Shown here: positions 1 to 64,000 of the stretch, one piece after another
Layout: each line of letters begins with the position of its first letter
Numbering within the stretch: the first letter of the stretch is position 1
Origin: an uncultured Roseicyclus sp.
GTDB taxonomy: Bacteria; Pseudomonadota; Alphaproteobacteria; Rhodobacterales; Rhodobacteraceae
Length of the DNA: 64,000 nucleotides
Reading direction: 5' to 3'
NCBI GenBank assembly: GCA_947489665.1
Contig: CANLEH010000002.1
Coordinates: 589,037-653,036, forward strand
Notes under the pieces: model-generated
The model's input: only the letters and a program-made list of their open reading frames with translations
The model's database searches: none
What the model was told of the DNA's origin: nothing
Program-made: the position numbers and the translations under genes

Positions 1-1
1 C

Positions 2-40
2 GATGCCCTGCACGATTTGCAGCGGATTTTCCGACGCTGA
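2..40 (+). CDS. C-terminal end of an upstream gene (partial)
   Basis: The first bases read in one open frame as the last 12 residues of a protein (ending ...LQRIFRR) followed by TGA. The reading is too short to recognise a family. It is supported only by absence of stops and the usual spacing to the next gene, so it may be chance. Confidence 0.4.
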   Translation, partial: DALHDLQRIFRR

Positions 41-131
41 CCAAAGCCGCCCGTGCGCGCCATGTGAGTAGGCGCTTGCCCGCCCCCGCGCCCTGCCCTA
101 AACCCGGCCTCGCGCAAATGCGGAGGCCAAA

Positions 132-1643
132 ATGCTCGACCTGACCTACGACACCCCGAAACCGAAAGTCATCGCCGGTGCCAAGCACGATTGGGAGCTT
201 GTGATCGGGATGGAGGTGCACGCCCAGGTCGCCACCAACGCCAAGCTCTTCTCCGGTGCCTCCACCACTTTCGGGGCCGAGCCGAATTCGAACGTCGCTT
301 TCGTGGATGCCGGCATGCCCGGTATGTTGCCCGTCATCAACGAGGCCTGCGTCGCCCAGGCCGTGCGCACCGGCCTTGGCCTGAAGGCCGAGATCCACCT
401 GAATTCCGCGTTCGACCGCAAAAACTACTTCTACCCCGACCTGCCGCAGGGCTACCAGATCAGCCAACTTTACCACCCGATCGTGGGCGAAGGCGAAGTG
501 CTGGTGGAACTGGGTGACGGCACCGCGCGCATGGTCCGCATCGAACGCATCCACCTCGAACAGGATGCCGGTAAATCTATCCACGACATGGACCCCGCGC
601 TTTCCTTCGTGGACCTCAACCGCACCGGCGTCGCGTTGATGGAGATCGTCTCCCGCCCCGACATCCGCGGCCCGGAAGAGGCCGCCGCGTACCTGCTGAA
701 ACTCCGCCAGATCATGCTCTATCTCGGCACCTGCGACGGCAACATGCAGAACGGCAACCTGCGTGCGGATGTCAACGTCTCCGTCTGCCTGCCCGGCGCC
801 TATGAGCGCTATCAGGAAACGCAGGATTTCTCCCATCTCGGCACAAGGTGTGAGATCAAGAACATGAACTCCACCCGCTTCATCCAGCAGGCGATCGAGG
901 TGGAGGCCAAGCGCCAGATCGCCATCCTCGAAGCGGGCGGCACAATCGATCAGGAAACCCGCCTCTACGATGTCGACAAGGGCGAAACCCGCTCCATGCG
1001 CTCCAAGGAAGAAGCGCACGATTACCGCTATTTCCCTGATCCCGACCTCCTGCCGTTGGAGATCGAACAGGCCTGGGTCGACGACATCGCCGCCCACCTC
1101 CCCGAACTCCCCGACGCCAAGAAGGCCCGCTTCATGGGTGACTTCGGCCTCGCCGACTACGACGCCTCCGTCCTGACCGCCGACCTCGACGCCGCCGCCT
1201 ATTTCGAGGCCGTCGCCGCGAAGACCAACGGCAAACTCGCCGCAAACTGGGTTATCAACGAGCTCTTTGGTCGCCTGAAGAAGGACGACCGCGAGATCGA
1301 GGATAGCCCGGTCACCCCCGATCAGCTCTCGTCGCTGATCGCCTTGATCGAGGCCGACACCATCTCCGGCAAGATCGCAAAAGACGTGTTCGAAATCAGC
1401 TACACGTCAGGCCGCGACCCCGAGGAAATCGTCGAGACCGAGGGCCTGAAACAGGTCACCGATACCGGCGCCATCGAGGCTGCAGTGGATGAAATCATCG
1501 CCGCCAACCCCGACCAGGTCGCCAAGGCGAAAGAGAACCCGAAGCTCGCTGGCTGGTTCGTGGGTCAGGTCATGAAGGCCACGGGCGGCAAGGCGAACCC
1601 CAAGGCCGTGAACCAGATCGTCGCGCAGAAGCTGGACGCGTAG
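132..1643 (+). CDS. gatB: Aspartyl/glutamyl-tRNA amidotransferase subunit B
   Basis: GatB is the kinase/transamidase subunit of the GatCAB complex. It converts Glu-tRNA(Gln) and/or Asp-tRNA(Asn) to the correctly amidated species in the cytoplasm. The GatB/PET112 signature [18 protein letters not shown] lies at about residues 95-112, the opening strand [12 protein letters not shown] at 21-32, and the HLEQDAGK motif at 141-148. The C-terminal third is the helical YqeY/GatB tail. Length 503 is normal for the family. The start has a GGAGG-type ribosome-binding site just upstream (cggaggccaaaATG). gatA and gatC are not in the window, which is common in this order. Confidence 0.98.
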
Positions 1644-1681
1644 CGCGGGCGTTTTTCGTTCAAGCGTGTTAGGCTTCAAAG

Positions 1682-2932
1682 ATGACGAGCGGGATCAACC
1701 ACATAGCACCGGATGAGAAGCACCCGTCCGTGGTGAAACTCAAGCTGGACACGACCCGCGATATCAAAGAAGGCCGCATCGACGTTGGCGGCATCTGTAT
1801 TGCGGCCAAGGATTTCGGGGCGCATCCAACGCTGCGCCTCTCAACGGCAAAGGGCGATATCGATCTGGCGTTCAAGGCCGACGAGACCCCGCGCCGCCAG
1901 AAGCGGTTCGCCAAGCTCAGCCTGAATGCACTTGCTTGCGAAATCCAGCAATTCAGCGTGCACGAGGCCGACGTGCCCGCAACCCTGCTCCTGACGTCTG
2001 AGGATGGCACGCAAGAAGCCGTTCTTGCCCAATTCGACGCCCATCCGGTCGAGCAAATCCACGATCAGCTGGTCCGGCAGGTTGAACAGAACGCCATCGA
2101 CATCGACGCACTGGACCTTGCGCTTGCCAGCCTGCCGGAAGACAGTCGTAAATCGGACGAGGGGCAGTTGATGGCGGCCGTCCTCAACATCATGCGTCAC
2201 GGCTATGAAGGGACGGGCGAGGCAGAACTTCGCGCAATGCGCCGCATCTATCGCAGTCGCGAGCGGTTCCTGATGTATCCCCGTTACATTGACCTGCTGA
2301 ACCTCGCCATCGCGCCGGTGGTCTATGGCAACCACGGGCTGACCCAGAAATTCGCGGATATGGAGCTGACACAGGATTTCTGGAGTGCACTCAACGACTT
2401 CCTGGCGTTTCTTGATGCGGAATTCGGGCCCAGCTTCCTTGTCTCCGGCTCCCTGCTTGGCCTGATCCGCGAAGGGCAGTTACTGCCCCACGACGATGAT
2501 CTCGACATCGCCATCGTCCTGCCTGCCAACAACGCTGCCGAAGCCGCAGAGCAATGGAACGGTGTCAAACAGAGGCTTATCGAAAAAGGCATGCTGAACG
2601 AAGGCATGACAGCCACGGCGCGCCTCCCCCTGCTGAAGTCCATTCGGATCGAAGGCGTTCCCACCGATCTTTTCCCGGCCTGGCTTGAGGGCGAAAAGGT
2701 TTTCGTCTTCCCCCATACCTTCGGCGAGTTGGACCGCGCCGACGTGTTGCCGCTGGTCCCCGAGAAACAGTTCAACGTTCCGATCCCGCGCTGCCCTGAG
2801 AAGATGCTGGAAATCAACTATGGCGCCAGTTGGCGCACACCGGATCCGAACGCCAAACTGGATTGGCCACGCTGGAACAAGAATTACCGCGCCTTCATCA
2901 AGTCAAAGGTCTTCTCCGACTGGCAGGCCTGA
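1682..2932 (+). CDS. LicD-family nucleotidyltransferase-fold protein
   Basis: A 416-residue protein whose C-terminal half carries the LicD/fukutin signature: a Ser-Gly-Ser-Leu-Leu-Gly turn at residues 255-260 and the acidic cluster HDDDLDIAI at 270-278. In this family the acidic cluster binds metal for phosphoryl-group (for example phosphocholine) transfer onto glycans. The N-terminal 200 residues match no family I recognise and include a strand-rich segment (about 15-115) and a helical segment (about 125-200). No export signal is seen. It lies 38 bases after gatB on the same strand, but a functional link is unlikely. The acceptor glycan is unknown. Confidence 0.8.
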   Translation: MTSGINHIAPDEKHPSVVKLKLDTTRDIKEGRIDVGGICIAAKDFGAHPTLRLSTAKGDIDLAFKADETPRRQKRFAKLSLNALACEIQQFSVHEADVPATLLLTSEDGTQEAVLAQFDAHPVEQIHDQLVRQVEQNAIDIDALDLALASLPEDSRKSDEGQLMAAVLNIMRHGYEGTGEAELRAMRRIYRSRERFLMYPRYIDLLNLAIAPVVYGNHGLTQKFADMELTQDFWSALNDFLAFLDAEFGPSFLVSGSLLGLIREGQLLPHDDDLDIAIVLPANNAAEAAEQWNGVKQRLIEKGMLNEGMTATARLPLLKSIRIEGVPTDLFPAWLEGEKVFVFPHTFGELDRADVLPLVPEKQFNVPIPRCPEKMLEINYGASWRTPDPNAKLDWPRWNKNYRAFIKSKVFSDWQA

Positions 2933-3001
2933 AGTTGCGCCAAAGCCAGATCGCACGCCTGCCCCTTGCGCCTGCCCCCCAGTCCGATTCATAACCCGCC
3001 C

Positions 3002-3406
3002 ATGAGCATCGAGTACAAAGTCGTCCCGGCCCCCGAAAAAGCGCGCAAACACCGCGGCCTCAAAGGCGCCGCCCTGTTCGCCCATTCGATTGAAACCTTG
3101 ATGAACGAACTGGCCGCCGACGGCTGGCAGTACGTGCGCGCCGATACGCTTCCTCAAGAGGAGCGCGCAGGCCTGACATCGAAAACCACGACCTATCGTA
3201 ACCTTTTGGTTTTTCAGCGTGAAATCGCGCCAGAGGCCGCTGAGCCACGCCCCGCTCCAGCCCCTGAAACGACCACGGAACCTGAGCCCGTCGAGGTGGA
3301 AGAAGACGAGGTCGAAAATCTCTGGCAAGACACAGAGACCACGGATGAAACCGAGCTTGGCGGCGCGCTATTCCCGCACCGTGAGCGCAAGGGCGTGGAT
3401 CTCTGA
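3002..3406 (+). CDS. DUF4177-type small protein
   Basis: A 134-residue protein. The first ~70 residues have the DUF4177 pattern: an opening strand ending in YKVVPAP, a helix containing a long Ala/Leu stretch, then DGWQYVRADTLP and a closing strand LLVFQRE. The remainder is a Pro/Glu-rich acidic tail (about 78-120). The ATG was chosen because homologous proteins begin at the first strand; an upstream in-frame start would add a non-conserved proline-rich stretch. Its 3' end overlaps the end of the convergent BolA gene by 39 bases. No biochemical function is known for the family. Confidence 0.75.
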   Translation: MSIEYKVVPAPEKARKHRGLKGAALFAHSIETLMNELAADGWQYVRADTLPQEERAGLTSKTTTYRNLLVFQREIAPEAAEPRPAPAPETTTEPEPVEVEEDEVENLWQDTETTDETELGGALFPHRERKGVDL

Positions 3407-3625
3407 CATCAGCTCCTTGCCCAATGCTGCATGCACCGCACGATGCTTTGCGATCCGGCTCATGCCCGCGAAACTATCGCTTTGAATAGTAACGTTAAAA
3501 TGGCTCTCTCCGCCCTCCTGAAAGCCCGCATGGCCACGATGCGCTTCGCTTTCATCGACGACCTCCAACACGCTTGGCGCAAATGCCCCACGTAACGCAG
3601 CCTCGATTTTCTCTGCCCGTGACAT
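3368..3625 (-). CDS. BolA-family protein
   Basis: An 85-residue BolA/IbaG-type protein. Members bind monothiol glutaredoxins and [2Fe-2S] clusters, or DNA, and link iron-sulfur trafficking to morphology. The family core is visible: an N-terminal helix (EKIEAALRGAF), a conserved S-H-F-N-V strand at about residues 41-45, and the RIAKHRAVHAALG helix with the conserved His around 61-65. An in-frame ATG 18 bases upstream (MGRAEK...) has a somewhat better ribosome-binding site and could be the true start. It is divergent from the DnaJ-domain gene, with a 76-base shared upstream region. Confidence 0.9.
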   Translation of the reverse strand: MSRAEKIEAALRGAFAPSVLEVVDESEAHRGHAGFQEGGESHFNVTIQSDSFAGMSRIAKHRAVHAALGKELMSEIHALALTVRE

Positions 3626-3701
3626 CTTTTCTGCCCTTCCCATCTTTCCCTCGCCCGTCAAAACCCTAAACTGCTCTCTCCGAGTCGAGAAGGGCACGCA
3701 C

Positions 3702-4337
3702 ATGACCGACAAAGACCCGTTCAACTTTGACCTCCGCGTTTCCACGGATAAGAAGAAGCGCCGCACTGGTCGGCGCGGCATGTCCGGCGCGTTCGAGACG
3801 TCGCAGCGGGTCTGCGAGCATCCCGGCTGCGAGGAGCAGGGCCAATACCGGGCGCCGAAAGGCCCTGATAACCTTGAAGAATTTCGCTGGTTCTGCCGCG
3901 ACCATGTGCGGGAGTACAACCTGAAATGGAACTTCTTCGAAGGCACGACAGAGGCCGAGATGAACGCTCAGATGGATCGTGACCGCGTCTGGGACAGGCC
4001 CACCAAACCCTTCAAGCAATCGGCAGAGGAAAAGGCCTGGGCGCGCCTTGGCATCGAGGATCCGCATCAGGTCCTGGGCCAGAACGCGACGCAAAATCCG
4101 GGCCGCGCCGGGGGAGGCACCAAAGGCCGTCGGCTCCCGCCCACCGAACGCCGCGCTGTCGAGATCCTCGAGGTCAACGACAACGCCACCAAGCCCGAGA
4201 TCCGCAAAGCCTATAAGGCGCTGATCAAGGTTTTGCACCCCGACATGAACGGTGGCGACCGCTCTGACGAAGACCGGCTGCAAGAGGTTGTCTGGGCCTG
4301 GGATCAGCTCAAGGTCTCGCGGAACTTCGCGGATTGA
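3702..4337 (+). CDS. DnaJ-domain protein with N-terminal Cys cluster
   Basis: A 211-residue J-domain protein. The J domain is at the C terminus (about 151-211), with the obligatory HPD tripeptide at 179-181 in a KVLHPDMN context, so it should stimulate a DnaK-type ATPase. The N-terminal 100 residues hold Cys38, Cys43, Cys65 and His68 spaced like a small zinc site, followed by an aromatic-rich segment (WNFFEG). Having the J domain at the C-terminal end is unlike DnaJ itself and marks a specialised co-chaperone. The gene is followed after 4 bases by the DUF1963 gene. Confidence 0.85.
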   Translation: MTDKDPFNFDLRVSTDKKKRRTGRRGMSGAFETSQRVCEHPGCEEQGQYRAPKGPDNLEEFRWFCRDHVREYNLKWNFFEGTTEAEMNAQMDRDRVWDRPTKPFKQSAEEKAWARLGIEDPHQVLGQNATQNPGRAGGGTKGRRLPPTERRAVEILEVNDNATKPEIRKAYKALIKVLHPDMNGGDRSDEDRLQEVVWAWDQLKVSRNFAD

Positions 4338-4341
4338 GGAC

Positions 4342-5373
4342 ATGGGACTTTTTGCCGACCACGCCACTTCCATCCGTGCGCTACGGCAACATACGAACCT
4401 GACAGAGGCTGAAATCGCCCAGTTCGTGGCCCGTGCGCGCCCGGCCCTCACCTTCCGCCGCCGCATCACACCAGAGGGCGACGTCCCTCTTGGAATGTCC
4501 AAGATCGGCGGTCGTCCCGATATGGGCGCAGATCTGCCCTGGCCCATCCGCGCGCCTTATGAGGGCGTGGCTGAAGCCGTGGCAAACTGGCCCGAAGCTC
4601 TGCGCAACGTTTACAGCGCCGAATGGACCGAGGCCTGTATCGCCTACAACTCAGCGCCTGCACCTCTGGGCTTTATTGCACAATTCGACCTCGACACCCT
4701 GTCGTCCCGCCCGGGCTTCGATCCGGCGCTTCCGTCGATGGGGCGTCTGCTGCTTTTTACGGATCCGTCCGGTCATCACTGCGCTGACGCCATGGCCGCA
4801 GCCCAATGGGTGCAGGTGATCCACGACACAACGCCACGCGACCAAATCATCCGCCATGCAACGCCCTCGGCCGTGATAGAGCATTGGAGCACCAGCATCC
4901 TGTTGCAGCAGAACCAGTATTACGGCGGCCCGGAAGCGCCCTGGTCGGAGACCGCCGATTGCGAACGGCTGGACGCCGTTGACGCAATCAGCCTGCCCCA
5001 TGACCGCGCCTGGCAGGCCCCCCAACGCACGCGCGACATTTTGCACGCGCTTAGAGAGGCGCACCTGTCCGGTCTCGAAGATGCAACCGTCTCTGCCTCC
5101 AACTTTGCCGCCGGCATCGCCTTTCACGGCGACCAACTGGGCGGCCATCCCGTCCCGGTCCAAGACAGCGTTCCCGCTGAGATCGACCACCTCACCGGCG
5201 GCGCGCTCGGTCCGGTTGAGGGCTGGCGGTTCCTGTTCCATGTGCAGGGCGAGACCTACCTGCCGCAATTGATGCCCGATTGGCGGGACGGTGATCTCTA
5301 CCTCATGGACCAGCCACCAACGGCAGGCACGGATAGCATCGGGCAGGTCTTCGGTGTTGCGCAGTCGACCTGA
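4342..5373 (+). CDS. DUF1963 / YwqG-like protein
   Basis: A 343-residue protein with DUF1963 features: the KIGGRPDMGADLPWP segment near residue 50, the strand GFIAQFDLD around 108-116, GRLLLFTD, and near the C terminus a water-soluble repeat of LGGHP and a 'WRFLFHVQGE' strand. The start was set at the ATG directly after the DnaJ-domain gene's stop; an upstream in-frame start would overlap that gene by 87 bases. Members of this family have no assigned activity. Co-orientation and 4-base spacing suggest co-transcription with the J-domain protein. Confidence 0.8.
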   Translation: MGLFADHATSIRALRQHTNLTEAEIAQFVARARPALTFRRRITPEGDVPLGMSKIGGRPDMGADLPWPIRAPYEGVAEAVANWPEALRNVYSAEWTEACIAYNSAPAPLGFIAQFDLDTLSSRPGFDPALPSMGRLLLFTDPSGHHCADAMAAAQWVQVIHDTTPRDQIIRHATPSAVIEHWSTSILLQQNQYYGGPEAPWSETADCERLDAVDAISLPHDRAWQAPQRTRDILHALREAHLSGLEDATVSASNFAAGIAFHGDQLGGHPVPVQDSVPAEIDHLTGGALGPVEGWRFLFHVQGETYLPQLMPDWRDGDLYLMDQPPTAGTDSIGQVFGVAQST

Positions 5374-5413
5374 GCCCCTTGCCCTGAGCCGCGCCGCACC
5401 CTAACCCGCCCCT

Positions 5414-6601
5414 ATGGTAAAGCACGTCAACACTCTGATCCTCGGCGCAGGCGCCGCTGGCCTGATGTGTGCGGCCCATGCAGGCCCTGACACGCTGGTC
5501 GTGGACCACGCCAAATCCCCGGGCGAGAAAATCCGCATTTCCGGCGGGGGGCGCTGCAACTTCACCAATCTCCACGCCGGACCTGAGAATTTCCTCAGCG
5601 AGAACAAGCATTTCGCCAAATCCGCGCTGAGCCGTTACACACAGTGGGATTTCATCGACCTTATAGACCGCCACAAGATCGCCTGGCACGAAAAGACCTT
5701 GGGCCAGCTCTTTTGCGATCATTCCGCCAAGGACATCATTGCGATGCTGCTGGCCGAAATGCGCCCTTCAGAGCTTTGGCTGCAAACCGAGATCGGGGAG
5801 ATCACCCATGACGGCAGCCACTTTCACGCGCACCTCGCCCGCGACGGCAAATCCACGACTGTGACTGCCCGCAACCTGGTGCTCGCCACCGGGGGCAAGT
5901 CGATCCCGAAAATGGGGGCGACCGGCCTCGCCTATCGCTTGGCCGAACAATTCGGCCACCGCAATACGGAAACCCGCCCCGCCCTTGTCCCCCTCACCTT
6001 TGATGGCCCCGCCAAGCAACAGTTCGCGGCCCTGTCCGGCACCTCGGTCCCGGCCCGCGTGTCGTGCAACGGCACCAGCTTTGACGAAGGCATGCTCTTC
6101 ACCCATCGCGGCCTGTCCGGACCGTCCATTCTGCAAATCTCGTCCTACTGGCGCGAAGGTGAGAGCCTGTCACTGCACCTGCGCCCCGACCTGAACCTGA
6201 TGGACAACCTGCGCACCCGCCGCCAGACCAGCGGCGGCAAAGCGTTGAAAACGGTTCTGGCCGAACTCCTGCCCAAGGCCTTGGTTCAGCACCTGGCCGA
6301 TGCCGTTCCCATGCACGGCAACCTGGCAGATCAGTCCGACAATGCCCTCACTGCGCTGACAGACCAACTGACGGCATGGCACGTCACCCCAACATCGTCC
6401 GAAGGCTATCGCACGGCAGAGGTCACTCTGGGCGGCATCGCCACCGACGCTCTGTCGTCAAAGACAATGGAAAGCCAAAACCAGCCCGGCTTCTACGCCA
6501 TTGGCGAAGCGGTGGATGTCACAGGCTGGCTCGGCGGCTACAACTTCCAATGGGCGTGGAGCTCCGCCGTCGCCGCAGGCCGCGCGATCCGCGCCGCCTG
6601 A
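5414..6601 (+). CDS. BaiN/HI0933-like FAD-dependent oxidoreductase
   Basis: A 395-residue two-domain flavoprotein. The dinucleotide-binding fingerprint ILGAGAAGLMCA is at residues 9-20. The family-specific GEKIRISGGGRCNFTN stretch follows at about 38-53, LATGGKSIPKMG lies near 160, and the C-terminal FAD contact (GGYNFQWAWSSAVAAGRA) is at about 377-394. Length is typical of the HI0933/BaiN family. Substrates are mostly unknown; the RdsA and BaiN members reduce diverse compounds. It faces trkH convergently across a repeat-rich spacer. Confidence 0.9.
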   Translation: MVKHVNTLILGAGAAGLMCAAHAGPDTLVVDHAKSPGEKIRISGGGRCNFTNLHAGPENFLSENKHFAKSALSRYTQWDFIDLIDRHKIAWHEKTLGQLFCDHSAKDIIAMLLAEMRPSELWLQTEIGEITHDGSHFHAHLARDGKSTTVTARNLVLATGGKSIPKMGATGLAYRLAEQFGHRNTETRPALVPLTFDGPAKQQFAALSGTSVPARVSCNGTSFDEGMLFTHRGLSGPSILQISSYWREGESLSLHLRPDLNLMDNLRTRRQTSGGKALKTVLAELLPKALVQHLADAVPMHGNLADQSDNALTALTDQLTAWHVTPTSSEGYRTAEVTLGGIATDALSSKTMESQNQPGFYAIGEAVDVTGWLGGYNFQWAWSSAVAAGRAIRAA

Positions 6602-6680
6602 CCCCCGCCCCTGCTCAGACCTCTCGGCCCTCCTCACAGCCCGTCTTCCTTGTTTCAAAAATACCTCGGGGGTCAGCGGT

Positions 6681-6721
6681 TTTTCCCGTCGGGAAAAGCC
6701 GCGAAAGGGGGCAGCGCCCCC
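6681..6721. terminator. Paired hairpins between convergent genes
   Basis: Two perfect stem-loops lie back to back: TTTTCCCG-T-CGGGAAAA (6681-6697), then GGGGGC-AGC-GCCCCC (6707-6721). They sit between the ends of the BaiN-like gene and trkH, so they may end transcription from both sides. The surrounding GC-rich spacer contains no gene. Confidence 0.5.
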
Positions 6722-6798
6722 CGCCTGAGAGCAGGCCGCGTCTCGCGGCCAAGCGAGGCAAAAACACGCGGCGCAGCCGCTCCGCCAGATCAGGTCGC

Positions 6799-8247
6799 TC
6801 AGGCCCGCCAGAAGGCCGCCGTGAACAGAACCATCACCGCCATCAACTCCAGCCGCCCGATCAACATCGCGGCCGACAGGATCCACTTTGCCGGATCATT
6901 GACCGCCGCATAGGTGCCGTCCGGCCCGATCATGTCCCCCAGGCCTGGGCCGATATTGCCCAACGCCGCGGCCGCACCAGACACGGACGTGACCACATCC
7001 AGCCCGGTCAGCCCCAGTAGAACCGCTGTGACCCCCAAGGTCACAAAAAACAGCACAAAGAAGGCCATGACCGACGACAGCACCTCTTCGGCCACCGGGC
7101 GCCCCTCGAACCGGGGCTCGAAAATGCCGTGGGGCGCGTAAAGCCGGCGCACCTGCGTGGCCACGGCGGCGAAGAGCAACTGGTACCGGAACACCTTGAT
7201 TGAACACGAAGTCGAGCCTGCACAGCCTCCGATCAGCCCCATGAAGAAGAAGGCAGGCACCGCAACCGCCCCCCAAACCTGATAGTCTGTGCTGGCATAG
7301 CCGGTGCCGGACACGATCGAGATGACGTTGAACAGCCCTTCGCGCAGCGCCGTCTCAGGACCCGTTCCATTGGCAAAGATCCGGTAGAGCGCAAGCCCCG
7401 CCACGATGGTCAGGATGGTCGCCAGATAGGCGCGGATCTGGCTGTCGATCAGGATCGGACGGGCCGTGCCCGCGACCAGCTGGATATAGCGCACGAACGG
7501 CAAACTCGCGAGCAGCATGAAAAACGCGCCCGCATATTCCAACGGCCCCTGGAATACTCCGAAAGACGCGTTGTAGTTTGAAAAGCCGCCGGTGGATATC
7601 GTGGTGAAGGCGTGCATGATCGCATCGAAGGGTGCCATGCCCAGGGCGGAATAGGTCAAAGCGCACATGACGGTCAGCGCGACGTAGATCACGGAAATCC
7701 GGCTGGCGATCTCACCGGCGCGGGGCAGGATTTTTCCGAAGGTGTCAAAGCCCTCGGATCGGAAGATCTGCATGCCACCCACGCGCAGTTCGGGCAGAAA
7801 CACCATCGCCACAACGATGATCCCGATGCCGCCGAACCATTGCATCAGGCCCCGCCACAGGTTCAGCCCCACCGGCAGCGTGTCGATGTCCGTGATGATC
7901 GTGGCACCCGTCGTCGTCAGGCCCGACATCGCCTCAAAAAAGCCGTCCACCACCCGCAACTGGCTGTCGCCCAGGATGAAGGGGAGTGCGCCGAACAGCG
8001 GCAAGACCAACCAGACGCCCGTGGTCAGAATGAAGGTCTGCTGGATCGTCAGCCCCTTGCTGACGCCATTGGCGCAAGCCAGCGTCACGAAGAGGCCAGT
8101 CAGAACCGTGATGGCGCAGGCCTCGGCAAAGGCCCCCCAATGGCCATTGGCCGCCAGAATGTCGGCCACCAACGGCACCAGCATCGTGACCCCAAGGGTC
8201 AGGACCAACAGGCCCAGAACGTAGCCCACCGGGCGCAGATCGAACAT
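6799..8247 (-). CDS. trkH: Trk-type potassium uptake protein TrkH
   Basis: A 482-residue polytopic membrane protein of the TrkH/KtrB superfamily, the K+-translocating subunit that partners with cytosolic TrkA. Four repeated pore (M1-P-M2) units are recognisable: TTGATIITD near residue 110, FTTISTGGFSN near 216, VSGTGYASTD near 313 and AALGNIGPGLGD near 435. Each carries the selectivity-filter glycine. Length and ~10 membrane helices fit the family. TrkA is not in the window. The gene is transcribed away from the cluster of small Tat-lipoprotein genes. Confidence 0.97.
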   Translation of the reverse strand: MFDLRPVGYVLGLLVLTLGVTMLVPLVADILAANGHWGAFAEACAITVLTGLFVTLACANGVSKGLTIQQTFILTTGVWLVLPLFGALPFILGDSQLRVVDGFFEAMSGLTTTGATIITDIDTLPVGLNLWRGLMQWFGGIGIIVVAMVFLPELRVGGMQIFRSEGFDTFGKILPRAGEIASRISVIYVALTVMCALTYSALGMAPFDAIMHAFTTISTGGFSNYNASFGVFQGPLEYAGAFFMLLASLPFVRYIQLVAGTARPILIDSQIRAYLATILTIVAGLALYRIFANGTGPETALREGLFNVISIVSGTGYASTDYQVWGAVAVPAFFFMGLIGGCAGSTSCSIKVFRYQLLFAAVATQVRRLYAPHGIFEPRFEGRPVAEEVLSSVMAFFVLFFVTLGVTAVLLGLTGLDVVTSVSGAAAALGNIGPGLGDMIGPDGTYAAVNDPAKWILSAAMLIGRLELMAVMVLFTAAFWRA

Positions 8248-8432
8248 GGGGCGGAGCGTTGGCCCGCCACTTGCGCGCTGTCAAGAACGCGTCGGCCCCA
8301 ACCACCGAAACGCACAAAGATCGAGGGCCACTAAATTATTGATTTGAGGTATCTTCCTGTCTACCGTGACACTTAACGACAACCCGGATGCGCCTGCCAA
8401 TTGCGCAAACGACACCAAGACCGGGATAGGGG

Positions 8433-8657
8433 ATGGATGATATGGCCAGTGATGGCGCGAAAACCAAAGCCACAAAAACGCTCAGCGACGGCGATATTTC
8501 CACATATGCGCGCCGCGGCGGACCCGCTGCTGGCGGGGCCGGCACAGATGTCGATGCCCATGCGCATACCGATGCAGATGCGGTCGCGACCGACCATGAT
8601 GTCGTGGCAACCGCGCCAACCGATGCGGATGCCCAGGCTCACACCGATAAGGATTAG
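8433..8657 (+). CDS. Small Asp/Ala/His-rich protein of unknown function
   Basis: A predicted 74-residue protein. Its second half is low-complexity and rich in Asp, Ala, His and Thr (repeating HTDADA-type units from about residue 41 on). A GGGATAGGGG stretch just before the ATG is a plausible ribosome-binding site. No membrane segment, signal peptide or recognised domain is present. It stands directly ahead of two paralogous Tat-lipoprotein genes on the same strand and shares their Asp-rich character, so it may belong with them. The low complexity leaves real doubt that it is expressed. Confidence 0.5.
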   Translation: MDDMASDGAKTKATKTLSDGDISTYARRGGPAAGGAGTDVDAHAHTDADAVATDHDVVATAPTDADAQAHTDKD

Positions 8658-8728
8658 CACGACCGGCGCATTCGCGTGCGCTGATGACATTTTCTCACCC
8701 AGCCATTTCCAGCAAGGGAGACCATAAG

Positions 8729-9049
8729 ATGGACGACAACAACCACGACAAGAAGAAGAAGGCCCCCTCTGCCGGGAAGCCTTTGACCGAAGATCAGATC
8801 AAATCGAAGCGCGTTGATCGCCGGACGGTTCTGCGTTCCGTCGGTCTGGCCGGCCTCGGGGCTGGCGCGATGGGTGTGTCGGGCTGTGTCGCCTATGGCG
8901 TGACCGACGTAGACAACGGCAATATCACCGATCCAATCGGTGCGGGCCGTGGTGCCCCGATAGCCTATCGCTCGGGCATTACCGACGCCGACTTTGGTGG
9001 CAACATCACCGACCCGATTGGCCGTGGTCGCGGACGACCCTATTACTGA
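8729..9049 (+). CDS. Small Tat-type lipoprotein with Asp/Gly repeat (copy 1)
   Basis: A predicted 106-residue protein. Residues 1-35 are charged and Lys-rich. Then DRRTVLRSVGLAGLGAGA forms a twin-arginine-like signal ending in a lipobox (GVSGC, Cys about 55), so it is probably exported folded and lipid-anchored. The short mature part has two copies of a unit of the form TD-x-D-x-G-x-I-T-DP-I-G-x-GRG. The ATG preceded by AAGGGAG was preferred over an upstream in-frame start. The next gene encodes a clear paralogue. I do not recognise the family. Confidence 0.75.
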   Translation: MDDNNHDKKKKAPSAGKPLTEDQIKSKRVDRRTVLRSVGLAGLGAGAMGVSGCVAYGVTDVDNGNITDPIGAGRGAPIAYRSGITDADFGGNITDPIGRGRGRPYY

Positions 9050-9116
9050 TAACCAACCTGAACGCGGCCCCGGCAGCATGTCGGCGCCGCACCATGTCAC
9101 TTGAAAGGTGTTTTCG

Positions 9117-9425
9117 ATGACGGACAAGAAGACAAAGACACTTGAAGCGGGTGACATCAAAAGCACGCGCATGGATCGCCGGGCAATGCTGCGCACGGCA
9201 GGCATTGCAGGCCTCGCTGCGGGGGCAGCTGGCGTCTCCGGTTGCGTCGTCGTTCCTGCAGGGCCGGGCTTTGGCACCGGCATCACGGACGCAGACAATG
9301 GCCCGATCATTGATCCGGGCGGTTTCGGGCGCGGTGGCTTGCGCTACAGCTACACGGGCTTCACGGATCGCGACAATGGCCCGATCTACGATCCCGGCGG
9401 GCAGGGTCGCGGCCCCGGAAACTAA
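9117..9425 (+). CDS. Small Tat-type lipoprotein with Asp/Gly repeat (copy 2)
   Basis: A predicted 102-residue paralogue of the preceding gene, with the same layout: a Lys-rich start, twin-arginine-like DRRAMLRTAG, a short hydrophobic stretch and the lipobox GVSGC. The mature region has two ~20-residue repeats of the form TD-x-DNGPI-x-DPGG-x-GRG. The ATG was chosen over a GTG nine bases earlier because GAAAGG is well placed. A strong terminator follows. Acidic Asp-x-Asp-x-Gly spacing resembles Ca-binding loops, but that is only an analogy. Function unknown. Confidence 0.75.
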   Translation: MTDKKTKTLEAGDIKSTRMDRRAMLRTAGIAGLAAGAAGVSGCVVVPAGPGFGTGITDADNGPIIDPGGFGRGGLRYSYTGFTDRDNGPIYDPGGQGRGPGN

Positions 9426-9442
9426 AGATCAGAGAAACAGAA

Positions 9443-9466
9443 AAAGCCCCGCCAATGCGGGGCTTT
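9443..9466. terminator. Intrinsic terminator, bidirectional
   Basis: A 10-bp perfect stem (AAAGCCCCGC / GCGGGGCTTT) with a CAAT loop is flanked by A-runs on the left and TTTCTTC on the right. It should stop the small-lipoprotein transcript on the plus strand and folE2 on the minus strand. Confidence 0.9.
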
Positions 9467-9499
9467 CTTCATTTTGACCAAAGGGTTACGCGCCGAAGC

Positions 9500-10588
9500 T
9501 CATCCAACGTGGATAAGCGACGGGAACAGCTTCGGATCCAAGCTGACATCGGCGAATGTGTCGCCTTCCGTCAGCAGGCTGACGGCGTCATGGCTGTGCA
9601 GGCTTTCCTGATGGCTAGCCATCACGCGGAAATCTCCAACACCTTCATTCGCCTGAAGCTGCTCGGCAAAGAGCCGCGCCGCATCTTCCACGAAGATCGG
9701 ATTGGCCGCGTTCAGCTCTGCAAAGGCCTGCTCGTCCTCACGCTTGACCATCACCTGGGTCTCGGTCGGCACGCCTTTGCGGGCCATGTCGATCAGATCT
9801 TCAAACCAGACCCCCTCGCCCTTCAGCTCAACCGACAGCCGCGCGACGGAGCGCTGCGAATGCGGCGTCGCCAATTGGCCGCGCGTCGCACGGGCATGCT
9901 CAGACAGTTCCAGCGAGCACGGGCAGGTCGACGAGTAGACATAGTCGAGGTGCACGATCCGCTGCCGCACGCCGTCCGTTTCAACCAACTCCAGCGCAAT
10001 ATCGTAATACTGCCAGCCAGACAGGCCAGAGCGCAGGCTATCGACCTTCATCGGGTAGCTCAGCCGCATCTGAATGCGCGCATCGAACGATTCCAGATCG
10101 GCTTTGTAGTCATCCAAAGCCGCCTCGATCACGTCAAAGCCGAACTTCTCATCCGCATGCTTGTAGAATGACCGCATGATGCGGCTCATGTTGATGCCCT
10201 TCTTGTCGGCCTCAAGGCTGACAGTCCCGGTCACCGACGTCTCCAGCAGCGTCTCACCACCGCCTTGCACCGAATAGCGGATCGGCAGGCGGAAGTTTGA
10301 GATACCCACATGCTGGATGCGGCGGTTCTCACCCTTGATCAGGCTCGACGGCCCATTCTGCAAATCCGGCAGCGTGGCTTTGTACGCCTCATCCACCTTG
10401 AAATCCGCAGGATAGTCGCGTGCGAATTCAGGGTAGCTGCGCGCCCGTACAAGGCGCGCCATGTCTGGATCAAGCGCCTCCATCCGGCCCCGGCCAGCTG
10501 CACTCGCCCATTGCGTCAGAAGTGCCAGCGCCTCTTGCGCATCCGCATCGCTTGGCAGTTCTCCGGCGGTCTTAACATGCACATTCAT
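9500..10588 (-). CDS. folE2: GTP cyclohydrolase FolE2 (type IB)
   Basis: A 362-residue enzyme that converts GTP to 7,8-dihydroneopterin triphosphate, the first step of folate and queuosine-precursor synthesis. Family markers are VGISNFRLPIRY near residue 92, the NMSRIMRSFY segment near 136, and the conserved Cys in the CPCSLELSEHARA motif near 215. FolE2 is structurally distinct from FolE and can use metals other than zinc, so it often acts as the low-zinc isozyme. I looked for a Zur-type palindrome upstream and saw no convincing one. Start: the first ATG, giving normal family length. Confidence 0.96.
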   Translation of the reverse strand: MNVHVKTAGELPSDADAQEALALLTQWASAAGRGRMEALDPDMARLVRARSYPEFARDYPADFKVDEAYKATLPDLQNGPSSLIKGENRRIQHVGISNFRLPIRYSVQGGGETLLETSVTGTVSLEADKKGINMSRIMRSFYKHADEKFGFDVIEAALDDYKADLESFDARIQMRLSYPMKVDSLRSGLSGWQYYDIALELVETDGVRQRIVHLDYVYSSTCPCSLELSEHARATRGQLATPHSQRSVARLSVELKGEGVWFEDLIDMARKGVPTETQVMVKREDEQAFAELNAANPIFVEDAARLFAEQLQANEGVGDFRVMASHQESLHSHDAVSLLTEGDTFADVSLDPKLFPSLIHVG

Positions 10589-10739
10589 GTGCCACCCCTT
10601 CCCATTTCCTGTTCCGAGCCTCCAATATGGGGCAAACGGAGAATATCTAAAGTCTTGTTTTGCAATTGTTCTACGCTAGCGCCTCGGCCCTGGATCAGTT
10701 TTCACCGAATTTTCAGCGCGTTAAGGCAGAATGGTGCGA

Positions 10740-11474
10740 TTACGCACCGTAGCGGCTCACGAAGGTGTGCAATATGCGCTCCGGTACCGTGATCGCCTCG
10801 GCCAGCACGGTTTCGCTCAAAGCCGCTGCATCCTGCGGCGCGAAATAGCCGCGATGCTTGTAGATTTCGATGCGCTGCGCAAAGTTTTCACCCCGCGCTT
10901 CGGGGTGGAATTGCGTCGCATACACGTTTTCACCCGCCCGGATCATCTGAAACGGACAGGGGGCAGAGGCCACAAGATGCACCGCGCCCTCGGGTAGGTC
11001 CTCCACCGCCTCCTTGTGACCCACCAGCGCCCGGAACTGCACCGGCAACCCGGCCAATAGCGGGTCGCGTGCGCCCTCTTCTGTCACGGTGCAATCGACG
11101 CCGCCAATCGCCTCACCGTACCGCCCCTTGCCAACGGGCGCGCCCAGGGCCGCCCCCAGAATGCCCATCCCATAACAACAGCCGAGATACGGCATGTCGC
11201 GGGCCAAAATCTCAGGCATCAACGCCATGATGTCGGCCTCGATCCTGGTCTCCAGCGGGTCCTTGTCTGCAGGATCATCGCTGACACAGCCGGGCCCACC
11301 GCCGACGATCACGCCCGCATACTGATCCAGCGACACCGCGCGCAAAGGCGCCTGATCCAACCGGATCCGCTCCACCTGATCCTCAGCCAATCCGCCGCGC
11401 GCCAGAAAGGCGTCGAATTCTTCGTCCGCCGCTTCATCTTCGGGGCGCAATTGCAGGATCAGAAACTTGCTCAT
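10740..11474 (-). CDS. Class-I glutamine amidotransferase (GMP-synthase-like)
   Basis: A 244-residue stand-alone class-I GATase domain. The nucleophile elbow GCCYGMG has the catalytic Cys at about residue 100, and the His/Glu pair appears as FHPE at 189-192, so the triad is complete. Such free-standing domains hydrolyse gamma-glutamyl bonds in glutamine or in small gamma-glutamyl compounds. The start codon overlaps the GNAT gene's stop by 4 bases, making it the third gene of the metZ operon and potentially under SAM control. The real substrate cannot be told from sequence. Confidence 0.88.
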   Translation of the reverse strand: MSKFLILQLRPEDEAADEEFDAFLARGGLAEDQVERIRLDQAPLRAVSLDQYAGVIVGGGPGCVSDDPADKDPLETRIEADIMALMPEILARDMPYLGCCYGMGILGAALGAPVGKGRYGEAIGGVDCTVTEEGARDPLLAGLPVQFRALVGHKEAVEDLPEGAVHLVASAPCPFQMIRAGENVYATQFHPEARGENFAQRIEIYKHRGYFAPQDAAALSETVLAEAITVPERILHTFVSRYGA

Positions 11475-11965
11475 GCGGCCGCAAACCGCCGCACAAGGCG
11501 CTTTTCCATGACCGCGTTGGGGATCTTCACACCGCCGCGCTCGATCTCTTGCGGCTTCACCAAGCGCCAGCCGCGCCGTTTGAAGAATGGCTGCGCCAAC
11601 AGGCTCGCCTCCGTCTCAAGCCGCAACAAACCCTGCACCTTCGCGCGCCCCTCGATCACCGCGTAAAGCGCATCGGCCACGCCCTTGCCCATCGCCTCGG
11701 GCGCGACATAGGCGAAATCGAGGTAGCCAGTGTCCATGTCCATCGTCATGAATCCCAGATGTGCGCCACCCCGTTCGGCCACAATCGTTTCGGCCTCCTC
11801 AACCCGCGCACGCCACCCCGCCGAGGTTGGCGGACGGTCACACCAGGCCTCGCGTTGCGCGGGCGAGTAGTGCTTTGCCGTCCCCTCTTGCACTGCACGG
11901 TGAAACAGCGTCGCCAACCCAATCGCATCCGAAGGCCGGTAAGGCCGAATGATCAACCCGTTCAT
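11471..11965 (-). CDS. GNAT-family N-acetyltransferase
   Basis: A 164-residue GNAT protein. The N-terminal strand-helix (IIRPYRPSDAIGLATLFHRAV) is typical. The acetyl-CoA-binding motif A appears around residues 85-105 as a YVAPEAMGKGVADALY-like pyrophosphate loop (Q/RxxGxG/A form), and the C-terminal FFKRRGW near residue 130 fits the usual beta6-beta7 region. The start overlaps metZ by 4 bases and the stop overlaps the amidotransferase start by 4 bases. Substrate unknown. Confidence 0.88.
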   Translation of the reverse strand: MNGLIIRPYRPSDAIGLATLFHRAVQEGTAKHYSPAQREAWCDRPPTSAGWRARVEEAETIVAERGGAHLGFMTMDMDTGYLDFAYVAPEAMGKGVADALYAVIEGRAKVQGLLRLETEASLLAQPFFKRRGWRLVKPQEIERGGVKIPNAVMEKRLVRRFAAA

Positions 11966-13158
11966 ACCTGCGCCAATGCCCCTTTGAGGTCCGCGATCAG
12001 ATCAGCCGGGTCTTCCAGCCCAATCGACAGCCGCACCAGACCGCTCGAGATGCCCGCCTCGGCCCGCTGTTCATCACTCAGGCGCTGGTGCGTTGTCGTC
12101 GCGGGGTGTGTCGCAATCGATTTCGCATCCCCCAGATTGTTCGAGATTTTCACAATCTCCAACGCATTCAGGAACCGAAACGCCCCCGCTTGCCCGCCAG
12201 TGACTTCAAGCGCGACCATAGTGCCGGGCTGCTCCATCAATTGCTCCGCCAACGCATGTTGCGGGTGCGACGCCAAGCCGGGGAAGATCACGCGGGCCAA
12301 CCCCTCAACACCATCCAGCGCCTCTGCCACGGCCACCGCCGATGCAGCCTGCGCGCGCACGCGCAAATCCATCGTCTCCAGCGATTTCAGCATCACCCAG
12401 GCGTTGAACGGGCTCATCGCGCCACCGGTATGCTTCAGGTAGGGCTCCACTGTCTTACGAATGTACTGCTCCGTCCCAAGGATCACGCCGCCCAGACATC
12501 GCCCCTGCCCGTCAATGTGCTTAGTCGCTGAGTAAACAACCACATCCACACCCTGCGCGATGGCGTCCGAGAAGACGGGCGTCGCAAAGACGTTGTCGCA
12601 AATCACCGTGGCCCCAACCGCATGGGCAATCTCGGCCACGGCGGGGATATCGATCAATTCCAGCGTCGGGTTTGACAGGCTCTCGAAGAACACGGCCTTG
12701 GTGTCCGCGCTGACGGCGGCGCGCCATTCGTCCAGATTGGTGCCGTCCACAAACGTCACCTCGACCCCGTAGCGCGTCAGCACTTCGTCCAAAATGTAGT
12801 GACACGATCCAAAGAGCGCCCGGGACGAGACCACATGATCCCCCGCCCGCAGCATCGACACCAAAGCACCATTGACCGCCGCCATGCCCGACGCGGTGGC
12901 AAAGGCCGCCTCGGCGCCTTCCAGCGCTGCGATCCGGTCTTCGAACATCGCAACCGTCGGGTTGCCATACCGGGCGTAGATGAACTCGTCCGGCCCGCTT
13001 TCGATAAAGCGCTGCTCCGCCGCCTCGGCGGTGGGATAAACGAAACCCTGTGTCAGGAACATCGCCTCCGACAGCTCACCATATTGGCTGCGGCGCGTGC
13101 CGGCATGCACCGCACGGGTGCGTTTCGACCATTGCGTTTTTTGGGCGGTATCTTTCAT
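11962..13158 (-). CDS. metZ: O-succinylhomoserine sulfhydrylase
   Basis: A 398-residue PLP enzyme of the Cys/Met-metabolism family that makes homocysteine from O-succinylhomoserine and sulfide. Visible motifs are YARYGNPT at 61-68 (phosphate and substrate site), the SGMAA loop at 90-94, DN at 188-189, and the PLP lysine K213 in SATKHIDGQGR. The chosen ATG has GGAG eight bases upstream; an in-frame TTG 57 bases earlier would add an unconserved stretch. It is the first gene of a three-gene overlapping operon and has a SAM-II riboswitch upstream, matching its role in methionine supply. Confidence 0.94.
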   Translation of the reverse strand: MKDTAQKTQWSKRTRAVHAGTRRSQYGELSEAMFLTQGFVYPTAEAAEQRFIESGPDEFIYARYGNPTVAMFEDRIAALEGAEAAFATASGMAAVNGALVSMLRAGDHVVSSRALFGSCHYILDEVLTRYGVEVTFVDGTNLDEWRAAVSADTKAVFFESLSNPTLELIDIPAVAEIAHAVGATVICDNVFATPVFSDAIAQGVDVVVYSATKHIDGQGRCLGGVILGTEQYIRKTVEPYLKHTGGAMSPFNAWVMLKSLETMDLRVRAQAASAVAVAEALDGVEGLARVIFPGLASHPQHALAEQLMEQPGTMVALEVTGGQAGAFRFLNALEIVKISNNLGDAKSIATHPATTTHQRLSDEQRAEAGISSGLVRLSIGLEDPADLIADLKGALAQV

Positions 13159-13230
13159 GCCCCATACTCCAATCCGTAGGCCAAAGGGCCAAATTGATGG
13201 TCGGGGGGTGCGCAAGTGCCTGCGCCCTCG

Positions 13231-13285
13231 ACCTCTTTAGCGGAATGTTTAACGTGGCCCGCAATCCGGTTCACAAATCGCCACG
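13231..13285 (-). promoter_or_regulatory. SAM-II riboswitch upstream of metZ
   Basis: Read on the minus strand, the region begins with the P1 arm CGTGGC and continues with GATTTGTGAACCGGATTGC. It closes P1 with GCCACG and ends with TTAAACATTCCGCTAAAGAGG. This has the order and key bases of the SAM-II pseudoknot: the GATTT...AACCG...TTGC loop, then AAA and GCTAAA(A/G)AGG at the 3' end. SAM binding normally hides a ribosome-binding site in the 3' strand. Here the likely metZ start lies 72 bases further on with its own GGAG, so coupling may be indirect. Confidence 0.88.
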
Positions 13286-13528
13286 GGGACTGGCTTACGC
13301 CTGCCGCAGTGCAGCGTCAAGGCACCTGCCGTCACATCTGGGGAACCAAACCGCCCGCTTCCCCCTTGTGAAGGCGCGTTGCGGCCCCGATGTTGACGGA
13401 CAACGGCCAACCCTTGCCGCCCCATGCGTCAATGGCTGGTTTTTGCAGGAAAACCTGCATATCGTTGCACATGACACGGCCCGCCCGATGTGGCAGGCAG
13501 GGCGAAACGAAACGGGGTGCGGACAAAA

Positions 13529-13618
13529 ATGTCATCCAGCTTTCTTCAAGGCGTCAGCTTTTTTGTGCTGAGCCTTGTCATCATCGGCGCGATTTTCGGC
13601 GGCTTCGGGGCGCTCTGA
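13529..13618 (+). CDS. 29-residue single-span membrane peptide
   Basis: A short frame from ATG to TGA encodes 29 residues. They are mostly hydrophobic (FFVLSLVIIGAIFGGFGAL at the C-terminal end), enough for one membrane span with a GxxxGG-type packing face. It ends 3 bases before the XpaC gene, suggesting translational linkage. Several Roseobacter-type small membrane peptides look like this, but I know no named family. There is little room for a canonical ribosome-binding site (GGACAAAA precedes the ATG). Confidence 0.5.
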   Translation: MSSSFLQGVSFFVLSLVIIGAIFGGFGAL

Positions 13619-13621
13619 TCC

Positions 13622-14563
13622 ATGTCGAAACGCTTTGGCGGAGAATTCAGCCCCACAGGGCAGGCACGCGACGGCGACGCGCCCCGCGAAATGGTCACCC
13701 ATGAACGGATGGAGGTTGCCCCCTTCAAGGGTCGCAAACCCATGCGCCATGGCGCAAAGATCAACATCCTGTTCCTTCTTCCGCTGCTGACGATCTTTCC
13801 CGCCTTCTTTGGCGGTGGCGGCGTCACGCAAATGGCGCTCGATCTGGTGGGCGGCGCACTCTTGCTGCTGGGTGCCTGGCTGACGCGCGACGGCGTGCGG
13901 GCCGAAGACGCCTATAATGAACGCAAGGTTGCGCGCAAACCGGCCATCCCCCGCAAGATCTTCGGCGCGATCGGCACCGGCATGGGCGTGGGTTTCCTGA
14001 TCCTCGGCGGCTCTGCCTTTGGCGTGTCCGAGATTGTGGCCGCCAACGTCGTGGGCTTCCTCGCCGCTGGCCTGCACCTGTTCAGCTTCGGCCTCGACCC
14101 GTTGAAGAACAAGGGCATGGAAGGCGTCGACACCTTCACCAATGACCGGGTAGCCCGAAAGATCGAAGAGGCCGAGGCCCTTCTGACCCAGCAAAAGGAC
14201 GCCATTCTGCGCGCCCGCGACCGCCAGCTTGAGGCGCGCGTGGATCAGTTCCAGACCACCGCGCGCCAGCTCTTCCGGCAGGTTGAAGAAGACCCCCGTG
14301 ACCTCAACGCCGCGCGTCGCTACCTCGGCGTCTACCTGCAAGGCGCTCGCGACGCGACGGTCCAATTCGCAACGCTTTACGCCAACAAGCGTGAAGACCA
14401 GCTGCGCACCGACTACATCGCTTTTCTTGACGATCTCGAACAGAATTTCGCCTCCCGCAAAGAGACGCTGCTGATCGACGATCGCACCAATTTCGACGTG
14501 GAGATCGAGGTCCTGCAGGACCGTCTGCGCCGTGAAACGCAATACCTAGAACGACAGGGATAG
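13622..14563 (+). CDS. XpaC-family (5-bromo-4-chloroindolyl phosphate hydrolysis) protein
   Basis: A 313-residue membrane protein. Residues 1-42 are polar and cytosolic. Hydrophobic segments follow at about 48-62, 70-85 and 115-160, forming the membrane part. The C-terminal ~150 residues are charged helices including LLTQQKDAILRARDRQLE and RRYLGVYLQGARDAT, the XpaC-like soluble region. XpaC proteins are typically encoded next to TelA in envelope-stress and toxic-anion clusters, exactly as here with a 5-base gap. The name derives from an indirect phosphatase screen; enzymatic activity is not established. Confidence 0.82.
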   Translation: MSKRFGGEFSPTGQARDGDAPREMVTHERMEVAPFKGRKPMRHGAKINILFLLPLLTIFPAFFGGGGVTQMALDLVGGALLLLGAWLTRDGVRAEDAYNERKVARKPAIPRKIFGAIGTGMGVGFLILGGSAFGVSEIVAANVVGFLAAGLHLFSFGLDPLKNKGMEGVDTFTNDRVARKIEEAEALLTQQKDAILRARDRQLEARVDQFQTTARQLFRQVEEDPRDLNAARRYLGVYLQGARDATVQFATLYANKREDQLRTDYIAFLDDLEQNFASRKETLLIDDRTNFDVEIEVLQDRLRRETQYLERQG

Positions 14564-14568
14564 TATCA

Positions 14569-15765
14569 ATGGAAACCAAAACACATGAACAGGCCAAGGA
14601 AGTCGAAGCTCTGGTGGATGAGCTGAACGCCGTGGTCCTGCCCGAACCCTCCGCCGATCTGGTGCCCCTGCCCGCCGCAGATGAGCCCACCGCGGAAGAA
14701 ATCCGCACCCGCATGGCGGAACTCGACATGGGTGACACCAATTCCATTGTGTCCTTCGGATCAGCCGCTCAGGCGGAATTGCAGCAGATCTCTCAGGCGA
14801 TGCTGGCGGGCGTAAAGAACGACGATGTCGGCCCGGCTGGCGACAGCTTGCGCGAAATCGTGGGCACCATCCGCGGCTTCTCGGTGGATGAGCTGGACCC
14901 CAACCGCAAGCGGTCCTGGTGGGAGCGCCTCTTCTCCAAAGCCAAGCCCGTCCACGATTTCCTTGCGAAGTACGAAGACGTGCAGGAACAGATCGACAAG
15001 ATCACCGACAACCTGCTGGAGCATGAGCACACGTTGATGAAAGACATCAAATCGCTCGACAAGCTCTATGAAAAAACCCTCGATTTCTACGACGAACTGG
15101 CGCTCTACATCGCCGCCGGCGAAGAGAAGCTGAAGGATATCGACGAAAACGTCATCCCCGCCAAAGAGGCTGAGGTCAACGCAGCGCCCGAAGATGATCA
15201 GGTCATCAAGGCGCAGGAACTGCGCGATCTGCGCGCCGCGCGTGACGATCTGGAACGCCGCGTCCATGACCTCAAACTGACCCGCCAGGTGACGATGCAG
15301 TCCCTGCCCTCGATCCGTCTGGTGCAGGAAAACGACAAAAGCCTCGTCACCAAGATCAACTCGACTCTCGTGAACACCGTGCCGCTGTGGGAAACCCAGC
15401 TGGCCCAAGCGGTCACGATCCAGCGCTCGACCGCGGCGGCCAAAGCCGTCAAGGAAGCCACGGACCTCACCAACCAGCTTCTGACGCAGAACGCGGCCAA
15501 CCTGCGCGAGTCGAACAAGCTGGTCCGTGAAGAGATGGAGCGCGGCGTCTTCGACATCGAAGCGGTCAAAAAGGCCAATGCCGACCTGATCGCTACGATC
15601 AACGAAAGCCTCGAGATTGCCGATGAAGGCAAGCGCAAGCGCGCCGAGGCCGAGGAAGAGATGGCGAAGATGGAAGCCGAACTGCGCGACACGCTGGCGT
15701 CCGCCTCTGCGCGGCGTCCAGCACTGGCAGAGGGCGACACACCGCCTGCTGCCCCGCAAGCCTAA
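14569..15765 (+). CDS. telA: TelA-family toxic anion resistance protein
   Basis: A 398-residue soluble, almost entirely helical protein. The TelA core is visible: an N-terminal FGSAAQAELQQISQAML helix near 62-80, the WWERLFSKAKPV segment near 121-132, then long coiled-coil helices (about 140-380) with YLxA-type repeats and a Glu/Lys/Arg-rich end. TelA proteins were named for tellurite resistance, but in most genomes they appear with XpaC, SPFH or TerD proteins in membrane-associated stress systems. The gene starts 5 bases after XpaC and should be made with it. Confidence 0.88.
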   Translation: METKTHEQAKEVEALVDELNAVVLPEPSADLVPLPAADEPTAEEIRTRMAELDMGDTNSIVSFGSAAQAELQQISQAMLAGVKNDDVGPAGDSLREIVGTIRGFSVDELDPNRKRSWWERLFSKAKPVHDFLAKYEDVQEQIDKITDNLLEHEHTLMKDIKSLDKLYEKTLDFYDELALYIAAGEEKLKDIDENVIPAKEAEVNAAPEDDQVIKAQELRDLRAARDDLERRVHDLKLTRQVTMQSLPSIRLVQENDKSLVTKINSTLVNTVPLWETQLAQAVTIQRSTAAAKAVKEATDLTNQLLTQNAANLRESNKLVREEMERGVFDIEAVKKANADLIATINESLEIADEGKRKRAEAEEEMAKMEAELRDTLASASARRPALAEGDTPPAAPQA

Positions 15766-15782
15766 GCGTCGGAGGGGTCTTG

Positions 15783-16718
15783 GTGCGAAACCCCTTCCGC
15801 TTTGTGGTCCCAACCGTGACGCTGGCCTTGGCCGCCTGCGTCACGGCGGCCCCGGAAAGCTCCCCTCGCCCGGAAGTCCGGGCGGAAGCCCCGCCAGAGG
15901 TGGTGGAGCCGTCTGCCGAAAGCATTGCCTTCGCCCGCTACTACGAAAACACGCAGGCCCGCCTGATCGGGAACGGCCTGCTGCGCACCGATGAGGGCGG
16001 GCCGGATACGCCTTTCTCGGCCCGTCAATTGGCGCAGAACTTCGAACGGATTGCGCTCTACGACGAATACACCCTCGAAAACGGACGATTTGTTGAGCGT
16101 CAGACCCAGGCGCGCCTGCGTCGATGGGCAGGCCCTGTGCGCTTGCAAGCGCATTTCGGACCCACGGTGAATGAAGCGCAACAAGCCGAAGACCGCTCTG
16201 TCCTCGGCACCTATGCCACGCGCCTGGCCCGCGCGACCGGCCATCCCGTGCGCAGCGTGTCGTCCGGTGGCAACTTTCATGTCCTCTACATGAACACCGA
16301 CAGTCTTTCGAATTCCGGCCCGCTCCTGCGCCAGCTTGTGCCGGGCATCTCGGACGCCACCGTGCGCGAGATCGAGACGTTGGGCCGTTTCACCTTCTGC
16401 TCGGTCTACGCCTTTAGTGCGGCGGGCAGCTCGGACTATATCGCAGCGATTGCCGTGATCCGGGATGAACATCCCGACCTGCTGCGCCGGTCCTGTGTGC
16501 ACGAAGAAGTCGCCCAAGGCCTTGGTCTGCCCAATGACAGCCCGGCGGCGCGCCCCACCATCTTCAACGATGATGAGGAATTCGCGCTCCTCACCCGGCA
16601 TGATGAACTGCTGCTGCAAATGCTCTACGACCCGCGCCTGACCCCCGGCCTCACACCCGAAGAGGCGCGCCCAACGGTTGAGTTGATCGCGAATGAGCTT
16701 CTCGGCGGGCCGTCGTGA
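15783..16718 (+). CDS. DUF2927 lipoprotein
   Basis: A 311-residue exported protein. The signal peptide ends in a lipobox (LALAAC, Cys19), predicting a lipid anchor. The mature part begins Pro/Glu-rich and continues into the DUF2927 domain (about residues 60-280) with the conserved GNFHVLY and RRSCVHEEVAQGLGLPND segments; the latter contains a protease-like HEE...GL...ND arrangement. A GTG start is used here because GGAGG lies seven bases upstream; a TTG just before it is an alternative. It is the third gene after XpaC and TelA and overlaps the next gene by 4 bases. Confidence 0.85.
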   Translation: MRNPFRFVVPTVTLALAACVTAAPESSPRPEVRAEAPPEVVEPSAESIAFARYYENTQARLIGNGLLRTDEGGPDTPFSARQLAQNFERIALYDEYTLENGRFVERQTQARLRRWAGPVRLQAHFGPTVNEAQQAEDRSVLGTYATRLARATGHPVRSVSSGGNFHVLYMNTDSLSNSGPLLRQLVPGISDATVREIETLGRFTFCSVYAFSAAGSSDYIAAIAVIRDEHPDLLRRSCVHEEVAQGLGLPNDSPAARPTIFNDDEEFALLTRHDELLLQMLYDPRLTPGLTPEEARPTVELIANELLGGPS

Positions 16719-17368
16719 TCCTTCTACGGCCTTTCCTCAAGCCTGCGACTGTCCTTGCCGCTTTCCTGTGCGCAGGCACGGCACAGGCGCAGGACGCCAC
16801 GAACTGGCTGCGTCAAGGCATCGGCATGCCCACCGATCTGCATGTCTCGGATATGTGGCGTCCGCGCGGCGGCGAGCTTTACGCAACCGATCCGCTGACA
16901 TTGTGGCAGACCGAAGGGGCAACGCTGTCCGTGCCCGACGCGCCCGCCCGCCTGATTGGCCTGTTGGAACAGGATCAGGGCCGCACTGCGCTCATGGCGC
17001 TGATCTGGTCCAATGCCGAGGTCGTTTGCGGCGAAGATCTCAGCACAATCGGCGTCGATACCGGCCTCGCAGGCTTCGTCACACCCGCCAATGTCCGCGC
17101 GCTCGATGCCTACGCGGCAAGCGCGGGCGACCTCTACACCGGCACGTATGCCGACCAACTCGAAGCGGCCATTCCGACCATCCCGTTCATCGCGCGCCTG
17201 CCCTCCGGCGCAACCTTCCCCGTCTCGGGCTCAGGCTGGGGCGATGGCGGCTACCCGGTGGCCAGCCTTTACGACGCCCAAGGCAACATGGTCGCCCTCT
17301 ACGCCCAATTCATCGGCGGATCCGAGGAATGGCTTCTGCCACCCCCTTGCGGGGCCGAAAGCTCTTGA
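16715..17368 (+). CDS. Exported protein of unknown function (paralogue 1)
   Basis: A 217-residue protein with a signal peptide (cleavage likely after AQA, about residue 25). The mature part contains a C-terminal half (ALMALIWSNAEVVCGEDL... and VSGSGWGDGGYPVASLYDAQGN) that is matched by the next gene, so the two are tandem paralogues. Two cysteines (in VVCGED and PPPCG) could form a disulfide. The start overlaps the DUF2927 stop by 4 bases and the stop overlaps the next start by 4. No recognised domain. Confidence 0.72.
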   Translation: MILLRPFLKPATVLAAFLCAGTAQAQDATNWLRQGIGMPTDLHVSDMWRPRGGELYATDPLTLWQTEGATLSVPDAPARLIGLLEQDQGRTALMALIWSNAEVVCGEDLSTIGVDTGLAGFVTPANVRALDAYAASAGDLYTGTYADQLEAAIPTIPFIARLPSGATFPVSGSGWGDGGYPVASLYDAQGNMVALYAQFIGGSEEWLLPPPCGAESS

Positions 17369-18000
17369 AAACCAAGGCTTTCGTTGCCGCTCTGGCAACC
17401 GCCGCTTTCAGCGGCACAGGCCCCCTACTAGCCCAGGATGCAGGCTCATATCTCGGTCTTACGGGTCCAACCGCCCATAGCCTTGGCACCTGGTCCCTTG
17501 ATCACCCAATCGTCGCCCCCGCTGATTTCTTTGTTCTACCAGACGTCGAAACCGCAGGCCTGTCGGTCCCGCATCAAACCCCGTTTGTCGCCACCCGCCG
17601 ATCGCCACAGACCGGGGCGACAGACGTCCTTGCGCTGATCTTCTCAGACGCGCCCGTCACTTGTGCGGAAGAGGTCGGGACCTTCCTGCTCGACACCAGT
17701 TTCGCGGCCTTCCTGACAACATCCGATGCCCTGGCGCTTGCCACCTACGGCGCGCATCTTGCTGAAACAGGCGAAGACCCGGCCAACATCACCGGCGATC
17801 CCGTCGGCCCCGCAGCCGCCACCCTGTTTGAGCTGTCCGATGAGGTCCGGTTTCCGATCGCCTGGGTGGGGTTTGAGGGCGATTTCCCCCTCTACGCGTT
17901 CTACGACGCCGCAGGCGAGATCACGGCACTCGCCGGACTTTTCGGCCTCGATATCCGCAACGGGCCCGATCTTCCGCCCTGCACCGCGCCGATAAGCTGA
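17365..18000 (+). CDS. Exported protein of unknown function (paralogue 2)
   Basis: A 211-residue protein resembling the previous gene product: LALIFSDAPVTCAEEV parallels LMALIWSNAEVVCGED, and FPLYAFYDAAGEITALAGLFG parallels YPVASLYDAQGNMVALYAQFIG. Both keep the two cysteines at equivalent places. The start is placed at a TTG that overlaps the preceding stop (TTGA), giving a natural signal peptide MKTKAFVAALATAAFSGT; an ATG 36 bases earlier with GAGGA is the alternative. Function unknown. Confidence 0.65.
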   Translation: MKTKAFVAALATAAFSGTGPLLAQDAGSYLGLTGPTAHSLGTWSLDHPIVAPADFFVLPDVETAGLSVPHQTPFVATRRSPQTGATDVLALIFSDAPVTCAEEVGTFLLDTSFAAFLTTSDALALATYGAHLAETGEDPANITGDPVGPAAATLFELSDEVRFPIAWVGFEGDFPLYAFYDAAGEITALAGLFGLDIRNGPDLPPCTAPIS

Positions 18001-18118
18001 GCCGTGGGTGAAAAAACCTCCGGTTTTCCCCCGGTCACAAACCTATGGCGACACGGGCTTCGTCCCTATATGATTCCCTGAAACAAACCCAATTTTCAGC
18101 AGGGGGACCGCGACAGCC

Positions 18119-19237
18119 ATGCCCATTATGGATTTTCTCAAAGGCCAGTTCATCGACGTCATCGAATGGACCGATGACAGCCGCGACACCATGGTCTACC
18201 GCTTTGAGCGCTACGGACATGAGATCAAGTACGGCGCCAAGCTGACCGTGCGCGAAGGCCAGGTCGCGGTCTTCATCCACGAAGGCCAGCTTGCCGATGT
18301 GTTCACCCCGGGCCTTTACATGCTCGAAACGAACAACATGCCGATCATGACGTCCCTCCAGCACTGGGACCATGGCTTCTCCAGCCCCTTCAAATCCGAG
18401 ATCTACTTCGTCAACACCAACCGCTTCACCGATCTGAAGTGGGGCACGAAGAACCCGATCATGATCCGCGACAGCGATTTCGGGCCCACGCGCGTGCGCG
18501 CCTTCGGCACCTACACAGTGAAGGTCGCCGACGCCGGCCTCTTCATGACCGAAATCGTGGGCACCGACGGTGAATTCACCACCGACGAAGTCACGCACCA
18601 GATCCGCAACATCATCGTCCAGCAGTTCAGCCAGGCAATGGCAGGCTCCGGCATTCCGGTGCTCGATATGGCCGCGAACACGGGCCAGATGGGCGATCTG
18701 GTCGCTCAGAAGATCTCCGAGACCATCGCGTCTTACGGCCTGACGCTGCCTGAGCTTTATATCGAGAACATCTCCCTGCCGCCCGCGGTGGAAGAGGCGC
18801 TCGACAAGCGCACTTCGATGGGCGTTGTGGGCGATCTGAACAAGTACACCCAGTTCCAGACGGCCGAAGCGATGGCCGCCGCCGCCTCCACCCCCGGTGG
18901 GGGAATGGGCGAAGGCCTTGGCATGGGTATGGGCATGGCGATGGCCAACCAGATGGCCAACAACATGAACGCAGGCCAACAGCAGCCCCATCAGGCCGCC
19001 CACGCAGCGCCCCCGCCCCCGCCGGTCGAACATGTCTGGCACGTGGCAGAAAACGGCGCGACCAAAGGCCCGTTCTCCAAGGCTGATCTGGGCCGCATGG
19101 TCTCAGATGGGTCGCTGACCCGCGAAACCATGGTCTGGACCGCAGGCCAGGATGGCTGGAAGACCGCAGGCGACGTGACCGAGCTTGCACAGCTCTTCAC
19201 GGTCATGCCGCCGCCTCCGCCCCCCCCACCGGCCTAA
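18119..19237 (+). CDS. SPFH-domain protein with C-terminal GYF_2 domain
   Basis: A 372-residue cytosolic protein. Residues ~1-260 form the 'virion core protein / YdjI' SPFH variant (IDVIEWTDDSRDTMVYRF, QVAVFIHEGQLADVFTPG, then the helix VDLNK/FQTAEAMAAAAST). A Gly/Met-rich linker (267-283) and a poly-proline stretch lead to a GYF_2 domain (about 307-355: VWHVAENGATKGPFSKADLG, WTAGQDGWKTAGDV). The tail is again poly-proline. GYF_2 domains bind Pro-rich ligands. It follows the XpaC/TelA cluster after 118 bases, consistent with a shared envelope-stress role. Confidence 0.85.
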   Translation: MPIMDFLKGQFIDVIEWTDDSRDTMVYRFERYGHEIKYGAKLTVREGQVAVFIHEGQLADVFTPGLYMLETNNMPIMTSLQHWDHGFSSPFKSEIYFVNTNRFTDLKWGTKNPIMIRDSDFGPTRVRAFGTYTVKVADAGLFMTEIVGTDGEFTTDEVTHQIRNIIVQQFSQAMAGSGIPVLDMAANTGQMGDLVAQKISETIASYGLTLPELYIENISLPPAVEEALDKRTSMGVVGDLNKYTQFQTAEAMAAAASTPGGGMGEGLGMGMGMAMANQMANNMNAGQQQPHQAAHAAPPPPPVEHVWHVAENGATKGPFSKADLGRMVSDGSLTRETMVWTAGQDGWKTAGDVTELAQLFTVMPPPPPPPPA

Positions 19238-19248
19238 GCCATACTTTC

Positions 19249-19279
19249 AAAGCCCTGCCCTTACCCGGCGGGGCTTTTT
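19249..19279 (+). terminator. Intrinsic terminator after the SPFH-GYF gene
   Basis: An 11-bp stem (AAAGCCCTGCC / GGCGGGGCTTT, one T-G pair) around a CTTACCC loop is followed by a T-run, ending the XpaC-TelA-SPFH cluster transcript. Confidence 0.9.
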
Positions 19280-19348
19280 CTTCATTCCGCAAAAATCGAA
19301 TTGAAAATCTTAATTCTATGAAGATGCGCTGCCCATAAGGTCCTCCCG

Positions 19349-21118
19349 ATGAATCCAACCCGCCGGAGAGGGTCCGTGAAGCACGTAGACCGCGACATGC
19401 TCGCCGAAAGCGAAGACCTGTTGAAAGTCATCGGCAAACTGCAATTGGCAGTTGCGGCCTCTCAAATGGGCGTGTGGGAATATGATGAGGCGACCAATAG
19501 CGTCCATTGGGACGATCGGATGCTGGAAATCTACGGCATCACCGATGGCATGAACAAACGCCCCGATGATTTCTGGGAACGCCATATCCACCCCGACGAT
19601 ATCGACGACATGATTGCCTATTCCGAGGAATGCCGTCGCGAAAACAAGGATTTCAAGCGCGACTACCGCATCATCCGTGAAGACGGCAAAGTGCGCTACA
19701 TCCGCAGCCTGGCTCGCAATATTTCCGCCCCGGGTGAGCCGAGCAAACTGGTCGGCGTCAACATCGACGTGACCGAGGATTACCGCCGCGCCGACGAACT
19801 CAAGCGCGCGCAAACCAAGCTGCAACACGATGCCCGCCATGACGCGTTGACCGGTCTCGGCAATCGCCGCGCCCTGGATGAGGTCACGATGGAGGCGTTC
19901 AGCCTCATGGGGCAGCGCGACAGGTTCTGCCTCGTCCTGATCGACCTCGATCATTTCAAGGAGGTCAACGATTCACTCGGCCATCTGGCCGGCGACTTCA
20001 TCCTGACATCCGTGGGCGAAATCCTGCGCTCAACGGTCGAGAAATTCGATATACCCGGCACCGCCTTCCGGGTGGGTGGCGATGAATTTGCGATCTTCTT
20101 CCCCACAGCCCCCAGCGACGAAGACATGATCACGCTGTGCGAGGCGCTCGTCTACCTTGTCGGCTCTCCGATGACGTTCCAGGGCGAGGATTGCTATATC
20201 GGGGCCAGCATCGGCTACGCCTTCGGCGTGGGACCGCCCAAGAACCCGTCGACAATATTCTCCGAGGCGGACGCCGCCCTGTATGAGGCCAAGCGCAATG
20301 GGCGCAGCGGTTATCGCGCCTATCGCCGGGAATTCGACCTCAAGCCTGCCGCCGCGACAAACACACGCCGCGATCTGCTCAACGCCTTGGCCAACGACGA
20401 ATTCATCTGCCACTACCAGCCGCAATTCGATGCCGAAACGCTGTCGATTGTGGGGGCGGAGGCTTTGGTGCGCTGGAACTGCCCGCAACGCGGCCTGCTG
20501 CCCCCGGCGCGCTTCCTGCAAGCCGCCGCCGAGATGAACCTGATCGAGGATATCGATGACCATGTTTTCCGACATGTCGCCAAGCAGCAAACCCGCTGGC
20601 ATGAAGAGGGCTTGGATTATCCGACCATTGCGCTGAACACATCCGCCAACCGCTTGCGCGCACCCGAATTTGTGCCCGCCGTGGATCAGGTCCTGCGCCC
20701 CCATCACAAGATCGCCGTCGAACTGTTGGAAACGGCCTTCCTCGATGAGATCGACAAAGAAACGCAGGACAATCTCGACAAGATCCGCGAACGCGGCATT
20801 CGCATTGACCTTGATGATTTCGGCTCGGGCCATTCCTCGGTTGCCGCCCTGCAGGCAATCAAGCCCCATCAGGCCAAGATCGACCGCAGCCTCGTCGCCC
20901 CGCTAGAGGAAAACCCACGCCAGATGATGACCCTGCGCGCGCTCTGCCGGATCGCGCGTCTGGCGCAGGCGAAAACGGTCATTGAGGGGATGGAAAACGG
21001 CATGTTGCTGGCCGCCACCCGCTACCTTGATTGCGATGTGTTGCAAGGCTACGCGCTGCAACGCCCCATGCCCGCCGCCGACTTCGCGGCCCTGCTCAGG
21101 CGCGGCGCAGTAGACTGA
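19349..21118 (+). CDS. PAS-GGDEF-EAL cyclic-di-GMP turnover protein
   Basis: A 589-residue soluble sensor-effector. A PAS/PAC domain spans about 30-148 (GVWEYDEATNSVHWDD, then YRIIREDGKVRYIRS). It is followed by an intact GGDEF cyclase motif at 243-247 and an intact EAL phosphodiesterase motif at 371-373. Downstream EAL signatures are present: NTSANRL, the LLETAFLDE glutamate, DLDDFGSGHSSV, KIDRSL and VIEGMEN. Both activities could therefore be real. An RxxD inhibitory site ahead of GGDEF is not apparent. No membrane segment is seen. It is transcribed alone. Confidence 0.93.
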   Translation: MNPTRRRGSVKHVDRDMLAESEDLLKVIGKLQLAVAASQMGVWEYDEATNSVHWDDRMLEIYGITDGMNKRPDDFWERHIHPDDIDDMIAYSEECRRENKDFKRDYRIIREDGKVRYIRSLARNISAPGEPSKLVGVNIDVTEDYRRADELKRAQTKLQHDARHDALTGLGNRRALDEVTMEAFSLMGQRDRFCLVLIDLDHFKEVNDSLGHLAGDFILTSVGEILRSTVEKFDIPGTAFRVGGDEFAIFFPTAPSDEDMITLCEALVYLVGSPMTFQGEDCYIGASIGYAFGVGPPKNPSTIFSEADAALYEAKRNGRSGYRAYRREFDLKPAAATNTRRDLLNALANDEFICHYQPQFDAETLSIVGAEALVRWNCPQRGLLPPARFLQAAAEMNLIEDIDDHVFRHVAKQQTRWHEEGLDYPTIALNTSANRLRAPEFVPAVDQVLRPHHKIAVELLETAFLDEIDKETQDNLDKIRERGIRIDLDDFGSGHSSVAALQAIKPHQAKIDRSLVAPLEENPRQMMTLRALCRIARLAQAKTVIEGMENGMLLAATRYLDCDVLQGYALQRPMPAADFAALLRRGAVD

Positions 21119-21296
21119 CCCCATGCCTCGCGGCACTTGCATCGTTTGGCTATAGCGCTTTGCGTTTTATCTGAGGCACTCTCATCGCGTTCCGCGTGCG
21201 CGCCATTGGCACGAGGCAGCGAGTTGCGATTCAAATCGAACGCAAAATGCTCTAGCGTCACGTGGACCGCGTGTTCCACGAAAAAGGCCGCCTGTG

Positions 21297-22088
21297 ATGT
21301 CGCAATCCTACAATTTTACCCATGCCATCTGTCGGGCGCCCTCGAACTCCATCGTCGACGGTTTGCGCGCTGTGGATACCGGCACACCGGATCTCGATCT
21401 GTTTCGCCAGCACCACGCCGCCTATGTCGCCGCCCTTCGCGCAACGGGGGCAGAGGTCACAGTGCTCGACCCGCTTGAGGCCTACCCCGATTCCGTCTTC
21501 GTCGAAGACGCCGCCCTTTGCCTGCCCAAAGGGGCTATCGCGATGCGCCCCGGTGCGCCGTCCCGTCTGGGAGAGGCCGCTGAAATGGTCCCCCATATCC
21601 GCGCCGCCTATGGCGAGATTGCCCAGATCACCGGGCCGGGCTTCATCGAAGGCGGCGATATACTTGTTACCGAACGCGAAATCCTAGTTGGCAAATCCGC
21701 CCGCACCGATGCCGCCGGCGTGGCCGAACTCCGCACCATCGTGTCCGGTTGGGGCTATGTTGTGAGAGAGCTTCAGACACCGCCCGATGTCCTGCATTTC
21801 AAGACCGATTGCAGCCTTCTGGATGAAGAGACGATCCTGACCACCCGCCGTCTGGCCGCCTCAGATTGCTTCAGCGACTATAGCCTGATCTTCACCGCCG
21901 ATGGGGAGGAGGCCTGCGCAAACGCCATCCGCTTCAACGACAGCGTCATCATGCCCTCAGGTTTCCCGCGCACGGCTGAGGCGCTCGACAAAGCCGGGTA
22001 CACCATCGTTCAGATCGGAAATTCTGAGGCCGCGAAGCTTGATGGCGGTATGTCCTGCCTGTCGCTCCGCTTCACTCCGCCGGGCTAA
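21297..22088 (+). CDS. Dimethylarginine dimethylaminohydrolase-like amidinotransferase-fold enzyme
   Basis: A 263-residue protein of the arginine-deiminase superfamily. Catalytic residues of the DDAH branch are seen: the FVEDAALCLP acidic segment near 62-70, the GGDI/ILVG metal-free core at ~120, His in LHFKTDCSLLD near 165, and the nucleophile Cys in the C-terminal GGMSCLSLRF. DDAH hydrolyses methylated arginine to citrulline and methylamines. ATG was chosen over an overlapping GTG three bases earlier. It is convergent with cytochrome b561, sharing a 4-base overlap at the stops. Confidence 0.88.
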   Translation: MSQSYNFTHAICRAPSNSIVDGLRAVDTGTPDLDLFRQHHAAYVAALRATGAEVTVLDPLEAYPDSVFVEDAALCLPKGAIAMRPGAPSRLGEAAEMVPHIRAAYGEIAQITGPGFIEGGDILVTEREILVGKSARTDAAGVAELRTIVSGWGYVVRELQTPPDVLHFKTDCSLLDEETILTTRRLAASDCFSDYSLIFTADGEEACANAIRFNDSVIMPSGFPRTAEALDKAGYTIVQIGNSEAAKLDGGMSCLSLRFTPPG

Positions 22089-22636
22089 AGCATCCGTTTC
22101 AGCAACCCGTCCTTCTTGACGGCGGTGTGCCACAGGACCAGCCCGATATGGCCCACCATCGCTGCCAACAGGACCCAACCGGCCACGATATGCGCCCATT
22201 TGAACACGTCGCGCAGCGTGTCGTTGCGCGGCAGCGGGCGCGGCATCTCCCAGACGCCAAACAGGTTCACGCCGTAATGGCCGTACATCACGTAGAGCCA
22301 GCCGGTGATCGGCATGATCAGCATCGCCGCGTAAAAGACCTGCTCAACGCGGTGGATGAACTTCTGCTCGCCTGTGCTCAGCGTTGGCGCCCAGGGCGGC
22401 AACTCTCCCACCCGGCGGTTCAGGATGCGCAGCACCGCAACAGCCAAGGCCACCAGTCCCAGGGATTTGTGCCAATTGTAGTATGTGTTCGTGCCGATGC
22501 CCGCGAACTCCGCATTGAAGCCGATGGCGACCATGATGTTGCCGCCGATATACTGCGCCGCAAACAGGATCACGATCAGCCAATGGAACAGCTTGGTCAG
22601 GCTACCATAGCCTGAGGCGGAATTGGTAAGGGGCAT
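22085..22636 (-). CDS. Cytochrome b561-type membrane protein
   Basis: A 183-residue di-heme cytochrome b561/YceJ-like protein with four membrane helices. The first helix starts with LTKLFHWLIVILFAAQYIGG (heme His), and further His ligands are in YYNWHKSLGLVALAVAVLR, VEQVFYAAMLIMPITGWLY and KWAHIVAGWVLLAAMVGHIGLVLWH. Such proteins move electrons from quinol to small acceptors, or act as superoxide:quinone oxidoreductase (CybB). The gene stands alone between convergent and divergent neighbours, so its redox partner is not evident. Confidence 0.9.
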   Translation of the reverse strand: MPLTNSASGYGSLTKLFHWLIVILFAAQYIGGNIMVAIGFNAEFAGIGTNTYYNWHKSLGLVALAVAVLRILNRRVGELPPWAPTLSTGEQKFIHRVEQVFYAAMLIMPITGWLYVMYGHYGVNLFGVWEMPRPLPRNDTLRDVFKWAHIVAGWVLLAAMVGHIGLVLWHTAVKKDGLLKRML

Positions 22637-22797
22637 GTCCTGTCTCTCCTGGCGCGCGTTGCCCCATGCTGGTCCGAGATTGCGACGGTTTCCAGAAAAA
22701 ACGTGCCAAACGGCGTGGATGCGGCCTTCACATCTTCATCATTCCTTCATCTCGCAGCGGCAGAACAATCGCCAAAACGTCAGATCAAGGCCCCGCC

Positions 22798-23097
22798 ATG
22801 CACCAGTTGAACATCGCGCAATTCGCGCGCGCCGAACGGGACGTCGCACACAGCATTTCCGCCGACCGCGCGTTCGACCTTCTCTACCATCTGTGCAACG
22901 CGCTCCATAATCAGCGCTTTGTGGCCACATCGCGGATTCTCGAAGATGCGCTCGACAGCTACCTGGCGGAGGCCAAAACCCTGCCCGCCCCCCAAGTGAT
23001 TGAGGTCAGCACATGCCCGCCCGAGGCGGGCGAACGCCTGCGCCGCGCAATCGCGAACATGCGCGCCATCGAAGACGGGTTTGGCCCGGGCGGCTAG
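22798..23097 (+). CDS. Hypothetical 99-residue protein
   Basis: A small soluble protein that I do not recognise. It begins [15 protein letters not shown] and has helices with hydrophobic heptads ([26 protein letters not shown]), then a [19 protein letters not shown] segment. An upstream in-frame extension of 44 residues exists but reads as unconstrained sequence; the ATG after CCCCGCC was chosen by coding character and not by a strong ribosome-binding site. It is convergent with malate synthase G with overlapping stops. Confidence 0.55.
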
Positions 23098-25232
23098 GCC
23101 GCCTTCCACTCCAACCGGCGCGCATGCAGGACCGGCTCCGTATAGCCGGACGGCTGCGCACGCCCCTTCAAAACCAGGTCCAGCGCGGCCGCATAAGCGA
23201 TCCCGTTGAAACCCGGCGCCATCGGGCGATAGGCCGGGTCCGCCGCGTTCTGGTGATCCACCACTTCGGCCATGCGGCGGAACACCTCGCCAACATCCGC
23301 CTCTGTCACAACACCGTGGTGCAGCCAGTTGGCGATATGTTGAGCCGAGATCCGACAGGTCGCGCGATCCTCCATCAGGCCAACGCCGCTCAGATCCGGC
23401 ACCTTGGAACAGCCCACACCCTGATCCACCCAGCGCACCACGTAGCCCAAAATACCTTGTGCGTTGTTCTCCACCTCGCGGATCACCTGATCGCGCGTCC
23501 AGCGCCGATAGGAGGCCAGCGGAATATCCAGAAGCGCTGTCACATAGGCGCGCCGCCCGCCCTGCTCCAGCTTTTCCTGCACGGCGGCCACGTTGACCTT
23601 GTGGTAATGCAGCGCGTGCAGCGTTGCCGCTGTGGGTGACGGCACCCAAGCGCAATTCGCGCCGGCGCGCGGATGCTCGATCTTGACCTCGACCATCTCG
23701 GCCATGGCATCGGGCTTGGCCCACATGCCCTTGCCGATCTGCGCCGCTCCGCGCAGCCCACATTCCAGGCCAATATCGACATTCTGGTTCTCGTACGCAC
23801 CGATCCACGACTTGCGTTTGATGAAATCCTTGCGGGAAAACGGACCCGCCTCCATCGAGGTGTGAATTTCATCACCCGTCCGGTCGAGGAAACCGGTGTT
23901 GATGAACGCAACCCGGTGCTTCGCCGCCCGGATACATTCCTTCAGGTTCACCGACGTGCGCCGTTCCTCGTCCATAATGCCGAGCTTCACCGTGTACCGC
24001 TCCAGCCCCAAAGCCGCCTCGACCCGCGTGAAGATTTCATCGCTGAAGGCCACTTCTTCCGGCCCGTGCATCTTGGGCTTGACCACATAGACCGACCCGG
24101 CGACCGAATTGCCCCCCGGACGCCCCAGATCATGCTTGGCAATCAGCGCCGTGATCATGGCATCCATCAGCCCCTCATAGGCCTCCGCACCATCGCGCAG
24201 CAGGATCGCGGGGTTCGTCATCAAATGCCCCACATTGCGCACCAACATCAGCGCGCGGCCCGCAATGGTGACTTTTGAGCCGTCGGGCGCCTTGAAGCTC
24301 TTGTCGTCAGCCAATTTGCGCGTCATCTGCGCGCCGTTCTTCTCGAACGTTTCCTCCAGATCGCCCTTCATCAGGCCAAGCCAGTTGGAATAGGCCAGCA
24401 CCTTGTCCTCGGCGTCCACACAGGCCACGGAATCCTCGCAATCCATGATGGCCGACACCGCCGATTCCATCCGCACATCCGCCAGCCCCGCCTGATCCCG
24501 CGCACCGATGGCATGGGCCCGGTCAAAGACCAGCTCCACATGCAGGCCGTTGTTGACCAAAAGCACCGAATCCGGCGCTTTGGCGCGCCCCGTATAGCCC
24601 GCGAATTGCGCGGGGTTGGCCAGCGGCTTGTCGTCCACCAAGAGCGCGCCCTGATCCACGTAATAGCGCCGCACATCCGCGTGCGAGGCGCCCTCGATCG
24701 GAAAGGTATCATCAAGGAAAACCCGGGCCCGGGCCACTACGCGCGCGCCGCGCCCCCGGTCATACCCGCCCGGCGCGGGCACGCTGCCCATCGCATCCGT
24801 GCCGTAAAACGCATCGTAAAGGCTGCCCCACCGCGCGTTCGCGGCGTTCAGGGCAAAGCGCGCATTGGTGATCGGCACAACAAGCTGCGGGCCGGCAACC
24901 GTCGCAATCTCCGGGTCGATCTTGCTGGTCTCGATCCGGAAATCTTCGCCCTCGGGGATCAGATAGCCGATCTCTTCCAGAAAGGCCTTATAGGCATCGG
25001 GGTCGTGCGGCTGCTCGCGGCGCGCGATGTGCCATTCGTCGATCTGGCGCTGCAAATCCTCGCGCTTTGCCAGAAGGGCCGCGTTTTGCGGGGCCAGATC
25101 ATGCAGAAGGTCGGAAAAGGCCTGCCAGAAACCTGCCACGTCCACGCCTGTCCCGGGCAGCGCGTGCGCCTCCAGAAAGTCCGAGAGCTCCGCTGCAACC
25201 TGCAAACCGTTCCGTTCGACCCGTTCCACCAT
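23094..25232 (-). CDS. glcB: Malate synthase G
   Basis: A 712-residue malate synthase of the long, monomeric G type. It condenses glyoxylate and acetyl-CoA into malate. The catalytic signature is complete: RxxG region ([14 protein letters not shown]), the metal-binding acidic segment [13 protein letters not shown] near residue 380, the TLK/R segment and [17 protein letters not shown] near 425, and the catalytic aspartate near the C-terminal [17 protein letters not shown]. No isocitrate lyase is in the window; glyoxylate could come from other oxidation pathways. The gene is monocistronic here. Confidence 0.97.
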
Positions 25233-25318
25233 GCCGCATTCTCCTGCTGGTATGCCGTTGTATCCCGGATCGATTAGGCAAAAAGGGGTCCGTAGGCAAC
25301 AAGATTGGTCAGAATGTT

Positions 25319-25483
25319 TTACCGATCATCCTGGGGTTGTGCCGGGAGTTGCGCGCGGCATTTGTCCGAGCAATATCGCACCTCGTCCCAGACCTTTGCC
25401 CACTTATTGCGCCAGGTGAACGGCCGCCCGCAGGCGGCGCAGTCTTTTTGCGGCAGGTCGGATTTCTTGCGCATCTTGGCCAT
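25319..25483 (-). CDS. DUF2256 zinc-ribbon-like protein
   Basis: A 54-residue protein that is a complete DUF2256 member. It has two CxxC-like pairs (CAAC at 15-18 and CSDKC at 38-42) and the signature [21 protein letters not shown]. The Cys arrangement suggests zinc binding. Start ATG on the minus strand, stop TAA; the whole fits in the gap between malate synthase and ComEC. It is easily missed because of its length. The function of the family is unknown; it often sits beside photolyase/cryptochrome genes, which are absent here. Confidence 0.85.
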
Positions 25484-25587
25484 GACGCACCAGATAGGCA
25501 GACACGACCCCGTGTCGAGAGGGCGGGATTCGCATTTTCATGGAACAAAGAGGGGCGGGTCAGCACTCTGAAAGCCCATGAAAACAC

Positions 25588-27726
25588 TCAGGGCGCGGGC
25601 GACCAAAGGCGATTGCCCTGCCGCGCGCGCGCCGTGTCGATCTGAAGCCCTTCTTCAGTTGCGCCAAGCGCCACGGCCCCCGTCCGCGACAGGACCGACG
25701 GGCTCAGCAACAGGCAGTCCGCGGCTGTCTGCGCATTGGCCGCCCCCAGCGGCAGGCCCGGCGCGCTCAACCGGGCCAATGTCTGCGCTTCTGCCTCCAG
25801 CAGGCGCGCTGGCGGGTCCTCGGGCCAGGCATTGACGACCACCACCGCGTGCCGGGCGCAGGCCTCAACCGCTTCGCGCGCCGCCGCCCGGCCAGCGCCG
25901 TGCCAAAGGCTCAGCGCGCCAAGCATAGCGACCTGCCCTGCCCCATCCTCAGCCCACCCGGCGCGCGATGCGGCGCCCTCCTGATCCGCCGGATCGCCGT
26001 CATTTTCCAGCCAGATGCCCGCGACAAACCCGTCGCCGCGCGCCCGGCTCAGCGCGCGCGGTCCGTCGCCCGCCCTTTGCCCCACCAACCCGCCGCTTTC
26101 CGAGATCAGGACAGACGGCCGCTCCGCCCCCGTCCAGATCAACATTGCCACGACGATCGGGGCCACCATGGCCCACCGCCCCCTGCCTTTCCAAAGGCAC
26201 AGGCCGATGCCGCCAATGGCAATCAGGGCCAGCACCGGTGGCGGTGGGCTCGGCACCATCTCCACCGCCCCGGGCAGATCCGCCACTCGCGCCGCGACGC
26301 CCAGGATCCATTGCAGCGCCTTATCCATGATCGAGAAGGCCAGCCAGGAAAGGCCAAACGGCGCAAGCAAAAGCGCAAGCACCGCAAACGGGATCACGAC
26401 GGAGCCCATGACGGGCACCGTCAGCAGGTTGGCGATAAGCCCATAGACCGCCAGCCTGTTGAAATGCGCTGCCGCAAACGGTGCCGTCGCGGCCCCCGCC
26501 ACAGCGGACGAGACGACCAGCGCCCAAACGCCCTTGGCCCATCCCGGCCAGTTGCGCAGGAAAGCGGCGCCCTGCAGCCCATTGAAGACCGCGACAAGCG
26601 CCGTTGTGGCGGCGAACGACATCTGGAAGCCCGGCGACATCAGCGTCTCGGGCCGTCTGAGCAGCACGATGATCGCCGCGATTGCGACCGAGCGCAGGGT
26701 GATCGCGCGCCGGTCCAGCAAGACGGCGGTGAACATCACGGCGACCTGAATGAACGCACGTTCCGTGGCGACATTGCCGCCCGACAGGGCCAAGTAGAAC
26801 GCGCCCGAGATCAGCGCGCCCACAGCGGCCCATTTGCGGATCGGATAGCGCAGGGCGAGCGCGGGGATCAGGGCGAGGCCCAGGCGAAGCGCGGCGTAAA
26901 CGAAGCCCGTCAATAGCCCCATATGCAGGCCCGAGATGGCCAGCAAGTGCGCAATATTGCTGTCGCGCATGTCCTGTATGGGTCCCTGCTCCAATCCCGA
27001 CCGATCGCCGGTCAGAACCGCCGCCGCAAACGCGCCCGGCTGGCCCGGGATCGCCGCCTGCACCGCCGCCGACATCCGCATGCGCAGCGAAAACAGCCGC
27101 TGATCGCCCGGCGCGGGCGCCTCCAGCAGAAGCGCAGGCACCCGGGTATAGCCAACGCCGCCAAGTGACTGGAACCAGGCATGGCGCTGGAAATCGAAGC
27201 CGCCGGGCTCCGCCGCACCCCCTGGCGGGCTCAGATGGCCCGACATCATGACCACCGCGCCCGGAACAGGCTCCAGATAGCCCTGCTCACCATGCAGCGA
27301 AACACGCACCCGCCGCGGCACCGCACGCACATCGTCCAGCCGCACCCGGTCCAGCGTCAGCCGCACCGCGTCGCTGGCCGACCGGTCTATGCCCACAATC
27401 CGCCCTTCGATCGGGCCGTAATAGCGGAATTCCATCACCGGGCCGGCCACCTGATGCGCGCGCCAGCCCGCGACGCCGACCCCTAGGGCCACCAGCGCAA
27501 GTGCGATGCCCAACGGCCCAAGCACTTCGCGCCGCCAAAGCCCCAAGACCGCGCCAAGCAGCCCCGCAAAGGCCGCCAGAGCGTAGCCCAACACCCCAGG
27601 CTCCACCGGCAGCGCAAAGTAGATCCCCACGCCCAGGCCCAGACACACGGCCGCCCACGGCATCAGCGCCCCGCGCTGGCCTTGTTGGACCGCGTTTACC
27701 GCACCAAAGATCGTGCCGGCCTTCAC
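25588..27726 (-). CDS. comEC: ComEC/Rec2-family DNA uptake channel
   Basis: A 712-residue polytopic membrane protein of the ComEC/Rec2 type that carries one strand of DNA across the inner membrane in natural transformation. The early DUF4131-like part (about 30-220) is followed by the competence domain with HLLAISGLHMGLLTGFVYA near 238-256. Helix-rich sequence follows to ~540. The C-terminal region corresponds to the metallo-beta-lactamase-like part but looks degenerate. Whether the strain is transformable cannot be judged; other com genes are not seen, though a TfoX-like gene lies at the window's end. Confidence 0.9.
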   Translation of the reverse strand: MKAGTIFGAVNAVQQGQRGALMPWAAVCLGLGVGIYFALPVEPGVLGYALAAFAGLLGAVLGLWRREVLGPLGIALALVALGVGVAGWRAHQVAGPVMEFRYYGPIEGRIVGIDRSASDAVRLTLDRVRLDDVRAVPRRVRVSLHGEQGYLEPVPGAVVMMSGHLSPPGGAAEPGGFDFQRHAWFQSLGGVGYTRVPALLLEAPAPGDQRLFSLRMRMSAAVQAAIPGQPGAFAAAVLTGDRSGLEQGPIQDMRDSNIAHLLAISGLHMGLLTGFVYAALRLGLALIPALALRYPIRKWAAVGALISGAFYLALSGGNVATERAFIQVAVMFTAVLLDRRAITLRSVAIAAIIVLLRRPETLMSPGFQMSFAATTALVAVFNGLQGAAFLRNWPGWAKGVWALVVSSAVAGAATAPFAAAHFNRLAVYGLIANLLTVPVMGSVVIPFAVLALLLAPFGLSWLAFSIMDKALQWILGVAARVADLPGAVEMVPSPPPPVLALIAIGGIGLCLWKGRGRWAMVAPIVVAMLIWTGAERPSVLISESGGLVGQRAGDGPRALSRARGDGFVAGIWLENDGDPADQEGAASRAGWAEDGAGQVAMLGALSLWHGAGRAAAREAVEACARHAVVVVNAWPEDPPARLLEAEAQTLARLSAPGLPLGAANAQTAADCLLLSPSVLSRTGAVALGATEEGLQIDTARARQGNRLWSPAP

Positions 27727-27834
27727 CCTTGTCGCCCCTCTGCAACAGGTTTAGCTACCCCGCAAAGCTGCCACGACGTGGTTTAGGAATAGTTAACGCG
27801 GGCCCGCGACCGTAACCCGCAAGAAAGGTTTGGC

Positions 27835-29244
27835 ATGTCCAACGAGGCTCAAATCGTCACCCGCATCGCGCCCTCTCCCACCGGCATGATGCATATCGGC
27901 ACCGCACGCACCGGCCTCTTCAACTGGCTCTTCGCGCGCAGGCACGGCGGCAAGTTCGTGCTGCGGATCGAGGATACGGATCGGGAGCGGTCGACGCCCG
28001 CGGCGACGCAGGCCATCCTCGACGGCATGGCGTGGCTTGGCCTCGACCATGACGGGGACGCCATCAGCCAGTTCGAACGTGCGCCCCGCCACCGCGAAGT
28101 GGCCGAGGCGATGCTGGCGAACGGCACTGCGTATAAGTGCTTCTCGACACAGGAAGAAATCGCTGCCTTCCGTGACGCTGCGCGTGAGAAAGGTGAAAGC
28201 ACCCTCTTCCTTAGCCCGTGGCGCGACCGCACCGACCATCCGGATGCGCCCTACGTGATCCGCCTCAAGGCGCCGCGCGAAGGGACCACCGTGATCGCCG
28301 ATCAGGTGCAGGGTGATGTCACGATCCAGAACACTACGCTCGACGACATGATCCTGCTCCGCTCGGACGGCACGCCCACTTACATGCACGCCGTTGTGGT
28401 GGACGACCACGATATGGGCGTCACACACGTGATCCGGGGCGACGACCACCTCAACAACGCCGCCCGCCAAATCCAGGTCTACCGGGCAAATAACTGGCCC
28501 GAGCCCGTCTGGGCCCATATCCCCCTGATCCACGGCGAAGACGGCAAGAAGCTCTCCAAACGCCACGGTGCGACCGGCGTCATGGAATATGCCGAAATGG
28601 GCATCCCGGCGAGCGCGATGCGCAACTACCTGACGCGGCTGGGTTGGTCCCACGGCGATGATGAGCTTTTCACCGATGCGCAGGCTCGCGAATGGTTCGA
28701 CCTCAAGGGCATCGGCAAATCACCCGCCCGCCTTGATATGAAGAAGCTGGCCAATGTCACCGGCTGGCACATCGCCAACACCGATGACGCGGATCTTGTC
28801 ACTGAGATCAACGCCTTCCTTGCCCTCACAAACCAGCCCGGCCTTTCGCAGGCGCAGCAAGATGGGCTGAAAGCCGCGATGTATTGCCTCAAGGACCGCG
28901 CGAAAAACCTGCCCGATATTCTCGATAAGGCCCGGTTTGTATTGGAAAACCGCCCGCTCGCGTTGGATGAAAAGGCCGTGAACAGCCTCGATCCGGTATC
29001 CCGTGGTATACTGAATGAATTGACTGCGCAGTTGCAGAATGCTAGCTGGACCCGTGACACGCTGGAGGGTGTACTCAACACCGCTGCGGACTCCCATGGG
29101 TTGAAATTCGGCAAACTTGCCGGACCGCTGCGCGCGGCTCTCTCTGGGCGAACCGTCTCTCCCTCCGTGTTCGATATGATGCTTGTCTTGGGGCGCGAAG
29201 AAACCCTCGCCCGACTGACAGACGCCGCCTCCCTCGACACGTGA
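27835..29244 (+). CDS. gltX: Glutamyl-tRNA synthetase
   Basis: A 469-residue class-I aminoacyl-tRNA synthetase that charges tRNA(Glu) (and in GatCAB organisms also tRNA(Gln)). The HIGH-type motif appears as [14 protein letters not shown] at about 14-27, and the KMSKS-type motif as KKLSKRHG near 240-247. Size and C-terminal anticodon-binding helices are normal. The presence of gatB in the window fits a tRNA-dependent amidation route. A good ribosome-binding site (AAGAAAGG) precedes the ATG. It is followed 59 bases later by gltA. Confidence 0.97.
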
Positions 29245-29303
29245 TCGAGGGCGGGCACCCACGCCAGCCCTGTGCTGGCCGCCAGTTGCACGAAGGGACG
29301 CTC

Positions 29304-30602
29304 ATGGCCGACAACCAGACCAGAACCGCCACCTTGACGATTGACGGCACATCTTACGATCTGCCGATGCATTCCCCAACCGCAGGCCCCGATGTCGTGG
29401 ACATCGGTAAACTCTATGGCCAGGCCGGTGTGTTCACCCACGATCCGGGCTTCACCTCCACCTCGGCGTGTGAATCCTCCATCACCTTCATCGACGGTGG
29501 CAAGGGCGAGCTTCTGCACCGCGGCTACCCCATCGACCAGCTGGCCGAGCAATCGAACTATATCGAGGTCTGCTTCCTGCTGCTCTACGGCTACCTGCCA
29601 TCCAAGGCGGAATACGAGGAATTCGAATATACCATCACGCGCCACACGATGCTGCACGAACAGATGGCGAATTTCTTCCGGGGCTTCCGCCGTGATGCGC
29701 ACCCGATGGCCGTTATGGTCGGTGTCGTGGGCGCGATGAGCGCGTTCTACCACGACTCGACGGACATCAACGATCCCCGCCAGCGCGAGATTGCCTCCCA
29801 CCGCCTGATCGCCAAGATGCCCACGATTGCGGCCTGGGCCTATAAATACACGATCGGCCAGCCCTTCGTGTACCCGCGCAACGACATGTCGTACGCAGCC
29901 AACTTCCTGCGCATGTGCTTCGCCGTCCCGGCCGAGGAATATGTCGTCGATCCGGTGCTCGAGACAGCGATGGACCGCATCTTCACGCTGCATGCGGACC
30001 ACGAACAAAACGCCTCCACCTCGACCGTGCGCCTCGCCTCCTCGTCCGGTGCCAACCCATTCGCCTGCATCGCCGCCGGCATCGCCTGCCTCTGGGGCCC
30101 CGCCCATGGTGGCGCGAACCAGGCCTGTCTTGAGATGCTGGAAGAAATCGGGACCGTGGATCGCATCCCCGAGTTCATCGCCCGCGCGAAAGACAAGAAC
30201 GACGATTACCGCCTGATGGGCTTCGGCCACCGCGTCTACAAGAACTTCGATCCCCGCGCGACGGTGATGAAGAAATCTGCGGACGATGTGCTGAACCTGC
30301 TGGGGATCGAGAACAACCCCAAGCTGCAGGTCGCCAAAGCGCTCGAAAAAGCCGCGCTGGACGATCCGTATTTCGCGGACAAGAAGCTGTTCCCGAATGT
30401 CGATTTCTATTCCGGCATTATTCTTGAGGCGATGGGCTTCCCCACCTCGATGTTCACGCCGATTTTCGCGCTCTCGCGGACCGTCGGCTGGATTTCGCAG
30501 TGGAAAGAGCAGTTGGCAGATCCAGCACTCAAGATCGGCCGCCCACGTCAGCTCTACATGGGCGAGACGATGCGCGACTACGTTCCGATCGACAAACGCT
30601 GA
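29304..30602 (+). CDS. gltA: Citrate synthase (type II)
   Basis: A 432-residue type-II citrate synthase that condenses oxaloacetate and acetyl-CoA. Family catalytic residues are His in GPAHGGANQ (near 268), His in GFGHRVYK (near 305) and Asp in VDFYSG (near 365). An in-frame upstream start would overlap gltX and add an unrelated stretch, so the ATG with AAGGGACG upstream is used. Same-strand placement after gltX is typical of Rhodobacterales. A strong hairpin terminator follows. Confidence 0.97.
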
Positions 30603-30621
30603 CCCCCATCCACCAGAACGC

Positions 30622-30647
30622 AAAATGCGCCCATTTGGGCGCATTTT
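30622..30647. terminator. Intrinsic terminator after gltA
   Basis: A perfect 11-bp stem (AAAATGCGCCC / GGGCGCATTTT) with an ATTT loop is followed by further T residues on the plus strand. Confidence 0.9.
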
Positions 30648-30667
30648 TTGTGTCAGCCGAAAAAAGT

Positions 30668-30733
30668 GACCATCTGGACGCTTTTTTCCGGAAAAACCCG
30701 TTCATCTGGTCACAACTGTGACCATCTGGTCAG
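30668..30733. repeat. Clustered palindromes between gltA and sufE
   Basis: Within 66 bases there are three related copies around the palindrome TGACCAtcTGGTCA: 30668-30681 (one arm changed), 30700-30713 (one arm) and 30720-30733 (perfect). There is also a 14-base palindrome TTTTTCCGGAAAAA (30684-30697) and the hairpin GGTCACA-ac-TGTGACC (30709-30724). It lies 3' of two convergent genes, so an operator is less likely than a sufE terminator. Confidence 0.55.
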
Positions 30734-30736
30734 AGT

Positions 30737-31147
30737 TCAGGCCGCGTCAGAGGCCAGCAGGCGGATGCGTTCAACCATCGCGCGGACGCCATTGGACCGC
30801 TGCGATGACAAATGCTCGTCCAGGCCTAACCGACCCAGCTCAGCCGCCGCATCCACTTGTAAAACCTCGCCTTTTTGCAACCCACCATAGAGCGCGTGAA
30901 GAACTGCAATCAGCCCGCGCACGATGATCGCATCGCTATCCCCTTGAAAATCAAAGGTTTCACCGTCTATCCGGGGTAAAATCCAAACCTGGCTCGCACA
31001 TCCATCGACCTTTGTCGCAGGCACTTTCACCGCGTCATCCAGCGGTTCCATCGCCTTACCAAGCTCAATCACATGGCGGTAGCGCTCTTCCCAATCGTCA
31101 AGGAATTCAAAGGTTTCCGCGATTTCTTCAAAGGCTTCGCTGGCCAT
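30737..31147 (-). CDS. sufE: Cysteine desulfuration protein SufE
   Basis: A 136-residue SufE-family protein that accepts persulfide sulfur from the cysteine desulfurase SufS for iron-sulfur assembly. The conserved acceptor cysteine is in VDGCASQVW at about residue 50, and the LHALYGGLQKGEV / ELGRLGLDEHLSSQRSNGV segment matches the family's C-terminal signature (Leu...His-Leu-Ser-x-x-Arg-x-Asn-Gly). Length is standard. It is not near other suf genes here. Start: the first ATG, by family length. Confidence 0.95.
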   Translation of the reverse strand: MASEAFEEIAETFEFLDDWEERYRHVIELGKAMEPLDDAVKVPATKVDGCASQVWILPRIDGETFDFQGDSDAIIVRGLIAVLHALYGGLQKGEVLQVDAAAELGRLGLDEHLSSQRSNGVRAMVERIRLLASDAA

Positions 31148-31290
31148 GCCAATGCTCCTGCGCGCTGTGTCACCCGTGACCTAGGGGCTGCACCCGGCAA
31201 GGTAAAGGCCCGCGACCGGGTGGCTTTGCTTTTCAAGCCGCACCTGATCCGCTAGGCAGGGGAGAAACCGACTGCCCAAAGGGTCACTTG

Positions 31291-31740
31291 ATGCTTTTTC
31301 GCGCCATACTACTGATTACGCTGATTTTTTCCGTCGCGGCCTGTGGTGACAGCCGCTTGAACCCGTTCAACTGGTTTGGAAATGATCGCGAACAACGTGT
31401 GAGCGTTGACCCGAATGCCGTCACCGGTACACCGGCCGACCCGCGTAGCTTAGTTACTGAAATCACACAGCTTTCTGTTGAACAAACGACCTCCGGCGCC
31501 ATCTTGCGCGCCACCGCTGTGACCCCTGCGCAGGGCTATTTCGACGCCGAACTGGTGCTGGCCGAAATCAACAATGGATCCATCGTTTTCGAATTCCGCG
31601 CGGCGCCGCCGGTCGGGCAGCCCACGCCCGGCCTGCAGACCATCGTCGCAGGTGTCACGCTGACGAATGGAGAGCTTGCCGGCGTGCGCACAATTACGGT
31701 GATCGCTGCACAGAACCGCCGCTCGGTGTCGCGCCGCTGA
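31291..31740 (+). CDS. Small lipoprotein of unknown function
   Basis: A 149-residue protein with a lipoprotein signal: hydrophobic residues 3-16, then a VAAC lipobox (Cys18) followed by Gly-Asp. The mature domain is strand-rich, with two similar repeats of hydrophobic-strand pattern (ATAVTPAQGYFDAELV and TIVAGVTLTNGELAG). No catalytic motifs are visible. ATG was used rather than the TTG three bases before. It is divergent from sufE and convergent with rnd. Confidence 0.7.
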   Translation: MLFRAILLITLIFSVAACGDSRLNPFNWFGNDREQRVSVDPNAVTGTPADPRSLVTEITQLSVEQTTSGAILRATAVTPAQGYFDAELVLAEINNGSIVFEFRAAPPVGQPTPGLQTIVAGVTLTNGELAGVRTITVIAAQNRRSVSRR

Positions 31741-31779
31741 CTTAAACAACGGCGCGCAACAGACTGATTTAAATAGAGA

Positions 31780-32940
31780 TTAGACCGCTACGATCTTGAC
31801 CTTTTGGCCCTTTGCCGACAGCGCAATTTCGCTGTTCAGCAACCGCTCTGCATCGGCCCCAAACACCTCGCGCCGCCATCCCGAGGACCAGACGCCCTCC
31901 GTATGACCCGAGGCGATATCATCCAAATCACTGGACGATGCGATCAATTTGGGGGCAACGCCGGCCTCCTCCGCCTTGGCTTTCAGAAGAACGCGCAAAA
32001 GGTCGGCCAGCGCCGGGTTCAGGTTGGACCGATCCTTGCCTTGCACCGGTTTCGGCACGTCGGAATTCGGCACTGCAAGGCCGCGTGCAACGGCATCAAT
32101 CAAGCCCTCAGCAATCACGCCCTTGCGCGCATCGCGCAGCAGAAGTCGTGATTTTCCTAGGTCTTTCAAAGACTTGGGTTTCGTCCCCGCAATCTCCATC
32201 AGAGCGTCGTCCTTCAGAACGCGGTTGCGTGGGATGTTGCGCTCTTGCGCGTAGGTCTCTCGGAACGCTGCCAATTCGCGTGCGATGGCAACCATGCGAC
32301 CGGAGTTGGAACGCAGCTTCAATCGACGCCACGCCTCTTCCGGTTTCACCACATAATTCGCTGCATCAGTGAGCTGTGCGAGCTCCTCTTCCAGCCAATG
32401 GGTGCGCCCGGTTTTCGCCAATTCGGCAGACAGATATTCGTAGATCTGACGCAGATGCGTGACATCCGCGATTGCGTAGGTCTTCTGGGCATCGCTCAGC
32501 GGACGGCGCGACCAATCGGTAAAGCGGCTCGATTTATCAAGCGACGCCTTCGCAATCTTGCGCACCAGCGTCTCGTACCCGACCTGGTCGCCAAAGCCGC
32601 AGACCATCGCCGCAACCTGGGTGTCAAACAGAGGGGTCGGGACCACATTGCCTTCAACGTGAAAGATCTCAAGATCTTGCCGCGCGGCGTGGAACACTTT
32701 GACAACATTGGTGTTTTTGAACAGGTCATAGAGCGGGTCCAGCGACATTCCGTCGGCCAGCGGGTCGATCAGAACCGCGTCACTTTCATCATCGCCCGGC
32801 AGCGCGACCTGCACCAGACAGAGCTGTGCGAAATAGGTCCGTTCGCGCAGGAATTCGGTGTCTACGGTGACGTATGGAACCTCGGCCGCGCGGGCGCAGA
32901 AGGCTGCGAGTTCATCGGTGGTGGTCAGTGTTGTGGGCAC
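31780..32940 (-). CDS. rnd: Ribonuclease D
   Basis: A 386-residue 3'-5' exoribonuclease of the DEDD family involved in tRNA 3' maturation. The three exonuclease motifs are visible: VTVDTEFLRERTY near residues 24-36 (Asp/Glu), HAARQDLEIF near 84-93, and YAIADVTHLRQIY near 158-170. One HRDC domain (about 210-290, RNIPRNRVLKDDALMEIA) follows. Length matches the alphaproteobacterial form. It is separated from purN by about 156 bases on the same strand. Confidence 0.95.
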   Translation of the reverse strand: MPTTLTTTDELAAFCARAAEVPYVTVDTEFLRERTYFAQLCLVQVALPGDDESDAVLIDPLADGMSLDPLYDLFKNTNVVKVFHAARQDLEIFHVEGNVVPTPLFDTQVAAMVCGFGDQVGYETLVRKIAKASLDKSSRFTDWSRRPLSDAQKTYAIADVTHLRQIYEYLSAELAKTGRTHWLEEELAQLTDAANYVVKPEEAWRRLKLRSNSGRMVAIARELAAFRETYAQERNIPRNRVLKDDALMEIAGTKPKSLKDLGKSRLLLRDARKGVIAEGLIDAVARGLAVPNSDVPKPVQGKDRSNLNPALADLLRVLLKAKAEEAGVAPKLIASSSDLDDIASGHTEGVWSSGWRREVFGADAERLLNSEIALSAKGQKVKIVAV

Positions 32941-33096
32941 GGGCGTTTTATATGTTTCTTTGCGAAGGGAGAGCCGTTGCGCGGTGATAGAGGAGGATCA
33001 TCCGGAAGGGAAGAGAGCGGGCGTGAACGCGGTCAAGAGTGTGGCGGCACGCCCATGACTTTGGTGCAAAATCCCGGTCGTTCCGTCGCGGGGCGG

Positions 33097-33693
33097 CTAT
33101 TTCGGAAGCAAAACCGGTGTTCGGTCGCCCAACACGAACCGCCGCAAGGCCTCAGGGTAGAGTTGGTGCTCATACGGGAGAATTCGCTCCGCCAGACGAT
33201 CTGGCGTATCACCCGGCAAGATTGGCACGCGGGCTTGACCCAAGATCGGGCCGTCATCAAGCTCTGCCGTGACCTCGTGCACCGTACACCCTGCCTCCGC
33301 ATCGCCTGCTTCGATCGCGCGCGCATGGGTGTTGAGGCCCTTGTATTTTGGAAGCAGCGAGGGGTGGATGTTGAGCATGCGTCCGGCCCATTTGCCAACG
33401 AACTCAGCGGTTAAGATGCGCATGAACCCGGCAAGGCACAAGATGTCAGGAGCGTGGGTTTCGAGCGTTTTGTGAAGCGCAGCCTCGAACGCGGCGCGGT
33501 CCCCGACAAAGGGGCGATGATCCACGCAAACTGCTGGAATTCCAAGCGTTTCAGCGCGCTGCAATCCCTTGGCATCAGGTCGGTTCGACACCACAACGCA
33601 AGGCCGCGCCGGGTGATCGCCCGTCATGGATTGGGCTAGCGCCACCATATTGGAGCCGCCCCCTGAAATCAGGATTGCGACCTGTTTGCTCAC
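33097..33693 (-). CDS. purN: Phosphoribosylglycinamide formyltransferase
   Basis: A 198-residue GAR transformylase (purine step 3), using 10-formyltetrahydrofolate. Motifs: [10 protein letters not shown] at residues 7-16, the [10 protein letters not shown] segment near 85, the catalytic Asn-Ile-His in [12 protein letters not shown] (about 108-119), and the Asp in ELDDGPIL around 145. The start overlaps purM's stop by 4 bases, so the two genes are translationally coupled. Confidence 0.96.
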
Positions 33694-34739
33694 GCAAGCT
33701 GCCCAGAATAGCGCACGCCTTCACCCTCTGAGACGGTGCCGATGCGGTGAACGCTCTCGCCCGCATCTGTCAGCTCTGCGGCCAGGGCATCTGCCCGATC
33801 TGCGGCCACAACCAACACCATACCGATGCCCGCGTTGAACGTCTTGAGCAGTTCGGCCTGATCCAGCGCACCTTCTTGTGCGAGCCAGCCGAAAACCGGG
33901 GGCAAAGGCCAAGCGCCCAGATCTATGTCGACCCCCAATCGATCCGGCAGAATGCGCGGCACATTCTCGGTCAGACCGCCGCCCGTGATGTGGGCCAAGG
34001 CGTGCACGCCACCGCTGCGGATCGCGGTGAGTGCCGGTTTGACATAGAGCCGCGTCGGCGCAAGCAGCGCCGCACCAAGAGAGACCTGCGCAAAGGGCGC
34101 AGGTGCGTCCCAACCCAGGCCCGTCCTCTCAACCACACGGCGCACGAGGGAATAGCCATTGGAATGCACGCCGTTGGACCCAAGCCCAAGCAAAACGTCC
34201 CCCTCGGCCACGCCCGCCGGCAAAGCCGCGCCGCGATCCATCGCACCAACAGCGAAGCCCGCCAGATCGAAATCGCCGGGGGCATACATGCCCGGCATCT
34301 CAGCCGTTTCCCCGCCGATCAGGGCACAGCCGCTGTCCGCGCAGCCTTTGGCGATGCCTTCCACAATGGTTGCGGCCGCTTCGACCTCAAGCTTGCCGGT
34401 GGCGAAATAGTCCAGGAAAAACAAGGGCTCCGCCCCCTGGCAGACCAGATCGTTCACGCACATGGCGACAAGGTCGACACCGATCGTGTCGAAATGTCCG
34501 GTATCGATGGCGATCTTGAGCTTGGTGCCGACACCGTCTGTCGCGGCCACCAGGATCGGATCGTCGTATCCCGCGGCTTTGAGATCGAACAACGCGCCGA
34601 ACCCGCCCAAACCTGCCATCACGCCAGAGCGATTTGTAGCGGCCGCCGCAGGCTTGATCCGATCCACCAGCGCATTTCCGGCATCAATGTCTACGCCTGC
34701 CTGCGCATAGGTCAGCGCGGATTTGCTGTTGTCGGTCAT
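33690..34739 (-). CDS. purM: Phosphoribosylformylglycinamidine cyclo-ligase (AIR synthetase)
   Basis: A 349-residue AIR synthetase (purine step 5). Recognisable parts are [16 protein letters not shown] at 10-25, GFGALFDL near 49, [10 protein letters not shown] near 71, and [17 protein letters not shown] near 150 with ATP-binding acidic residues. An in-frame extension of 46 residues upstream was rejected as non-conserved. It is the first gene of a purM-purN operon. Confidence 0.96.
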
Positions 34740-34915
34740 GGCCAAGGATCCCCACGTAGCAGCCTTTGGGCGTGCGTTAGCAGGACCTCGGCAGGAGGTC
34801 CATGCGCCACCCTGCCCGGTTTGCCCGCAACCGGGAATTTTCTTGGACGAGGAGCGAACGTACACAGCTGCTTCCAACCCGGGAAATGCTCTGCTACCAG
34901 TTCGACCATATCAGG

Positions 34916-34992
34916 GGGCCTGTAGCTCAATTGGTTAGAGCAGAGCGCTCATAACGCTTTGGTTGCGGGTTCAAGTCCTGCCGGGCCTACCA
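34916..34992 (+). tRNA. tRNA with CAT anticodon (Met, or Ile2 if lysidine-modified)
   Basis: A 77-nt cloverleaf: acceptor GGGCCTG pairs with CGGGCCT, D stem GCTC/GAGC, anticodon stem GAGCG/CGCTT with loop CTCATAA (anticodon CAT), T arm GCGGG-TTCAAGT-CCTGC, and a genomic CCA. Sequence style (GAGCGCTCATAACGCT) resembles alphaproteobacterial tRNA-Ile2, whose CAT is changed to LAT by TilS, more than initiator or elongator Met; CAT tRNAs cannot be separated with certainty by eye. Acceptor includes one G-T and one T-G pair. Confidence 0.93.
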
Positions 34993-35017
34993 AACCTCCC
35001 CTCTATCGGAATATGGC

Positions 35018-35043
35018 AAAAAAACCGACGCTCAATCGCGTCG
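35018..35043 (-). terminator. Intrinsic terminator on the minus strand
   Basis: Read on the minus strand, the stem CGACGC-GATTGA-GCGTCG is followed by GTTTTTTTG, a clean rho-independent form. It would stop transcripts arriving from the exported-protein gene further up the minus strand. On the plus strand there is no T-run after the hairpin. Confidence 0.7.
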
Positions 35044-35122
35044 AGAAAATTGTAGACGGCGCTTGGACTTTCACCGAAAATTAAGCTCGTTGAACGACCC
35101 TCACATCACCAAGAGGGTGCCG

Positions 35123-35293
35123 ATGGATCGACTGAAGCTTTTCTTGTTCATGCTCAACCATGCCTCCGCACGGGCGTTTGATCGTGCGGGCGCGGATTGG
35201 ATTGGCGGCGAAACTCGCCGCGCGCGAGCCGACGCGCACGAGAGATTGGCCGCTGAGGCCACGCGCGCCTTGCTGCAAACGCGCCGAACCTAG
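35123..35293 (+). CDS. Hypothetical 56-residue protein
   Basis: A short frame with ribosome-binding site AAGAGGG seven bases before ATG. The product starts MDRLKLFLFMLNHASARAFDRAG and continues as a basic, helical Ala/Arg-rich chain. I recognise no family. It lies on the strand opposite to the surrounding genes, between a minus-strand terminator and an exported-protein gene, so it may not be real. Confidence 0.4.
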   Translation: MDRLKLFLFMLNHASARAFDRAGADWIGGETRRARADAHERLAAEATRALLQTRRT

Positions 35294-35320
35294 GGCTGTC
35301 CGGCGCGTCCGCCCTCGTTC

Positions 35321-35794
35321 TCAGCGGTAGCGAATGCGCAGCGTCGTCAGGCAATAGCTGTTGCGGTACGAGCCTACCCATATGTTGTACGTGCCATCAC
35401 CCATCGCTGGAAGCGGGATCGCTGGGTCAAGGCCGCGTCCTATGGTGGAATTGTCGTCATCGAATGCGATTTGGCCTGTTGGCAGCTCGATCAACAGGGT
35501 CGGATCACAATCGCTTTCCGCAACCACTTCCAACCCGCGAGCCGCCGCATTGGTCAGACGCAGGGTCAGGGTCGGCGCCACGTTCACGTAGCCCACCATA
35601 TAGAACGCTTCACAGTCCCAAGCGTCGATTTGCGTGCCAGCGATCACTTCGGTGCGGATGCCACGGTTCAACGACGATCCATCCACGTCCACGACACTGC
35701 CGGTGGACCCGAGGGCGGGGCATTGCTGCGCCGAAGCGGCGACCGTTCCAGCCAGCGTGACCAATGAGGCAAGAGCAAGGGTCTTGATGCGCAT
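35321..35794 (-). CDS. Small exported beta-rich protein
   Basis: A 157-residue protein with a signal peptide (LALASLVTLAGTVAASAQ, cleavage after Ala-Ser-Ala). The mature part has Asp/Asn-rich strands typical of pre-peptidase C-terminal-like beta-sandwich domains: DCDPTLLIELPTGQIAFDDDN and GDGTYNIWVGSYRN. Such domains often bind Ca or act in export. Four Cys (in QQCPAL, DCEAFY, DCDPTLL and YCLTTL) could form two disulfides. The ATG directly after the poly-pyrimidine stretch was chosen over an upstream start. Role unknown. Confidence 0.75.
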   Translation of the reverse strand: MRIKTLALASLVTLAGTVAASAQQCPALGSTGSVVDVDGSSLNRGIRTEVIAGTQIDAWDCEAFYMVGYVNVAPTLTLRLTNAAARGLEVVAESDCDPTLLIELPTGQIAFDDDNSTIGRGLDPAIPLPAMGDGTYNIWVGSYRNSYCLTTLRIRYR

Positions 35795-35935
35795 CCAATA
35801 TTTCCTTTTACGAAGCGTGTGAGCAGGTAACAGATTGAATATTCGAGAGTTTTGAGCAGATGCGTCAAGGGCATCTGTGCGATTGCCTTTGGGATCGCAA
35901 AGGTGCTGCGCAGAAAGCATAGCGAAAAGGACAGG

Positions 35936-37243
35936 TCAGCGCGGCAGCGTCAGCTCCACCTTCAGCCCGCCCATGGACGCGCTCTGGCCGAAGGCAAGTC
36001 GACCGCCGTGCCTGCGTGCAATATCGTCGGCAATCGCAAGGCCCAAACCAACCCCAGAGCCTTTGTTTTGGTTGCGCGCTTCATCGAGGCGAATGAAGGG
36101 TCGCAAGGCGTCGGCGCGGCGTTCTTCGGGGATACCAGGGCCGTCATCCTCCACCGTGAATTGTAATGCGCGGTCCAGAAGCGTCACTCCCACTTTAGCA
36201 CGGTTTCCATAGCGCAATGCGTTGGAGACGAGGTTCATCAGCGCACGTTGAACGGCCATCGGGCGCATCAGTACGGTCTGCGCGTCTTCAGACGCCGCAA
36301 ATTCCACCTCATTCCCACCGCGGCGCGCATTTTCGACGACCTTTGTTGCAACAGCGACAGGGTCGCTCGGCTCCGGGTCATCCAGTGCCTCACCCCGAAC
36401 GAAATCGAGGAAGGTGTTGAGCAGTGCCTCCATCTCTTCGACATCCTGGATCAGATCTTCGCGGTCAGGCCCCTCCTCCATCATGCCCAATGCAAGGCGC
36501 ATGCGGGTGAGAGGGGTGCGCAGATCATGGCTGACGCCAGACAACATCAACGTACGCTGTTCCATATGCCCTTCGATGCGGGCGCGCATGTCAAGAAACG
36601 CATGACCGGCAGAGCGTACTTCGGTCGCGCCGGAGGGGTGATAATCAACCGACCGTCCCTTGCCGAACGCTTCCGCCGCCCCAGAAAGCCTTCGGATCGG
36701 GCGCAACTGGTTGCGCAAGAACAAATAGGCCACAAGCGTCATCAAGATGCCGGTTGCCACCATGATCACCAGCAATTGGTGTGGCGCCGGGGATGATGCC
36801 CGCCGCCGTGCTGTGGTAAACGCTACTGGCGCGGCAGCACCGCGATCGACGAGGATCTGCACTTCGCTTTGATTGCTGCGCAGGTCGATCCCAACCGTTC
36901 CCGGCACCATGGCCTCTATCACGTCACCCACGGTTATCCCTGAGATATCGTAGAAATACCGCTGGGTGCCGCCCTCAAAACGCGGCTCTCCGATCTCAAT
37001 CTCCAAGGCCTCGGCCACGTCCGCTGCGGCATCGGGCCCCTGGCTGTCCCAGGTCTGCAAAATGAGGTTCAGATCAAGGCTGAGCGCGCGCGACAATTGC
37101 TCGGCCACATCTTCGAAATGGCGCTGCAAGAAGACGGAGCTGACGACAAGCTGAATGGTAACAACAGGGACGATCAGGATGAGCGCCGCGCGCCCATAAA
37201 GGCCACGGGGCAGAAACTGTTTGATCCAACGCTCAATCCGCAT
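35936..37243 (-). CDS. EnvZ/OmpR-type sensor histidine kinase
   Basis: A 435-residue two-span membrane kinase. TM helices lie at about 19-40 and 157-176, enclosing a ~115-residue periplasmic sensor, then HAMP (about 177-230), HisKA with phospho-acceptor His239 in SGVSHDLRTPLTR, and HATPase_c with N box (NLVSNALRYG), G1 (DDGPGIP) and G2 (GSGVGLGLAI). This is the EnvZ layout. No response-regulator gene lies next to it in the window, so its partner is unknown. A longer start with 25 unconserved residues was not used. Confidence 0.9.
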   Translation of the reverse strand: MRIERWIKQFLPRGLYGRAALILIVPVVTIQLVVSSVFLQRHFEDVAEQLSRALSLDLNLILQTWDSQGPDAAADVAEALEIEIGEPRFEGGTQRYFYDISGITVGDVIEAMVPGTVGIDLRSNQSEVQILVDRGAAAPVAFTTARRRASSPAPHQLLVIMVATGILMTLVAYLFLRNQLRPIRRLSGAAEAFGKGRSVDYHPSGATEVRSAGHAFLDMRARIEGHMEQRTLMLSGVSHDLRTPLTRMRLALGMMEEGPDREDLIQDVEEMEALLNTFLDFVRGEALDDPEPSDPVAVATKVVENARRGGNEVEFAASEDAQTVLMRPMAVQRALMNLVSNALRYGNRAKVGVTLLDRALQFTVEDDGPGIPEERRADALRPFIRLDEARNQNKGSGVGLGLAIADDIARRHGGRLAFGQSASMGGLKVELTLPR

Positions 37244-37368
37244 GGCTTGCCTATAACCGGTCTGTGCAGGACGTGACAGGTTTGACGCGCCCGACCGCAC
37301 CAATATAGTCGTCCGCAACGGCGTTCCCGCCCATCAGACCGGAGGCCCGGCCCCTGCCCCATGATCGC

Positions 37369-38238
37369 TTGAAGCCCGGTTTGCGTCGCGTCACGGCACC
37401 GAACCCGTCGCCCATGACATATACCGGCACACAAACCTATTTGGTTGGCGAGGGCGACGTGGTGGTCATTGACCCCGGCCCGGCCATCCCGGCCCATCAC
37501 GATGCAATTCTTGCTGCATTATCCCCGGGAGAGCGGATCGTGCAGGTCCTTGTCACCCATTCGCACCTGGATCATTCACCGCTGGCACGCCCTCTGTCCG
37601 AGACAACCGGCGCGCCGATCTATGCGGCTGGCCCCTCCGACTGGGGGCGCAGCCCGGTGATGCAGGGGCTTGCCGATGGGGGGCTTGTTGGCGGTGGAGA
37701 AGGCGTGGACCTTTTATTTGCACCTGATGAGCCGCTCGCAGCCTGGAGCGAAATTGATGGGCCGTGGGGCCGGATCGACGTGATCCCAACGCCCGGGCAC
37801 ATGGCCAACCATTTGAGTTTCGCCTGGGACGGTGCGTTGTTTTCAGGTGATTTGGTGATGGGGTGGTCAACATCGCTTGTTTCGCCCCCGGACGGCGACA
37901 TGACCCAATTCATGGGGTCCTTGAAACGGCTCATCATGCGGGAGGGCGACACGGTCTACTATCCGGGCCACGGCGACCCGATCCTGGACCCGATTGCCCG
38001 CTGCAAAGAGTTGATGACGCACCGCAAGGGCCGGGAGGCGCAGATTCTCGCAGCGTTGTCGGAGATAGGTCCGTCAAATGCCCAAACCCTCGCCGCGCAC
38101 ATCTACACCGACGTGGCGCCCGCCCTCTTGCCTGCCGCGGCCCGTAACGTCCTTGCACACCTGATCGATCTTTCCGAACGCTCCTTGATCGCAAGTAACG
38201 GTCCCATCGCCGCCGACACCACTTTTACGCGCGAGTGA
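37369..38238 (+). CDS. MBL-fold metallohydrolase (LACTB2-like)
   Basis: A 289-residue metallo-beta-lactamase-fold protein. The metal-binding HxHxDH motif reads THSHLDHS near residue 63, further His in PGHMANHLSF near 143 and YPGHGDPI near 200, and Asp in LFSGDLVMG near 162. A C-terminal winged helix fits the LACTB2-like group, which includes a human endoribonuclease. The start is a TTG; the only nearby ATG is out of frame and quickly reaches a stop. The tRNA-Asn gene follows 59 bases later. Confidence 0.88.
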   Translation: MKPGLRRVTAPNPSPMTYTGTQTYLVGEGDVVVIDPGPAIPAHHDAILAALSPGERIVQVLVTHSHLDHSPLARPLSETTGAPIYAAGPSDWGRSPVMQGLADGGLVGGGEGVDLLFAPDEPLAAWSEIDGPWGRIDVIPTPGHMANHLSFAWDGALFSGDLVMGWSTSLVSPPDGDMTQFMGSLKRLIMREGDTVYYPGHGDPILDPIARCKELMTHRKGREAQILAALSEIGPSNAQTLAAHIYTDVAPALLPAAARNVLAHLIDLSERSLIASNGPIAADTTFTRE

Positions 38239-38297
38239 AATTTTCCGGTTTCACCTACTGGACGGCCCAAAATCGCCTTGCTATACGCGCCCTCAGT

Positions 38298-38372
38298 TCC
38301 GGCGTAGCTCAGCGGTAGAGCAGTTGACTGTTAATCAATTGGTCGTAGGTTCGATCCCTACCGCCGGAGCCA
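38298..38372 (+). tRNA. tRNA-Asn (anticodon GTT), integration target
   Basis: A 75-nt cloverleaf: acceptor TCCGGCG/CGCCGGA, D arm GCTCAGCGGTAGAGC, anticodon stem GTTGA/TCAAT with loop CTGTTAA, T arm GTAGG-TTCGATC-CCTAC, discriminator G and genomic CCA. Its 3' two-thirds is repeated 6.9 kb away at the far end of an integrated element, while this copy is intact. Confidence 0.97.
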
Positions 38373-38376
38373 ATTT
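38328..38376 (+). repeat. attL: 49-bp direct repeat in tRNA-Asn 3' end
   Basis: The sequence from the anticodon loop of tRNA-Asn through CCA plus ATTT matches the second copy base for base over 49 bp; the flanks differ right outside on both sides. This marks the crossover region of a tyrosine recombinase that uses the tRNA as its attachment site. Confidence 0.92.
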
Positions 38377-38900
38377 CACTAAATAAATCAACACACTAAC
38401 AGCGATCAGGCTTTCTGCCTTGTCCGCGCCCAAATGCTTCGGAAGCATGGCGGAAGCAGTAGCGCAGACATTCTGAACGTGTTTCGACGGCAACAGGTCT
38501 AGAAACTCTTGTGGTCAGACGTCGTACAAAAGCAGTCCGCACCTACCCTCGCTGCGCTCGGCGCGTCTTACGCGCGGGATGTCGGCCCGCTCTCAACCGC
38601 TCCGCCAAGAACTACACCCGAGGGGGCCATTCGCCATGGCCCCCTTCTCAATCCCCCCAGGCACTGCCCGATAGATAGACGGGAAGCGAATGGCACTCGG
38701 CTGCCAGTAACTCTACTTTGCCGGTGCTACTGTGCAATTCGTCGTTCTTCCCATTCGCCGGAGGGGCATAATCTGGTACACTCGATCTCCCTCCCAGTAG
38801 GATAAAACAAAATCACCACAACAACTTTCCAAATTAACCTCGTTGAAGTTCTCACCTCGATTATCCATGGTGAGCGTCAAAATCTTGAAAGCAAGCTCTC
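38377..38900. other. Gene-poor left end of the element
   Basis: I see no convincing gene in these ~520 bases. They hold a perfect 9-bp stem-loop (GGGGGCCAT-TCGCC-ATGGCCCCC, 38622-38644) with a short pyrimidine tail, possibly a terminator or replication-linked structure. A 98-residue frame here has unconstrained composition and no ribosome-binding site. The last ~100 bases are A/T-rich and presumably carry the promoter of the SIR2-kinase gene. Confidence 0.6.
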
Positions 38901-41309
38901 ATGCCTTATGACTCGAACCAGCCCAACCTTAAACGCCTCAAAAGGAGCTATTCTGAAGCGTTTCGCCGAACGGTGTTCTTTGTTGGGGCAGGGTCAAGCA
39001 CAGAAGTAGGTTTGCCAAATTGGTATGACTTGGCAAATGGACTTCTCGCAGAGCTAGATGCAGCAACTCCTACATCAGCATTAGATCAAGATCTCCTGGA
39101 TGAATTCAATATTGCACAGGAACACTTGGAGAATGGTCGTTTATGGGACTTTTTCGGGGCAGTTGAACGGCATTGGACGCAACTTTACGAAGACTATCTG
39201 AACGAGGTGTTTTCCGACGACAAGCTTCGAAGCTGCGAAATTCCAAGTGTCTATCGGCGCATCTGGCGCATGCGCAACGTCGGGCAGATCATGACGTTAA
39301 ACATTGATGGGTTGGTTCGCAGGGCATATGAAGATGCTTTCGGACCCAAAGCGCCTCAACTTCTCGAGTTTCCTGGCACAAACGTTTTGGACAGCAAGTC
39401 CTATTTTTCGCGCAACTATCCAGTCGTTCTGAACCTCCACGGTATCCACTCGCAGCGTACCACTTGGGTAATGAACGCAAGCGAACGGGACAAGCTCTTC
39501 TCGAATATGCGTGGCGGAAGCTACCTTAGTTTTCTTCGACACGTTTTTGAAAATTACAATATTGTATTTGTTGGGGTAAATATTCGCGATATAGCGATTT
39601 CGCCAATTATCGAGGAAATCTCACAGTCTGGCCTACTTCAGGACCATTATTGGATAGTGCCAAATATCAGTACAGACAATTATTCGTGGGCGCAAAGGAA
39701 TGGCGTTCGCACGATCAATTATGAACCAGAAAAATCGGATTCTGGGAGCGCAGCACACTCGACAGTGATCAACTCAATTCTGGACGAGGTGGAGGCATTT
39801 AGGTCGTTTGACCGACCGGCAATTTTGCCGGAAAGGGCCATCTTTGAGGGAAGGAGCTTTCCTAAAACACCTGAACTCACTCAGGAAGCAGCTCAAGAGC
39901 CGATCTCTGCGCGTAATAAGCTTGATGCCCGTATTGAGTTCCTAGGACGGGAGCATGGATTTGATGGAAATCAGGTCGCTGGTTTCATCAACGAGTATTC
40001 GATCCCACTCGAGCTAACTTCAATTACCGGTACGACGGAGCCGTTCAACTTGCTCGAAGATATTGTTCTTAGTACGCTGGTAAGCTCTTCAAATTCTTCA
40101 AATGTATGGTTAGCGCTTCAAAACGATGGCACTACCATGTGCGCGGTAAAGTCTCTAAGCGGTCAAGCCCACAAGGACCCTGTCGAAAGAGAGAGCTTTC
40201 GCCGGGGTATCGAGTCTCTTTATCAGCTGAACACAACAAACCAATCTGTTGCACCCAGGTTTCTTTTCCACACAAACGTCCCATTGTCCGTCGCAATGGA
40301 ATTCATAAATGGCGCATCTTTGGCCGAGATACTTGATAGCTCACCAAATGTAGTTCGGGATTTCTGGTTGGAGTCATTTCTGAAGATCGCGCGCTCACTG
40401 CTGGTTTGCCATGTTTCAGAGGGCGAAGTGTTGCATCGGGATTTGAAACCCAAAAACATCTTGTTTGAAGGTGCCTACGCCGGATGTGATTCCGACGACT
40501 TTCACCAAGCGACGGTAAGATTCATCAATTTTGATATGTCATGGCACAAGTTTAGCGTGGGTAACACTAAATCCGTATCAGCGGATGAAGTCGGCTACTA
40601 CGCTCCAGAGCAGCGCAGTATGGAGAACTCAGACACCCCTCGCTCAACGAGGACCGATGTCTACATGCTGGGCATGGTGCTGTTGTACCTGATTTCCGAA
40701 GCGCCCCCACCCGAGGGCGGCGCAAGATTGGACGGATGGGAAAGCTACCTGCGAACAAAAGTTGGTTCGCGCTTTCAAGACGAGCTGATCCGCTCTAGGT
40801 TGGCTCGCCTTTTGCAACGGATGACAAGCGTCAACGTGGATGAGCGACCCGATCTTAGAAGCGTCATAACGGAATTGGAAATAGTCGACCTAGCTGAACA
40901 GTCGAAGTGGCAGTCGGTTGACCCGGATCTGTTTGTCGAAAAAACTATGACCGAGCTTGGATACGACTACGGTTGGAATGACGACGAGCTCAAGGGTTAT
41001 GTCAAAACGCCACGCCAAATTGAGCTTACATTGTCTTATCAACACAGAGGTCAGCGAATTCGTTTGGATTGGATGAGGCAGAGGGACGATGGCACCGATC
41101 GAAAGAATTTTGGGGGCAAGTTGGGTGAGCTTTCGGCCAAAGTCAAACAACAGCTGAAGGACTACGGGTGGGAAGTGGAAGAAGGCGGTGGCCATCACAG
41201 CAGGTCAATCTCCGCCCATATCAGACATGCTTTGGTCGTCAACGAGCCAGAGCGCTTCTTCGAGTTCACAAGGAATGTTGTCAATCGACTAATGGGCAAC
41301 ATTAGTTGA
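38901..41309 (+). CDS. SIR2-like domain fused to Hanks-type Ser/Thr kinase (putative defence protein)
   Basis: An 802-residue protein. Residues ~20-300 form a SIR2-type NAD-binding domain: GAGSS at 29-33, TLNIDG at 132-137 and LHG at 179-181 (His180 as likely catalytic base). A linker of ~80 residues leads to a kinase domain (about 385-665): AVK with Lys417, HRDLKPKN at 512-519 with Asp514 and Asn519, an APE loop at 568-570, and a DVYMLG helix start at 586-591. The glycine loop is Ser/Asn-rich, and the DFG site reads Asn-Phe-Asp (543-545). The C-terminal ~130 residues are unassigned. SIR2 domains in bacterial defence typically deplete NAD+. It is alone in its direction within a tRNA-linked element. 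No clear ribosome-binding site is seen. Confidence 0.88.
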   Translation: MPYDSNQPNLKRLKRSYSEAFRRTVFFVGAGSSTEVGLPNWYDLANGLLAELDAATPTSALDQDLLDEFNIAQEHLENGRLWDFFGAVERHWTQLYEDYLNEVFSDDKLRSCEIPSVYRRIWRMRNVGQIMTLNIDGLVRRAYEDAFGPKAPQLLEFPGTNVLDSKSYFSRNYPVVLNLHGIHSQRTTWVMNASERDKLFSNMRGGSYLSFLRHVFENYNIVFVGVNIRDIAISPIIEEISQSGLLQDHYWIVPNISTDNYSWAQRNGVRTINYEPEKSDSGSAAHSTVINSILDEVEAFRSFDRPAILPERAIFEGRSFPKTPELTQEAAQEPISARNKLDARIEFLGREHGFDGNQVAGFINEYSIPLELTSITGTTEPFNLLEDIVLSTLVSSSNSSNVWLALQNDGTTMCAVKSLSGQAHKDPVERESFRRGIESLYQLNTTNQSVAPRFLFHTNVPLSVAMEFINGASLAEILDSSPNVVRDFWLESFLKIARSLLVCHVSEGEVLHRDLKPKNILFEGAYAGCDSDDFHQATVRFINFDMSWHKFSVGNTKSVSADEVGYYAPEQRSMENSDTPRSTRTDVYMLGMVLLYLISEAPPPEGGARLDGWESYLRTKVGSRFQDELIRSRLARLLQRMTSVNVDERPDLRSVITELEIVDLAEQSKWQSVDPDLFVEKTMTELGYDYGWNDDELKGYVKTPRQIELTLSYQHRGQRIRLDWMRQRDDGTDRKNFGGKLGELSAKVKQQLKDYGWEVEEGGGHHSRSISAHIRHALVVNEPERFFEFTRNVVNRLMGNIS

Positions 41310-41451
41310 TTTGCTGACAACGCGCGTGGCCACCATCTACTCAAACTTGTTACGCGTAACTACAGTCGGACTGACCGGAAAGCATTGTGGAGATCTGCCC
41401 AAGCATTAACACATTTTTTATTGGCTTTTGAAGCGAACTTCCATTGCCGCT

Positions 41452-42606
41452 CTACGCACATAGCAACGCGCTATACTTCTTTCTTGCATCCCTCAGGCGA
41501 TCAGCAATTGGCCTCGAGCTTTGTTCGACGCAAGCTTGTAAACGCCACGGCAAGTCTTCTAGGAAGGCATCGATGTCAGACGCTTCCACGCCCTCCAGCG
41601 CTGCAAATGTGATCGCATGGCCAGCAGTCAGTTTCAAAAATTCGTTCTGCTTGTGGCGAAGATCTTCCGCTGTAAGAGCGGCCTCATCAATCTTTAGTTC
41701 GTGCTCGAAAAGATCGTTTGATAGCACATCGCGTAGAACTTCCCAGTTTGGGTGCACCGTCCAGTCTGTACGGTCTGCACTATCTGATGGAACGCGGAGC
41801 TCTATGTCATGGGTGAGTTTCTGCAACTCGACAGCGAGACCGGTGTAAAGACTGACCCAACCTTTGATCCCAGCCCGATCTCGCAAGGCACGCTTCGCCA
41901 AACGAAATTCTGATCTCCAAACCCGGCTTCCTGCAGGATCGGAGTAATCGAGCGCCGGTTGTCCCAAGCGCTCCATGGCCTCGTCCCAAATGAAGAACCA
42001 ATCCAACTTGTTCTTCGCCAACGCTTCCTCGCGCTTATCGTAGACGATGACCTGTCTTCCCGGCATCTTTCCGAAGGTTGCGGAGGAGACACGTCCGGAT
42101 CGACCGTTCACACGTGCATCCGATAATTCGAGGTAAGTGCTACTCTTTGTTTGCGAATGCGTTACGAAATCGTATGGGTCGAGAACGAACCCTGGATCAT
42201 GGAAATCGATGGCGTAGTCGACGCGTCGAATACTCACCCCATCGTTTGGTACCGCGCAACCGAGGGCATCTAACATCAAGTCGATATCCTGGCGGACGTA
42301 GTCGATTCCCTTCATTGCAAGCGGACGCGCACGACTTGAATATGCGAGACCCCAAGGATCCTTCGCGTTTGGTTTCTTTATCGTCCAGATACCTCGGCGC
42401 GGGCCTGCATCGAGCACAAACGCGTAGCCACCTATTCCACCAGAGGGACCGACCTCGAAGCGAACGCCATTTAGATCAATGCCCACACCCTGCTTGACGG
42501 CCTCGGCCTCGTCTTTGGCGGATTTAAGTCGAGCAACTAGCTCCGGCGAGATCGTTGATCTGAATGAAATATCAAGCCCATCGAAGCCTGCATGAAGGAG
42601 GATCAT
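41452..42606 (-). CDS. Rep_trans-like replication initiation factor
   Basis: A 384-residue protein resembling the replication-initiation-factor (Rep_trans) family of rolling-circle plasmids and integrative elements. Supporting features are an RRVDYAIDF segment near residue 143 (the family's R-x-D-x-A-x-D motif) and a VIVYDKREEAL segment near 195, where Tyr-x-Lys...Glu is the usual nicking centre. The start ATG is set at MILLHAGFDGLD, since an upstream extension is Gly/Lys/Pro-rich. Such proteins nick the element's origin to replicate or mobilise it. Immediately upstream is a G/C-rich hairpin. Confidence 0.68.
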   Translation of the reverse strand: MILLHAGFDGLDISFRSTISPELVARLKSAKDEAEAVKQGVGIDLNGVRFEVGPSGGIGGYAFVLDAGPRRGIWTIKKPNAKDPWGLAYSSRARPLAMKGIDYVRQDIDLMLDALGCAVPNDGVSIRRVDYAIDFHDPGFVLDPYDFVTHSQTKSSTYLELSDARVNGRSGRVSSATFGKMPGRQVIVYDKREEALAKNKLDWFFIWDEAMERLGQPALDYSDPAGSRVWRSEFRLAKRALRDRAGIKGWVSLYTGLAVELQKLTHDIELRVPSDSADRTDWTVHPNWEVLRDVLSNDLFEHELKIDEAALTAEDLRHKQNEFLKLTAGHAITFAALEGVEASDIDAFLEDLPWRLQACVEQSSRPIADRLRDARKKYSALLCA

Positions 42607-42635
42607 TGGTTTGTTGTCCGTATTAGGTTTCTGAG

Positions 42636-42658
42636 AGGGGGTGTTACATAAACCCCCT
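42636..42658. promoter_or_regulatory. Hairpin upstream of the Rep-like gene (candidate origin or leader)
   Basis: AGGGGG, an 11-base loop TGTTACATAAA and CCCCCT form a 6-bp stem just ahead of the Rep-like start codon. Next to it, CCCCTTTGGGG offers an alternative pairing. Rolling-circle nick sites are often exposed in such loops, but this could equally be an attenuating leader. Confidence 0.35.
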
Positions 42659-42756
42659 TTGGGGCCTTCACCGCCGCGCTTGGCCGCACACCGCACGCCC
42701 CGCCTGACGGCGGCAGCGCGCGGTCGCGCGTCTAATCTGAGCGGGTGCGAGGCAGA

Positions 42757-42990
42757 TCATTGGGAGGTGCTGCCCTTCCGACGGGAATCGACCCAAGCAA
42801 GGACGTCGGATCGGCGGTACCGCACCGAACGTCCAAGTTTGAAAAACTCCGGTCCCTGTCCAGTTACGCGCCATTTCTGGATTGTGCGAACTGAATGGCA
42901 GATGAGATCAGCCACAGCGCGCTCGTCGAGTAGCCCTTGCGGATCAGATCCAGGGGGTGACGCGATGCTTCCATCCATTTGACGCTCCAT
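42757..42990 (-). CDS. AlpA/excisionase-like helix-turn-helix protein
   Basis: A 77-residue MerR/AlpA-type DNA-binding protein: LLDERAVADLICHSVRTIQKWRVTGQGPEFFKLGRSVRYRRSDVLAWV has the helix-turn-helix and wing of the family (about residues 20-68). AlpA-like proteins act as excisionases or activators of integrase in prophages and integrative elements. It lies between the Rep-like gene and the unknown-function gene. An ATG four codons downstream (MDGS) is a possible alternative start. Confidence 0.85.
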   Translation of the reverse strand: MERQMDGSIASPPGSDPQGLLDERAVADLICHSVRTIQKWRVTGQGPEFFKLGRSVRYRRSDVLAWVDSRRKGSTSQ

Positions 42991-43074
42991 TGCGATTGCG
43001 ATGGGGCGAACCTAGTAAGCGCGGTTTTGAAAATCGCTTGAAACCGTGCACGAAATTACTTGGTGCGGAGGAGA

Positions 43075-43830
43075 CTAATTCTGTAAGTTCTTGGCTTTGC
43101 GATGGAATTCCAAAAAGCTCCTAAGCTTGTTTATGGTTTCGTGTTCGGTTTGATCGGGATCCAACGGCCTGAACGCGGCCACGCAAAACCGCGCGGCGTC
43201 AGAAATGGCGCCACCTGCTTTGGCATCGTAGGTGAAATCGCGTCCAAGAGTAGAACACCACATGGATGCGATTGACCGTACCCATTCGTTGAAAGCCAGG
43301 TCGCGCTTAGGGCCCGGTTTTCCACGAAACTGACCCTCCAGTTGCTCGACGATGTAAGCGCGCCCCGCCAGCGCATCAAGCATCGCAACTATCTCGGAGA
43401 TAGAAGCTGTGTGAGGCTGGAAACTCGGCCCGGACTCCACTGAGAGCCTGATCTCATACAGGCTCCAATCGTCGAGTAGCTCTCCTCTTACCTCATATTT
43501 GTTCGGGCCTTCGTCAAACCATTGCGGTGCCTCGCCCAGGCTTCTCCACACTTCTTCCGGCAAGGATTTGAGCTTCTCGCTCGTAGCGCTGAGATTCGCG
43601 CTGATCCTAGCGAGAGCTTGTCTGATCGATGAGACTTGGCTTTGGTCGCGGGCGCGCCACTCGTGCCATCTTTGACCTGCGATCTTCAACTCGCGCGCGA
43701 ACTGCTCAGTCAATTCGACGGGAACGTCAAATTCTTTCGTGATGTCTTGAAGCAGCGACTCTGAGTAGAAGTCTATCAACCTCGCCTCGTCCGCTGCTTC
43801 GTATTCGCGATCCCGATATTGCCCAATCAT
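43075..43830 (-). CDS. Unknown protein coupled to the integrase
   Basis: A 251-residue soluble protein I do not recognise. The N-terminal part is acidic and helical (YEAADEARLIDFYSESLLQDITKEF). A second half has a conserved-looking AGRAYIVEQLEGQFRGKPGPKRDLAFNEWVRSIASMWCSTLGRDFTYDAKAGG block. No membrane segment, nuclease or NTPase motif is evident. Its ATG overlaps the integrase stop by 4 bases, so it is produced with the integrase and could affect excision or another element function. Family identity would need a profile search. Confidence 0.65.
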   Translation of the reverse strand: MIGQYRDREYEAADEARLIDFYSESLLQDITKEFDVPVELTEQFARELKIAGQRWHEWRARDQSQVSSIRQALARISANLSATSEKLKSLPEEVWRSLGEAPQWFDEGPNKYEVRGELLDDWSLYEIRLSVESGPSFQPHTASISEIVAMLDALAGRAYIVEQLEGQFRGKPGPKRDLAFNEWVRSIASMWCSTLGRDFTYDAKAGGAISDAARFCVAAFRPLDPDQTEHETINKLRSFLEFHRKAKNLQN

Positions 43831-45011
43831 GAAACGACCCTCAGCTGGGGGCCATTAGACCGACGGCCCATTGCGTTAGCCAGCCTGCCAGCAACCGAAC
43901 CCGCCGCCCTTTGCACCGCCTCGTCCGCGAAATGGGCATAGCGTAGCGTGGTCTGCAGATTCCGGTGGCCCATGATCTCTTTCAACAAGAACGGATCAAT
44001 CCCACTCATCACTGCAACGCTGGCGTAGGTATGGCGCAAATCGTGCATCCTTACGTCATCGAGGCCCGCTGCGTGTTTCACTCTTAGCCAAGTCTTCTGC
44101 AGGTTCACTAGATGTCCGTCGGGCTTTTCACCGAGGATCACGTATGGGTTCCCTTCCATGCGCGGTAAAGACATCAGGATGACATACGCTTCACGCGGCA
44201 GCGGTATGCGCCGCCGCCCCGTCTTACTGTCCGGCAACTCGAGGTGATGCGGCGTCACGTAGTCCCATTGCAGCGTTAGGATTTCACCGAGGCGGCAACC
44301 TGTCAGGATCAATAGCGAAATCGCGGCGACCGCGTATTGGGTTTCCTCACCGCTTTCCAAAACGTCGGCCAATACTTGTCCCAGGCGGGCTTGTTCGTCT
44401 TCGGACAGATACCGCTTCTTTTCTTCTTCGCGGAACTTGCGGATGCGGCGCGCTGGATTGGAACCATCTCGGCGTAGCCCCCAATCCTCGGCCAGGTTAA
44501 ACATCTTCGAAAGCATCGCCACACACCGGTTCGCTGTATAGGGACGGTCCCGGAGGCCGTGATGAAACGCCACCACATCGGCCCGCAAGACGTCCCCTAT
44601 CTTTCGACTGCCGAAGTGCGGTCTGACGCAATTGTTGACGTAGGCTTTGTAGGCTTTCTGCGTCGTCGGCTTACAGTGATGCGCCACATATTCGGTCAGG
44701 AACCGATCACACAGCGACGCCACGGTCGGTTCACGATGTTTCCGCCGCCGATCCTCCGCCGGGTTTTCACCCCGAGCAACGTCTCCCAATAGCTTTCTTG
44801 CCTCAGCCCGGGCTTGGTCCGCCGTTAGGACGCCATGGGGGCCAATGGTGCGCCGCCGAGACCGCCCACCTGCCCGGTATTGCACGAGGTAGGATTTTCG
44901 GCCCGATGGCATCACGCGAAGACCGAAACCGGACAAGTCTTTGTCCCAGACAAAGTACTCGTTCGCGGTGATTTCCAACTGTTCGACGGATCGCTTTGTG
45001 AGCCTCTTCAT
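43827..45011 (-). CDS. Tyrosine-type integrase (P4-like, tRNA-Asn specific)
   Basis: A 394-residue phage-P4-type integrase. The arm-type DNA-binding domain is N-terminal (VWDKDLSGFGLRVMPSGRKSYLVQYR). The catalytic domain has Arg240 (GCRLGEIL), Lys263, His323 and Arg326 (HDLRHTYAS), His349 (GHRNLQTT) and Tyr358 (LRYAH), all present. The start MKRLTKRS is preferred over an upstream frame whose extension is Phe/Cys-rich. It lies at the attR end, far from the intact tRNA. It is translated just ahead of the unknown coupled gene. Confidence 0.93.
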   Translation of the reverse strand: MKRLTKRSVEQLEITANEYFVWDKDLSGFGLRVMPSGRKSYLVQYRAGGRSRRRTIGPHGVLTADQARAEARKLLGDVARGENPAEDRRRKHREPTVASLCDRFLTEYVAHHCKPTTQKAYKAYVNNCVRPHFGSRKIGDVLRADVVAFHHGLRDRPYTANRCVAMLSKMFNLAEDWGLRRDGSNPARRIRKFREEEKKRYLSEDEQARLGQVLADVLESGEETQYAVAAISLLILTGCRLGEILTLQWDYVTPHHLELPDSKTGRRRIPLPREAYVILMSLPRMEGNPYVILGEKPDGHLVNLQKTWLRVKHAAGLDDVRMHDLRHTYASVAVMSGIDPFLLKEIMGHRNLQTTLRYAHFADEAVQRAAGSVAGRLANAMGRRSNGPQLRVVS

Positions 45012-45193
45012 CGCATCTACCCTCGCTACTCTACCGTTCATCTCGGAAGCACCACGGAAGCACCAGAACCGAAAAACTAGGGTATTGGGTGGGACAGGAT
45101 CGCACTGACCGTCAACAGAAAATTGTTTCCTTACATGCATTTACCGTAAGACAGAGCAACCGGGCGAAAACCGTCGAAATCGACTTCTGGCCT

Positions 45194-45242
45194 CTGTTAA
45201 TCAATTGGTCGTAGGTTCGATCCCTACCGCCGGAGCCAATTT
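45194..45242 (+). repeat. attR: 49-bp copy of the tRNA-Asn 3' end
   Basis: A perfect 49-bp copy of the anticodon-loop-to-CCA part of tRNA-Asn plus ATTT, with different sequence on both sides. The 5' part of the tRNA is missing here, so this is the right attachment-site relic and not a second tRNA gene. Confidence 0.92.
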
Positions 45243-45639
45243 TCCCAGTAATACCTGAAGCTTTTTGGCGTTGTGAATTTCGCAAGCACGCTAAGCCGTG
45301 TTCATCGCAAACCGCTTTCGAATGCTTTGTTTCGCGCGAACGCAGGCCATTTTTCCAATGATGGTTCCCTCGATTGTCTGTGTGAGCGAGGCGGTTGTAG
45401 CCAAAACCAAGTGACTCACCCAGACTTGGGCGGAGCTTCAAAAGGCCCACTGTCCAATGGCCCAGAAAAGCGGCAGGCTGTAACGAGAATTTACAGCCAC
45501 ACACCCAAATTTGTAAATTTTGTCACAAAACGATCTTCCGCGAGTGGTGCGTCGTGGATTATAAAAGTTTCGTCCGCCATGGTTTGCGCGAGCTTTTGTG
45601 CGGGAGGATGCGCAAACGCTTAAACCATGGGAGGAATAC
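45243..45639. other. Gene-poor leader upstream of the ABC-transporter operon
   Basis: No gene is supported in these ~397 bases. They hold a 13-base palindrome TTTTGT-C-ACAAAA (45518-45530) next to an AAATTTG direct repeat, possible operator sequence. A GGAGGAA ribosome-binding site lies just before the substrate-binding-protein start. Promoter elements cannot be placed with confidence. Confidence 0.5.
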
Positions 45640-46998
45640 ATGAGTTTTTCGAAAGTCTCGCGTCGCGGGGTCATGAAGACCGGCGCCGCAACGGGTGTTG
45701 CTTTGGCAGCACCGACCCTGTTTACCGGAGCAGTTTGGGCCGACGGCCATACCGGTTTCACCAACGCACCAGGCGATAGCTCGGTTACTCTGGGCTTTAA
45801 CGTGCCTCAGACCGGTGCCTACGCTGACGAGGGTGCGGACGAACTGCGCGCTTATCAGCTGGCCGTTCAGCACCTGAACGGTGAAGGCGATGGTGGCATG
45901 CTGAACACCTTCTCCGAGCGCAATCTCGACGGCACCGGCATTCTTGGCCGCCGCGTCGAATTTGTGACCGGTGACACGCAAACCAACTCCGACGCCGCAC
46001 GTGCATCTGCGCGTTCGATGATCGAGCGTGATGGCGCGATCATGATCACTGGTGGTTCGTCCTCTGGTGTGGCTGTGGCCGTTCAGGGCCTGTGTCAGGA
46101 TGCTGGCGTGATCTTCATGGCGGGTCTGACCCACGCCAATGACACGACCGGTAAAGACCGCCGTGCCAACGGTTTCCGTCACTTCTTCAACACGGAGATG
46201 ACTGGCTCGGCGCTCGCGCCGATCCTCGAAGGCCTCTACGGCTCGGACCGTCGCGCCTACCACCTGACCGCCGACTATAACTGGGGTTGGAGCCAGGAGC
46301 GGTCGATCCGCACCTACACCGAAAACCTTGGCTGGGAGACGGTGAACTCGGTCCTCACGCCCGTGGGCGCGGGCGACTTCTCGTCCTACCTCACACCGGT
46401 GGCGAACTCGGGCGCCGACGTGCTGATCCTGAACCACTACGGTGGCGACATGGTCAACTCGCTCACGCAGGCCGTGCAGTTCGGTCTGCGCGACATGCAG
46501 GCGAACGGCAAGGACTTCGCCGTTGTGGTTCCGCTCTTCTCGCGTCTGATGGCGCAGGGTGCCGGCTCCGCGATTGCCAACATCCACGGTTCGACCAACT
46601 GGCACTGGTCCCTGCCCGACGAAGGCAGCCAGGCGTTCACACGCTCGTTCGGCACCGCGTACGGCTTCCCGCCGTCGCAGGCCGCCCATACCTGCTACGT
46701 GCAGACGCTGCTTTATGCAGACGCGGTCACGCGGGCCGGTTCGTTCAACCCCTGTGCGGTTGTCGAAGCGCTCGAAGGGTTCGAGTTCGACGGTCTGGGC
46801 AACGGCCCGACCCTTTACCGTGCCGAAGACCACCAGTGCTTCAAGGACGTGCTGGTTGTGCGTGGTAAAGAGAACCCGGACAACGAGTATGACCTTCTCG
46901 AAATCGTGGAAGTTACGGCCCGTGACCAGGTCACCTATGCCGTCGACCACCCCGACTTCGTCGAGGGCCAGCTCGGCTCCTGTAACCCGGGCGCGTAA
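45640..46998 (+). CDS. Periplasmic substrate-binding protein of a branched-chain amino-acid-type ABC importer
   Basis: A 452-residue precursor with a Tat signal peptide (VSRRGVMKTG then hydrophobic to WADGH) and a Peripla_BP_6-type ligand-binding fold. The mature part opens SSVTLGFNVPQTGAYADEGADEL, then IMITGGSSSGVAVAVQGLCQDAGVIFMAG, the usual first-lobe hinge, and YNWGWSQERSIRTY. Such proteins bind branched amino acids, urea, amides or other small molecules; sequence alone does not fix the ligand. ATG is preceded by GGAGGAA. It is the first of five genes for one transporter. Confidence 0.9.
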   Translation: MSFSKVSRRGVMKTGAATGVALAAPTLFTGAVWADGHTGFTNAPGDSSVTLGFNVPQTGAYADEGADELRAYQLAVQHLNGEGDGGMLNTFSERNLDGTGILGRRVEFVTGDTQTNSDAARASARSMIERDGAIMITGGSSSGVAVAVQGLCQDAGVIFMAGLTHANDTTGKDRRANGFRHFFNTEMTGSALAPILEGLYGSDRRAYHLTADYNWGWSQERSIRTYTENLGWETVNSVLTPVGAGDFSSYLTPVANSGADVLILNHYGGDMVNSLTQAVQFGLRDMQANGKDFAVVVPLFSRLMAQGAGSAIANIHGSTNWHWSLPDEGSQAFTRSFGTAYGFPPSQAAHTCYVQTLLYADAVTRAGSFNPCAVVEALEGFEFDGLGNGPTLYRAEDHQCFKDVLVVRGKENPDNEYDLLEIVEVTARDQVTYAVDHPDFVEGQLGSCNPGA

Positions 46999-47020
46999 GC
47001 CCAGGGCTATCAAACCATTC

Positions 47021-47048
47021 GATCCGGGCGCCATGCTGCGCCCGGATC
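47021..47048 (+). promoter_or_regulatory. Intercistronic hairpin
   Basis: A perfect 11-bp stem (GATCCGGGCGC / GCGCCCGGATC) with loop CATGCT lies between the binding-protein gene and the permease genes, with no T-run after it. It may stabilise the upstream mRNA and keep the binding protein more abundant than the permease. Confidence 0.6.
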
Positions 47049-47104
47049 TACTCTGACACTGCGCGCCTTGTGTGCAGCGCAGCTTTTTTGGGGATCCAGG
47101 GACA

Positions 47105-48136
47105 ATGGAATCGATCATCCTTCAGTTGCTGAACGGATTGGACAAGGGGTCGGCCTATGCGCTGATCGCACTTGGCCTGACGCTCATCTTCGGCACGCTT
47201 GGTGTTGTGAACTTCGCCCACGGCGCACTTTTCATGATGGGCGCGTTCATTGCGGTTACGCTGAACATGCTGTTTGGCATTTCGTTCGAGGTTGAGGATC
47301 CGACGCGGACCGACTTCCTTGGCAATGTGATGATGGTCGACACGCCCTACGTCGTTTACTGGTTCGGAGAAGGTGTCGGCAATTGGTTGATTGACTGGTC
47401 CGTCCCAATCTCGGTCGTGGTTGCCATCCCAGTCATGGCGCTGATCGGGATCGCGATGGAACGGGGCCTGATCCGGTTCTTCTACAAGCGTCCCCATGCT
47501 GACCAGATCCTTGTGACGTTCGGCCTGGCCATCGTCCTGCAGGAAATCATCAAGGCCTTCTACGGCGCCAACCCGATCCCGACCCCAGCACCCGAGGCGT
47601 TTGTGGGTTCGTTCGATGTGGGCCAGCTTCTTGGCTTCGACCCGTTCGCAGTCATGTATCCCTATTGGCGCCTCGTCTACTTCTTCTTTGCTGCGCTGAT
47701 CATCGGCCTTGTCTTTGCCTTCCTGCAATTCACCACCTTCGGGATGGTTGTGCGCGCCGGGATGGCAGACCGGGAAACGGTCGGCCTACTGGGCATCGAC
47801 ATCGACAAGCGCTTCGTCACCATGTTCGCGATAGCCGCCATTGTGGCAGGGCTCGCGGGTGTGATGTACACGCCGATCCTGTCACCCAACTACCATATCG
47901 GGATGGACTTCCTTGTCCTGAGCTTCGTGGTGGTGGTCGTCGGCGGCATGGGGTCCCTGCCCGGCGCGGTCGCCGCGGGCTTCCTCTTGGGCATCCTGCA
48001 AAGCTTTGCCTCCATGTCGTGGATCATCGAGCTGATCCCGGGCATCAACCAGGTGGTTATCTACCTTGTCGCAATCGTCATTCTGCTGACCCGTCCGCGT
48101 GGCCTGATGGGCCGCAAGGGCGTGATGGAGGAATAA
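47105..48136 (+). CDS. livH: Branched-chain amino-acid-type ABC permease (LivH-like)
   Basis: A 343-residue inner-membrane permease of the LivH type. Signature pieces are [27 protein letters not shown] near residues 26-48, [24 protein letters not shown], and near the C terminus [28 protein letters not shown] with the EAA-like cytosolic loop for the ATPases. The ATG was chosen over an upstream in-frame start in line with the family. It is the first permease and follows a hairpin. Confidence 0.93.
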
Positions 48137-48140
48137 GAAC

Positions 48141-49355
48141 ATGCTGGGTCTGAACGCAAAAGACGCACGCCTCTACATCATTGTGTTGGTGATGCTGATC
48201 TTCGCCCCCTTCTTCCTCAACCCCTTCCCTGAAACCTCGGGGCTTGCGCAATTCAATGCAGGCTACCCCGACATGATGCAGCGGCTGGTGATCTTTGGCC
48301 TGTTTGCGGTGGGCTTCAACATCCTCTTCGGTCTGACGGGGTATCTGTCCTTCGGTCACGCCGCCTTCCTGGGTGTGGGCTCCTACGCTGGGGTCTGGAT
48401 GTTCAAACTTTTGACGATGAACGTCCTTCCCGCCTTGATTGTATCCACCATTGCGGCGGGCCTGTTCTCCCTGCTGATCGGGTACATCTCCTTGCGGCGC
48501 TCGGGCATCTATTTCTCGATCCTGACACTGGCTTTTGCGCAGATGTGTTACAGCCTTGCCTATTCGGTTCTGACCCCCATCACCGGCGGCGAAACCGGGC
48601 TGCAGCTGGCCCTCGATGATCCGCGCATCATCGGCACCCAGCAAACGGCCGAGGGCAATATCCCTGTGCCGCATCTCTTTGGCCTGCCAATGAACAGCAA
48701 CACAACGTTGGACCTGGGCGCGTGGTCGTTCACCTTCTCGGTCGGATACTACTTTGCTGCCGTTATCTTCGCGCTTGCCTTCTACTTCACGATCCGCCTG
48801 TTCCGGTCGCCCTTTGGCCTGATGCTGCGCGCAGTGAAATCGAACCAAAGCCGGATGAGCTACACTGGCCTCAACGCCCGGCCCTACACGCTGGCAGCCT
48901 TCGTGATTTCCGGCATGTTTGCGGGCCTTGCAGGCGGCCTGATGGTCTCCATGGACCCGCTGGCGGGTGCCGAGCGGATGCTGTGGACAGCCTCTGGCGA
49001 GGTCGTTCTGATGACCATTCTGGGCGGTGTTGGCACGTTGATCGGCCCGATCCTGGGCGCGGGTGTGATCACCTATCTTGAGGCGATCGTGTCCACCATC
49101 AACTCGACCATCCTTCATGAATGGTTCAGTGGCCTGCCAGACGGTCTGGAAAACTTCATGGTCAACATCCTCTACCCCTTCGTGGGCAAAGGCTGGCACC
49201 TGACCCTTGGCCTGGTGTTCATGACGGTCGTGATCTTCCTGCCGGGTGGAATCGTCGAAGGCGGACGCAGGATTTACGGCTTGTTCAGCCGCAAACGCCG
49301 CCAATCCGACGCAACGCCCCCAAATGCAGCCGCCCAACCGGGCCCCGGTGAGTAA
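48141..49355 (+). CDS. livM: Branched-chain amino-acid-type ABC permease (LivM-like)
   Basis: A 404-residue second permease subunit. The core LivM segment is [25 protein letters not shown] near 54-74, with [27 protein letters not shown] and, near the end, the ATPase-contact [27 protein letters not shown]. The gene starts 4 bases after LivH and its C-terminal 20 residues are charged and Pro-rich. It is a heteromeric pore partner of LivH. Confidence 0.92.
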
Positions 49356-49366
49356 GGAGAGGACGG

Positions 49367-50125
49367 ATGGGAATTCTTGAAGTCCAGAACATCAATAAGC
49401 GCTTTGGCGGCCTTCAAGCCTTGGGCAATGTGAACCTCGAGGTTCAGGAAGGCAGCTGCCACGCGATCATCGGACCAAACGGGGCAGGCAAATCGACCTT
49501 GCTGAACGTGCTGGTCGGCAAGCTGATCCCGGATACAGGATCGGTAACGTTCGAGGAAAAGAACGTCCTTGGCCGCAAGCCGCACGAGATCAACCAGATG
49601 GGTATCAGCCGTGTGTTCCAAACGCCTGAGATTTTCGGTGATCTTACGGTGATGGAGAATATGCTGATCCCTTGCCTCGCCCGGCGTGACGGATCGTACA
49701 GCCTGAAGGCGTTCATCAGCATCCCTTCGGAAAAGGCACTCAACACTGAGGCCGAAGAAATGCTGGACGAGGTCAACATGCTCGAAAAGCGGGACATGCA
49801 GGCAAGTTCCCTCTCGCGCGGCGACAAGCGGCGTCTGGAAATGGCCATGTGTCTTGTTCAGCAACCGCGCCTTCTGCTGCTGGACGAGCCGACCGCTGGT
49901 ATGGCGCGCGCCGACACCAACAACACGATCGAGCTCCTCAAAGAGATTAAGGACAAGCGCAACATCACTATGGCGATCATCGAGCATGACATGCACGTGG
50001 TCTTCTCGCTTGCCGACCGGATCACGGTGCTCGCACAAGGCACACCGTTGGTGGAGGACACGCCCGAAAACATCAAAGGCCATCCCAAGGTGCGCGAAGC
50101 CTATCTTGGCGAAGCGCAGGTCTGA
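49367..50125 (+). CDS. livG: ABC-transporter ATP-binding protein (LivG-like)
   Basis: A 252-residue nucleotide-binding subunit. Walker A is GPNGAGKST near 36-44, the signature loop SLSRGDKRRLEMAM near 143-157, Walker B LLLLDEPTAGMAR near 166-178, and the switch His in IIEHDMHVVFS near 203. The LSRGD signature is a variant of the LSGGQ consensus, seen in this family as LSxGDxRR. It works as a heterodimer with the LivF-like subunit. Confidence 0.93.
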   Translation: MGILEVQNINKRFGGLQALGNVNLEVQEGSCHAIIGPNGAGKSTLLNVLVGKLIPDTGSVTFEEKNVLGRKPHEINQMGISRVFQTPEIFGDLTVMENMLIPCLARRDGSYSLKAFISIPSEKALNTEAEEMLDEVNMLEKRDMQASSLSRGDKRRLEMAMCLVQQPRLLLLDEPTAGMARADTNNTIELLKEIKDKRNITMAIIEHDMHVVFSLADRITVLAQGTPLVEDTPENIKGHPKVREAYLGEAQV

Positions 50126-50140
50126 GGAAGGGACAAGGAC

Positions 50141-50896
<756 letters not shown>

Positions 50897-50920
50897 GGGA
50901 TCTCGCCGTTAGAAGTCACA

Positions 50921-50946
50921 CGGCCCGTGGCACGTTCCGCGGGCCG
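50921..50946 (+). terminator. Likely terminator after the ABC importer operon
   Basis: A 7-bp stem CGGCCCG / CGGGCCG with a 12-base loop is followed by ATTTCTGTT. It probably separates the ABC operon from the LysR gene on the same strand. Confidence 0.6.
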
Positions 50947-51013
50947 ATTTCTGTTGAAGTCCCGCTTACAACCTGCGCGTATTTCGGCGAAATACCGTAA
51001 GCCTGACTTTCAC

Positions 51014-51898
51014 ATGACTATACGCCTTCTCAAGACACTGGTGGCCGTCGCTGATACCAAGACCTTCAGCGCAGCGGCCGAAGCCGTGCACGTCACCCAT
51101 GCTGCCGTCAGCCAGCAGATGCGCACGCTTGAGGATGATCTTGGCCTTGCCTTGTTTGACCGCTCAAAACGCACCCCGACCCTGACGCCTGCGGGCCAAC
51201 AGGTGGTCGAACGGGCCCGCCGTTTGATTGTGGACTATGACGGGTTGGTCGATGCCGTTCTTTCGGATGACGGACTGAATGGCACATTCAAACTGGGTGC
51301 TTTGCGGACCACATTGACGGGATTGACACCACAGGCCATGGCCATTCTCAAAGCCCGTTTCCCCGAGGTTGGTCTGCACATCCGAACCGGGCTGACCAGC
51401 GCGCTTCTCGCTGATCTGCAACGCGGCGATCTGGATGCAGCCATCACTTCAAAACCGCACCTTCTGCCAACCGGTCTCACCTTCCATGAGCTTGCCCATG
51501 AACCGCTGGAACTGATCGCCTCCCCCGATGAACACCATGACGATCCTCTCCTCCTGCTTGCGAGCCGACCCTATATCCGGTTCAACCGCAACGCGGTCGT
51601 CGGCACGCTGATTGACAATTGGATCATTGAGCAGGGCGTGGAGGTTCGGGAGACGATGGAACTCGACAGTCCGGAGGCCATCACCAGCATGGTGCATGCA
51701 AATCTGGGCGTCTCGATCCTGCCTAGACTTGCCGTGTCACCTGCCGAGGCGGCACCAGTCAAACGCATTCGACTTGGGGCCGACGCGCCCGAGCGGATCG
51801 TCGGGTTGGCGCACGCCGTGCCAGCCCTGAAATCCAAAGCCATCCACGAGGTTCTGAGCGCCCTGAGGCATGTCATCGGAAATGCCGATGACGCCTGA
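51014..51898 (+). CDS. LysR-family transcriptional regulator
   Basis: A 294-residue LysR regulator: an N-terminal winged helix-turn-helix (TFSAAAEAVHVTHAAVSQQMRTLEDDLGLALFDRS, residues ~17-52) and a periplasmic-binding-protein-like effector domain (about 90-290). It lies between the ABC importer and a permease, so it likely responds to the imported compound or its metabolite and controls this island. An in-frame longer start adds 29 basic residues and was not used. Confidence 0.92.
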   Translation: MTIRLLKTLVAVADTKTFSAAAEAVHVTHAAVSQQMRTLEDDLGLALFDRSKRTPTLTPAGQQVVERARRLIVDYDGLVDAVLSDDGLNGTFKLGALRTTLTGLTPQAMAILKARFPEVGLHIRTGLTSALLADLQRGDLDAAITSKPHLLPTGLTFHELAHEPLELIASPDEHHDDPLLLLASRPYIRFNRNAVVGTLIDNWIIEQGVEVRETMELDSPEAITSMVHANLGVSILPRLAVSPAEAAPVKRIRLGADAPERIVGLAHAVPALKSKAIHEVLSALRHVIGNADDA

Positions 51899-52628
51899 GA
51901 CCATCCTTTTCCTAGTTGCTGGCGCTTGCGCTGGCGGATTTATCAACGGACTGTCGGGAACCGGTACGGCATTGTTTGCATTGGGATTTTACCTTGTGGT
52001 GCTGGATCCGGTTACCGCTGTGGCTATCGTGGCATTGATGTCGGTTGTCGCGGGCATCCAAGGGCTGTGGGTTGTGCGCCATGCCATTCTTGACCATCCC
52101 AAACGGCTGTTGCGCTTTGCCCTGCCCGGTTTGATTGGCGTGCCCGTTGGCGTCTGGTTGCTGAGTGGCCTGGACACAAGCGTTTTGCGGCTGGGAGTAG
52201 CGGCGTTCCTGATCCTTTACGGCGGCTACTTCGCCTTTCGCAAAGCCTTGCCCGCGTTCTCGAGCCCGACCCCGGTGATCGACAGCATAGTCGGCGGGTT
52301 GGGTGGGGTTCTTGGTGGTGCAGCGGGCATGTCGGGCGCCCTGCCGTCGATGTGGATGTCATTGCGTCCATGGACAAAGTTCGAAACCCGCGCCGTTCTG
52401 CAGCCGTTCAACATGGTCATGCTCGTCACGACGGTGACACTGCTGTTCTTTCGCGGTGCCTATGACGGCGCGTTGCCAGCCCTGGCGATCACGATCCCAA
52501 GCGGCTTGCTTGCCGCCCAGATCGGCATCTTTGTCTTCAAGCGGCTCAGCGATACGGGCTTTCGGCGCGTTCTGATCTTGCTGTGCCTTGCCATGGGGAT
52601 CGGCGTCTTGCTGAGCGAGATCGTCTAG
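51888..52628 (+). CDS. TauE/SafE-family membrane permease
   Basis: A 246-residue membrane protein of the TauE/SafE (sulfite/sulfonate exporter) type with 7-8 helices. The double repeat is visible as AGGFINGLSGTGTALFALG near residues 13-31 and VDSIVGGLGGVLGGAAGMSGAL near 133-155. The gene overlaps the end of lysR by 11 bases in another frame; an earlier ATG 18 bases upstream is an alternative. It is convergent with the fumarase operon, sharing a CTAG stop. The transported compound is unknown. Confidence 0.85.
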   Translation: MTPETILFLVAGACAGGFINGLSGTGTALFALGFYLVVLDPVTAVAIVALMSVVAGIQGLWVVRHAILDHPKRLLRFALPGLIGVPVGVWLLSGLDTSVLRLGVAAFLILYGGYFAFRKALPAFSSPTPVIDSIVGGLGGVLGGAAGMSGALPSMWMSLRPWTKFETRAVLQPFNMVMLVTTVTLLFFRGAYDGALPALAITIPSGLLAAQIGIFVFKRLSDTGFRRVLILLCLAMGIGVLLSEIV

Positions 52629-53293
52629 ATCACTTCGTCCGTTCGGTCGTCGCTTTCGCCGTAGCGCTTCAAAACGGCGGGTTCGGTGCCCTCATAGACC
52701 CGCGCAACATTCTCGGCGATCTTGGCATTCTCGCGCTCAAACAAGCAATTTCCGTTCAGGTCTGAGGCCACAATGAACGGCCCCATGCGGTTGCATTTGA
52801 TTACCCACATCGCCTGCGCAAGGCCCAACTCCTCGTTCCAATGCACGGCTTCGACGTTCTCGACCCCGCGCCCCAGCAACGCGCCGGTGCCATAGCCAAC
52901 CGTGCTGAGATAAACGGCCCCGTTCGGCACGAAGTATTCCTTGTAGTCTTTCGACGACATCCCACCCTTGCCCACGATCAGCTTGGCACCCGTCTTTGCC
53001 ATCCACTCGGGCAACCACTTGGCAAAGCGGAACGATGCGGTGGCGGTCACGGCCCCCATGTCGAACGACCCGTCGGGATTGATCCGCGCGGCGGGTGAGC
53101 AATGGAAATTCGCGGCCGATTGCGACGGCAATTCCATGGGAATATTCGCCTGCTCTTCCAGTGCGCGCATGTAGACGCCCTCGCGCGCGGTGTACATCAG
53201 GCCAGACAAGTACACGACATCGCCGAGTCGCAGTTGAGCGATGTCTTCATCCGTCGGGGTTGTGGACAGTGTGATTTCCCGTGGTCCGGTCAT
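52625..53293 (-). CDS. Class-I fumarase/tartrate-dehydratase beta subunit
   Basis: A 222-residue beta subunit (the C-terminal half of single-chain class-I fumarases). The strand-rich DVVYLSGLMYTAREGVYMRALEE near 31-53, GPVTAxTASFRFAKWLPEWMAKTGAKLIVGKGGM near 85-120, and VGYGTGALL near 136 are typical. Together with the alpha subunit it holds the [4Fe-4S] cluster and interconverts fumarate and malate, or tartrate and oxaloacetate. The start overlaps the alpha stop by 4 bases. Confidence 0.88.
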   Translation of the reverse strand: MTGPREITLSTTPTDEDIAQLRLGDVVYLSGLMYTAREGVYMRALEEQANIPMELPSQSAANFHCSPAARINPDGSFDMGAVTATASFRFAKWLPEWMAKTGAKLIVGKGGMSSKDYKEYFVPNGAVYLSTVGYGTGALLGRGVENVEAVHWNEELGLAQAMWVIKCNRMGPFIVASDLNGNCLFERENAKIAENVARVYEGTEPAVLKRYGESDDRTDEVI

Positions 53294-54246
53294 TCCGCAG
53301 CCTCCCGCTGGGGTTCCCATTCCACCGTTTCACGGCGTTGATAGTCGGTGAACCAATCCGGGTCAGTGCGATGCTCAACCCGTCCATCCGCATGGATGCG
53401 CGCAACCGCCCGGCGCGACGACAGGCAAAAGGCGTGGACAGACATCGGCATGCCCCCGGTATGGCAGTAACCAACTTCAATGTTGCAGTCTATCACCATG
53501 TTTTTGCCCACAAATCCCATTGCACCCATGCCAATGGAATTGCCGAGCTCCTTGAACTCATCTTCCATCTCAGCGATGCGCGGGTCGCTGTTGCGACTGC
53601 CCACCGTGCGCAGGATCGAGGCGCGTTTGCCAAGCACCATGCAGGTGTCCTTTGAGCCGCCCAAACCAATCCCGATGATCGCAGGCTGACACGCTAAGCC
53701 CCTCTTCCCAAAGGCCATCAGACTGTCGAGGTAGAAGCGCTTGATCCCCTGAATGCCGTCTGACGGAAACAGCATTCGGTAGTCGGTGCCGAAAAGACCG
53801 CCCTTGTGGACGGTGATCAGGTCAATCCATTCGCCCTCGGGCTCAAAGCCATATTCGATCTCGGGTGCGCCAATCCCGACATTGTTGTTGTGATCCGTTC
53901 GCCACAACGGATGCACCCGGTTTGGGCGCAGCGGGACACCGTTCGTGGCGCTGGCCGTTGCACGGCGTAATGCAGCCTCTAGGGCCACCATGCCGCCTTC
54001 TACCCGCGCTTCATTCCCCATCTTCACGAACCAACGCGGCACGCCGGTATCGCCGCACATGGCGCGGCGGTCTTCCTTGGCGGCCTCGTAGTTGTCGAGC
54101 ATCGCTTTCAGGACGAACGATGACAGATCCCCATCCTCCGTCTCCGCCGCGCGTTTCAACCCGTCGAGGTAATCCTGCGGGATCTCAATGGCCGCCTTGT
54201 CCATGAGGGTTTCGGCCGTCTTCTGGATCAGTTGGATAGGTATCAT
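53290..54246 (-). CDS. Class-I fumarase/tartrate-dehydratase alpha subunit
   Basis: A 318-residue alpha subunit. Likely [4Fe-4S] ligands by family spacing are Cys64 (MCGDTGVPRW), Cys186 (LACQPAIIGIGLGGS) and Cys274 (HAFC). Substrate-contact segments are RTDHNNNVGIGAPEI and GLGGSKDTCM. Fumarase and tartrate dehydratase cannot be distinguished by eye. It is coupled to the flavoprotein gene by a 4-base overlap, which strongly favours fumarate as substrate. Confidence 0.88.
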   Translation of the reverse strand: MIPIQLIQKTAETLMDKAAIEIPQDYLDGLKRAAETEDGDLSSFVLKAMLDNYEAAKEDRRAMCGDTGVPRWFVKMGNEARVEGGMVALEAALRRATASATNGVPLRPNRVHPLWRTDHNNNVGIGAPEIEYGFEPEGEWIDLITVHKGGLFGTDYRMLFPSDGIQGIKRFYLDSLMAFGKRGLACQPAIIGIGLGGSKDTCMVLGKRASILRTVGSRNSDPRIAEMEDEFKELGNSIGMGAMGFVGKNMVIDCNIEVGYCHTGGMPMSVHAFCLSSRRAVARIHADGRVEHRTDPDWFTDYQRRETVEWEPQREAAE

Positions 54247-55994
54247 TGTGCGGCTACCAGGGTTTCGGGTTCGCCATCGGGCAGGATCGTCTCGCCCGGG
54301 CGAACGATGGTGAATTGGACGGGCTCTCGGCTCACATCAACAGTGTCCCCTGTCATCCGAGCCACTGTGAAATCGCTGTTCTCCAGCCCGCCATCCTCGG
54401 GGAAATCTTCGCGGAAATGCGCCCCGCGAGAGTTCTCGCGAGCAATGCCGGCTTTGGTGATGACCTCAGAGACATCGCACAAGGACCGCAGGTTCAGCCA
54501 ATCGTGCCAGGTCAGGTTGAATGCGAGATTACTGTCATCCACGCCGACCTCCATGAGCGCGCCCGATACCTTTGCGATCCCGTCGAGGCCGCGTTTCATG
54601 CCCGCCTCGGTGCGCATAACACCGACCTCGTCCCACATGACTTCCTGCAATTCCTTGCGCAAAGGAAGGATCAAGTCAGGCGCCTTGGAGAGTGGGTAGA
54701 CCGCGCGTGCGACTTCAGCTTGAAGCACCTCTTCATCCGGGTCGCGCAGGGCCATTCCAACAACTTCACGCCCCATCGTATCGCCCGCAATCCCACCATA
54801 GACTGTTGAATTCGCGACCCCGTTTCCGCCCAGGCGGTTGGACCCATGGGCGCCGCCCGCATCCTCCCCGGCGACGTAGAGACCCTCCATCTCGGTCCGT
54901 GTATCCACATCCACAACCACACCGCCCATGAAGTAGTGGGCAGTTGGCACAACCTCGACCTTGCCGCCCGCCAGATCGAACCCGCTATCGGCGCAACGCT
55001 TCACCATGCCTTTGAACTTCTGCGCGACCCAATCCGGCCCGAGATGCGACATCGAGATGAACACGCCCTCCTGCTCTGGATTTTTGTTCTTGCGCATCTC
55101 TGCATAGATCCCGCGGCTGACGACATCGCGGGTGGCGCGTTCGCCCTTGCCGTCATAGTCGAACATGAACCGCTGACCGGCATGGTTGATCAGTTGCCCA
55201 CCAGCCCCGCGCAGCCCCTCTTCCAGCACTGTGCCCGTCATCCGCGTGTGATCGCCCGCCAGAAGGCCCGTGGGGTGGAACTGCACCATCTCCATATCGC
55301 GCAATTTGAGGCCCGCGCGCAGAGCCATGGCGAGGCCATCCATCGTCTTGTCGCCCGATGGGGTGTGATATTTGTACATTGTCGGGCCGCCGCCCGTCGC
55401 CATCAACACCGTCTTGGCGCGCACAAACCGGAACCCGCCGGTGCGCATATCAATCATAAGAACACCGGCCAGGGCCGAGCCGTCCTTTGTCGGGATAAGC
55501 CCAATCGCACGGTGTTCCTGCAGCTTCTCAACACCGCTGGCGAGGACCTTCTCCATCAGCCGGTTGATGATCTCGATACCCGTCAGGTCGCCTTTATGCA
55601 CCGTCCGGTCTGCGGTCTGGCCCGCGAAGGCCTTTTGGTGGAGCGTGCCGTCGGGGTTGCGATCAAAGAAGCAGCCGACTTCGTTTTCCAGCTCCCGGAT
55701 GCGCACGACGGCCTGTTCGCACAGCCGCCAGGCCATGTCCTGATTGGGCAGCCATTTGCCGCCATTGATCGTGTCCATGAAATGTCGCTCGACGGTGTCG
55801 CCGCCTCCAAGGGCCACGTTGTATCCGCCCTGTACCATCCGCGTGCAACCACATTTGCCGATCAAGCCCTTGACCGCGATGGTAATTTTCGTCCCCTCAG
55901 GCGCGGTTTGTTGCGCGTGGAGCGCGGCAAACAGACCCGCCCCCCCGGTGCCAAGGATCAGGATATCCGTGTCGTGCCGTTCGATCACAACCAT
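54243..55994 (-). CDS. sdhA: Succinate dehydrogenase/fumarate reductase flavoprotein (paralogue)
   Basis: A 583-residue flavoprotein of the SdhA/FrdA family. FAD fingerprint ILILGTGGAGLFAALHA is at 11-27. The region usually carrying the covalent-FAD His (S-H-T-x-x-A-Q-G-G) reads G-C-T-R-M-V-Q-G-G, so the His is replaced by Cys. Further family motifs are QFHPTGLLAGDHTRMTGTVLEEGLRG and HYFMGGVVVD. It lies last of the four complex-II genes, in the order B-D-C-A. The start is one base after the preceding stop codon. Confidence 0.9.
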   Translation of the reverse strand: MVVIERHDTDILILGTGGAGLFAALHAQQTAPEGTKITIAVKGLIGKCGCTRMVQGGYNVALGGGDTVERHFMDTINGGKWLPNQDMAWRLCEQAVVRIRELENEVGCFFDRNPDGTLHQKAFAGQTADRTVHKGDLTGIEIINRLMEKVLASGVEKLQEHRAIGLIPTKDGSALAGVLMIDMRTGGFRFVRAKTVLMATGGGPTMYKYHTPSGDKTMDGLAMALRAGLKLRDMEMVQFHPTGLLAGDHTRMTGTVLEEGLRGAGGQLINHAGQRFMFDYDGKGERATRDVVSRGIYAEMRKNKNPEQEGVFISMSHLGPDWVAQKFKGMVKRCADSGFDLAGGKVEVVPTAHYFMGGVVVDVDTRTEMEGLYVAGEDAGGAHGSNRLGGNGVANSTVYGGIAGDTMGREVVGMALRDPDEEVLQAEVARAVYPLSKAPDLILPLRKELQEVMWDEVGVMRTEAGMKRGLDGIAKVSGALMEVGVDDSNLAFNLTWHDWLNLRSLCDVSEVITKAGIARENSRGAHFREDFPEDGGLENSDFTVARMTGDTVDVSREPVQFTIVRPGETILPDGEPETLVAAQ

Positions 55995-55995
55995 C

Positions 55996-56337
55996 TCACA
56001 CCGCCTGTAGGAAGAACGCGCCCGCAATCAGGAACGACAGCGCCGCTGCCCCCGCCGCAAGGGATTTCTGCGCGGGGCGCCATGGCAGCCATTCCAACGC
56101 CAAAAGACGCAGTCCCCCGAACATGTGCACGGCCAGCAGGAAGACGAGACCGAACTCGGCAAACTTAACCGCCGTCGCCTCAGTCATTGCCAAGAAACCG
56201 TCCAAACGCCCCGGTTCGGACACGGCCATGGCGAGTACCCAAAAGTGCAGAGGCAAGAATGCGGCCAAGGCAACGCCGGACAGGCGGTGCACGATATAGG
56301 CAATCCAAAGCGGATGTGCGCGCGCCGGGGCTTTCAT
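55996..56337 (-). CDS. Complex-II membrane anchor (SdhC-like)
   Basis: A 113-residue membrane protein. The quinone/heme motif IVHRLSGVALAAFLPLHFWVLA (about residues 14-34) is the SdhC-type His-Arg-x-Ser-Gly pattern. Two further helices follow (FAEFGLVFLLAVHMFGGLRLLALEW and LAAGAAALSFLIAGAFFLQ). It overlaps the other anchor's stop by 4 bases. Confidence 0.82.
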   Translation of the reverse strand: MKAPARAHPLWIAYIVHRLSGVALAAFLPLHFWVLAMAVSEPGRLDGFLAMTEATAVKFAEFGLVFLLAVHMFGGLRLLALEWLPWRPAQKSLAAGAAALSFLIAGAFFLQAV

Positions 56338-56678
56338 CCGCCTACTCCCGCAAAGGTAACAGCCCAGACAGCCCGTGCGCCGAGCGCAAAGAAGGCAAGG
56401 CCCATGCCCCACATCAACACATCCAAAGCGCTGCCTGTGACCTTGCCCCATTCATGGGCAATCACGCGCAACCCGATGGCGCCATGGATCGAGACCGCAA
56501 CCACGAATAGCCCGTAAAACAGAAACCAGAGGATCGACCCCTGCGTGCGCCCAAGGATCTCAGCCGCGCTGAGGCCGCCTTGGATCGCGTAGATCATCAC
56601 AGCGATATGTCCCAGCACGAACGGCCCCATCAAAAGCGCCGTGATCCGTTGCGCCATATAGAGCTTGAGCCCAAGCAT
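56334..56678 (-). CDS. Complex-II membrane anchor (SdhD-like)
   Basis: A 114-residue membrane protein with three helices: LYMAQRITALLMGPFVLGHIAVMIYAI, ILWFLFYGLFVVAVSIHGAIGLRVIAHEW and LDVLMWGMGLAFFALGARAVW. The QRITA...H and SIHGAIGLR His positions suit heme/quinone binding. Start codon overlaps the iron-sulfur-subunit stop by 4 bases. Assignment to SdhD rests on size and order. Confidence 0.8.
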   Translation of the reverse strand: MLGLKLYMAQRITALLMGPFVLGHIAVMIYAIQGGLSAAEILGRTQGSILWFLFYGLFVVAVSIHGAIGLRVIAHEWGKVTGSALDVLMWGMGLAFFALGARAVWAVTFAGVGG

Positions 56679-57388
56679 CAGCGCCCTCTCCTGAAGAAAT
56701 TCTTTGCCGTTTCCCGCTTCAGTCCCGCGATAGCTGACATGGGATCGAGATCGTTTGGGCAATAGGCCGTGCAAGAGCCCATTGAGTGGCAATTGTGGCA
56801 TCCGCCAGACCCGCTGACCGCATCCAGAATGTCTTGTCGCGCTTCGTCCTTTGCATCGTTGAGCAAGGTCCAGGCCCGTTGCAGCGCCGCTGGCCCCAGA
56901 TAATCCGCATTGCCCGTAACCGTGTCGCAAGCGGCATAGCAGACAGAACAATTGATGCATTCAATGCCGGCATTCGCCTCGACCCGGCCCACGCTTACTG
57001 CATCGACGCGGGCGATCGGGTCATCTCGGGTGAGCGCGCCATGGTGCACCCCCTCCGCGGCAATCCATTTGTCAAAGAACGGGTCCATGTCGACGGCCAA
57101 ATCCTTGATAACCGGCAGGTTTCTTAGCGGGCCAATATGAATATCCGCGCCATCGGTCACCTTTGAGACGTGGGTTCGGCACGTCCAGCGCGGCACATCG
57201 TTGACCATCATGGCACAACTTCCGCACATACCGACCCGGCAGGCGAAGCGATAACTCAGCGTCGGATCAGCGTGCTGCTGCACCCAGGAGACGACATCCA
57301 GAACGGTCTGATTGTCATATGCAGGAACTTCAAAGCGTTCTGCCCCGCCGTCCCGGTCAATTGTCACGTTCAGAACGCCCGTTGGCAT
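56678..57388 (-). CDS. sdhB: Succinate dehydrogenase/fumarate reductase iron-sulfur subunit (paralogue)
   Basis: A 236-residue iron-sulfur protein. The N-terminal plant-type ferredoxin ligands are in CRVGMCGSCAMMVN (about 50-63) with a distal WTC near 69. The C-terminal bacterial-type cluster segments are CINCSVCYAAC (about 143-153) and CHNCHSMGSCTAYCP (about 196-210). This is the full [2Fe-2S], [4Fe-4S], [3Fe-4S] set of SdhB/FrdB. First gene of the operon. Confidence 0.92.
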   Translation of the reverse strand: MPTGVLNVTIDRDGGAERFEVPAYDNQTVLDVVSWVQQHADPTLSYRFACRVGMCGSCAMMVNDVPRWTCRTHVSKVTDGADIHIGPLRNLPVIKDLAVDMDPFFDKWIAAEGVHHGALTRDDPIARVDAVSVGRVEANAGIECINCSVCYAACDTVTGNADYLGPAALQRAWTLLNDAKDEARQDILDAVSGSGGCHNCHSMGSCTAYCPNDLDPMSAIAGLKRETAKNFFRRGR

Positions 57389-57448
57389 CTTTGCTCCGCA
57401 TGTTTGCTTGGCTTAACGTGGCTCTACACTGAAAGTCCGCCTTAATGA

Positions 57449-58303
57449 ATGCGAATTATTGTGACAGATAACGTAAGTGATACTAACAAAAATCGCCTCC
57501 AGGCTGCGTTGGACGCGCGATTTGAGGATGCCCCACAGACCCCGCCCAACCCAGCACTAGAGTCCATGGCGCAGCGCGGCTCTTGCCGTGACTTCACAAG
57601 CGCATCCGTTGACCCCGCCTTGCTGAGAACCCTGTGCGCTGTTGCTCTGGCCGCGCCCACAAAAAGCGATCTGCAGCAGCGCGACATCATCTTACTTGAG
57701 GATCCCAAACAGCGCGCATCTTTGGCGGCCCTTGTCGGTGGGCAAGACTGGGTCGCGAACGCTCCGATGCTTGCGGTTTTCTGTGGCAACAATCGACGCC
57801 AACGTATGCTGCATGATCAGGCTGATATTCCCTTTGCCAACGACCATTTCGATGCCGTGTTCAATGCGGCCTGCGACGCAGCAATTTCACTTGGGGCCTT
57901 CACAGCTGCCGCAGATGCCATCGGCCTGGGCACTTGCCCGATCAGCGCGGTACGGAATGAGGCACGTGCCGTTGCCGATCTGCTGGACCTGCCTGATCAT
58001 GTCTTCCCGTTTGCCGGGCTTGCCATTGGTTGGCCGACAACCGCGCCACGCATCGCTAAGCGTCTGCCGTTATCCGTAACCGTGCACACCGATCGCTACA
58101 GTGAAACAGCGCTTTCCGATGCCATAGCACGCTACGACGCCGACCGCGCTTTGACGCAGCCGTATCAGACACAACGATGTGTCGAGACGTTTGGCACAGC
58201 CGATCTCTACACTTGGTCCGAGGACAAGATGCGACAATACAGCCAACCCGAGCGCGCAGATTTCGGGACCTACATTCGGTCAATTGGCTTCAAGCTCGAC
58301 TAG
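57449..58303 (+). CDS. Nitroreductase-family flavoprotein
   Basis: A 284-residue FMN-dependent nitroreductase. The FMN-phosphate segment MAQRGSCRDFTSASVD near 40-55 (R-x-S-x-R type), the LAAPTKSDLQQRDIILL segment near 68-84, and the GLGTCPISAVRNEA loop near 158-171 fit the family. It diverges from the complex-II paralogue operon by 60 bases and shares a CTAG stop with the dehydrogenase gene. Substrate unknown; redox link to the island is inferred from position only. Confidence 0.86.
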   Translation: MRIIVTDNVSDTNKNRLQAALDARFEDAPQTPPNPALESMAQRGSCRDFTSASVDPALLRTLCAVALAAPTKSDLQQRDIILLEDPKQRASLAALVGGQDWVANAPMLAVFCGNNRRQRMLHDQADIPFANDHFDAVFNAACDAAISLGAFTAAADAIGLGTCPISAVRNEARAVADLLDLPDHVFPFAGLAIGWPTTAPRIAKRLPLSVTVHTDRYSETALSDAIARYDADRALTQPYQTQRCVETFGTADLYTWSEDKMRQYSQPERADFGTYIRSIGFKLD

Positions 58304-59334
58304 TTCGCGAAATCGGTGATCACGGCCGTTCCCGGCGACGTTGGTCCCTTCATGGCGTGCAATTCCGCACTTGCGCCCGAAAGAGGAACTTCGCGCGCCA
58401 GCATCGGCGAAATATCCACGGCACCCCTTTCAATCATTTCCAGTAGGCTCGGATACTTCCATGACGGCATGCCGCGCGTTCCGAAGAAGGAAAGCTGCTT
58501 GGCATAGATCGCCCGCATGTTGACCTCCATCATGCCACTTCCCGCTGGCATGCCCACTTGCACGTGCCGACCTAAGATACGCAGACATTCCAGCGACGCA
58601 TTGGTTGTCGGCCCAATCCCAAGCGCTTCGATCGAGACATGCGCGCCACCGCCAGTGATGTCGCGGATTGCGTCGGCTGCATTCCCGGCTGAAGCGTTGA
58701 CGACCGCTTCCGCGCCATGGGCTTTCGCATGTTCCAGTTTTTCATCGACAACATCGACCGCAACGACGCGCGCACCCAATGCTTGAGCGAGCAGAAGCGT
58801 GGCCAAGCCAATCCCACCGGTTCCATGGACCGCCACCCACTCTCCGGCCCGCACTTGTGCGCGGTCTGTCAGGGCATGCCAGGCTGTCGTCACACGACAT
58901 CCCAACCCAGCCGCCAGTGCCGGTGAGATGCTGTCCGGCAAGCTGACAAGGTTATGATCGTACGGGACACCCACAAATTGCGCATAGGCACCCGGAGTAC
59001 CAAACCCGGGCGTGATCTGGTGGGCGCAAGTGTTTGACACGCCCGTCGCACAGGCCGGGCACGCACCGCAGGCAAGAATGAACGGCGCGATCAGACGGTC
59101 CCCAACTTGATGCTGCGCCTGTGGTCCTGCTTCCACAACTGTTCCGCAATATTCGTGCCCAAGGATGGAACCGGGATTGACCTTGGGATGCTCTCCGACC
59201 CAGCCGTGAAAATCCGAGCGGCACACGCCGCAGGCTGCGACTTCCAAAACAACGCCGTTGTCCGGGCAGGCCGGGTCCTCGACCGTCCCAATCGACAAAT
59301 CTTCACTGAAATCGCGAATTACCGCTGCACGCAT
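58300..59334 (-). CDS. Zinc-dependent medium-chain alcohol dehydrogenase
   Basis: A 344-residue MDR enzyme. Catalytic zinc ligands are Cys (ACGVCRSDFHGW), His-Glu (GHEYCGTV near 60) and a later Cys. The structural zinc loop CGACPACATGVSNTC has only part of the usual four-Cys pattern. The NAD(P) motif is VHGTGGIGLATLLLAQALG near 167-185. ATG was chosen over an upstream start whose extension is Lys/Arg-rich. It is the last gene of the lyase-M24-EutA-like operon. Alcohol/aldehyde substrate unknown. Confidence 0.9.
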   Translation of the reverse strand: MRAAVIRDFSEDLSIGTVEDPACPDNGVVLEVAACGVCRSDFHGWVGEHPKVNPGSILGHEYCGTVVEAGPQAQHQVGDRLIAPFILACGACPACATGVSNTCAHQITPGFGTPGAYAQFVGVPYDHNLVSLPDSISPALAAGLGCRVTTAWHALTDRAQVRAGEWVAVHGTGGIGLATLLLAQALGARVVAVDVVDEKLEHAKAHGAEAVVNASAGNAADAIRDITGGGAHVSIEALGIGPTTNASLECLRILGRHVQVGMPAGSGMMEVNMRAIYAKQLSFFGTRGMPSWKYPSLLEMIERGAVDISPMLAREVPLSGASAELHAMKGPTSPGTAVITDFAN

Positions 59335-59368
59335 TGGACGCTCCTTTCTGGTCTTCTCTTTTTGCCGC

Positions 59369-60145
59369 TCAGGTCTTGGCTGAGCTTTCCGTGTTTCTGA
59401 GGGGTATTTCTGCTTCCCACAATCGCCCGGGCGCACCCGGCCGCGCCGTCACACCGGCATGCCGCATCATATCCCACGCCAGAACAAGGTTGCTCGACAA
59501 AACCGGCAGGCCGGTTGCTGCCTCAACATCTTCGATGAGGTCCAGTGTCCGAAGGTTGGTGCAGGACAGGAAAATCGCATCGCATTCCGCCATTTCCGCA
59601 ACTGCGATGGCCCCCGATCGCACTGCATCCGGCGCGATGCGCACCACTTGAGCCTCCTGCCCTTCTTCGAAACTTCCGAACGCAGAAATGTGCAGTCCCC
59701 GGCTATTCAGTTCTGCGATCAATCGCTCGGACACTGCCGCAACATAGGGGCTGACAATTGCCAGCCTTCGCACAGACAAGGCCGCACAGGCCGCCACAAG
59801 CGCCGAGATCGGCTGTGTGACTGCGCGAGTATGACACCCAGAATGCACAAGTTCGGCAATTCTTTCCTCCCCAATTTGTGCTGTGCCGGACGTGCAGCCG
59901 TAGCCCAAGGCAGTGAATTGCGCAGCACGCGGAAGGAGGGAGACGGCGTTTGCGAGTTCAGGTTCCATTGCGGCCAGCGTCTTTGGCGTAACATCCTCCG
60001 CCGACGGAATGCGGGTGACGAGCAGTTCGATGCTGTCAGGAAGCAACTGACGCAAATCCCTCTCGATGGTTTCGTCAGATTGCAGCGCGACGAGGCCGAG
60101 TTGCGGTGGCATCCGATCAACCAAGGTGTAGGGAAGCGCGCTCAT
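59369..60145 (-). CDS. EutA/maleate-isomerase-like Asp/Glu racemase-superfamily protein
   Basis: A 258-residue protein of the Asp/Glu/hydantoin racemase superfamily, closest in style to EutA and maleate cis-trans isomerases. The two catalytic cysteines lie in YGCTSGTA near residue 81 and LSCTNLRT near 195, each at the tip of a half-barrel, as in this group. LPVLSSNLVLAWDMMRHAG near the C terminus is typical. Maleate isomerases convert maleate to fumarate. Start overlaps the M24 stop by 4 bases. Confidence 0.78.
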   Translation of the reverse strand: MSALPYTLVDRMPPQLGLVALQSDETIERDLRQLLPDSIELLVTRIPSAEDVTPKTLAAMEPELANAVSLLPRAAQFTALGYGCTSGTAQIGEERIAELVHSGCHTRAVTQPISALVAACAALSVRRLAIVSPYVAAVSERLIAELNSRGLHISAFGSFEEGQEAQVVRIAPDAVRSGAIAVAEMAECDAIFLSCTNLRTLDLIEDVEAATGLPVLSSNLVLAWDMMRHAGVTARPGAPGRLWEAEIPLRNTESSAKT

Positions 60146-61299
60146 ATCACCCTCATGTCCCGACCATCGCGCTGGCTTAGGCATACCGTTTCGCCTTCGC
60201 GAATTACGACATCTTCCTCATGCACGAGGATTTTCCGTTTACCAACGGCCAGGCTTGGCTCAAGGGTCAGGACCATTCCGGGCTGCAACACCGTCTGGTC
60301 GGCAGGCAGGATTGAAGGCCCTTCTGTCAATTGCATCCCAAGCCCGTGACCTAAACGACCCGCGTCTGACACGGACCCATCAGTTCGCAGGATTTTGTCC
60401 ATCGCATGGAAGATGTCACAGAACCGGGCACCCGGCCTCGCTGCCTCCAACCCCGCATCGACAGCATCTATCAAGCGCGCATGCCCTGCCTTTACCGCAT
60501 CAGAGGGCTGGCCCACGCTGAAATTCCGATCGAAATCGCTGAAATACCCGTCGCGGATGACACCAGTGTCCAACATCAACACATCGCCGCGTCGCAATGG
60601 GCAATCATTGGCGGGCGAGATCACATCGCCGTATCCGCCCTGCCCGGCCGCCCCCGCCAGATACGGCACCCAATCTGCCCCTTCCTCAAGACACAGCATC
60701 TGAAAGCGGCGGAACACATCGCTTAAGGCAATACCCTCGCCCGCAACCTCGCCCACGCGCGCAAAGGCCCGATCTGCTACGGCGATGGCAGCTGTGATCT
60801 TTGCGATCTCGGCCTCCGATTTCACCATACGCAATCGCCAGGTGATTTCGTCGTCCGATACAAGGTGGCGCGAACCAAGCTCTGCTTCCAATGACGCGAT
60901 CGCGTCCCGCGGAAGACGAACATGGCTTTCGAGATGGGCGGCCAGACCGATCCGCCCCTGCGCGGGCACAACGTCGCGCAGCGTCTCACTTAGCAAGCCG
61001 ATCCCGTCATCCTGATAATCTGGCGCGGCCCATGTTCGAATGTCGGTCAACCAGGTTTGCCCCATCAGATGTGCGCCTATGGATGGGATCACCGCAATCG
61101 GCATGCCTGAGGCTGGCAAAATCAAAAACCACGGGCGCGTTGGGCTTTCCCAAAAGCGTGTCAGGAAGCCCGAATAGTACCGCACCTCGACCTCTGTGGT
61201 CAGAAGCAAGGCGTCCAGACCCGCTTGCGCCATCAAATCCTGGGCTTTGGCGCAGCGGGATTGAAACTCGCTTTCCGGAAAACCTCGTGAAGGTGTCAT
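60142..61299 (-). CDS. M24-family metallopeptidase/hydrolase (creatinase/prolidase/DoeA type)
   Basis: A 385-residue pita-bread-fold hydrolase. An N-terminal creatinase-like domain is followed by the M24 catalytic domain with metal ligands Asp (LMLDTGVI), Asp (SDFDRNF), His (GRLGHGLGM), Glu (LTLEPS) and Glu (VHEEDV). Such enzymes include prolidases, creatinase and ectoine hydrolase DoeA/EutD. The operon context with a lyase and an EutA-like protein suggests it opens a small N-containing substrate rather than digesting peptides. Start and stop both overlap their neighbours by 4 bases. Confidence 0.85.
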   Translation of the reverse strand: MTPSRGFPESEFQSRCAKAQDLMAQAGLDALLLTTEVEVRYYSGFLTRFWESPTRPWFLILPASGMPIAVIPSIGAHLMGQTWLTDIRTWAAPDYQDDGIGLLSETLRDVVPAQGRIGLAAHLESHVRLPRDAIASLEAELGSRHLVSDDEITWRLRMVKSEAEIAKITAAIAVADRAFARVGEVAGEGIALSDVFRRFQMLCLEEGADWVPYLAGAAGQGGYGDVISPANDCPLRRGDVLMLDTGVIRDGYFSDFDRNFSVGQPSDAVKAGHARLIDAVDAGLEAARPGARFCDIFHAMDKILRTDGSVSDAGRLGHGLGMQLTEGPSILPADQTVLQPGMVLTLEPSLAVGKRKILVHEEDVVIREGETVCLSQRDGRDMRVI

Positions 61300-62324
61300 T
61301 CCGGACCCTCACTGAGGATAACCAGAACTCGCGACGTCGGGCCAAGGTCCAGATCTGCAACCAGAAGGCCAGCCAAACCGGCCGCCCCTGACGGCGTCGA
61401 GGGCAGTCCGATATCCCCGGCTTTTTCGGCTCCGACCTGTCCCTCCTCCTCACTTATCGTCATGAAGTCATTCGCGTCACGGGCAAGACCGTTGAGCGCG
61501 ATCAACGACGGCTCCTTGCAATCGAGCCGGCCCATGGCAGAGGGCGGACCAACAGACACCACCGGTCGTCCTGCCTGCATGGAGGCTTGCAAGGCAGGCG
61601 CGGCTTCAGGTTCGACGACAATGATCCGCGGGGCATCCCCCCAGACCGTCCGCGCGTAAGCCGCTGCGGCACAGGCCAACCCGCCGACGCCAGCTTGCAG
61701 AAAGATATGTGTTGGCGGCACAGGGATTTGTGCTGCGGCCTCTTGCATCAAAACAAGATAGCCCTCCATCAAACGATGCGGTCGGTCCAGATATCCGGGC
61801 CAAGAGGAATCAGAGAGCAAGACCGCGCCATCTGCCGCAGCTTCGCGTGCGGCTGCCTCCATACTGTCTTCATAGATCGCGCCACGCCATCGCACCTCCG
61901 CCCCCATGGCTTCCAGACGTTGCGCAAATGCGGGTGGGACAGTTTTCGCAAGAAATATGACCGCGTGGGCGCCAAACGCCTTGGCCCCGGCGGCAACAGA
62001 AAGGCCATGATTGCCTGCACTGGCTGTATAATAGGCTGTTCCTGCCGCGCGCCCTTCTTGGGCATCACATGCAATCACGTAGGCAGCACCCAAGGCCTTG
62101 AAGCTGCCCAGGTCCATCCGCCCGCGTTCATCCTTCGCGTGGATAGCCGCAACACCAATCTCCCTCGCGAGATCGGTCAAGGGCACCAAGGGTGTCTGGC
62201 GCGCAACTGGGCATCTTTCCAGCAAACGTGCCGGCCGCTCGGCCATGGTGGACGGAAAGGGGATGTCTGTCAGGTTCGCCAAGACAGCATCGCGGAGGGC
62301 CGGTGAGTTGTGAACGACATGCAT
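61296..62324 (-). CDS. PLP-dependent ammonia-lyase (diaminopropionate ammonia-lyase-like)
   Basis: A 342-residue fold-type-II PLP enzyme. PLP lysine is Lys76 in GSFKALGAAY. The SAGNHGLSVAAGA loop near 110-122 is the phosphate-binding or substrate segment. RLDCKEPSLIALNGLARDANDFMTISEEEG near 262-290 and TPSGAAGLAGL near the C terminus are the diaminopropionate ammonia-lyase signature. These enzymes eliminate ammonia from 2,3-diaminopropionate or related amino acids. It is the first gene of the operon. Confidence 0.82.
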   Translation of the reverse strand: MHVVHNSPALRDAVLANLTDIPFPSTMAERPARLLERCPVARQTPLVPLTDLAREIGVAAIHAKDERGRMDLGSFKALGAAYVIACDAQEGRAAGTAYYTASAGNHGLSVAAGAKAFGAHAVIFLAKTVPPAFAQRLEAMGAEVRWRGAIYEDSMEAAAREAAADGAVLLSDSSWPGYLDRPHRLMEGYLVLMQEAAAQIPVPPTHIFLQAGVGGLACAAAAYARTVWGDAPRIIVVEPEAAPALQASMQAGRPVVSVGPPSAMGRLDCKEPSLIALNGLARDANDFMTISEEEGQVGAEKAGDIGLPSTPSGAAGLAGLLVADLDLGPTSRVLVILSEGPE

Positions 62325-62383
62325 GGCCCACGCATACTACCCGGCTGCGACGCCTGTCCTGGTAAAAACCGACGCCACAAAAG

Positions 62384-62411
62384 AAAAGGACGCCCGATTG
62401 AGCGTCCTTTT
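62384..62411. terminator. Intrinsic terminator
   Basis: A perfect 10-bp stem (AAAAGGACGC / GCGTCCTTTT) has an 8-base loop. Read on the minus strand it is followed by CTTTTG. It ends the transcript of the small exported-protein gene that lies upstream on that strand, insulating the lyase operon. Confidence 0.85.
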
Positions 62412-62433
62412 CAGGGCAATTGTTTTCGCCAGG

Positions 62434-62754
62434 TTACTCGTCTTCAAGCGAGGCTGCGCGCAGGCGGTCGAAGATGTCTGCGCCGTAGGCGGGCTGGCCG
62501 TTGACCAGCGTCGCGCCATTCACGCCGCGCAGGTCGGAGGCGACGTCTTGCGTGCCGTTGAGGACGCTGAAGGTGGTGCCGAGGCTGCCGGCGGGCGTCA
62601 CGGAGGTGCCAACACCGTTCACGTTGGTCTGCTCCAGAACGCTGTTTTCCGACAGGTTGAAGTGCTGGATCGCGGCGACGGAGGCTGCGGATTGGGCGAA
62701 GGCCGGGGCGGCAACGGTGGCGGCGACGGCGGCGATAAGAGCGATCTTTTTCAT
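62434..62754 (-). CDS. Small exported protein of unknown function
   Basis: A 106-residue protein with a clear Sec signal peptide (MKKIALIAAVAATVAAPAFA, cut after AFA). The mature part is polar, Asn/Thr/Gly-rich and begins QSAASVAAIQHFNLSENSVLEQTNVN. No Cys and no catalytic motif are present. Start ATG is preceded by a pyrimidine stretch. A terminator follows. I do not recognise the family. Confidence 0.75.
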   Translation of the reverse strand: MKKIALIAAVAATVAAPAFAQSAASVAAIQHFNLSENSVLEQTNVNGVGTSVTPAGSLGTTFSVLNGTQDVASDLRGVNGATLVNGQPAYGADIFDRLRAASLEDE

Positions 62755-62942
62755 TGTACTGGTCCTACTCAGTTTCGTGTGTGTGGGCCTGATTTGGGAG
62801 GGGGCCCGGGGTTGGTTTGGTTTCGGTGGAGAGCCTCTGTGGCCGTCCGATGAGATGAATATGAGGGGGAGTGGCCTCGCATTCCATACACGGAAGCGCG
62901 AGAAATGGTGGATATAGGTGCGCACGCGCACAGACATGCTCA

Positions 62943-63017
62943 GGCCCTGCACGAACCCCACGCCGGCGTGAGCGCCAGTCGCGGGGGCGTGAGAAACGGG
63001 CGTGGGGTTTGAAATAT
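62943..63017. repeat. Left copy of a 75-bp inverted repeat
   Basis: This 75-base stretch matches the reverse complement of the last 75 bases of the window with one substitution. Within itself it can fold through AACCCCACGCC and GGCGTGGGGTT, giving an 11-bp outer stem. The partner copy may continue beyond the window. Confidence 0.9.
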
Positions 63018-63056
63018 GTTAGGAAATCAAATGGAGCGGTTGGTTAGGACCTAGAC

Positions 63057-63404
63057 TTAACGAGTTCTGCCCGTGCCTATTCGGTTCAACACATGCTCAA
63101 GCTCCGGGTCGATGCCGGAACCGGCTTCTTCATTCTTGAGAATATCGAATTTCGTGCGCAAAGCATCCTTCTCTGGACCTTTGCAATCATTCCAGGGGCG
63201 CCCTTGCAGAGACATCTCTAATACGTAGTAGGTGATGAAGTGCGCTCTGACGCCAGCGCGCAAAACGCGGCGATACGCTTCGTGGGCACCAAGATCCTGC
63301 AACGTACTTACGTCTCTAATGCCCGCAGCTTCGAGGATCTCCGCCATTGCGGGCCCTATATTGCGGATCGACGTTAGGTCGCTATCCGTGATGCCTTTGG
63401 TCAT
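63057..63404 (-). CDS. TfoX/Sxy C-terminal-domain protein
   Basis: A 115-residue protein: SDLTSIRNIGPAMAEILEAAGIRDVSTLQDLGAHEAYRRVLRAGVRAHF (residues ~6-56) matches the TfoX_C helix-hairpin-helix domain, and the LQGRPWNDC segment near 67-75 is also family-like. TfoX/Sxy proteins regulate competence genes in gamma-proteobacteria; TfoX_C-only proteins have no proven role. It stands between two inverted repeats. No nearby com genes, though comEC lies elsewhere in the window. Confidence 0.8.
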   Translation of the reverse strand: MTKGITDSDLTSIRNIGPAMAEILEAAGIRDVSTLQDLGAHEAYRRVLRAGVRAHFITYYVLEMSLQGRPWNDCKGPEKDALRTKFDILKNEEAGSGIDPELEHVLNRIGTGRTR

Positions 63405-63925
63405 CTGAGGCCTCCGTGACCTCAGGATGTATCAGATGCTGGCCCAATCTGAGAAGCGGATTGGCACTGGGCGCTCTTTTGCCGGGGCCTGTCCCTTAGC
63501 CGGTGTAGGCGCGGGTTTTTGCGATGGCATGGGTCTGCTCCATTTTTTTTGTTTATCCCAAAACCCTCCGCCGCAAATCTGTCATTTCCCGGTACATCAA
63601 TATGTCGAAAATGTGGCGGAGCCACCGAAAGCAATTTGAATTCAGGAAGAAGAAGTGCGCTGACGGCCAACTCAAGTGGAAGAGAGACGAAGGAGTAGGC
63701 CGCCAGCACCAAGCTGCGCGAAATAGCGTGGTCTAGGAAGGGAGGAGACGACCACACGTCTGTTCGCGACTCCATTTAGCGGCCGAATCTCAAACGGTGA
63801 AAGTCGAAGCAGCCCTCACCAGCGCCGGTTTTTCCAACCGCTCAATAATGAAGCACGTTGTCGCGGGTTTTGGATTGCAAACGTGCAGTCTGGTACAAGC
63901 CGCGCCGGGACATGGGAGAAATTAA
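63405..63925. other. Gene-poor stretch between the TfoX-like gene and the right inverted repeat
   Basis: I find no supportable gene here. A 117-residue minus-strand frame has unconstrained composition. The stretch has a T8 run around 63543-63550 and is more A/T-rich than the chromosome average. Confidence 0.5.
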
Positions 63926-64000
63926 ATATTTCAAACCCCACGCCCGTTTCTCACGCCCCCGCGACTGGCGCTCACGCGGGCGTGGGGTTCGTGCAGGGCC
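63926..64000. repeat. Right copy of the 75-bp inverted repeat
   Basis: The reverse complement of the left copy with a single base change; it runs into the window's end, so its full length is not visible. Confidence 0.9.

Follow-up and report, generated by a model that had tools for sequence, protein, structure and literature searches.

A SIR2 and kinase-fold fusion in the cargo slot of a Roseicyclus tRNA-Asn element: a candidate one-protein anti-phage alarm

Introduction

Bacterial immune systems widely use SIR2 NADases as suicide effectors, and the question that each of these raises is how it is restrained and how it is triggered. The locus analysed here, in a stretch of 64,000 nucleotides from an uncultured Roseicyclus sp. 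(the window), poses that question for a single gene, in which a SIR2 domain and a protein-kinase fold share one polypeptide. A first-pass annotation of this DNA had proposed a one-gene defence in which the kinase domain senses and the SIR2 domain kills. Here we consider what kind of effector the protein carries, in which setting it is found, and which of its parts could hold the switch and the sensor.

Results

The gene of the fusion protein, P0001, is read on the + strand from an ATG at 38901 to a stop ending at 41309 with no internal stops, and Pfam recognizes two domains above their cut-offs, SIR2_2 at residues 130-272 (E 2.2e-11, 44.5 bits against a cut-off of 24.5) and Pkinase at residues 398-656 (E 5.6e-18, 65.7 bits against 31.7). 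The intact frame and these two domains bear out the single 802-residue ORF of the first-pass annotation, and the motifs that it had listed lie where it had placed them: GAGSS (29-33), TLNID (132-136) and LHG (179-181) in the SIR2 part, HRDLKPKN (512-519), APE (568-570) and DVYMLG (586-591) in the kinase part. Promoter-like and terminator-like sites occurred at chance level. Altogether the protein has three domains, an N-terminal SIR2 domain, a protein-kinase fold and a third domain at about residues 668-802:

38901..41309, + strand: SIR2 and kinase-fold fusion gene, 802 aa (P0001; ORF and Pfam)
38901..39800, + strand: SIR2 domain, residues 1-300 (Pfam SIR2_2; alignment to KomC and DSR2)
39300-39302, + strand: codon of N134, putative catalytic Asn
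39438-39440, + strand: codon of H180, putative catalytic His
40056..40901, + strand: kinase-fold domain, residues 386-667
40527..40535, + strand: N543-F544-D545, replacing DFG (alignment)
40902..41306, + strand: C-terminal domain, residues 668-802, proposed sensor (weak fold match, type III secretion chaperone/YbjN-like)

P0001 is the product of neither a chance nor an assembly fusion, because its architecture is common to 26 closer homologues (P0004-P0029, 35-86% identity) and at least 79 more distant ones (P0031, P0033-P0110, among the best 120 of 149 matches), four of the 79 being truncated ahead of the SIR2 motifs. Both homologue searches scored the 7995 candidates sharing most words with the query. 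We aligned P0001 with these 26 and 79 proteins (106 rows), leaving out P0030, whose match covers 42% of the query and for which no SIR2 domain is listed, and the matches numbered P0111 and above, none of which covers more than 39% of it. The 27 rows of the window's own clade are here called clade A and the 79 rows of its sister clade B. We built a tree of 99 proteins, each with 700 aa or more (nine of the 106 rows were dropped as shorter and two viral-contig proteins added), by a quick method and rooted it at the midpoint for drawing only; its 25 Asn-bearing clade-A rows lie on one side of a single branch with support 100.

A phmmer search of the PDB with the SIR2 half alone gave weak matches (KomC at E 0.13, with a cysteine desulfurase ahead of it at 0.099), and we therefore turned to a profile search. 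Grouped by name, the 19 distinct PDB sequences at E <= 0.01 comprised 16 chains of FAM118B, KomC, DSR2, SPARSA or ThsA, together with 7uxt, 9v0g and 1ma3. Fold comparison likewise gave a DSR2/ThsA/KomC-like fold, and N134 and H180 align with N133 and H171 of DSR2 and with N107 and H146 of KomC; both residues are invariant in the family (102/102 rows with a letter in the 106-row alignment). P0001 thus has the fold and the catalytic Asn and His of the SIR2 NADase-type effectors DSR2, ThsA and KomC. A SIR2 half lacking the NAD-binding pocket, which the first-pass annotation had named as a finding that would overturn its proposal, is not what these residues and this fold describe. The SIR2 domain is predicted, from its conserved residues, to hydrolyse NAD+.

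The gene is the cargo of a small element inserted at a tRNA gene, the features of which are the following:

38298..38372, + strand: tRNA-Asn, the integration site (Rfam)
38328..38376, + strand: left 49-bp direct repeat (attL), overlapping the 3' part of the tRNA-Asn
38529..38697, no strand: conserved left-end block, common to other elements
38688..41428, no strand: cargo slot, the stretch that differs from the sister element of genome G421
41452..42696, - strand: element gene, 414 aa (P0002; weak match to phrog_1159, no Pfam match)
42757..42990, - strand: excisionase-like helix-turn-helix protein, 77 aa (Pfam HTH_17; phrog_66)
43075..43830, - strand: element gene, 251 aa (P0003)
43827..45140, - strand: tyrosine integrase, 437 aa, adjoining the right repeat (Pfam Phage_integrase and Arm-DNA-bind_3; phrog_1)
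45194..45242, + strand: right 49-bp direct repeat (attR), identical to attL

The perfect repeats lie 6866 bp apart and delimit an element of about 6.9 kb; the first 44 bases of the repeat had no chance match in 100 shuffles, and the tRNA was the only Rfam match. The fusion gene has a G+C content of 0.46-0.52 along its length, and the left flank one of 0.57-0.65. The tRNA-Asn site is present in all 13 genomes of the genus that were searched, and in four of them, the window's included, a second copy of the repeat follows within about 10 kb. Two others (G378 and G1027) have the empty site, with the window's chromosomal flank within about 300 bases of the tRNA; that flank was unmatched in the stretch fetched from six of the seven remaining genomes, and the seventh, G1028, was left out. 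The integrase, the repeats from the 3' end of the tRNA and the empty site in relatives identify an integrative element.

A sister element at the same site in G421, a genome of the same genus, has a 97% identical integrase, a 97% identical 251-aa gene and an 88% identical 414-aa gene. It matches the window over 38219-38687 (78%) and 41429-45240 (94%), and since the matches stop at 38687 and resume at 41429, the stretch between them, 38688-41428, is a variable slot. The fusion gene is the only long ORF in it, and no antitoxin-like partner was recognized among the slot's ORFs. The corresponding slot of the G421 element contains a 1316-aa TPR-GreAB-C-PIN protein (L023:1848-5798) that has no PADLOC match and whose domain content is unrelated to that of P0001; in the portion of the source available, such proteins are predicted to counter invaders, some versions having SIR2 effectors (PMC8195603). 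An element of G1029, whose integrase is 73% identical, carries GajA (E 2.8e-268) and GajB (1e-233), that is, a Gabija cargo. Gabija is a phage defence system. At the same tRNA-Asn of G537, an element with a different integrase carries an AbiZ-like DUF6161 protein (1.6e-10; L022:1396-2658). Given Gabija-type genes in related elements at the same site, P0001 is likely a one-protein alarm, and its element setting is strongly defence-like.

Other observations concern these elements in their own right. Beside Gabija in G1029 lie proteins of 384 and 382 aa (L024:3735-4889 and L024:9544-10692) without a Pfam or PADLOC match. The left-end block at 38529-38697 is 82-85% conserved in the L022, L023 and L024 elements, which share the tRNA and differ in cargo or integrase. 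It is present in five of the 13 genus genomes, also near other tRNA-like repeats (G1029:C1:275346-275489 and G1030:C1:867994-868061), and no copy was found at G378's empty site; the block is possibly an origin, a packaging site or a regulatory site.

Homologues outside mobile or defence contexts had also been named in advance as a finding against a defence role. Of seven loci mapped, the window's own element among them, five are mobile or defence-linked, in keeping with such a role, and two are uninformative or chromosomal: the L004 fusion, on a contig of 7.6 kb, adjoins two HNH genes, and the one in L005 is at the edge of its contig, followed downstream by ordinary chromosomal genes. In G687 a distant fusion (L009) is flanked by a tRNA-Gly and, 7143 bp away, by a perfect copy of 47 bp, within a 7.1-kb element of its own that also holds an integrase and a resolvase. 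In Roseovarius dicentrarchi (L006) the fusion has IS66 genes on one side and, on the other, a series of ankyrin, UvrD-like, BrxL and PglZ genes. On viral contig L055 it adjoins a TrwC relaxase and is separated by zero branch length from P0068 of Limnoglobus roseus, and on viral contig L056 it adjoins tail hub and tape-measure genes.

Two of these neighbourhoods have further points of note. The genes near the L006 fusion (L006:8847-16297), among which BrxL has a C-terminal phospholipase D-like MIT_C domain, beside PglZ, the UvrD-like and the ankyrin protein, perhaps form an unusual BREX-like cluster. In G687 a PP2C-like gene (L009:7279-7944), whose match is below the Pfam and NCBIfam cut-offs, overlaps the end of the clade-B fusion by four bases, suggesting, from the arrangement of the reading frames, a kinase-phosphatase pair. 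We had considered a phosphatase partner as a mark of the canonical clade and dropped the idea, as one was seen in G687 alone and none was recognized among the scanned neighbour ORFs at L055 and L056.

The family is rare and sporadic. Three overlapping draws of genomes gave 1/394, 1/390 and 2/385 carriers, the window's own genome being among them each time and the only carrier among the 394 genomes of its taxonomic family; in the genus of G687, one of two genomes was positive, G687 itself. With P0001 as query, 15 plasmid records and eight phage records matched, and with P0031, 219 plasmid records, in no case over 80% of the protein. Viral contigs yielded two relatives of clade B and none of clade A. 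A clade-B profile matched 17 of 398 genomes across the phylum and spanned the SIR2 part in the window's genome and G687 only; in the other 15 the kinase region alone was matched.

We then set the key positions of the kinase fold by alignment with Stk1, CDPK1 and PknB. Lys417, His512, Asp514, Lys516 and Asn519 are invariant in all 27 clade-A rows, so the VAIK Lys and the HRD..N catalytic loop of an active Hanks-type kinase are in place (K417, H512, D514, N519). The metal-binding Asp of DFG is replaced by Asn and its Gly by Asp in every clade-A row, giving an NFD motif, and the GxFG core of the glycine-rich loop is found in none of the 27. Replacing this Asp by Asn is a classic way to inactivate a kinase. 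The column of the alphaC Glu is Gly in all 27 rows of clade A and all 79 of clade B (106/106). In clade B, 77 of the 78 rows with a letter keep the Asp of DFG, and 75 of 79 keep GxFG; both clades are thus atypical, the window's clade more so. The one clade-B exception at the Asp, P0101, has Asn; it joins clade A with support 99 and combines a partial loop, SGPFSSVW, with the motif NYD, as if the Asp had been lost before the glycine loop. A near-invariant signature of both clades, D-x-S-W-H, follows the DFG position (545-549 of P0001), with Asp545 in 105/105 and Trp548 in 104/105 rows with a letter.

These losses do not sustain the suggestion that an ordinary Hanks kinase domain is the sensor, and with the DFG Asp, the GxFG loop and the alphaC Glu all missing we dropped the ordinary active sensor kinase; an atypical or non-catalytic switch is therefore more likely. 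The invariance of the other catalytic residues argues for retained nucleotide binding or an unusual activity. Taking the residues together, we lean modestly towards a non-catalytic switch.

The first-pass annotation did not include the C-terminal domain, which we consider a better sensor candidate than the kinase domain. It was modelled alone, because kinases and SIR2 chains fill the fold lists of the whole protein, and the model reached a pLDDT of 92.5; the absence of a family from the VIA fold lists was not taken as exclusion. The resemblance to alpha-beta(4)-alpha-beta(2)-alpha type III secretion chaperone/YbjN folds is weak. This domain is the least conserved of the three. That residues 668-802 form the sensor seems to us slightly more probable than the contrary.

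Finally, we compared the fusion with known systems. Among the best PADLOC rows of each fusion protein (25 of 34-38; 25 of 36 for P0001), P0001 was matched in its SIR2 part (LmuA, residues 7-299) or in its kinase part (MkoA, mad6 and PD-T4-6, within about 386-680), never in both, and among the best 25 rows each, P0031, P0068 and P0029 were likewise matched one half at a time. The NCBIfam rows are all below their cut-offs, each covering one half (MAD6, 52.5 bits against a cut-off of 460). The claim that no described system is this single fusion has held up, as no profile row among those listed spans both halves and a full-text search, with the subscription literature mostly outside its scope, returned no description in the titles and abstracts found. 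The available portions of PMC12839542, PMC13174449, PMC11514479 and PMC13373217 do not describe it either; PMC13174449 cites a 2025 Science paper on a human homologue of SIR2 antiphage proteins. The Sir2 systems listed in a review of defence domains are, in the portion available, Thoeris, SPARSA, DSR1, DSR2, Sir2-HerA, Avast type V and PD-T7-2; the word 'kinase' is absent from that text (PMC10952713).

DSR2, described in the source portion available as binding the tail tube protein, has about 1005 residues and no kinase fold or other enzyme domain before its C-terminus, whereas P0001 has 802 aa and a kinase fold at 386-667; by structural alignment the two SIR2 halves are about 16% identical. 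In Thoeris and Kongming a small molecule or a partner gates the SIR2 protein (ThsA and KomC, respectively), and the titles of the PDB entries matched mention gcADPR and dITP; the slot of P0001 has no such partner gene. The TIR gene ThsB that accompanies the SIR2 gene in Thoeris has no counterpart here, with one long ORF in the slot, no Pfam TIR match in the two uncharacterised element proteins, and an integrase and an excisionase-like protein as the remaining element genes. Stk2, PD-T4-6, MAD6 and Mokosh kinases share a kinase domain in a defence setting but have no SIR2 half in the rows listed. The SIR2-STAND proteins (Avs5 and the P4-hotspot SIR2-STAND) share the idea of combining an effector, a nucleotide-binding switch and a sensor at the C-terminus, as set out in the part of the source available (PMC9122126), but have a STAND NTPase where P0001 has the kinase fold, an analogy and not homology. 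We therefore class P0001 as a putative defence effector of the SIR2 NADase type whose regulatory half is new.

Discussion

The setting and the domains make defence by NAD+ depletion probable, and we hold this part of the interpretation with good confidence. That P0001 is a complete one-protein anti-phage alarm, with a SIR2 NADase effector, a kinase-fold switch and a C-terminal sensor, is a reading of sequence that we favour with a little better than even confidence. In a healthy cell the kinase fold, probably nucleotide-bound in a site that retains Lys417, Asp514 and Asn519, would keep the SIR2 domain inactive. Upon infection the C-terminal domain would capture a phage polypeptide, the resulting change would pass through the kinase fold to SIR2, and the SIR2 domains would assemble and hydrolyse NAD+, so that the cell stops before phage release (abortive infection). 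A more specific version we offer tentatively and think rather doubtful: a pseudokinase would replace the STAND NTPase of NLR-like receptors as nucleotide-gated switch, a bait resembling type III secretion chaperones would capture an extended phage polypeptide, and the SIR2-kinase ancestor of the protein, one relative of which adjoins a phosphatase-like gene, would have been more like normal kinases, a phosphorylation alarm having become a one-protein pseudokinase alarm.

The same effector might instead be driven by an active, unusual NFD kinase that phosphorylates itself or SIR2 upon infection and so releases the NADase. CASK is a kinase active without normal metal binding, and here Asp545, present wherever the alignment has a letter, may perhaps take over the metal; the invariant Lys417, Asp514, Lys516 and Asn519, the nearly normal loop and DFG Asp of clade B and the overlapping PP2C-like gene of G687 all count in its favour. 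The Asn in place of the DFG Asp, the GxFG loop missing throughout clade A and the Gly in the alphaC column of the whole family speak against it, as does a phosphatase match below cut-offs at one locus only, and we consider an active kinase unlikely.

What NAD+ depletion would serve can also be argued. The fusion could work for the element, as an addiction-like or element-exclusion factor depleting NAD+ on entry of a competitor or loss of the element, and its position as cargo of a small integrative element, the TrwC relaxase beside the L055 homologue and the integrases in the elements of others fit this. A single-gene slot without a recognized antitoxin-like partner among its ORFs and sister cargos that include Gabija speak against it, and we consider it improbable, although defence and element exclusion are not mutually exclusive. 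Least probable by far is a metabolic or signalling sirtuin, a protein deacylase under kinase-fold control with no defence link: SIR2 folds do include true deacetylases, one of which (1ma3) is among the PDB matches, and L005 adjoins ordinary chromosomal genes, but 1ma3 comes last in the PDB list (E 3e-4), behind the FAM118B, KomC, DSR2, SPARSA and ThsA chains that dominate it, and a presence in one of 394 genomes of the family is sporadic.

For the one-protein alarm that we favour, more than 100 SIR2-kinase fusions, with one clade uniformly degenerate in its kinase domain and its sister nearly normal, would provide a test of the pseudokinase as a bacterial immune switch, and the contrast between the two clades would allow the passage from a catalytic to a structural switch to be examined. 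The tRNA-Asn element is also a compact marker of defence cargo, and other cargos at that place are candidate new systems.
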